A program made the translations under genes and the position numbers. From a virus, in the IMG/VR virus record IMGVR_UViG_3300030406_000488, positions 1-24,159 of that record: 24,159 nt of DNA; one strand, written 5' to 3'. The notes below the pieces were generated by a model. That model saw nothing but the letters and a program-made list of their open reading frames with translations, ran no database searches and had not been told where the DNA came from. This document shows positions 1 through 24,159 of this stretch, piece by piece (the first letter of the stretch is position 1; every line of letters starts with the position of its first letter).

Positions 1-99
1 TCGTTTACGTTTCATCCTACTTGGTCAGATGTTAAACAAAGAGTACAAGAACTTATAGACTTTGAAGACTTAGAGTATGGAGTAGAGATGCATGACTGA
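1..99 (+). CDS. C-terminal fragment of an unknown protein, cut by the window edge
   Basis: Frame 1 is open from the first base to a TGA at 97-99 and gives 32 residues (begins SFTFHPTWSD, ends EYGVEMHD). The start lies outside the window. The next gene begins at 92, inside these last codons, which is the overlap style of the whole rightward block and supports real coding. Nothing in the fragment identifies a family. Confidence 0.5.
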   Translation, partial: SFTFHPTWSDVKQRVQELIDFEDLEYGVEMHD

Positions 100-376
100 A
101 TGGATAACAGAAAAACAACTTGAACAGGCAAAAGTACAAGCAGAAAAAATATATAAAGAGTTTTTAGAGGATATTTATCCTCAAGATGAACAAACTTGGG
201 ATGAAATAGAAATAGATGGACAATATTTTGATATTGAATGTTGGGATGAGGATTTAGAAAAGCCAAGAACTGAAACAACTTGTGCAATATATCCTGTATA
301 CCCGACAGACAATGGATGGCGAGAATGTGATGGAACGAAATGGATTCGTTTATTTACAAACGGGGAGAAAAGCTAA
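92..376 (+). CDS. Acidic hypothetical protein, 94 aa
   Basis: The product is acidic and rich in Trp, Tyr, Glu and Asp, with an N-terminal helix-like part (residues 5-27) and a more beta-like rest. There is no signal peptide, membrane segment or known catalytic motif. The start at 92 overlaps the end of the upstream fragment, and the stop TAA at 374-376 shares a base with the ATG of the next small ORF, so translation is probably coupled. The reverse strand here also has an ORF, but it is a Phe/Leu-rich shadow. I do not recognise the family. Its position at the front of the replication block suggests an early accessory protein, which is inference only. Confidence 0.7.
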   Translation: MTEWITEKQLEQAKVQAEKIYKEFLEDIYPQDEQTWDEIEIDGQYFDIECWDEDLEKPRTETTCAIYPVYPTDNGWRECDGTKWIRLFTNGEKS

Positions 377-510
377 TGACAGAGCATAAAGATAAAATGA
401 AAAGAAAATATGCTATAAAAGAAATACAATATGCAGTTGATATTGCCACAGGGGATGATGGGCATATGGCTAACAAAGTAACAGAAATATTAGAGAATTT
501 TTATGACTGA
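376..510 (+). CDS. Small hypothetical protein, 44 aa
   Basis: ATG at 376 overlaps the preceding TAA by one base (TAATG). The frame runs to TGA at 508-510. The product is a short charged helical protein (MTEHKDKMKRKYAIKEIQYA at the N-terminus, ending in ENFYD). It is followed at once by the ATG at 503, so it sits in a chain of overlapping ORFs that fills this stretch without gaps. The family is not recognised. The main support is the packing and the absence of any other plausible frame. Confidence 0.6.
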   Translation: MTEHKDKMKRKYAIKEIQYAVDIATGDDGHMANKVTEILENFYD

Positions 511-682
511 ATATGATGTTCATAAAATGTATGCAGAGCAACAACAACGTGATAGAATTACAGCCCTTCATGCAAACAATGGGGTATTGACAGTTCATTT
601 TTCTGATGGTACTATTGAAATATGGAAACAAAATTGGCGAGGGAAGCTTAAACGAAAAGTAAAGAGAGAAAAAAATGATTAA
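503..682 (+). CDS. Small basic hypothetical protein, 59 aa
   Basis: ATG at 503 overlaps the upstream ORF by 8 bases, and the TAA at 680-682 lies inside the first codons of the next gene (ATG 675). The product begins MTEYDVHKMYAEQQQRDRIT, has a short beta-like middle (LTVHFSDGTIEIW) and a strongly basic tail (RGKLKRKVKREKND). The basic tail would suit nucleic-acid binding, but that is a guess. The family is not recognised. The overlaps on both sides support a real gene. Confidence 0.6.
   Translation: MTEYDVHKMYAEQQQRDRITALHANNGVLTVHFSDGTIEIWKQNWRGKLKRKVKREKND
587..615 (+). promoter_or_regulatory. Possible sigma70 promoter ahead of the TonB/TolA-like gene
   Basis: TTGACA (587-592, 6/6) and TACTAT (610-615, 4/6) are separated by 17 bases. 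Transcription would start near 622, about 50 bases before the ATG at 675. The -10 match is only moderate and the site lies inside a small ORF, so chance in AT-rich DNA is possible. Confidence 0.3.
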
Positions 683-1406
683 ATTTACAACAACAAAAGC
701 TATAGTATTAATTTATTTTGTAGTGTTTGGTTTTGTTACTTGGAGTGCTTATCAAGAAAATCAAAACGAACAAGAACAATTTAAAAATATTAATAAATTA
801 AATAATGATTTAATAAAAATATCTAGATTTTCAGAAACTAATGCGACAGATATTACTTATTTAGAATCGAAGATGAATGTTAAATCAAAGGAGTTAGACG
901 ATATTAACAGAAGATTAATAAAACTAGAAAAATCAGTTGACACGTTTACTCAAATGTATTTTAATACACAAAAACAAATAATTGCTAGTCAAGGTGTTGA
1001 GACAAATCCTCCTCCTAAAGCTAAATCCGAAACCCCTTCGGTTACAGATGGTACAAATGTAATAGATGACTCTCCACCTTCTGTAGTCTCAGCACCACCT
1101 CCTAGCACAATCAGTACCCCTAGAGAGCAAGAAGTTACAGGTCCCTCTATACCTTCTGTAATCAGTACAGCTTCTTGCCCTCGACCTCAACAAACTTTAG
1201 GAAGATATATAAATAATATTACTTTACGAAAAGATTATAGCTTTACGGTATCGTATGACATAATAGAAAAACAAGTAAATAATATTTCTTTTAATAAAAA
1301 TTTACCAACTAAGCTACAAAAAGCAATACAAAAATATTTAACATCTTTAGTGTTGACCGGAGACATATCCGGGTGTAAGCTACCCATCAAACTATTGCGA
1401 GGATGA
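675..1406 (+). CDS. Membrane-anchored TonB/TolA-like protein, 243 aa
   Basis: Parts in order: a short basic N-terminus and one hydrophobic segment (about residues 8-24), a charged helical or coiled-coil stretch (about 30-105), a Pro/Ser/Thr-rich linker (about 111-163), and a compact C-terminal domain (about 168-243). The last part reads as strand (KDYSFTVSYDI), strand (QVNNISFNKN), helix (PTKLQKAIQKYLTSL), strand (CKLPIKLL), which is the order of the TonB/TolA C-terminal fold. It has one Cys at each end (168 and 234), which could form a disulfide. This predicts an inner-membrane anchor with its body in the periplasm. TonB and TolA have this architecture, but the assignment here rests on pattern only, with no alignment. 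A generic phage membrane protein with a Pro-rich linker is the alternative. Confidence 0.6.
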   Translation: MIKFTTTKAIVLIYFVVFGFVTWSAYQENQNEQEQFKNINKLNNDLIKISRFSETNATDITYLESKMNVKSKELDDINRRLIKLEKSVDTFTQMYFNTQKQIIASQGVETNPPPKAKSETPSVTDGTNVIDDSPPSVVSAPPPSTISTPREQEVTGPSIPSVISTASCPRPQQTLGRYINNITLRKDYSFTVSYDIIEKQVNNISFNKNLPTKLQKAIQKYLTSLVLTGDISGCKLPIKLLRG

Positions 1407-1407
1407 T

Positions 1408-1617
1408 ATGATTTACAAATTAAATGAAAGTCAATTTAGAGAATGGCAACAATACTCTATTGATATACAAGAAGATTTATACAAGAACAAAGCAGGATTT
1501 ATGAATGAGTATGATGGTAAAGATACATTTACTGTATATTTTCATGACTGCGAAGTTTCACAAGAAGTTCAAGACTTCTTTGAAAAAAAGCTTGACTTAC
1601 AACCAGAGATAAGTTAA
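1408..1617 (+). CDS. Hypothetical protein, 69 aa
   Basis: ATG at 1408 follows the upstream TGA by one base, so the two genes are probably translated together. The product is small and acidic, with a helical N-terminal half (NESQFREWQQYSIDIQEDLY) and a short strand-like middle (DTFTVYFHD). It has a single Cys and no export signal. I do not recognise the family. Its 3' end carries the -35 and most of the -10 of the likely promoter for the ssDNA-binding protein gene. Confidence 0.65.
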   Translation: MIYKLNESQFREWQQYSIDIQEDLYKNKAGFMNEYDGKDTFTVYFHDCEVSQEVQDFFEKKLDLQPEIS

Positions 1618-1620
1618 GAT
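1592..1620 (+). promoter_or_regulatory. Likely sigma70 promoter for the ssDNA-binding protein gene
   Basis: TTGACT (1592-1597, 5/6) and TAAGAT (1615-1620, 4/6, with the key T1, A2 and T6) are 17 bases apart. Transcription would start about 20 bases before the ATG at 1648, and a strong ribosome site (TAAGGAG, 1635-1641) fits in that leader. A 10-bp palindrome, AAGATATCTT (1616-1625), overlaps the -10 and could be an operator or chance. Confidence 0.4.
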
Positions 1621-1647
1621 ATCTTTAATAACTATAAGGAGAAAAAT

Positions 1648-2097
1648 ATGGCAGTTGCAGATGGCAATGCTTATTGGGCGAGCGTAACAGTTCCCAACAC
1701 TACTTTTGAACCAGTCTATACTGTGGACCTAGTAATTAGTGATGAAGATGCACAAGCATTTCAGGCTAGAGGTATTACAGTCAAGGACTTTAGTTTAAAA
1801 GATGAAGATGGCACACCTCAATATATAGGTAAGGCTATTACAATAAAAAGAAAAGTAAATGGTAAGAACGGACCCCGTTTAGCTCCAAAGCTTTTCAATA
1901 AATCTAAAGAGCCTATGGACGTTACTGTAGGTAATGGCTCTAAAGTTAGAGTTCAATACGATGAGTATCCTTGGGAATATGCAGGGAAATCAGGTATTAG
2001 TTTAGACTTTCAAGCCATGCAAGTAATAGATTTAGTTCCAATGAAGTCACAAGATGGTGACGAACTAAGCCCATTTGGTGATGGCGAGGAGTTTTAA
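1648..2097 (+). CDS. Single-stranded DNA-binding protein (T7 gp2.5 type), 149 aa
   Basis: The protein should coat single-stranded DNA at the fork and interact with polymerase and helicase through its tail. Visible support: a beta-rich, OB-like body with basic patches (KAITIKRKVNGKNG), then an acidic C-terminus ending in an aromatic residue (DGDELSPFGDGEEF), the hallmark of phage and bacterial SSBs. It lies directly before primase-helicase and polymerase, as gp2.5 does in T7-like genomes. It is shorter than T7 gp2.5 (232 residues). The start has the best ribosome site of the early block (TAAGGAG, 6 bases upstream) and a likely promoter of its own, which fits a protein needed in large amounts. 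The stop overlaps the next ATG. Confidence 0.8.
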   Translation: MAVADGNAYWASVTVPNTTFEPVYTVDLVISDEDAQAFQARGITVKDFSLKDEDGTPQYIGKAITIKRKVNGKNGPRLAPKLFNKSKEPMDVTVGNGSKVRVQYDEYPWEYAGKSGISLDFQAMQVIDLVPMKSQDGDELSPFGDGEEF

Positions 2098-2357
2098 TGT
2101 CAGAAGAAAATACTATTGATAAACCATTTATTACTATAGATGATGTGCAAGTATTCGTAGAAGATTTACCCGAAGAGGGCCAACAAATCTTCGGAAGATT
2201 GCAACGATTAAATCAAAAGAAAGCTAATGTAACTCTTGATTTAGAAGAGCTACAAGCAGGTATAAATTTCTTTTCAGGTAGAATTGTAGAAATCTATAGT
2301 GGTGATGCACCACAACAAGAAGAAAGCGAATCTGAAAGCACAGATAAAGATAGCTAG
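2097..2357 (+). CDS. Hypothetical protein, 86 aa, cotranscribed with the SSB
   Basis: ATG at 2097 overlaps the SSB stop (TAATG), so the pair is probably translated together. The product opens with a beta-hairpin-like stretch (PFITIDDVQVFVEDLPEE) followed by a helical region with heptad-like Leu spacing (residues about 30-65) and an acidic Ser/Glu tail. The pattern resembles small phage proteins of the DUF6447 type, which I cannot confirm. A strong terminator follows within 16 bases, so this is the last gene of the SSB transcript. It may be an SSB or fork partner, which is inference from context. Confidence 0.65.
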   Translation: MSEENTIDKPFITIDDVQVFVEDLPEEGQQIFGRLQRLNQKKANVTLDLEELQAGINFFSGRIVEIYSGDAPQQEESESESTDKDS

Positions 2358-2372
2358 ATAATAATAATAATG

Positions 2373-2414
2373 GGCTAGGTAGTCTTCCTGTGCATAAGAC
2401 TCCTAGCCTTTTTT
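2373..2414 (+). terminator. Strong rho-independent terminator ending at the primase-helicase start
   Basis: Left arm GGCTAGG-T-AGTCTT (2373-2386, one bulged T at 2380), 9-base loop (2387-2395), right arm AAGACTCCTAGCC (2396-2408), then six T (2409-2414). That makes 13 pairs with one bulge. The T-run ends one base before the ATG at 2415, so the hairpin occupies the whole leader of the next gene. Confidence 0.85.
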
Positions 2415-4091
2415 ATGCACTATATGAATAATAATCCTAATTTTGTAAAGATGCATCAGCCCTGCCCTAGTTGTGGCAGTAGCGATGCATTAGCAATTAA
2501 TGAAGATGGTTCTACTAAATGTTTTTCTTGTGGGAAGTTTACTTCTAAACACAGCACGAACATTCAGAGAACTCCAATAACTAGTAAACCAATTACGAAA
2601 ATGCCAGAAACTTTTGACAACGGAACATACGCACCTCTTACAGATAGGTCTATATCTAAAGAGACTGCTATGAAATATGGAGTAAAAGTTATCTACGATT
2701 CTCAAGGTCAACTAGTACAACACAGATATCCTTATCATATTAACAACGAGCATGTTGGGACAAAGATAAGGTATGTCAAAGATAAAGACTTTAAGTTCGA
2801 GGGAACTATGACCGGTTCTAGTTTGTTCGGACAACAACTCTTCAAAGAGGGCGGTAAGTATCTTACCATCGTTGAAGGAGAGTGCGATGCTATGGCCACG
2901 TATGAACTGCTAGGTTCTAAATGGGCGGTAGTATCTATAAAGAATGGAGCTCAAGGAGCAGTTAGAGACATCAAAGATAACATCGAGTATGTAGAAAGCT
3001 TTGATAATATTGTCATTTGTTTTGATAATGACAAACAGGGTAAGGAAGCTGCAAGAAAAGTAGCAAGCGTAATCAAACCACGCAAGGCTCGTATCGTGAC
3101 CATTCCCAATGGACATAAAGATGCGAACGACATGCTTAGAAAAAACTTACATGCTGAGTTTACGAGGGCATGGTGGGATGCAAAGGTGTATACTCCTAGT
3201 GGTATTATCCGGGTATCAGATAAAAAATCTTCTTTCCTTGACCGAGAAAAGAAAGAGAGCGTACCTTATCCTTGGCATGGTCTTAACAAAAAGCTTGTAG
3301 GGCTTCGACAAGGTGAACTAATGACTTTAACAGGCGGAACGGGTCTAGGTAAGTCATCAGTCACTAGAGAGCTTGAGCATTGGCTAATAAATAAAACCAA
3401 TGACAACGTGGGTATTATAGCCCTCGAAGAAGATTGGCGAAGAACAGTAGATGGTATATTATCTATTGAAGCTGATGCTCGGCTCTACATTGACCACATA
3501 AGAGATAGCTATGATAAAGGAGAACTTGTCAGCATGTTTGACAAAACCTTCAGTTCCGATAGAGTTTTTATTCATGCTCACTTCGGGACCAATGATATAG
3601 AAGATATATTTTCTAAGCTTAGATATCTTATTGTGGGTTGCGATTGTCGTTGGGTAGTCGTGGACCACCTGCACATGCTAGTCTCAGCCACAACAGAGGG
3701 CGATGAAAGGCGGGCTATAGATTCCATTATGACTAGGCTTAGAAGTTTAGTTGAGGAAACAGGTGCAGGTATAATCTTGGTATCGCATTTACGAAGAGTA
3801 TCAGGAGACAAAGGACATGAGAATGGAGTAAGTGTAAGCTTATCACATCTTCGTGGGTCTAATGCGATTGCCCAACTCTCTGATTGCGTTATAGCTTTAG
3901 AGCGTAACCAACAATCAGAGGATGACTTAGAAGCTCGTACCACACGATTAAGAATACTGAAATCAAGATACACAGGTGATGTTGGCTTGGCCACCTCATT
4001 AGTGTATGATAAAGATACAGGTAGGCTTGCAGAGTATGAGGATACAGAGCTTCTAAACTCTGAATTAACTGATATGGATGTTCCCTTTTAA
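2415..4091 (+). CDS. T7 gp4-type DNA primase-helicase, 558 aa
   Basis: The protein unwinds DNA at the fork and makes RNA primers. The zinc ribbon has Cys 17, 20, 36 and 39 (CPSCG...CFSCG). The TOPRIM primase core has EGE at 154-156 and DND at 204-206. The RecA-like hexameric helicase has Walker A GGTGLGKS (307-314), Walker B WVVVDH (Asp 417), motif LVSHLRR (455-461) and an arginine finger in LKSRYTGD (Arg 518). The tail is acidic and ends in Phe, as in T7 gp4, where it binds the polymerase. Length is close to T7 gp4 (566). ATGs at 2415, 2424 and 2451 could all be used. None has a clear Shine-Dalgarno, and the first touches the preceding terminator. All keep the zinc ribbon. 2424 (MNNNPNF) is a reasonable alternative. 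Confidence 0.95.
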   Translation: MHYMNNNPNFVKMHQPCPSCGSSDALAINEDGSTKCFSCGKFTSKHSTNIQRTPITSKPITKMPETFDNGTYAPLTDRSISKETAMKYGVKVIYDSQGQLVQHRYPYHINNEHVGTKIRYVKDKDFKFEGTMTGSSLFGQQLFKEGGKYLTIVEGECDAMATYELLGSKWAVVSIKNGAQGAVRDIKDNIEYVESFDNIVICFDNDKQGKEAARKVASVIKPRKARIVTIPNGHKDANDMLRKNLHAEFTRAWWDAKVYTPSGIIRVSDKKSSFLDREKKESVPYPWHGLNKKLVGLRQGELMTLTGGTGLGKSSVTRELEHWLINKTNDNVGIIALEEDWRRTVDGILSIEADARLYIDHIRDSYDKGELVSMFDKTFSSDRVFIHAHFGTNDIEDIFSKLRYLIVGCDCRWVVVDHLHMLVSATTEGDERRAIDSIMTRLRSLVEETGAGIILVSHLRRVSGDKGHENGVSVSLSHLRGSNAIAQLSDCVIALERNQQSEDDLEARTTRLRILKSRYTGDVGLATSLVYDKDTGRLAEYEDTELLNSELTDMDVPF

Positions 4092-4093
4092 TC

Positions 4094-5833
4094 ATGGAAT
4101 TAGTATTTGATATAGAGACAGATGACCTCAATGCAACTGAGATACATTGTATTGTTGCGATTGATGAAAATGATAAACAATATACATTCGATATCATCGA
4201 TAATAATATTGATGAAGGTATATCTTTTCTATCTAAAGCTACAAAACTTATCGGACATAATATTATTGGGTTCGATATTCCTGTGATTAAACGTCTACAT
4301 GAAGTAGACTTATGGAACAAAGATAAAGTTATTGATACTCTTGTACTTTCAAGGTTGCTCAATCCGGTTCGAGAGAAAGGGCACTCCTTGGAAGTATGGG
4401 GTAACAAGCTTGGAGTCTTGAAGTCTCAGCCACCCGAAGATTTTACTGTATATACAAAAGATACTTTGAAGTATTGCATCCAAGATGTTGTTCTTAATAA
4501 ACTTTTATTTGAAGCGTTAAAAGAGGAATCAGTAGGTTTTTCTATTGACAGTATTAATTTAGAGCACGAAGTTACACATATTTTACAACAACAAGAAGAA
4601 TATGGTTTTAAGTTTGACGAAAAGAAAGCTACTATTCTCATGGCAGATTTAAGTTGCAAGATAAAAGAAACAGTAGACGAGGTTCATGCTACCTTTAAAC
4701 CTAAATGGGTAGATGATAAGTTAATTACTCCATATGTTAAAAAAGATGGTTCATTGTCAAAGCGTGGCTTAACAGAAGAGGAGTACAGTAATTGTTTATG
4801 GTTTGGTAATACCGAGCCCTTCATGCGTAAAAAGTTAGTAGATTTTAATCTAGGTTCTAGAAAACAAATCGGTGAATACTTGATTGACTTTGGATGGAAG
4901 CCTAATCGTTTTACACCAACTGGTCAGCCTATTGTAGATGAAGGAACTCTAAAAAAAATAACTCATATTAAAGAAGCTAAACTCATAGCTGACTTTTTAT
5001 TGTTTCAAAAGAGACTAGCTCAAGTTAAGTCGTGGGTAGACTCAATAAAAAAAGATGGACGAGTTCATGGTGCAGTAATATCTACAGGTGCTATAACCGG
5101 ACGAATGGCCCACAGAAATCCAAATGTCGCACAAGTTCCGGGAGTGTATTCTCCTTTTGGTACAGAATGTAGAGAGTGTTGGACTGTAGACGAGGGTAAC
5201 AAACTAGTAGGTATAGATGCTAGTGGATTAGAACTTAGAATGTTAGCACACTATATGGCTAATAAGGAATACACAAATGAAATTATCAACGGAGATATTC
5301 ACACAGCTAACCAAAAGTCTGCAGGACTTGAATCAAGAGATAAGGCTAAGACATTCATCTACGCACTCATATACGGAGCAGGAGATGCGAAGCTTGGTAC
5401 AATCGTGCAAGGAAGTAGAGAGGATGGTAAACGACTTAGAGAATCTTTCCTCGATAGTCAGCCTTCATTCAAAGCTCTTAGAGACAGAGTTGACAGGGCA
5501 GCTTCAAAGGGTTACCTCAAAGGATTAGATGGACGTAAGCTTTGGTTAAGGCACAAACATGCAGCACTTAATACTTTACTTCAAGGAGGCGGTGCGATTG
5601 CTATGAAAAAAGCCTTGATTATATTTGATGACTTGTTAAAATTACAAGCTATTCCTGCTAAAATCGTAGGCAATATACACGATGAGTGGCAGGTTGAAGT
5701 CCCGGAGAAACAAGCTGAACACGTAGGAGCACTAGCAGTTAGATGCATAGAACAAGCATCTAAGGAATATAATTTAAGATGTCCTCTTACCGGGGAGTAT
5801 AAGATAGGAGACAGTTGGAATGAAACCCACTAA
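4094..5833 (+). CDS. Family A DNA polymerase with 3'-5' exonuclease (T7 gp5 type), 579 aa
   Basis: This is the replicative polymerase. The exonuclease domain has FDIETD (Asp 6, Glu 8), a second motif near GHNIIGFD (residues 54-61) and YCIQDV (127-132). The polymerase domain has motif A VGIDASGLELRMLAHYMA (Asp 375), motif B RDKAKTFIYALIYGAG (Arg 415, Lys 419, Tyr 423, Tyr 427) and motif C HDE (529-531). Tyr 423 is the position called 762 in E. coli Pol I. The protein is about 125 residues shorter than T7 gp5 (704). The stretch where T7 carries its thioredoxin-binding loop (here about 202-250) is clearly shorter, so thioredoxin use is uncertain. The ATG lies 2 bases after the primase-helicase stop. 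The C-terminus overlaps the next gene by 14 bases. Confidence 0.95.
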   Translation: MELVFDIETDDLNATEIHCIVAIDENDKQYTFDIIDNNIDEGISFLSKATKLIGHNIIGFDIPVIKRLHEVDLWNKDKVIDTLVLSRLLNPVREKGHSLEVWGNKLGVLKSQPPEDFTVYTKDTLKYCIQDVVLNKLLFEALKEESVGFSIDSINLEHEVTHILQQQEEYGFKFDEKKATILMADLSCKIKETVDEVHATFKPKWVDDKLITPYVKKDGSLSKRGLTEEEYSNCLWFGNTEPFMRKKLVDFNLGSRKQIGEYLIDFGWKPNRFTPTGQPIVDEGTLKKITHIKEAKLIADFLLFQKRLAQVKSWVDSIKKDGRVHGAVISTGAITGRMAHRNPNVAQVPGVYSPFGTECRECWTVDEGNKLVGIDASGLELRMLAHYMANKEYTNEIINGDIHTANQKSAGLESRDKAKTFIYALIYGAGDAKLGTIVQGSREDGKRLRESFLDSQPSFKALRDRVDRAASKGYLKGLDGRKLWLRHKHAALNTLLQGGGAIAMKKALIIFDDLLKLQAIPAKIVGNIHDEWQVEVPEKQAEHVGALAVRCIEQASKEYNLRCPLTGEYKIGDSWNETH

Positions 5834-6242
5834 AGAAAACAGAAAAAAGTTTGACTTAGATTTAAGTTACGGAGAGATTAGAGAACAAAAGATAGCAGAG
5901 ATGTTTACTGATAAAAAAATAGAAGTAAAATCAGAAAGAGGAATGTGGATGCGTACTGGAAATATATGTATTGAATATGAGTCTTACGGGAAGCCTTCTG
6001 GTATAATAACTACAGAAGCTGACTATTGGTTTCACAATCTGTGTATTGATGACGATATATTCTGTACTTTTGTTTTTGATGTTCCTAATTTAAAAAAGCT
6101 AATAGAAAAATTAGACTTCAAAAAATCAGTAAGTGGTGGGGACCACAATGCAAGTAAGATGTGGCTAGTCAATATCCAAAAATTATTTACATCGGATGTG
6201 TTTAAAACTTTTAAGGATATAAAAGATGAGTGTAAATCTTGA
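5820..6242 (+). CDS. PD-(D/E)XK endonuclease, possible Holliday junction resolvase (T7 gp3 role), 140 aa
   Basis: The N-terminal half has the pattern of a PD-(D/E)XK nuclease: acidic residues in FDLDLSYGE (12-19), a helix REQKIAEMF, then the strand IEVKSERG with Glu 35-x-Lys 37, a third strand NICIEYES and a conserved-looking end (SGIITTEADYW). Length is near T7 endonuclease I (149 residues), which cuts branched DNA and degrades host DNA. The place between polymerase and exonuclease fits that role. The family is supported by motif, while the substrate is inferred from context. A structure search would separate a resolvase from a nicking or host-degrading nuclease. It overlaps the polymerase by 14 bases and the exonuclease by 17. 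Confidence 0.7.
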   Translation: MKPTKENRKKFDLDLSYGEIREQKIAEMFTDKKIEVKSERGMWMRTGNICIEYESYGKPSGIITTEADYWFHNLCIDDDIFCTFVFDVPNLKKLIEKLDFKKSVSGGDHNASKMWLVNIQKLFTSDVFKTFKDIKDECKS

Positions 6243-7053
6243 TGAAAAAATAGATAACTATAATAAATTTAAATCAGAATCAGGTCATTGGTATGACCAA
6301 GATGGTGAGCCTATGTATACAATCATAGGTGCTAATGGTAAACATAGAAATACTACATTACGAGATGCAAAAAACTTAGGATTAGTTCCATCAGTTACTA
6401 CTATTATTGGTATAGCAGCAAAGCCTGCATTAGAAAATTGGAAACTTACACAGGCTATTAAGTCTGCTCAGACATTAAGTTTAGGTGAAGAAGAAACTTT
6501 AGATTCTTTTGTTTTCCGATGCAAAGCTGATGCTAATGATATTAGTTATAAGGCTGCTCAAGAAGGAACACGAATCCATGCTCTAATTGAATCAGGATTT
6601 AGAGGAGAACAAACGAATAGTACATATACTAGAGTTCTCAAGTTCTTAGACGAACATTTTCCTAATGAAACATGGATAGCAGAAGATTCTTTCTGTGCTA
6701 GACAAGGCTACGGAGGTAAGATAGACTTGTACTCCAAGTCTGGAATCTTTGTAGACTTTAAAACAAAAGATAACTTAGAGGGTAAGGACCCGGCTAAATT
6801 AGTATATGATGACCATGGCATGCAGTTATCTGCTTATGCTCAAGGATGCGATATTGTTAGGCCTGAAAGAGTTTCTATCTTTGTTGATAGAAAAGATACA
6901 CAGTTAGTCTTGGGCCATGTATGGGATAAAAAAACACACAAAAGACATAAAGATATGTTTAATAGTTTGTTAAAATATTGGCAACTAGTAAAGAATTATG
7001 AATGGAAGACAATCAAAGAAAATAAGAAGGAAAGCGAAAGAGCTTACGATTGA
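6226..7053 (+). CDS. RecB/Cas4-type PD-(D/E)XK exonuclease (T7 gp6 role), 275 aa
   Basis: Motifs of the RecB-like nuclease family appear in order: GTRIHALIE (His 118), GGKIDL (Asp 167), VDFKTK (Asp 177, Lys 179) and the QxxxY signature (Gln 200 to Tyr 204). Such phage enzymes degrade host DNA or remove primers and process ends during recombination. The position after polymerase and the small endonuclease matches the exonuclease slot of T7-like genomes, although T7 gp6 itself belongs to another fold, so this would be a functional replacement. The start at 6226 lies inside the upstream gene. The 3' end is overlapped by the next ORF. Confidence 0.88.
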   Translation: MSVNLDEKIDNYNKFKSESGHWYDQDGEPMYTIIGANGKHRNTTLRDAKNLGLVPSVTTIIGIAAKPALENWKLTQAIKSAQTLSLGEEETLDSFVFRCKADANDISYKAAQEGTRIHALIESGFRGEQTNSTYTRVLKFLDEHFPNETWIAEDSFCARQGYGGKIDLYSKSGIFVDFKTKDNLEGKDPAKLVYDDHGMQLSAYAQGCDIVRPERVSIFVDRKDTQLVLGHVWDKKTHKRHKDMFNSLLKYWQLVKNYEWKTIKENKKESERAYD

Positions 7054-7261
7054 GTGGTTAAAATCTCTTATTCCGGAAGAAGAAGCTAAAAAAATATCTA
7101 TAGAAAATTTTGATGACTACATGCCTGACCAAAAGTATGTTTATGCTAATCGTCAGTTTCGTCTTTCAGCGTTTTCTGATAGATGGTTTGCAAAGCATAT
7201 TAAAAGAACAGATAAAGATTTAGACACAATTACATTTACGGATTTTAATAATGAATTATAA
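6998..7261 (+). CDS. Hypothetical protein, 87 aa
   Basis: The ATG at 6998 lies 56 bases inside the exonuclease gene and there is no later Met that would leave a reasonable protein, so the overlap is probably real. The product has a very basic start (NGRQSKKIRRKAKE), a helix (LTIEWLKSLIPEEEAKKI) and a mixed remainder with many Tyr, Phe and Arg. The stop TAA overlaps the ATG of the next gene region by 11 bases. The basic start could bind nucleic acid. I do not recognise the family. Its place between nuclease and nucleotide-metabolism genes is the only clue to role. Confidence 0.65.
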   Translation: MNGRQSKKIRRKAKELTIEWLKSLIPEEEAKKISIENFDDYMPDQKYVYANRQFRLSAFSDRWFAKHIKRTDKDLDTITFTDFNNEL

Positions 7262-7538
7262 ATTTAACGAAGATAATATAATACAACAAGTACAAAGATA
7301 TGTAGATGGAACTTATACTCGGCACTATGCACAAGGAAAGTATCAAGCAACTGATATGATTATAGATGCAGGGCACGGGAAAGGATTCTGCATGGGTAAT
7401 ATTATGAAGTATGCTATGAGATGTGGTAAGAAAGAAGGCGGTGACCCTGAATTAGATTTACTTAAAATAATACATTATGCAATTATCGCTATAGCATTAG
7501 AAGATGAAACATATCATTTAGGAGAATCAAATGATTGA
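7251..7538 (+). CDS. Small gp1.7/SaV-like (DUF3310-type) protein, 95 aa
   Basis: The middle of the protein (HYAQGKYQATDMIIDAG, then GNIMKYAMRCGKKEGGD, then a helix with KIIHYAIIAIAL) follows the pattern of the DUF3310 or SaV-like family: a His/Tyr segment, a G-N-x-x-K-Y-x-x-R-x-G-K-K block and a final helix. T7 gp1.7, a nucleotide kinase, is placed in this family as I recall it. Kinase activity is not shown by the sequence here. The neighbourhood (exonuclease before, ribonucleotide reductase after, with 8 bases of overlap to nrdA) fits a part in nucleotide supply. The family call is from memory of the motif, not from a search. Confidence 0.65.
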   Translation: MNYKFNEDNIIQQVQRYVDGTYTRHYAQGKYQATDMIIDAGHGKGFCMGNIMKYAMRCGKKEGGDPELDLLKIIHYAIIAIALEDETYHLGESND

Positions 7539-9432
7539 AGACAAGGTAGGTGTTAAGCCTTATTTAGGTATTAACATTAATTATAACAAAGAAAAGAGAC
7601 TAGACAAATTTAGTTTAGATACTCTTAAAGATAGATATTTATACAAAGAAGAAGGAGAAACACATGCACAAGAAGCTTTTGCTAGGGCTGCAGTATTTGC
7701 TGCAACATTTAAAGGACAAACCGATTTTGAATTGGCTCAAAGACTTTATAATTACTCTTCCGACCTATGGTTCATGTTTAGCACTCCTATTCTTAGTAAT
7801 GGGGGAACCAATAGGGGTTTACCTATTAGCTGTTTTCTCAATTATGTACCTGACAGTCGCAATGGTTTATCTTCTCATTATGATGAAAATATATGGCTCG
7901 CAAGTACAGGTGGAGGCATTGGTGGATATTGGGGAGATATTAGAAGTAATGGCATCGCTACTGCTAACAATAGTCGTTCTACTGGTTCAATACCATTTAT
8001 GAAAGTTGTTGACTCTCAAATGTTAGCCTTCAATCAAGGCATAACACGTAGAGGGTCCTATGCAGCCTACATGGATATTAACCATCCGGAGATAGAAGAG
8101 TTTATAAACATTCGTAAAGAGTCCGGGGGCGATATCAATCGTAAGTGTCTTAATCTACACAACGGAATCAACCTAACGAATGAGTTCTTACAAGCAGTAA
8201 AGAATGATGATGACTGGAGATTGATTGACCCTAAGACTAAAGAAGCTGTAAAAATAGTAAGTGCTAGAGAGTTATGGTGGCAGATACTTAATGCTAGAGC
8301 AGAGACTGGTGAGCCTTACATGGTTAATATAGATAACTGTAATGATGCTTTACCAAAATCACAAAAAGATTTAGGCCTAGAGATTAAACAGAGCAATCTT
8401 TGTTCTGAAATAACACTACCTACTAACGAAGAAAGAACTGCAGTTTGTTGTCTTTCTTCTGTAAATCTAGAACATTTTGATAACTGGTCTGAGAATGAAC
8501 AGTTTATTGACGACCTAGTAACCATGCTTGATAATGTTTTACAGCATTTTATTGATAATGCTATTGACACATCCGAGATTGGAGAGTATAATGCTAATTA
8601 CAAACGATTTTCTAATCATGTTAAACCCGATAAAAAATCATTTACGAAAGCTGCATACTCAGCTTATAGGGAGAGGTCTATCGGGTTGGGTGCAATGGGG
8701 TTCCACGCTTACCTACAACGCAAGGGCATTCCTTTCGAGGGTATATTCGCAACTGGCTTTAACTACAGAGCTTTCCAACACATCAAAGGAAAGGCTGTGG
8801 ATGCTACTAAAAGACTTGCCGAAGAACGTGGTGAAGCTCCTGATGTACACGGTAGCGGTCATCGTAACGCTCATCTTATGGCTATTGCTCCTAATGCCAG
8901 TAGTAGTATTATATGTGGCGGTACTTCCCCTAGTATTGAACCATATCGTGCTAACGTATATACGCACAAAACTTTATCTGGTTCTTACCAAGTTAAAAAT
9001 AGAAATCTAGAAAGTCTTCTTAAAAAGAAAGGATTAAAATCTAAAGAACTTGAGCAGGTCTGGAAAGACATTGCAGCTAATGAAGGCTCTGTGCAGCACC
9101 TAGATATTCTCGATGAGAAAGAAAAAGAATTGTTTAAAACCGCAAATGAAATTAATCAAATTTGGATAATTGAACATGCGTACAAAAGACAAGAGTTCGT
9201 TTGTCAAAGTCAAAGTGTAAATCTGTTTTTTGTTTTTCCAAAGGCTACTGAGTCTCAAGAGATACACGATGAATATTTACAGTATGTTAATGATGTTCAT
9301 TGGTATGCTATGCATACGTTGAAGTCTTTGTATTACTTTAGGTCAGATGCTGCTAGAACCGCAGAGAATGTAAATATAAAAATACCTCGTATAAGATTAG
9401 AAGAAGTAGATTGTATTGCTTGTGAAGGATAA
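7531..9432 (+). CDS. nrdA: Class I ribonucleoside-diphosphate reductase, large subunit, 633 aa
   Basis: The enzyme reduces ribonucleotides to deoxyribonucleotides for phage DNA synthesis, together with NrdB. Visible residues: first active-site Cys in ISCFLNY (Cys 101), NLCSEI (Asn 289, Cys 291 thiyl position, Glu 293), second redox Cys in AVCCLSS (about Cys 306), the phosphate-binding signature NASSSIICGGTSPSIEP, the radical-transfer pair Tyr 601-Tyr 602 (SLYYFRS), and a C-terminal shuttle pair CIAC (Cys 628, Cys 631). It is shorter than E. coli NrdA (761) because the N-terminal ATP-cone is missing, so feedback inhibition by dATP at that site is not expected. No intein or frame break. Two promoter-like sites lie inside the gene at 8507-8592. 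Confidence 0.96.
   Translation: MIEDKVGVKPYLGININYNKEKRLDKFSLDTLKDRYLYKEEGETHAQEAFARAAVFAATFKGQTDFELAQRLYNYSSDLWFMFSTPILSNGGTNRGLPISCFLNYVPDSRNGLSSHYDENIWLASTGGGIGGYWGDIRSNGIATANNSRSTGSIPFMKVVDSQMLAFNQGITRRGSYAAYMDINHPEIEEFINIRKESGGDINRKCLNLHNGINLTNEFLQAVKNDDDWRLIDPKTKEAVKIVSARELWWQILNARAETGEPYMVNIDNCNDALPKSQKDLGLEIKQSNLCSEITLPTNEERTAVCCLSSVNLEHFDNWSENEQFIDDLVTMLDNVLQHFIDNAIDTSEIGEYNANYKRFSNHVKPDKKSFTKAAYSAYRERSIGLGAMGFHAYLQRKGIPFEGIFATGFNYRAFQHIKGKAVDATKRLAEERGEAPDVHGSGHRNAHLMAIAPNASSSIICGGTSPSIEPYRANVYTHKTLSGSYQVKNRNLESLLKKKGLKSKELEQVWKDIAANEGSVQHLDILDEKEKELFKTANEINQIWIIEHAYKRQEFVCQSQSVNLFFVFPKATESQEIHDEYLQYVNDVHWYAMHTLKSLYYFRSDAARTAENVNIKIPRIRLEEVDCIACEG
8507..8535 (+). promoter_or_regulatory. 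Near-consensus sigma70 promoter inside nrdA
   Basis: TTGACG (8507-8512, 5/6) and GATAAT (8530-8535, 5/6) are separated by exactly 17 bases. A perfect promoter match follows 57 bases downstream. Transcription would start near 8542 and cover the end of nrdA, the 53-residue ORF, nrdB and the last small gene. Confidence 0.4.
8564..8592 (+). promoter_or_regulatory. Perfect sigma70 consensus promoter inside nrdA
   Basis: TTGACA (8564-8569) and TATAAT (8587-8592) match the consensus in all twelve positions with the ideal 17-base spacer (8570-8586). It is in the coding strand of nrdA, in a part of the protein (IDTSEIGEYNA) that is not a catalytic motif. It would give a shorter transcript starting near 8599 for nrdB and its small neighbours. 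Because it lies in coding sequence, chance cannot be ruled out without transcript data. Confidence 0.55.
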
Positions 9433-9583
9433 TAATTTTAGTTCATTTTGTAGACGTAAATGGTTGGACCATTGTGATGAAAACAAAACACCGCACTCAA
9501 TTACTTATACAGAAAAAGAATTTAAAACAATATATAATAAATGGCTACTAGAAAAGTATGCCGAAGAAATGGAGAATAAATGA
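9422..9583 (+). CDS. Small hypothetical protein between nrdA and nrdB, 53 aa
   Basis: A GTG start at 9422 overlaps the last 11 bases of nrdA, and the TGA at 9581-9583 overlaps the nrdB ATG (ATGA). The frame therefore fills exactly the 147 bases between the two reductase genes. The product begins MKDNNFSSFCRRKWLDHCDE if GTG is read as Met and ends with an amphipathic helix (EFKTIYNKWLLEKYAEEMEN). It contains two Cys and many charged residues. No family is recognised. The tight fit on both sides argues for coding and for translational coupling of the subunits. A redox or assembly partner of the reductase is possible but only inferred from position. Confidence 0.65.
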   Translation: MKDNNFSSFCRRKWLDHCDENKTPHSITYTEKEFKTIYNKWLLEKYAEEMENK

Positions 9584-10581
9584 GTATATTAGGAACAAGA
9601 GAACATTATAAGCCCTTTGAATATCCTTGGATGTTTGATTATTACGTTTTACAAAATCAGATGCATTGGATGCCGGAGTCTGTTCCATTGCATAATGATG
9701 TTAAGGATTGGCAGGAATTAACTAAAGAAGAAAAGAATTTATTAACACAGATATTTAGATTGTTTACTCAATCAGATGTAGATGTTGGCTCCGGTTACGT
9801 AGATAAATACATGCGTATCTTTAGAAAGCCCGAAGCTAGAATGATGATGACTTCTTTTGCGAACATGGAGTCAATACATCAACATGCCTATAGTCTTTTA
9901 TTGGATACTGTTGGAATGCCTGAAATAGAATACAAAGCCTTTGCAGAGTACGAAGAAATGTCAGACAAGCATGACTACGTGGGAGAGTTTAAACCTACCT
10001 TAAAAGATAAACAAAGCATTGCAAAGACTCTTGCAGTTTATTCAGCTTTTACTGAGGGCCTACAGTTGTTCTCAAGCTTTGCTATTCTTTTAAACTTCCC
10101 TCGTTTTGGTCGCATGAAAGGCATGGGTCAAATAGTTACTTATAGCATCCGGGATGAATCTATGCACGTAGAAGCTATGACAAAACTATTTAGAGAATTT
10201 ATTCAAGAACATCTAGACATCTGGACCGATGACTTTAAAAAAGAAATCTACGAAATCTGTAGAAAGATGGTAGCTTTAGAAGATAAGTTTTTAGACTTGG
10301 TGTTTGATATGGGTAACATTGAAGGTCTTACAAAGAAGGATATGTATGCTTACAATCGTTACATTGCAGATAGAAGACTATTACAGCTAGGGTTAAAAAC
10401 AAACTTTGGACAAAAAGATAATCCTCTTGGATGGATAGATGAAGTAATGGGAGTTGAACATCAAAACTTCTTTGAAGGTAGAGCTACGTCTTATATGAAA
10501 GCCGGCCTGAGAGGAAAACAAGAACTCATAGAATTTAACGAAATTAAAAATGAAGAAGAACAAACGGGAGAAGGAAGCTAA
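9580..10581 (+). CDS. nrdB: Class I ribonucleoside-diphosphate reductase, small subunit, 333 aa
   Basis: The subunit houses the di-metal centre and the tyrosyl radical. Ligands can be placed: Asp 66 (TQSDVDVG), Glu 97 and His 100 (MESIHQHAY), Glu 159 (FTEGLQLF), Glu 193 and His 196 (RDESMHVE). The radical Tyr is present at 104, four residues after the first His, so this is a Tyr-bearing class I enzyme rather than a radical-less variant. Length is normal (E. coli NrdB has 376). The ATG overlaps the stop of the 53-residue ORF. The next small gene starts inside the last 32 bases. The extreme C-terminus is Glu-rich and should include the NrdA-binding tail. Confidence 0.96.
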   Translation: MSILGTREHYKPFEYPWMFDYYVLQNQMHWMPESVPLHNDVKDWQELTKEEKNLLTQIFRLFTQSDVDVGSGYVDKYMRIFRKPEARMMMTSFANMESIHQHAYSLLLDTVGMPEIEYKAFAEYEEMSDKHDYVGEFKPTLKDKQSIAKTLAVYSAFTEGLQLFSSFAILLNFPRFGRMKGMGQIVTYSIRDESMHVEAMTKLFREFIQEHLDIWTDDFKKEIYEICRKMVALEDKFLDLVFDMGNIEGLTKKDMYAYNRYIADRRLLQLGLKTNFGQKDNPLGWIDEVMGVEHQNFFEGRATSYMKAGLRGKQELIEFNEIKNEEEQTGEGS

Positions 10582-10774
10582 CCTTATCAGTTGGAAGCTT
10601 TTCATTGATTCTGAAAACAAACTTGTCACAGAGATAAGTGCATTTCCAGAAGAGTATATAAATCTATTTCACGAAGAAGATAGATTAGTAATACTAAAAG
10701 CATTACAAGAAGCAAGGACAGCTTTAGAACCCCTACATAAAAATATAGAAATAGAACTAGATGCAGTCTTCTAG
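10550..10774 (+). CDS. Hypothetical protein, 74 aa, last gene of the rightward block
   Basis: The ATG lies 32 bases inside nrdB and no later Met is available. The product has a basic start (KKNKREKEANLI), a strand-like stretch (KLFIDSENKLVTEIS), then helices (EEYINLFHEEDRLVILKALQ and a second acidic one). No membrane segment or catalytic motif is seen. The stop TAG at 10772-10774 overlaps the stop of the opposing gene at 10771-10773, and the hairpin of a terminator covers these last codons. Family not recognised. Confidence 0.65.
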   Translation: MKKNKREKEANLISWKLFIDSENKLVTEISAFPEEYINLFHEEDRLVILKALQEARTALEPLHKNIEIELDAVF

Positions 10775-10796
10775 TTTGCTAGAGGGTTTTTGTTTT
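10768..10796 (+). terminator. Terminator of the rightward block, lying on the convergent stop codons
   Basis: Stem CTTCTAG (10768-10774) pairs with CTAGAGG (10779-10785), seven pairs with one G-U, loop TTTG, followed by TTTTTGTTTT (10787-10796). On the opposite strand no T-run follows the stem, so it should stop rightward transcription only. Confidence 0.6.
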
Positions 10797-11109
10797 CGTC
10801 TTTTAATGTAGAAACATCAGCCTTGATAGTAGCCAGTTCTGTTTTGATAGATACAATATCTTGAGTATTGTCAGGTATAACTATGCTATCTATTTGCTTC
10901 TCTAAATAATTAACAGATGTTTCGATAGCTACAAATCTTTCTTCAATAATTTTTTGAGCATCTTCTGTATCTCCTATACCACCTATTTCTGATTCTAGAT
11001 TTTCTAATCTATTAACATATGTGGCCCCGGTATATCCAAACCCTGCTAGGGTTCCTACAATACCTACGAGTGCTATAAGCTGAGTAGTTTTATTTTCAAA
11101 CCATTCCAT
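10771..11109 (-). CDS. Membrane-anchored coiled-coil protein, 112 aa
   Basis: Residues about 10-29 form one hydrophobic segment (LIALVGIVGTLAGFGYTGAT) after a short N-terminus. The rest is a charged helical region with heptad-like spacing (about 33-105). This topology is shared by phage inner-membrane spanins and by many unassigned small phage proteins. No lipobox or outer-membrane partner is seen nearby, so spanin remains a weak option. The start has a good ribosome site (AAGGAG about 9 bases upstream). It is the last gene of the leftward block and overlaps the stop of the opposing gene. Confidence 0.7.
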   Translation of the reverse strand: MEWFENKTTQLIALVGIVGTLAGFGYTGATYVNRLENLESEIGGIGDTEDAQKIIEERFVAIETSVNYLEKQIDSIVIPDNTQDIVSIKTELATIKADVSTLKDENKNPLAN

Positions 11110-11212
11110 TTTGTTTTCTCCTTTTTTTATGTTGTTTCCAGACCTCTTTTATCTCTTCTTGTAATTCTTTGTGAGTTGCGTATCCTCCTTTCGGAGTTTT
11201 ATTTTTAGCCAT
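11096..11212 (-). CDS. Small basic hypothetical protein, 38 aa
   Basis: Read by hand in the gap between two larger genes: ATG at 11212, TGA at 11098-11096. It begins MAKNKTPKGGYATHKELQEE, carries a helix, and ends in a very basic tail (KQHKKRRKQNGMV). The start is 4 bases after the stop of the 703-residue gene, and the stop lies inside the first codons of the next gene, so it fills the gap exactly. No strong ribosome site is seen, which suggests coupling to the upstream gene. Family not recognised. Confidence 0.55.
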   Translation of the reverse strand: MAKNKTPKGGYATHKELQEEIKEVWKQHKKRRKQNGMV

Positions 11213-11216
11213 ATAA

Positions 11217-13328
11217 TTATAGATTTGGTTGCATATCAAGCATATCCTCCAATCTATTTAAGCTAGAACTAGACAATCCATAAAAAGCCTGTGTATTATC
11301 ATTAATAGAAGCACTAGCATAAATAGCACGAGGTTCATACCACGTAGTCTGTTGAGGAATTTGAAGCTCTCTATAGCTATCAAACCCTGCAACATAACCT
11401 AAATAAGCAACAAGAGTTGTACTGTCCGCATATTCTCCTGTTTGTTCCTGTTCTTGTTCGGCTTGCTGCTGTTGTTCTTTTATATTATTTGCAATAATTT
11501 GGTCAGCAACTTGGTCAGCTTCACTAGCTGTCATGACTCCTGATACTGCTGTGTCTATTTCTCCTTGCATATTTTGTACCTGTACATCAGCTATCATAAC
11601 TTGAGGAGAATCATCAATCGTAGGCAGAGGAGTAATACTAAAACTCGTTGACCCTCCAACATCGCTCATTGATAACACTTGATTAGTCTGTACATTTGCA
11701 GAAGTAATTTGTTCTGAAATGCTAGGTGAATTAGATGTACTGATTCCTGCTCCGGAAGTGCCTCCAGAAGCTCCATAAGTGCCCGTAGAGCTACTTATAT
11801 TATTAGACCCTCCACCTGAGTAAGATGAGCTATTTCTGCTGTTAGAAACGCTGTATGAGCTTACGCTATTTGAAGCAGTTCTAATAGTTCCTGCTACAAC
11901 ATCTAGGGCAGAGACTCTTACTGAGCTTTTTTCTTCGGTGCTCTCTTCGTTGATTTCTTCTTCTGCTTCGGCATATAACTCTTCATGCTCTTCTTCCAAG
12001 ATTTCAACTTCTTCTTGAAGCTCTTCCAAAGTTTCTTCGAGTTGCTCTTCAACTTCTTCCATTGCTTCCGCAAGTTCTTCTTCATCGATTTCATTATTTC
12101 TAAGTTCATTTTCTATTTCCTCTCTTATAATTTCAAACTCAAATATTTCTATTAAATCATTTGTAGGTATAAATATTGCAGGCTCATCAATGCTTTCAAA
12201 GCTTACTATATACTCTTCTTCTATAACTGGTAAAGATTCTTCAATAAATATTTCTTCAAAGTATATTTCTTCTTCTTGTATATCTTCAAACATAAGAACA
12301 AATATTTCTTCTTCATATTCAGGCTCTATAAATATATAATCTTCTACAGGTTCTTCATACCATTCTTCTTCAAATAAAAACTCTTCGTAGTATTCTTCTT
12401 CTTCATAACCATAATCAAACTCATCTTCAACAAAATAAGCTATTGATTGCTCCTGTTGATATCCTGCACAAAACGGAGCGTACTGTGGGTCTTCATCACA
12501 TTGTTGGTCATCATAGGCTTCCCAATATAACGGACATGCCATATCATACAAAGAATCTAAATTACATTGTTGTGCTAAGTAAGCTGCTGCATAGCCTGCA
12601 CAACTAGAATCATTTAGAGGGTCACTACAATCTATGGCATTGCCTGAACCTACTCCGTATAAACTACCACCATTCTCCAATGATGTATTACTAGCTGTAC
12701 CATTCCAATCTGTATTTACACATGTACCTGTGATGTTTGTTGTACCTGTATTACATTCATCATGAAAAAGGTACTGATAATATTGTGATGTACTTCCTTG
12801 CTCACCTATTAAAACATCATGATTTATAATATCTAATGCACCATATCTATATTCAAATGTATTATTGGTCCAAAGAATAACTTCAAAGCTATTATCAGAT
12901 GCCCTGTTGTACTCTCGCATATCATACCAACCAAAGACTGCTTTATCATTAAAGTTCTTGGCAAGCATCTTAGATTGACTGTCTCTTATCAAGTCTGTCC
13001 AGAATACAAACATTGTATTTGTATACTGAGGTAGAGGGTCAGGTGTGTAATCACCACAATAATTATTGTAATTTACATTGCCTGTGCCTAAACCAAAGTG
13101 TAGACAACCATTCGTAGCCATACGAGCAGAGTCATACGCAGTACCATAAAATGTAAAAGAGTTATCTAAATTAAATGCTGCTGATAACTGGTCATCGCCT
13201 GCATTTAAATTTGTAGTTCCTGTTTGAGTTGTAAGGTCAATCAAAGATTGATTGCCTTCATAAATATATGTAGAGCTAACTAGTGTGCTAAAACACAGTA
13301 GACTACTGACTATAAAATTCTTTAGCAC
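11217..13328 (-). CDS. Secreted multidomain protein with Cys repeats and a Glu-rich stretch, 703 aa
   Basis: Residues 1-19 are a Sec signal peptide (MLKNFIVSSLLCFSTLVSS), with no convincing lipobox. Residues about 20-205 look like a beta-sandwich of the NIDO/adhesion type (FNLDNSFTFYGTAYDSARM, then NGCLHFG, then FVFWTDL). Residues 234-290 hold three Cys-x(8-9)-Cys-x-x-Tyr repeats. Residues about 298-465 are extremely Glu/Tyr/Phe-rich and then coiled-coil. Residues 468-535 are Ser/Gly/Asn-rich. The C-terminal part (about 540-703) has a Gln-rich segment and a compact end (YLGYVAGFDSYRELQIP, YEPRAIYASAS). The host would export it before lysis. The start overlaps the Thr-Asn-repeat gene by 26 bases, so the two are probably coupled. 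Function unknown: envelope modification, cell-surface display or a virion decoration are options. Confidence 0.85.
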   Translation of the reverse strand: MLKNFIVSSLLCFSTLVSSTYIYEGNQSLIDLTTQTGTTNLNAGDDQLSAAFNLDNSFTFYGTAYDSARMATNGCLHFGLGTGNVNYNNYCGDYTPDPLPQYTNTMFVFWTDLIRDSQSKMLAKNFNDKAVFGWYDMREYNRASDNSFEVILWTNNTFEYRYGALDIINHDVLIGEQGSTSQYYQYLFHDECNTGTTNITGTCVNTDWNGTASNTSLENGGSLYGVGSGNAIDCSDPLNDSSCAGYAAAYLAQQCNLDSLYDMACPLYWEAYDDQQCDEDPQYAPFCAGYQQEQSIAYFVEDEFDYGYEEEEYYEEFLFEEEWYEEPVEDYIFIEPEYEEEIFVLMFEDIQEEEIYFEEIFIEESLPVIEEEYIVSFESIDEPAIFIPTNDLIEIFEFEIIREEIENELRNNEIDEEELAEAMEEVEEQLEETLEELQEEVEILEEEHEELYAEAEEEINEESTEEKSSVRVSALDVVAGTIRTASNSVSSYSVSNSRNSSSYSGGGSNNISSSTGTYGASGGTSGAGISTSNSPSISEQITSANVQTNQVLSMSDVGGSTSFSITPLPTIDDSPQVMIADVQVQNMQGEIDTAVSGVMTASEADQVADQIIANNIKEQQQQAEQEQEQTGEYADSTTLVAYLGYVAGFDSYRELQIPQQTTWYEPRAIYASASINDNTQAFYGLSSSSLNRLEDMLDMQPNL
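11934..12437 (-). repeat. Glu-rich low-complexity coding stretch (gaa/gag-rich)
   Basis: On the + strand this reads as dense ttc/ctt/ttcttc runs. It encodes residues about 298-465 of the secreted 703-residue protein, first Glu with Tyr, Phe and Ile, then a coiled coil with regular Leu and Glu (EEQLEETLEELQEEVEILEE). It is biased in composition rather than a tandem repeat with one fixed unit. Confidence 0.7.
12459..12629 (-). repeat. Three tandem Cys-pair repeats of about 21 residues
   Basis: Within the secreted 703-residue protein, units start at Cys 234, Cys 255 and Cys 277. Each has Cys-x(8-9)-Cys-x-x-Tyr, and the first two continue with a second Tyr and a Gln-Gln before the next Cys (CAGYAAAYLAQQC, CPLYWEAYDDQQC, CAGYQQEQ). 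Paired Cys in an exported protein suggest disulfide-stapled helical hairpins. Confidence 0.7.
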
Positions 13329-14361
13329 AAGTTCGTCCTGATTTCTTTTTACCTTGAGAGTTTCTTTGTGTCTTACAATGTTTAATGTATTTATCTTTTA
13401 ATTCTTGATAGTCAGGCCTGTCATGTTTATTTTCTTTCCAAGCTTGTGAAGCTTCTTTACCTATCTTACCTTGATATGGGCAAGGTGTGCCTGCCATTTC
13501 CATTGCAGTAAACACTCTAGGGTCTTGACAAAGAATAGATACAGAAGCTACTTTCATGCCAGTATCATAGAGATATTTAGAAAGTTTTAGACGTTCACAG
13601 TTTTCGTCACGTACCGCCTTACCGCCTGAAATACCAAATATCTGCCCTTGAAAAGCCCCGGATACTCCTGTGGTACATAAGTCTTGAGAGTAAGACATGA
13701 TACTAGGAGCAATAGCAGAAGCCGGAGGAGCTTTAGTTTTAACATTTTGGTTTATAGTTTGGGTAGAATTTGATTCGTTAATATTTCTGTTAGTATTATC
13801 AGATACGGTATTGTTGTTATTGGTATTATTATTCGTGTTATCAGTCGTGACATTTGATTCGGAAGTAGATTGATTTATATTTGTGTTATTGTTTGTATTT
13901 GTAGCAACTGATGTATTGTTATTTGTATTAGTATTATTTGATGTGCTTGTATTATTAACTGTTTGATTTACTGTAGAGTTATTTGTACTAGTAGATGTAT
14001 TAACATTTGTATTAGCATTAGTACTTGTTGAAGTTGCAGTTGATGTATTTGTATTTATATTAGTATTATTATTAGTATTAGTACTAGTATTCGTATTTAC
14101 ATTTGTGTTGTTATTAGTATTAGTATTTGTATTAGTATTGGTATTAGTTGAGGTATTAGTATTTGTATTCGTATTTGTATTAGTGTTAGTATTTGTATTA
14201 GTATTTGTATTCGTATTTGTATTAGTTGTAGTTGTGGTGTTAGTAGTCTCTAAACTATTTTGCTCACAGTATTGTTCACCTGCAGTACAGTCTCCTGTTT
14301 GGTCTGCAGATAAATTTAAAGTAAAAATAAATAATCCTAAAGCCCCTAATAATTTTTTCAT
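13303..14361 (-). CDS. Secreted Thr-Asn-repeat protein with conserved-looking Cys domain, 352 aa
   Basis: I place the start at the ATG at 14361 (GGAGAGAGG just upstream), because MKKLLGALGLFIFTLNLSA is a clear Sec signal peptide. A TTG at 14385 would add eight residues before it. Parts (numbered from this ATG): signal peptide 1-19, short Cys-bearing segment, Thr/Asn low-complexity tract about 39-205, then a folded domain (about 218-300) with Cys, Gly and helix pattern (SQDLCTTGVSGAFQGQIFG, ENCERLKLSKYLYDTGMKVA, SILCQDPRVFTAMEMAGTPC) and a very basic tail with two more Cys. The Cys domain looks like one I associate with secreted proteins of other marine phages, which I cannot verify here. The tract would be extended and could be glycosylated. 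Function is unknown. Confidence 0.85.
   Translation of the reverse strand: MKKLLGALGLFIFTLNLSADQTGDCTAGEQYCEQNSLETTNTTTTTNTNTNTNTNTNTNTNTNTNTNTNTSTNTNTNTNTNTNNNTNVNTNTSTNTNNNTNINTNTSTATSTSTNANTNVNTSTSTNNSTVNQTVNNTSTSNNTNTNNNTSVATNTNNNTNINQSTSESNVTTDNTNNNTNNNNTVSDNTNRNINESNSTQTINQNVKTKAPPASAIAPSIMSYSQDLCTTGVSGAFQGQIFGISGGKAVRDENCERLKLSKYLYDTGMKVASVSILCQDPRVFTAMEMAGTPCPYQGKIGKEASQAWKENKHDRPDYQELKDKYIKHCKTQRNSQGKKKSGRTCAKEFYSQ
13747..14247 (-). repeat. Thr-Asn tandem repeat tract with a 6-base period
   Basis: On the + strand the tract reads as repeats of GTATT followed by A, T, C or G (densest at about 14110-14223), i.e. alternating Asn (AAY) and Thr (ACN) codons on the coding strand. Toward 13747 the pattern degenerates to Asn/Thr/Ser. 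A 6-base unit keeps the frame when copies are gained or lost, so the length can vary without breaking the protein. Confidence 0.9.
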
Positions 14362-14442
14362 CCTCTCTCCAAGTTTAAAGTGCAATTTCCCTGTGAAGCT
14401 AACAATAGCGTTCTTTAAATTACCTCTTAGTTTTTTGTATCG

Positions 14443-14559
14443 TTAGAAAAAGTAATAGTATCCCGAAACTATTACATAAGCCCAACAAACTATACATACA
14501 ACGCAGACACTACTGGTCACTGCTTTCAGTTTATTTACACTCCTTTTTATTAAGTTCAT
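14443..14559 (-). CDS. Possible nested small membrane peptide, 38 aa
   Basis: ATG at 14559 lies in another frame inside the 55-residue ORF. The stop is TAA at 14445-14443. The product has a basic N-terminus (MNLIKRSVNKLKAVTS), then one hydrophobic segment (about residues 17-38, SVCVVCIVCWAYVIVSGYYY) rich in Cys and Tyr. This is the layout of a one-pass membrane peptide with the N-terminus inside, such as small holins, antiholins or similar lysis helpers. The ribosome site is weak, and the last codons are the U-run of a hairpin terminator. It could equally be a chance ORF in the leader of the next gene. Confidence 0.4.
   Translation of the reverse strand: MNLIKRSVNKLKAVTSSVCVVCIVCWAYVIVSGYYYFF
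14447..14475 (-). terminator. Hairpin with U-run at the end of the lysis-like unit
   Basis: On the - strand, GTAATAGT (14475-14468) and ACTATTAC (14459-14452) form a perfect 8-bp stem with an 8-base loop, followed by TTTTT (14451-14447). The stem has only two G-C pairs, so termination may be partial and allow reading into the Thr-Asn-repeat gene. Confidence 0.45.
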
Positions 14560-14698
14560 TCCATCTTAGGAAGTTCTTTGTTTCTAAATCCCAAAACAAT
14601 CCTTTATAACAATTATCTTGAGAGTCTTCTTCTTCGTCTGCGAGTCCGTACCAATTCCAACGTCCGTCCTCGATAACGTCTTTTAATTTCTGTTTCAT
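14531..14698 (-). CDS. Small hypothetical protein after the holin, 55 aa
   Basis: ATG at 14698 overlaps the holin stop by one base (TAATG), and the frame ends with TAA at 14533-14531. The product is Trp-rich and acidic (begins MKQKLKDVIEDGRWNWYGLA, then DEEEDSQDN, YKGLFWDLETKNFLRWNEL). It has no membrane segment. The overlap with the holin stop supports translation by coupling. It may act with the holin, which is inferred from position only. The family is not recognised. Confidence 0.65.
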   Translation of the reverse strand: MKQKLKDVIEDGRWNWYGLADEEEDSQDNCYKGLFWDLETKNFLRWNELNKKECK

Positions 14699-15168
14699 TA
14701 ATCTGATTTATGTGATGCTCCAAAGTAGAAGCTGATTACTGCGGAAGCTAATCCACCTAGATATCCTAATACTAAGTTTATCAAAGCTTCTGAGTTTTGC
14801 TCTGGAGGTTGAAGAGTTACTAGAAATATATAACCCATGAAACCACCAACTACAGATACACCTACTATTCTAGCTGTCCAGTCTTTACTAAAAGCCTTTC
14901 TAGCATCTTGCGTGTCTCCTACTTCTAACTTAAATACATCTACATCAAGTTCTTTCATCTGTAGTTCAAAGTCTTGCTCTGCTTTTTTAAGCTCAAGCAT
15001 TTGTTCAGGAGTAGCTTCTTGTATAGCTTTTTCTATAGCCTTTGGTGTATTAGGTACACCTAAAACATCAGCTATCATATTAGCTGCCATACCACCCATA
15101 GGACCTCCAAGAGCAGTCCCTATCGTAGGAGCAACAGCACCTACTAAGTTTTTTAGCATATCTTTCAT
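14698..15168 (-). CDS. Holin of the GTA-type three-TM family, 156 aa
   Basis: The N-terminal part is Gly/Ala/Met-rich and hydrophobic (about residues 8-37), followed by a charged helical region with GDTQDARKAFSKDW, and two clear membrane helices (about 101-119, IVGVSVVGGFMGYIFLV, and 128-150, ALINLVLGYLGGLASAVISF). The order of a weak first hydrophobic part, a D-x-Q-D-A-R segment, a Trp and then two TM helices is that of the holin family named after gene transfer agents (PF11351 as I recall it). Such proteins permeabilise the inner membrane at lysis. No endolysin is recognisable next to it. The start overlaps the stop of the 49-residue ORF (ATGA). Confidence 0.75.
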   Translation of the reverse strand: MKDMLKNLVGAVAPTIGTALGGPMGGMAANMIADVLGVPNTPKAIEKAIQEATPEQMLELKKAEQDFELQMKELDVDVFKLEVGDTQDARKAFSKDWTARIVGVSVVGGFMGYIFLVTLQPPEQNSEALINLVLGYLGGLASAVISFYFGASHKSD

Positions 15169-15314
15169 TCTTCGTCCTTATATATTTCTGCCATAAGGTC
15201 TTCAAACATATTTCTGAAATCGTCTAAAGACATAAAGGGCATATCCTGTTTTACTTGATGAATGCAATACTGTCTATAGCATGCTTCGAGTTGACTTTCT
15301 AGATATAGAATCAT
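15165..15314 (-). CDS. Small acidic protein at the head of the lysis-like unit, 49 aa
   Basis: ATG at 15314, TGA at 15167-15165 overlapping the holin ATG. The product begins MILYLESQLEACYRQYCIHQ and continues with an acidic helical half (MSLDDFRNMFEDLMAEIYKDEE). Two Cys lie four residues apart (12 and 17). It fills the gap between the 1224-residue gene and the holin. The start lies 5 bases after the -10 of a perfect promoter, so the transcript would start at or within the ATG and no ribosome site is possible on it. Longer read-through transcripts also lack a clear Shine-Dalgarno. It may modulate the holin, which is inferred from position only. Confidence 0.65.
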   Translation of the reverse strand: MILYLESQLEACYRQYCIHQVKQDMPFMSLDDFRNMFEDLMAEIYKDEE

Positions 15315-15319
15315 ACTAC

Positions 15320-15348
15320 ATTATACACTTATTTAAACAAGTTGTCAA
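15320..15348 (-). promoter_or_regulatory. Perfect sigma70 consensus promoter of the lysis-like unit
   Basis: On the - strand TTGACA (15348-15343) and TATAAT (15325-15320) match in all twelve positions with a 17-base spacer. The -35 lies in the last codons of the 1224-residue gene (Leu-Asp-Asn), and the spacer covers its stop. Initiation is expected around 15314-15313, the first bases of the 49-residue ORF, which would make that mRNA leaderless. Confidence 0.75.
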
Positions 15349-18300
15349 GGAAACTAAGCATTTGTTTTGTAGTTGTTCCAGATTTAAAATCATAGTCTGC
15401 TAATTTAATAGCTTTTTGAACGTCTTCTTCATTTTCAAAGTAATAATCCATGTCACTACCTTCTCTACGACCTATAGCTCTTAACAAACCTCTATCGCCT
15501 TCTCTGGTGTATAAATCTCTTGCTTCATCAATATAACCTTGTACATCAGGATTATAATTTTCTTCTCCTTTCTTACCTGTTGCCCTTTGTATTTTTTCCT
15601 GTACAGTTCCTTTACGCCCACCACCAAGATACTCTGTCACTGCATGACCAAACGGGTCGTCAGTATCCGCATACCTTTTTAGTTTTGTTTTCATATCCCG
15701 TAAAGGAGCTCGCATTCCTGCAATCTTACTATCAAAGGCTCCAAATCTATTACCTTGCTCTCCACCATAAGTTTTTCCCGGTACAAAGCCCGCCCAATAA
15801 TCAAACTTAGCTTCTATATTTCCAAAGTTATTTGCTCTACCACCATTGCTGAACCCAAGCCTATCCATTTCTTCTTGATAAGGTTCACCAGTAAATTTAT
15901 TTATTCTGAAAGCAGGGTTTTCTTTTGTAAAAGGAACTTTGTCACCTTCAACAAAACCACCAGTCACAAACTGTGCTCTATATTCGTAGGGTTGTCCGGT
16001 GTATGGGTCAACACGTATAGAACCACCAGTAGCTCTAAGAAGTCTTTTAGGTTCGTCTTCTTTACCTGCAACAAACTCTGCTACTTCTCTAGTCGTTCCT
16101 CTAATTTTTTTAGTTGCTTCTTTAGCTGCTTGCTGCATAGGTGTATAAGGCTCTCTAAAGCCTGTATATTCTTCCATGATATCACCCACAGCTCTATCAA
16201 AAATATTCTTTGTACCTATTAACGGAGCTTTACGAGCTGCTGTTTCTAACAAACCTCTATTGTAGAATGCAAGACCTATAATGTCATTTATAACGGGGCC
16301 GCCAACTCCGGCAGAAGCTAGTAAAGGATTCTGACCATAAGCCATTCCTTCGGCTACTCTAACACCATATTCAAGCGGACCTAAAAGCCCAACTCTTTGA
16401 AAAGCTTTTAATGTATCTCTCCAGTCTTCACCATCACGTTCAATACGCTCTCTGTTTTCTTCTGAGGTTCTCCAATAGTTTGTAGCTTTTGCTACGTTAG
16501 TAGCCATTACTGCGAAGGCAGCTATCTTTGGAGCGTTTACAGTTGGGTCAGTAATAATATCTCTAGCAAAGTTTTTAAGAACAGTATTACCAAACACTGT
16601 AGGATATCTTAAAAACTGTGTGAATATATCTACTCTAGGATTTGTCATGTAGGTTGGAACTGTGCCGAACTCTCTAGAGGTTTGTAAGATTATGGAGTTT
16701 GTAAATCTACCTGCACCTTTAACAATATCTCTATAAAAAGGATTTTTTCTATCTGCTCCTTCTTCTAACCACTTAATACCTTGTTCAACATTAATACCTA
16801 AATCAAACAACTCTCCTTTTAGTTTCTGTACTTCAACAGAAGGTGTAGCACTAATTCTTTCTTCTCTACTAACCTTGCTAAGTTTTTTTAAGTTTTCTGT
16901 AATTAAATCTTTACCTGTAGAAAACGAAGCAAGCTGTACAGTTTTTGTCCAAGGAACCAACAAGTTAAATCTATAAAATCTTCTAGCTTGTTTTTTCAGA
17001 AACTCATTCTGTAATCCCTCTCCTGCTAAACGATTCGTCACATCACCCATTGCTTCATCAACAGCAATAAATACACTGTTCATTTCTCTACGGATTTCAT
17101 CGTCAGTTAAATTATGTTTTTCTTTTAGTATCTGACCTACTTCATCTGTAAAAATTTTATGTCCTCTCGTAACTCCTTCTTGTACTCCTTTAACTGCGGA
17201 GCTTACTGGAGCTTTTGCAAAAGGTATTAAGGCCTCTGTAACAGATGAAATAGTTGCAAGCGGTAGATAAGCCATTGCATTAGCTAACTTAGTTGTATCA
17301 TAGATACCTTGTATTAAACCACTATCAAAGTAGTCTACTTGTCCTGTAATAGATTTGTAGACGTTAATAATATCTTTTTTATCTTTAGCAGTTAATGTAA
17401 TATTTTTTTCTGCTAGTTCTTCTTCAATAGGTTTAATAAATCTATCAACAAATTGGTCTTCATTGTTTCGTTTAAATAATATTAAACTATCCTTATCTGT
17501 CTTCCCAATAACTTTAGTATCTTGACCGGGACTTAAAAAATGCTTTCTGTGCTCAATAGTCTTTGCAGCATTCATATAGTAATTAGTTGTCACCGGGACT
17601 AAATCATTTGTTAAAAACTTTGCAAACTTATTATCATCTAAATTTTCAAACACACGGGCTTGTGTTAATAGATTCGAATGAGAGCCATAAAGTTCGTTCT
17701 GCTTGTTAAGCATACCATCTACAACTTCTTTCACTTTGTTTTCAGGAACAATATTGTTAGAAACTAACAAAGCTTCAAATTCTTCACGTCCTTTTTTAGA
17801 AGCAATAACTTCTCTGTTCCATTGTCTAGGAAAATAATTTTCTATTTTTTGTGGATTTAAACCAACTTCAATTGCATCTTCTCTAATTTTATCAAAAAAC
17901 CCTCGTAGGTCTTCTGCAACCTTTTGTACATTTTTACTGTATTGTGATACGTTTTTTTCACCCCTTAAAATCTTTATAACTGCAGCTTCATCTTCAGGTA
18001 ATATTTGTCCAGACTTTCTAATCGGAGCTACAATAGCATCAAAGTCTAATAGGTAGTTTCCTCTTCTTTCTCCTAAGTCTTCCGCATAACTAAAACCAAG
18101 TCTTCTTGTAGACCTTTGTGTTAGTCCTTTACCAAACTCATGTGTAAATTTTTGTCCGAGCATTCTAGCAGTAGGAGAAAACTCTGCCATAGTTTTTAGA
18201 ACTCTTGCAGGACTACCAATACTTTTACCTAATATTTTATCTTTAGCCTTTCTAAATTTATACTTTGTTTCTTCTATACCTGTAACACTTCCTCGATAGT

Positions 18301-19003
18301 CATCATTAGAATAAAGCCTACTAAGCCTATCATTAAACAAAGCATTACGCTGTACTAAGTTACCAACAATCCCACCAGTTAAAGCACCAATAGCAGCAGA
18401 ACCGGCAAGCTCTGTATTGGAGTAGAGTCTGCGAATGTCTGTATTGAGTTCTGTGTTTTGTCTAAAGTGATTATCTAATCCTGTCCACGTACCTACTTCT
18501 GCCCCTGTAATTAAAGAAGCTTTACGTATTTGACTTTTACCTAAGTCTTCAAGATTGTTTTTAGCAATAGCTTTGGCACCTTTAAGTCCGGCAGTAGCTA
18601 TTCCTTGTCTAGCTGCAAGAGAAGTTCCACCTGTAATTGGTGTTAAGAATGCTGCTGCAATTGCTGTAGGGTCGGTAGCTATGTCAATAGTGGCATCTTT
18701 GATAAGCTCTGCATATTGTTTGAAGCTACCCATGTCTGCGTTATCAAAACGATTACGCAAATAACGATAGTCTTTTTTTTGTTGCTTAGTAAACTTTCCG
18801 CTATCTGAGGCACGTTGCATGCCTTGAAAGAGATTAAAGTCAGCGTCTCTTAAATACTCAAAAACATCATCAGAGTTTTCACCAATAGATTCTAAGAATC
18901 TTTCGGATACTTTTTGAAACTCATCATTTTGTTCTAAGTCATCTAAGGTGTAACCTTGAAGTAAACGAGAAGTTTTACGTCTTTTTGAAGAAAGTTTTGC
19001 CAT
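15329..19003 (-). CDS. Large putative internal virion (DNA ejection) protein, gp16-like by position and size, 1224 aa
   Basis: The N-terminal 110 residues are charged and helical. Then come long Ala/Gly-rich hydrophobic stretches (about 112-150, 195-217 and a third in the middle, NAMAYLPLATISSVTEALIPFA) that could enter membranes. The rest is helical. Near the C-terminus two related motifs, RVDPYTGQPYEY (997-1008) and RINKFTGEPYQE (about 1033-1044), lie 36 residues apart within Gly-rich segments. Size and place after the 635-residue gene match T7 gp16 (1318), which forms the ejection channel through the cell envelope. I see no clear transglycosylase catalytic motif, so lysozyme-like activity is not claimed. 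The role is from context. The ATG lies 2 bases after the upstream stop. Confidence 0.75.
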   Translation of the reverse strand: MAKLSSKRRKTSRLLQGYTLDDLEQNDEFQKVSERFLESIGENSDDVFEYLRDADFNLFQGMQRASDSGKFTKQQKKDYRYLRNRFDNADMGSFKQYAELIKDATIDIATDPTAIAAAFLTPITGGTSLAARQGIATAGLKGAKAIAKNNLEDLGKSQIRKASLITGAEVGTWTGLDNHFRQNTELNTDIRRLYSNTELAGSAAIGALTGGIVGNLVQRNALFNDRLSRLYSNDDYRGSVTGIEETKYKFRKAKDKILGKSIGSPARVLKTMAEFSPTARMLGQKFTHEFGKGLTQRSTRRLGFSYAEDLGERRGNYLLDFDAIVAPIRKSGQILPEDEAAVIKILRGEKNVSQYSKNVQKVAEDLRGFFDKIREDAIEVGLNPQKIENYFPRQWNREVIASKKGREEFEALLVSNNIVPENKVKEVVDGMLNKQNELYGSHSNLLTQARVFENLDDNKFAKFLTNDLVPVTTNYYMNAAKTIEHRKHFLSPGQDTKVIGKTDKDSLILFKRNNEDQFVDRFIKPIEEELAEKNITLTAKDKKDIINVYKSITGQVDYFDSGLIQGIYDTTKLANAMAYLPLATISSVTEALIPFAKAPVSSAVKGVQEGVTRGHKIFTDEVGQILKEKHNLTDDEIRREMNSVFIAVDEAMGDVTNRLAGEGLQNEFLKKQARRFYRFNLLVPWTKTVQLASFSTGKDLITENLKKLSKVSREERISATPSVEVQKLKGELFDLGINVEQGIKWLEEGADRKNPFYRDIVKGAGRFTNSIILQTSREFGTVPTYMTNPRVDIFTQFLRYPTVFGNTVLKNFARDIITDPTVNAPKIAAFAVMATNVAKATNYWRTSEENRERIERDGEDWRDTLKAFQRVGLLGPLEYGVRVAEGMAYGQNPLLASAGVGGPVINDIIGLAFYNRGLLETAARKAPLIGTKNIFDRAVGDIMEEYTGFREPYTPMQQAAKEATKKIRGTTREVAEFVAGKEDEPKRLLRATGGSIRVDPYTGQPYEYRAQFVTGGFVEGDKVPFTKENPAFRINKFTGEPYQEEMDRLGFSNGGRANNFGNIEAKFDYWAGFVPGKTYGGEQGNRFGAFDSKIAGMRAPLRDMKTKLKRYADTDDPFGHAVTEYLGGGRKGTVQEKIQRATGKKGEENYNPDVQGYIDEARDLYTREGDRGLLRAIGRREGSDMDYYFENEEDVQKAIKLADYDFKSGTTTKQMLSFLDNLFK

Positions 19004-19005
19004 GA

Positions 19006-20913
19006 TTAATCTTTATCTTCGTCTTCACCACTTTCAACATAACTTTTTCCAAGAGCTAGTAAGGAACCGCCAAATATAATTTTGTTTTGACCAACAGTTC
19101 CTTTAAATGCAACTCCAGGAATTTTTAATAATTCAGTAGAAAGTTTGTCGACATCTAAAGACTTACCACTTTTACTTAATGAGTTATACATAGCTTTTTC
19201 TGTTCTAGTTAAATTATCTGGATTAAAGTTTTTTACGTTAAGTTTGTTAAAAAATCTTTGTCCAAGTCTACTTGACATTAAAGCTTGTGCGACTCTAGGC
19301 ATCATAGCTTTTCCGGCTATTCTAAGTCCTCCACCAACAAGTCCTGCTCCGGGTATTAACCATAAAGCATCTGTAACGTCTAGTTCTTCCCCAAATATAA
19401 ACTCAGCTACTGGACCAATGTAGGAATAGTCTTTGACATCATCATAAAAAGTCTTTTCAGGACTATTTTCACTAAATGAGTTTGCTAACGCTTGCTGTCT
19501 TTCTTCAAGAGAGGCTAAATTATTTATAGCTAAAACTCTATCAAGTTGAATATTTTCTGTTATTTTTTCATCTCCTTCGAATGAAGCATCAATATCCAAA
19601 GCCATATTTTCAACCACTCTATCTATTTCTATTTGTCGTAAATTCTCATTTTTAATTTCTTTTTTAATACTATCTATGTATTGTTGCATTTTTGAAGTAT
19701 CAATTTGAGCTTCACCTGTAATATCTTCTAACGCTGAATCAATGTCATACAAAGTCATAGTACCATAAGACGGATTACCCTCTAGTTTATTATTAACTAA
19801 ATGCCTTCCTGCTACATTTAAAGCTAACGCAGGACTTAAATCTCCACCAGAAATTTTTAAGATTTGTTGTTGTAATCCTAAAGCTGTATTAGCAAATCCT
19901 AACTGAGATACTTCATCTGGATAAGCTTTTACAAATGCATCTCCTGCTGCTGTTCCCTCTAGACTATTACTTATTGCACCATACGCAGCTACTTGCTCAG
20001 CTCTATTAAAGGTTAATTGAGAAGAAAGTATTGGGGCTCCTTTAATAGTTTCACTTCCTACAGAAGTCATTTTACCATTTACTAAAGCTAAAGTTGTAAT
20101 CAGTTTATCGTTAGTATTTGTCTCAGGATTTGTAAACTCAGTGACTTCCATTTGAACAGTTTCTTGATTATACTTTTGAACTGTCTCTGGATTATCTTTA
20201 ATATATTTTGCAAGCGAAGAAATAGGACTGCCTGTTTCTCCATAAGCTCTTACTGCTTCTCGAGCAGCTTTAAACTGTTCACCTACCAGACTACCAACAA
20301 TTCTTTCTTTTGCATTTTTATCTTCTTGAGCTAAAGTTTCTGGAGTATGTGACTTATAAGTTTTATAAATTTTATTACCAAACAACGCTCCTAAACTTCT
20401 TGGAGCTTTACCACCCTCAACTCTCGCAGCAGCAATAGCATCTTCTTTAGTAATGTTAGGAATATTTAATTGAGCATCAATACTTTTATTCCATGCATCA
20501 AAACTAACTTGATTCTTTTTAAATTCTTCCACAACTTGCTCAATACCATCTTGGATATTAGTATAGACAATACCTTCATCCGCTTGTAGATACTCATCAA
20601 GTTGTCCTCGAATATCTGCCTCGTACATTTGTTGACGACTTAAACCTTGAGCTTCATAATCTGAAATACGTTTTTGTGTTGCTTGAGCACTTTCTAATTG
20701 TGTTTGCCACCAACTATTTTCCACAACTCTAGAGTTTTCTAAGGCATCGGCTTTTTCATTTATAAACCAATTCGCACCCGTCAGGGCTAAGTTTGCAAGC
20801 TGTAAATTTTTAGCAAACTTCTCCTGCTTCTTAGCTTGTTCTTCTCTATAGTCACGGGCTTTTGCAAATTGCTCTTGTGCAAAGTCTGCTCCGCCTTCTT
20901 CATATCTTGCCAT
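19006..20913 (-). CDS. Putative internal virion protein, gp15-like by position and size, 635 aa
   Basis: The N-terminal 140 residues are helical and rich in Gln, Glu, Lys and Ala (FAQEQFAKARDYREEQAKKQ, QLDEYLQADEG). The middle is mixed helical with Asn and Thr. Near the C-terminus (about 516-534) is a Gly-rich hydrophobic segment (WLIPGAGLVGGGLRIAG), and the tail is acidic (GEDEDKD). There is no enzyme motif. Size and its place between two smaller structural-type genes and a 1200-residue gene match T7 gp15 (747), part of the ejection tube. The assignment is by synteny only. The start lies 3 bases after the upstream stop, so it belongs to one long late operon. Confidence 0.7.
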   Translation of the reverse strand: MARYEEGGADFAQEQFAKARDYREEQAKKQEKFAKNLQLANLALTGANWFINEKADALENSRVVENSWWQTQLESAQATQKRISDYEAQGLSRQQMYEADIRGQLDEYLQADEGIVYTNIQDGIEQVVEEFKKNQVSFDAWNKSIDAQLNIPNITKEDAIAAARVEGGKAPRSLGALFGNKIYKTYKSHTPETLAQEDKNAKERIVGSLVGEQFKAAREAVRAYGETGSPISSLAKYIKDNPETVQKYNQETVQMEVTEFTNPETNTNDKLITTLALVNGKMTSVGSETIKGAPILSSQLTFNRAEQVAAYGAISNSLEGTAAGDAFVKAYPDEVSQLGFANTALGLQQQILKISGGDLSPALALNVAGRHLVNNKLEGNPSYGTMTLYDIDSALEDITGEAQIDTSKMQQYIDSIKKEIKNENLRQIEIDRVVENMALDIDASFEGDEKITENIQLDRVLAINNLASLEERQQALANSFSENSPEKTFYDDVKDYSYIGPVAEFIFGEELDVTDALWLIPGAGLVGGGLRIAGKAMMPRVAQALMSSRLGQRFFNKLNVKNFNPDNLTRTEKAMYNSLSKSGKSLDVDKLSTELLKIPGVAFKGTVGQNKIIFGGSLLALGKSYVESGEDEDKD

Positions 20914-20916
20914 CTT

Positions 20917-21501
20917 TTACTCCGGTCTTCCTAATAAACTTTCGGGTTGCTCTTGTGGTTCAGGTCGTGCTAATAAACTTTCAGGAATCTCTAACTCTTC
21001 AATATCTTCCATGATTTCTTCAGGTAACGCACCAGAAGGAACACCAACTTTTTCTTGTGTTAATTTAGATAAATTTTTAGCTTTCATGTTAGCTACATCT
21101 TCTTCATCTTCTGGACTTAAATCTTCTTCTTCATCACCATAGATTCTAAACTCAACACCTGCTTTTTCTGCTAGTGCCATAAGTAAATACATCATAGGCT
21201 CAATAAGCATCATCATTAAGTCAGGGTTCCATTTACCTTCTTGAAAACCTCTTTGAAGTATTTGTAGTGTGATATCTGAAACTGGAACTCCATTTCCCAT
21301 AGCTATTATAAGAGGAACAAAAATATCTTCTTCTAATAGTTCTTCAGCCATATAGTTTAAAGCTTCTCTAAAGTCTGTAAACTCAGGCGGTCCTTCCCAA
21401 GGATAAGGAGTATCTGGACTGTTGGTTAAAGACTGTCCGGGAATCGGACTACCTGCATTTACTAATGCATCAATTCCGTCTTGGTTATATATCTCTGCCA
21501 T
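20917..21501 (-). CDS. Acidic hypothetical structural-type protein, 194 aa
   Basis: The N-terminus is polar with a Pro-rich bend (PDTPYPWEGPPEFTDFREAL), then helices with Met/Leu-rich hydrophobic faces (IFVPLIIAMGNGVPVSDITL, then LMMMLIEPMMYLLMALAEKA, about residues 95-115), then a very acidic segment (YGDEEEDLSPEDEEDV). The tail repeats PESLL-x-RPE twice. It could be amphipathic or buried in a complex rather than a true membrane protein. The strong negative charge contrasts with the strongly positive upstream neighbour (323 residues), so they might pair. I do not recognise the family. Its position within the late operon suggests a virion protein. Confidence 0.75.
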   Translation of the reverse strand: MAEIYNQDGIDALVNAGSPIPGQSLTNSPDTPYPWEGPPEFTDFREALNYMAEELLEEDIFVPLIIAMGNGVPVSDITLQILQRGFQEGKWNPDLMMMLIEPMMYLLMALAEKAGVEFRIYGDEEEDLSPEDEEDVANMKAKNLSKLTQEKVGVPSGALPEEIMEDIEELEIPESLLARPEPQEQPESLLGRPE

Positions 21502-21506
21502 TTCTT

Positions 21507-22478
21507 TTAGCCTCCAAAATTAAGTACAGGATTTAGCATGGCTACTTTTCTTGTATGATTAACATCTCTATCAACATTAGCAAGTGTTTCTAAATAAGGT
21601 ACATGAGCTAAACTGGTACCTCCAAATGAGCTTCCACCCTGTAAATAGTTTGAATTAATTTTAGAAAAATCTTGTTCATTGAAAACACCAGTATTTGCAA
21701 ATCCTGATAAAGAAGGTAAATCAATACCAATACTATATTGAGTCATTGTAGGAGGTTCTCCTGCTGCAGCATATTTTAATCTTTGTGTTAGTCCTGATTT
21801 AATTGCTGATTCAGTCATTGCTTTAGGGTCACTAAGTCCGGCTTTAACACCTTCAAAAGCTTCTGATGCATAGTCTTTAGCTCTATCTAGTAAGTTTGAG
21901 GGTTTAGGAGTGTCCGTTAAAACATCAGGAATTTCTACATCAGGAATCTCTGGAGTTGCTGCAGCTCTTAACCTATCTTCTGTTGTTGCTCTAGCCGGGA
22001 CACCTGTTTCAACATCTGAAATTTTAGCTTCAGTAATTTTTGTTAAATCTACTTCTGGCACTTCTTTAGGTGCAAACACAGATGTTCTACCTTCGCTCAA
22101 TGTAAATCCTTCACCTTTCAAAAAATTACCTGCTCTATCTAAACCATTACCAATTGCTTCTGTAATAGTACTATAAGCATTCCCTATTGTCGAGCCGGCA
22201 GCATGTATACCTTGCATTGCTTTACCAACACCAGACATAAAAGCATTGCTAGAACCTGCCAGATTCGCTGCAAAGCTTCCAAATCGGGAGCCTATACCAC
22301 CCATGAATCTACTGAGTCCTGACATAGCATAGGGCATTAAAAACATCATCCCAAGTTGTCCTACAATGCCAAGTTTACCAAAAGCTTTGCCTATCTTTCC
22401 GACAACTTTTTTAATACCCTTACCAATTTTCTTAACAACTTTTTTTAGTCCTTTAAAAGCTTTCTTTAAAATACCCAT
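21507..22478 (-). CDS. Lys-rich, membrane-active-looking virion protein, 323 aa
   Basis: The first 36 residues contain 13 Lys and no acidic residue, arranged with Ile, Val, Leu, Phe and Gly in an amphipathic pattern (MGILKKAFKGLKKVVKKIGK, then more of the same). Then follows a hydrophobic Met/Gly/Phe-rich stretch (about 38-75). The rest is polar (Asp/Glu/Ala/Thr) with a basic-neutral C-terminus. Such a start resembles membrane-disrupting peptides. In a virion it would suit a protein that inserts into the cell envelope, e.g. the gp14-type member of the ejection set. This is inference from composition and place. The ribosome site is AAAGGAAAAAA. Confidence 0.75.
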   Translation of the reverse strand: MGILKKAFKGLKKVVKKIGKGIKKVVGKIGKAFGKLGIVGQLGMMFLMPYAMSGLSRFMGGIGSRFGSFAANLAGSSNAFMSGVGKAMQGIHAAGSTIGNAYSTITEAIGNGLDRAGNFLKGEGFTLSEGRTSVFAPKEVPEVDLTKITEAKISDVETGVPARATTEDRLRAAATPEIPDVEIPDVLTDTPKPSNLLDRAKDYASEAFEGVKAGLSDPKAMTESAIKSGLTQRLKYAAAGEPPTMTQYSIGIDLPSLSGFANTGVFNEQDFSKINSNYLQGGSSFGGTSLAHVPYLETLANVDRDVNHTRKVAMLNPVLNFGG

Positions 22479-22489
22479 ATTTTTTCCTT

Positions 22490-24159
22490 TTATCCAAATA
22501 GTTTATCAACAACTGTTGAAACATTATTAAAATTTGTTTGCCAATTTTTAGCTGCATCACCTTCTGCACTAGCAGCAGCTATCATTGCTTGGACTTTTCT
22601 AGTCTCTGTATCATTTGCCCATCTAAAATCATAGTCTGCTTGGTCTCTTAACTCTTGCCATAAAAAAGCATTTGCAGATTGACTAAGACCAAAAGCCATT
22701 TGAACATTTTGTTGATTAATAGCATTAGCTGCAGCAGTATCTGCTAAGTTAGCTTTTCTTCTCCAATTAACATTTGAAGATAAAACAGCTTGCTCATTTG
22801 CAGCATTCCATTGATTTCTATTAAACTCTAGTTGAGCATTAAATTGTTTTGATTGATTTACAATGGCAGCATTAGCTTTATTAATTTCAGCTTCTATACC
22901 AACTCTTCTAGCTTCTGCAGCATTTGTTTGTTGAACATTAAATTGTGCAGCAGCATTGGCTTGTTGTGTATTAAACTGATTAACTTGAGCATTTAAGCTT
23001 GCCATAAACTGTTGTGTTTGATTCTCACTAGCTGAATTAAATTGTCTAGCAGCATTTTCAGCAGATTGATTACTTAGTAGTCTTTGTTGTTCAAACTGTC
23101 CTTTTAAAACATTAGCTTGTTGTTGATTACTTAAATTAGCCATGTCTGTCTGTAAGAAAGCTTGAGCATTTTGTATCTGAGTTTTCTGATAAAAATCTGC
23201 TTCAGCTAAGTTTGCCTGTGACATTAATAAAGCATTTTGTACAGCAGCTTGTTGTTCATTATTAGCTTCAGTCAAACCAACAGTCTGTAAAAATTTACTA
23301 TTCGATAAAGCTATTTGTTGGTCAGAACTAAACTGAGCCATGTCCATGTTAAAAACATTTTGAGCATTTTGTGTTGCAGTTTGCTGTGCTCTTTGAGCGT
23401 TTGCTTCTGCTACAGCAGCTTCAATATTTTTTTGTTGAGCTACAGAACTTTGTATAGCCTGTGCATTGCTTTGAGCTATGGGTAATGCTGATTGAATAAT
23501 CGCATTAAATAAACTATCTCTGCCAACTGTAGAAGCACTCATGCCTCTAGAAGCTAACATCTGTTCTACTTGAGCAACAGCCGGGGCAGCCCAAGGTGGT
23601 ATGGTCCCGTTTTCTATACCCTCTAAAAGACCATTGAGCTGTGTAGATACTAAAGCTTCTTCTGGTAATCCTTCAATAATACCTCTTTCTTCTTCACTAA
23701 AGTCAGCTAGTTTTTCTTCTAATAATATAGGGTCGTTTCCTATATCTTCAATTTGTTCATCTGTTAAACCTGCTTTAGCTAGTTGTTTTTTAGCTCTTGT
23801 AATTCTTGATAAACTTGTTCCGGCATTAATAGCTGCACTAGCTTTAGCACCTTCACTAATAGTTCCTACAACTCTTTCGGTTAAAGCACCTTCGGGAATC
23901 TCCACATCAGCACCTTCAATAGGAGCAACTCTGTCTACTTTAGCAGCTTTAGCTAAAGATTCGTCTCTGACTTCGCCTTGTGCTGCCAAAACTTCTGGAG
24001 AATCTGTAACCTTTGCAGCTTGCATCTTAGCAGCTTCAAGTACTTCAGGACGTTCAGCCTGTGTAGCTTCCATTTGAGCAACTTGTTCCGGAGTAATATT
24101 TTTAATTTTTTCTGCTTCAATTGCAGTTAGCTCTCCCATTTGAACTGCTTCATCTAAAA
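22490..24159 (-). CDS. Q/N/A-rich coiled virion protein, N-terminus cut by the window edge, at least 556 aa
   Basis: An ATG is present at 24139, but the same frame stays open to the edge (upstream residues LDEAVQ), so the true start is probably outside. The N-terminal part is Glu/Ala-rich with short repeats (PEVLEAAKMQAAKVTDSPEV). The rest (about residues 190-500) is a long helical stretch with recurring F-N-x-Q-Q-x-N-A-A units (QFNTQQANAAAQFNVQQTNA). There are no Cys and no hydrophobic membrane segment. It looks like a rod or sheath-like coiled assembly in the tail or internal core. Family not recognised. It is the first visible gene of the leftward late operon and lies 11 bases before the Lys-rich gene. 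Confidence 0.7.
   Translation of the reverse strand, partial: LDEAVQMGELTAIEAEKIKNITPEQVAQMEATQAERPEVLEAAKMQAAKVTDSPEVLAAQGEVRDESLAKAAKVDRVAPIEGADVEIPEGALTERVVGTISEGAKASAAINAGTSLSRITRAKKQLAKAGLTDEQIEDIGNDPILLEEKLADFSEEERGIIEGLPEEALVSTQLNGLLEGIENGTIPPWAAPAVAQVEQMLASRGMSASTVGRDSLFNAIIQSALPIAQSNAQAIQSSVAQQKNIEAAVAEANAQRAQQTATQNAQNVFNMDMAQFSSDQQIALSNSKFLQTVGLTEANNEQQAAVQNALLMSQANLAEADFYQKTQIQNAQAFLQTDMANLSNQQQANVLKGQFEQQRLLSNQSAENAARQFNSASENQTQQFMASLNAQVNQFNTQQANAAAQFNVQQTNAAEARRVGIEAEINKANAAIVNQSKQFNAQLEFNRNQWNAANEQAVLSSNVNWRRKANLADTAAANAINQQNVQMAFGLSQSANAFLWQELRDQADYDFRWANDTETRKVQAMIAAASAEGDAAKNWQTNFNNVSTVVDKLFG

Follow-up and report, generated by a model that had tools for sequence, protein, structure and literature searches.

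A putative membrane tether with a predicted TonB/TolA-like C-terminal domain in uncultivated relatives of Pelagibacter phages

What might a virus gain from a small membrane-anchored protein, encoded among its replication genes, whose C-terminal end is predicted to fold like a force transducer of the bacterial envelope? TonB and TolA transmit force across the envelope, from the inner membrane to the outer, and are exploited by many phages and colicins. We analyzed a 243-residue protein, here called the tether, that is encoded in a stretch of viral DNA of 24,159 nucleotides (IMG/VR record IMGVR_UViG_3300030406_000488; hereafter the window). An initial annotation, made from the sequence alone, had assigned to this protein a TonB/TolA-like architecture, a claim that stands for the predicted fold and the order of the parts and falls for sequence or profile similarity and for the motifs through which TonB and TolA engage their motors. 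To our knowledge, no viral TonB/TolA-like C-terminal domain (CTD) has been described, and the literature and structure libraries searched showed no phage precedent for one.

The tether gene, its layout and its surroundings

An ORF check of the window returned an intact frame with an ATG start (Table 1). The tether gene begins within the last bases of the small upstream ORF, and the small downstream ORF and the gene of a gp2.5-like single-stranded DNA-binding protein (SSB) follow close behind, an arrangement that indicates a compact replication operon on the plus strand. The operon continues with genes for primase/helicase, DNA polymerase, exonuclease and both subunits of ribonucleotide reductase; the structural genes of the window lie on the opposite strand. 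Among the ORFs that adjoin the tether gene no motor gene (exbBD or tolQR) was recognized. A scan for promoters and terminators was uninformative, with 8 promoter-like sites against 11 expected.

Table 1. Features of the tether gene and its neighborhood, in window coordinates
Feature	Position	Strand	Observation
Tether gene, 243 aa	675..1406	+	Open frame; same locus kept in dozens of viral contigs
Small ORF upstream, overlapping the tether gene start	503..682	+	Homologues in relatives
Small ORF downstream	1408..1617	+	Adjoins tether gene in both clades; also in related phages without tether
gp2.5-like ssDNA-binding protein (context)	1648..2097	+	PHROG 112, E 1.9e-9
Primase/helicase (context)	2415..4091	+	PHROG 239, E 2.7e-185
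Predicted single transmembrane anchor, residues 4-26, N-in/C-out, no Ser-X3-His	684..752	+	Hydropathy; motif count 0/38
Predicted long helices/coiled coil, residues 27-106	753..992	+	AlphaFold2 helices 5-55 and 57-106, pLDDT about 63-76
Disordered Pro-rich linker, residues 107-165, varies among relatives	993..1169	+	pLDDT <50 over 106-163; alignment
CTD, residues 166-243, predicted TonB/TolA CTD-like fold	1170..1403	+	AlphaFold2, Foldseek; conserved
Cys168, invariant	1176..1178	+	-76 from C-terminus in 38/38
Cys234, invariant	1374..1376	+	-10 from C-terminus in 38/38

The N-terminal membrane anchor that had been proposed was confirmed as a single hydrophobic segment at about residues 4-26, where the Kyte-Doolittle mean over 19 residues reaches 1.8; in later windows of the protein this mean never exceeds 0.95. 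Since Lys precedes the segment and acidic residues follow it, the positive-inside rule predicts an N-in/C-out topology. The coiled-coil stretch of the initial annotation reappears in the AlphaFold2 model as long helices that extend up to residue 106. The Pro-rich linker is likewise recognizable in the window's own protein, as a segment predicted to be disordered; in many relatives, alignment revealed a variable linker that is far less Pro-rich, and the description does not carry over to them. Hydropathy and the predicted helical and disordered spacer together give the tether the TonB/TolA-type plan of one anchor followed by a spacer (domain II).

Other genes of the window and of its relatives were noted as well. 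On the minus strand, the window encodes a 1224-residue internal virion-type protein (15332-19003) that matches PHROG 7348 (labelled endolysin) and virion structural families. Also on this strand are a 703-residue protein (11217-13328) whose start is signal-like and whose middle is rich in Glu and a secreted-looking 360-residue protein of Thr/Asn repeats (13303-14385), neither of which has a Pfam match. This pair occupies the place of a curli module found in some relatives, and similar pairs are present in genomes G003 and G006. In genome G004 the module (L152:13756-18532) consists, by Pfam, of CsgF, CsgG, a curlin-like ORF, FecR and a CHASE2-adenylate cyclase, and similar ORFs lie at 31.2-34.2 kb of G001. 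The G004 module matches the T8SS module of PMC9599517, and members of the tether family are found in phages that have such a module as well as in phages that lack it. Genome G004 also carries a NifU_N-like (iron-sulphur scaffold) gene (L153:17737-18153; Pfam E 8.1e-39) adjoining the gene of the large terminase, with similar ORFs in G001, G003 and G006.

Predicted fold and sequence comparison

AlphaFold2 predicts for the CTD an alpha-beta-beta-alpha-beta arrangement (helix 173-179, strands 188-197 and 200-206, helix 212-224 and strand 231-240), with pLDDT values of 82-91 for the core block in the full-length model. When the domain was folded alone with 31 sequences, the same order of strands and helices was recovered (pLDDT 79, pTM 0.65). 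The full-length and CTD models then served as queries in a Foldseek search of 350,542 PDB chains. Every one of ranks 1-19 (full model) and 1-20 (CTD model) was the CTD of a TonB-family protein or of TolA: E. coli TonB alone, with FhuA and with BtuB, the TonB proteins of P. aeruginosa, N. meningitidis and H. pylori, HasB, FusB, and TolA, which ranked lower than TonB. The best probabilities were 1.00 (full model) and 0.97 (CTD model), and the first unrelated fold appeared at about 0.06 or less. Note that even the best matches were only moderate, with E-values of 0.01-0.1, TM-scores of about 0.5-0.57 and identities of 10-18%. A library of viral structures gave no convincing match (best probability 0.57, to an unnamed protein). 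The agreement between structure prediction and structure search upholds the TonB/TolA-like C-terminal fold of the initial annotation, and we regard it as quite probable that the CTD adopts this fold.

Comparisons of sequence gave a different result. Pfam returned no match for the tether protein, its relatives or the CTD, and the TonB_C family (PF03544) was absent at E<=10; scans of the protein and its relatives with Pfam and PHROGs yielded only marginal or chance coiled-coil matches. When the PDB was searched by sequence with profiles of the full-length protein and of the CTD, neither TonB nor TolA was retrieved, and the CTD had no match. Profile-profile comparison of the CTD with 32 TonB CTDs and with the TolA CTDs of SAR11 bacteria was no better than with shuffled columns, while the positive control, SAR11 TolA against TonB, reached 76% probability. 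A second clade of relatives (see below) produced a local match to TonB over 9 columns that none of 60 shuffles equaled, a match that was not counted given its reported probability of 1%, and one HMM alignment with E. coli TonB followed the structural register at only 5 bits. The kinship suggested here between the tether and TonB or TolA is one of predicted fold only and does not extend to sequence or profiles.

Motor coupling of TonB and TolA is known to involve a Ser-X3-His pair in the anchor (the SHLS motif) and a D-box strand directly behind the anchor (PMC12215075, PMC10907165, PMC12204202), and the Ser-X3-His pair has been described as essential to this coupling (PMC12215075). The pair, which contacts ExbB or TolQ, was present in none of 38 distinct phage proteins, in contrast to all seven SAR11 TolA proteins and both E. 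coli controls. A D-box pattern, representing the contact with ExbD or TolR, was found in 7/7 SAR11 TolA proteins and in 2/38 phage proteins, in both cases within a predicted helix; the pattern is loose and was found in only one of the two E. coli controls. None of the 38 phage proteins displayed a convincing D-box-like strand behind the anchor. Because these motifs are missing, we do not class the tether as a motor-driven transducer. Its CTD may nevertheless make a contact of the same kind as that of TonB and TolA.

The tether shares with the CTD of TonB (E. coli 1u07, 2grx and 2gsk; HasB; FusB) the predicted fold and the order of its elements, and with TonB as a whole the single N-terminal anchor and, in the window's protein, the Pro-rich spacer. 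It differs in its low identity, in the lack of profile support, Ser-X3-His and D-box, and in having an invariant Cys pair and a long helix after the anchor. TolA (E. coli, SAR11) is among the fold matches and has in common with the tether an anchor, a helical spacer, a CTD and two Cys in the protein; however, the Cys residues of the tether lie elsewhere in the domain, the motor motifs are missing and no adjoining tol genes were recognized. The possibility that the tether is a captured host tolA gene was rejected, since Cys positions, motifs and profiles all differ from those of SAR11 TolA. Motor-driven transducers with a vWA domain (PMC12204202) provide another non-canonical version of the anchor-spacer-CTD plan. 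These keep the SHLS motif and change the CTD, whereas the tether keeps the predicted CTD fold and lacks the motor motif.

Conservation, shuffling and loss of the C-terminal domain

A scan of viral contigs with the primase identified 80 related loci. Tether homologues share one position, directly before the small gene and the SSB gene. Among the 42 loci whose sequence extends 1.4 kb or more beyond the SSB gene on its upstream side, 23 carry the gene or a remnant of it. Presence follows primase identity, with the gene or remnant in 22/22 loci at 81% identity or more and in 1/20 below 76%. Profile searches recovered 53 loci, and a profile of the CTD alone recovered 57, including more divergent ones. 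The conservation of the CTD that the initial annotation left to be checked is therefore evident among dozens of uncultivated relatives of Pelagibacter phages. Cultured phages yielded no homologue, and neither did genome contigs scanned with two short patterns only.

In a second clade (19 loci), the N-terminal half (MKIVTTLIALLTLVVGTNIF...) is unrelated, while the CTD is the same. Consequently, the CTD represents a module that is carried on at least two different membrane-anchored stalks. The paired Cys residues were present as first described, and all 38 distinct members have exactly two Cys, at fixed distances from the C-terminus. Median pairwise dN/dS (Nei-Gojobori, pairs with dS of 0.1-1.2) was about 0.42 for the CTD, 0.44 for the anchor and helix and 0.58 for the linker, in pairs that are not phylogenetically independent. 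The CTD is under purifying selection. Its retention across dozens of loci, this selection and the fixed spacing of the invariant Cys residues place the architecture of the tether beyond chance. In the 52.6-kb contig G003, parts of the tether gene occur at both ends (L158 start, L160 end; loci L104 and L121), and the sequence contains some N close to the end. The genome may be circular or end-redundant and have been cut inside the gene, or there may be two divergent copies.

The CTD has also been lost. When compared to the nearly identical L016 (2161-2880), L017 (4448-4969) has a clean in-frame deletion of 198 bases that corresponds exactly to the CTD. In L013 the gene is truncated at the CTD, and in both L013 and L017 the N-terminal half stays in frame; L005, L007 and L042 retain only a remnant of the linker. 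The in-frame deletion and the remnants indicate that the tether gene is not essential. Losses of this kind are more readily expected of a gene for host interaction than of one central to lysis, and the repeated loss of the CTD with the frame kept suggests that the N-terminal half could have a function of its own. Related phages that lack the tether encode small anchor-and-helix proteins with no CTD upstream of the SSB gene (L065:1074-1388 and L057:4143-4379).

The likely host and a proposed function of the tether

The cultured phages nearest by terminase are the Pelagibacter phages HTVC115P, HTVC103P and HTVC104P, with 66-67% identity to the terminase of G004; the primase of the window is about 45-46% identical to theirs. 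SAR11 is therefore the likely host group, as judged from these relatives. A sensitive profile search of HTVC115P and of the partial HTVC103P sequence found no tether homologue. The relatives are similar to Pelagibacter phages of the HTVC023P type (PMC9599517); the main text of that paper does not mention TonB or TolA.

Within the limits of what a Pfam profile detects, ExbD/TolR was present in 56, TolB in 58 and DsbB in 54 of 60 sampled Pelagibacteraceae genomes, and the plug of TonB-dependent receptors in 13 of 60. TonB_C was absent from all 118 Pelagibacteraceae genomes as far as its Pfam profile can see. The sampled loci have the gene order TolQ-TolR-TolA-TolB, with gene names presumed from family features and position. 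Since no recognizable TonB was found in SAR11, the host counterparts are most plausibly TolA and TolB. The TonB-dependent receptors of SAR11 genomes that lack a TonB_C match might be energized by a diverged TonB or by TolA. The two invariant Cys residues, together with DsbB in the host group, fit an exported and oxidized CTD, which is probably stapled by a disulfide.

We propose that the tether would be held in the inner membrane by its predicted N-in/C-out anchor and would span the periplasm with its long helix, a flexible linker carrying the CTD of predicted TonB/TolA fold into that space. There, through beta-strand addition, the CTD would bind a protein that ordinarily pairs with host TolA (or with an occasional Ton system); TolB and outer-membrane receptors are the most plausible candidates. 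Lacking the Ser-X3-His and D-box contacts to ExbBD or TolQR, the tether is most likely a motor-less competitor, and the link to the outer membrane would be uncoupled or held in infected cells. The benefit would be the exclusion of other phages or an altered envelope during infection. The initial annotation's suggestion that the protein could block or reroute Ton/Tol functions suits this anatomy and is plausible. A motor-less, periplasm-spanning tether that competes with host TolA or TonB for a partner is as a whole the best explanation we can offer, with a likelihood a little short of even; partner, competition and benefit within it are inferred. Somewhat more tentative is the wider proposal that SAR11-type viruses place a decoy force-transducer CTD, shuffled onto different anchors, in the periplasm to intercept TolB or outer-membrane receptors. 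Two clades with unrelated N-terminal halves share the CTD, which suits a functional module mounted on different anchors, and siting among replication genes and dispensability are as expected of a host-interaction gene. The motif counts (Ser-X3-His in 0/38 phage proteins against 7/7 in SAR11 TolA) and a host group with TolQ-R-A-B and without a TonB_C match fit competition as well. The lack of sequence or profile similarity to TonB/TolA, the moderate Foldseek scores, the predicted nature of the fold and the repeated loss of the CTD behind an N-terminal half that stays in frame count against it.

Four other explanations were weighed. The tether could be an adaptor. Its CTD would then bind a periplasmic or outer-membrane protein made by the phage itself and keep that protein close to the inner membrane, with no competition with TolA or TonB. 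The envelope proteins encoded by tether-bearing relatives (the CsgF/CsgG pore, FecR and CHASE2-cyclase of G004, and the similar ORFs of G001) would be candidate partners, and a CTD with no sequence similarity to host TolA suits such a role. However, the window, G003 and G006 have other genes in place of the curli module and yet keep the tether, so no constant phage partner is evident, and we consider an adaptor rather unlikely. It is somewhat less likely again that the fold is mispredicted, or that it is a small beta-beta-alpha-beta fold that resembles TonB/TolA by coincidence and serves an unrelated function. This topology is simple, sequence support is absent, and Foldseek E-values above 0.001 and TM-scores of about 0.5 leave room for such an outcome; but two predictions agree, the best 19-20 matches among all chains searched belong to one family with unrelated folds far below them in probability, and the anchor, the spacer and the exported-type Cys pair match the same plan.

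An anchor, a long helix and a periplasmic tip make up the plan of an i-spanin. A spanin-like protein of the inner membrane that used its CTD to grip the outer membrane as infection ends would agree with the two lysozymes that sit just upstream of the SSB gene in HTVC115P. Those lysozymes, however, have no tblastn match in the window or in four long relatives, the tether gene lies among replication genes and away from the late strand, it is absent or decayed in close relatives, and no gene of an outer-membrane lipoprotein partner was seen adjoining it. A role as lysis tether is thus improbable, and the idea of a lysis cassette, prompted by the HTVC115P lysozymes, found no support. Finally, a phage TonB or TolA that is driven by the TolQR motor of the host and might, for instance, open a channel in the outer membrane would account for the overall plan and could draw on the ExbD/TolR and the occasional TonB-dependent receptors of the host group. 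The absence of Ser-X3-His from every phage protein and of a D-box-like strand after the anchor makes an active transducer very improbable.

Phages offer partial parallels to the competition that we favor. The T5 protein Llp, a small outer-membrane lipoprotein, blocks the receptor FhuA. Llp and the tether are both phage-made envelope proteins that could block a TonB-dependent route; Llp acts on the receptor as an outer-membrane lipoprotein, whereas the tether is predicted to reside in the inner membrane. Exclusion by T5 is treated in PMC9586334. PMC4339652 describes the filamentous phage protein G3p (pIII) as binding the TolA CTD and competing with TolB. On that account, G3p shares with the tether the proposed interference with the TolA-TolB contact, as a precedent in the opposite sense: G3p binds TolA, while the tether would imitate the TolA CTD.

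The analysis provides a structural hypothesis for a gene family that has no Pfam match and only marginal matches to PHROGs, and the idea is easy to test given that the CTD is small and self-contained. If true, it would define a new route by which phages take over the envelope of their host, in relatives of phages that infect one of the ocean's most abundant groups of bacteria.
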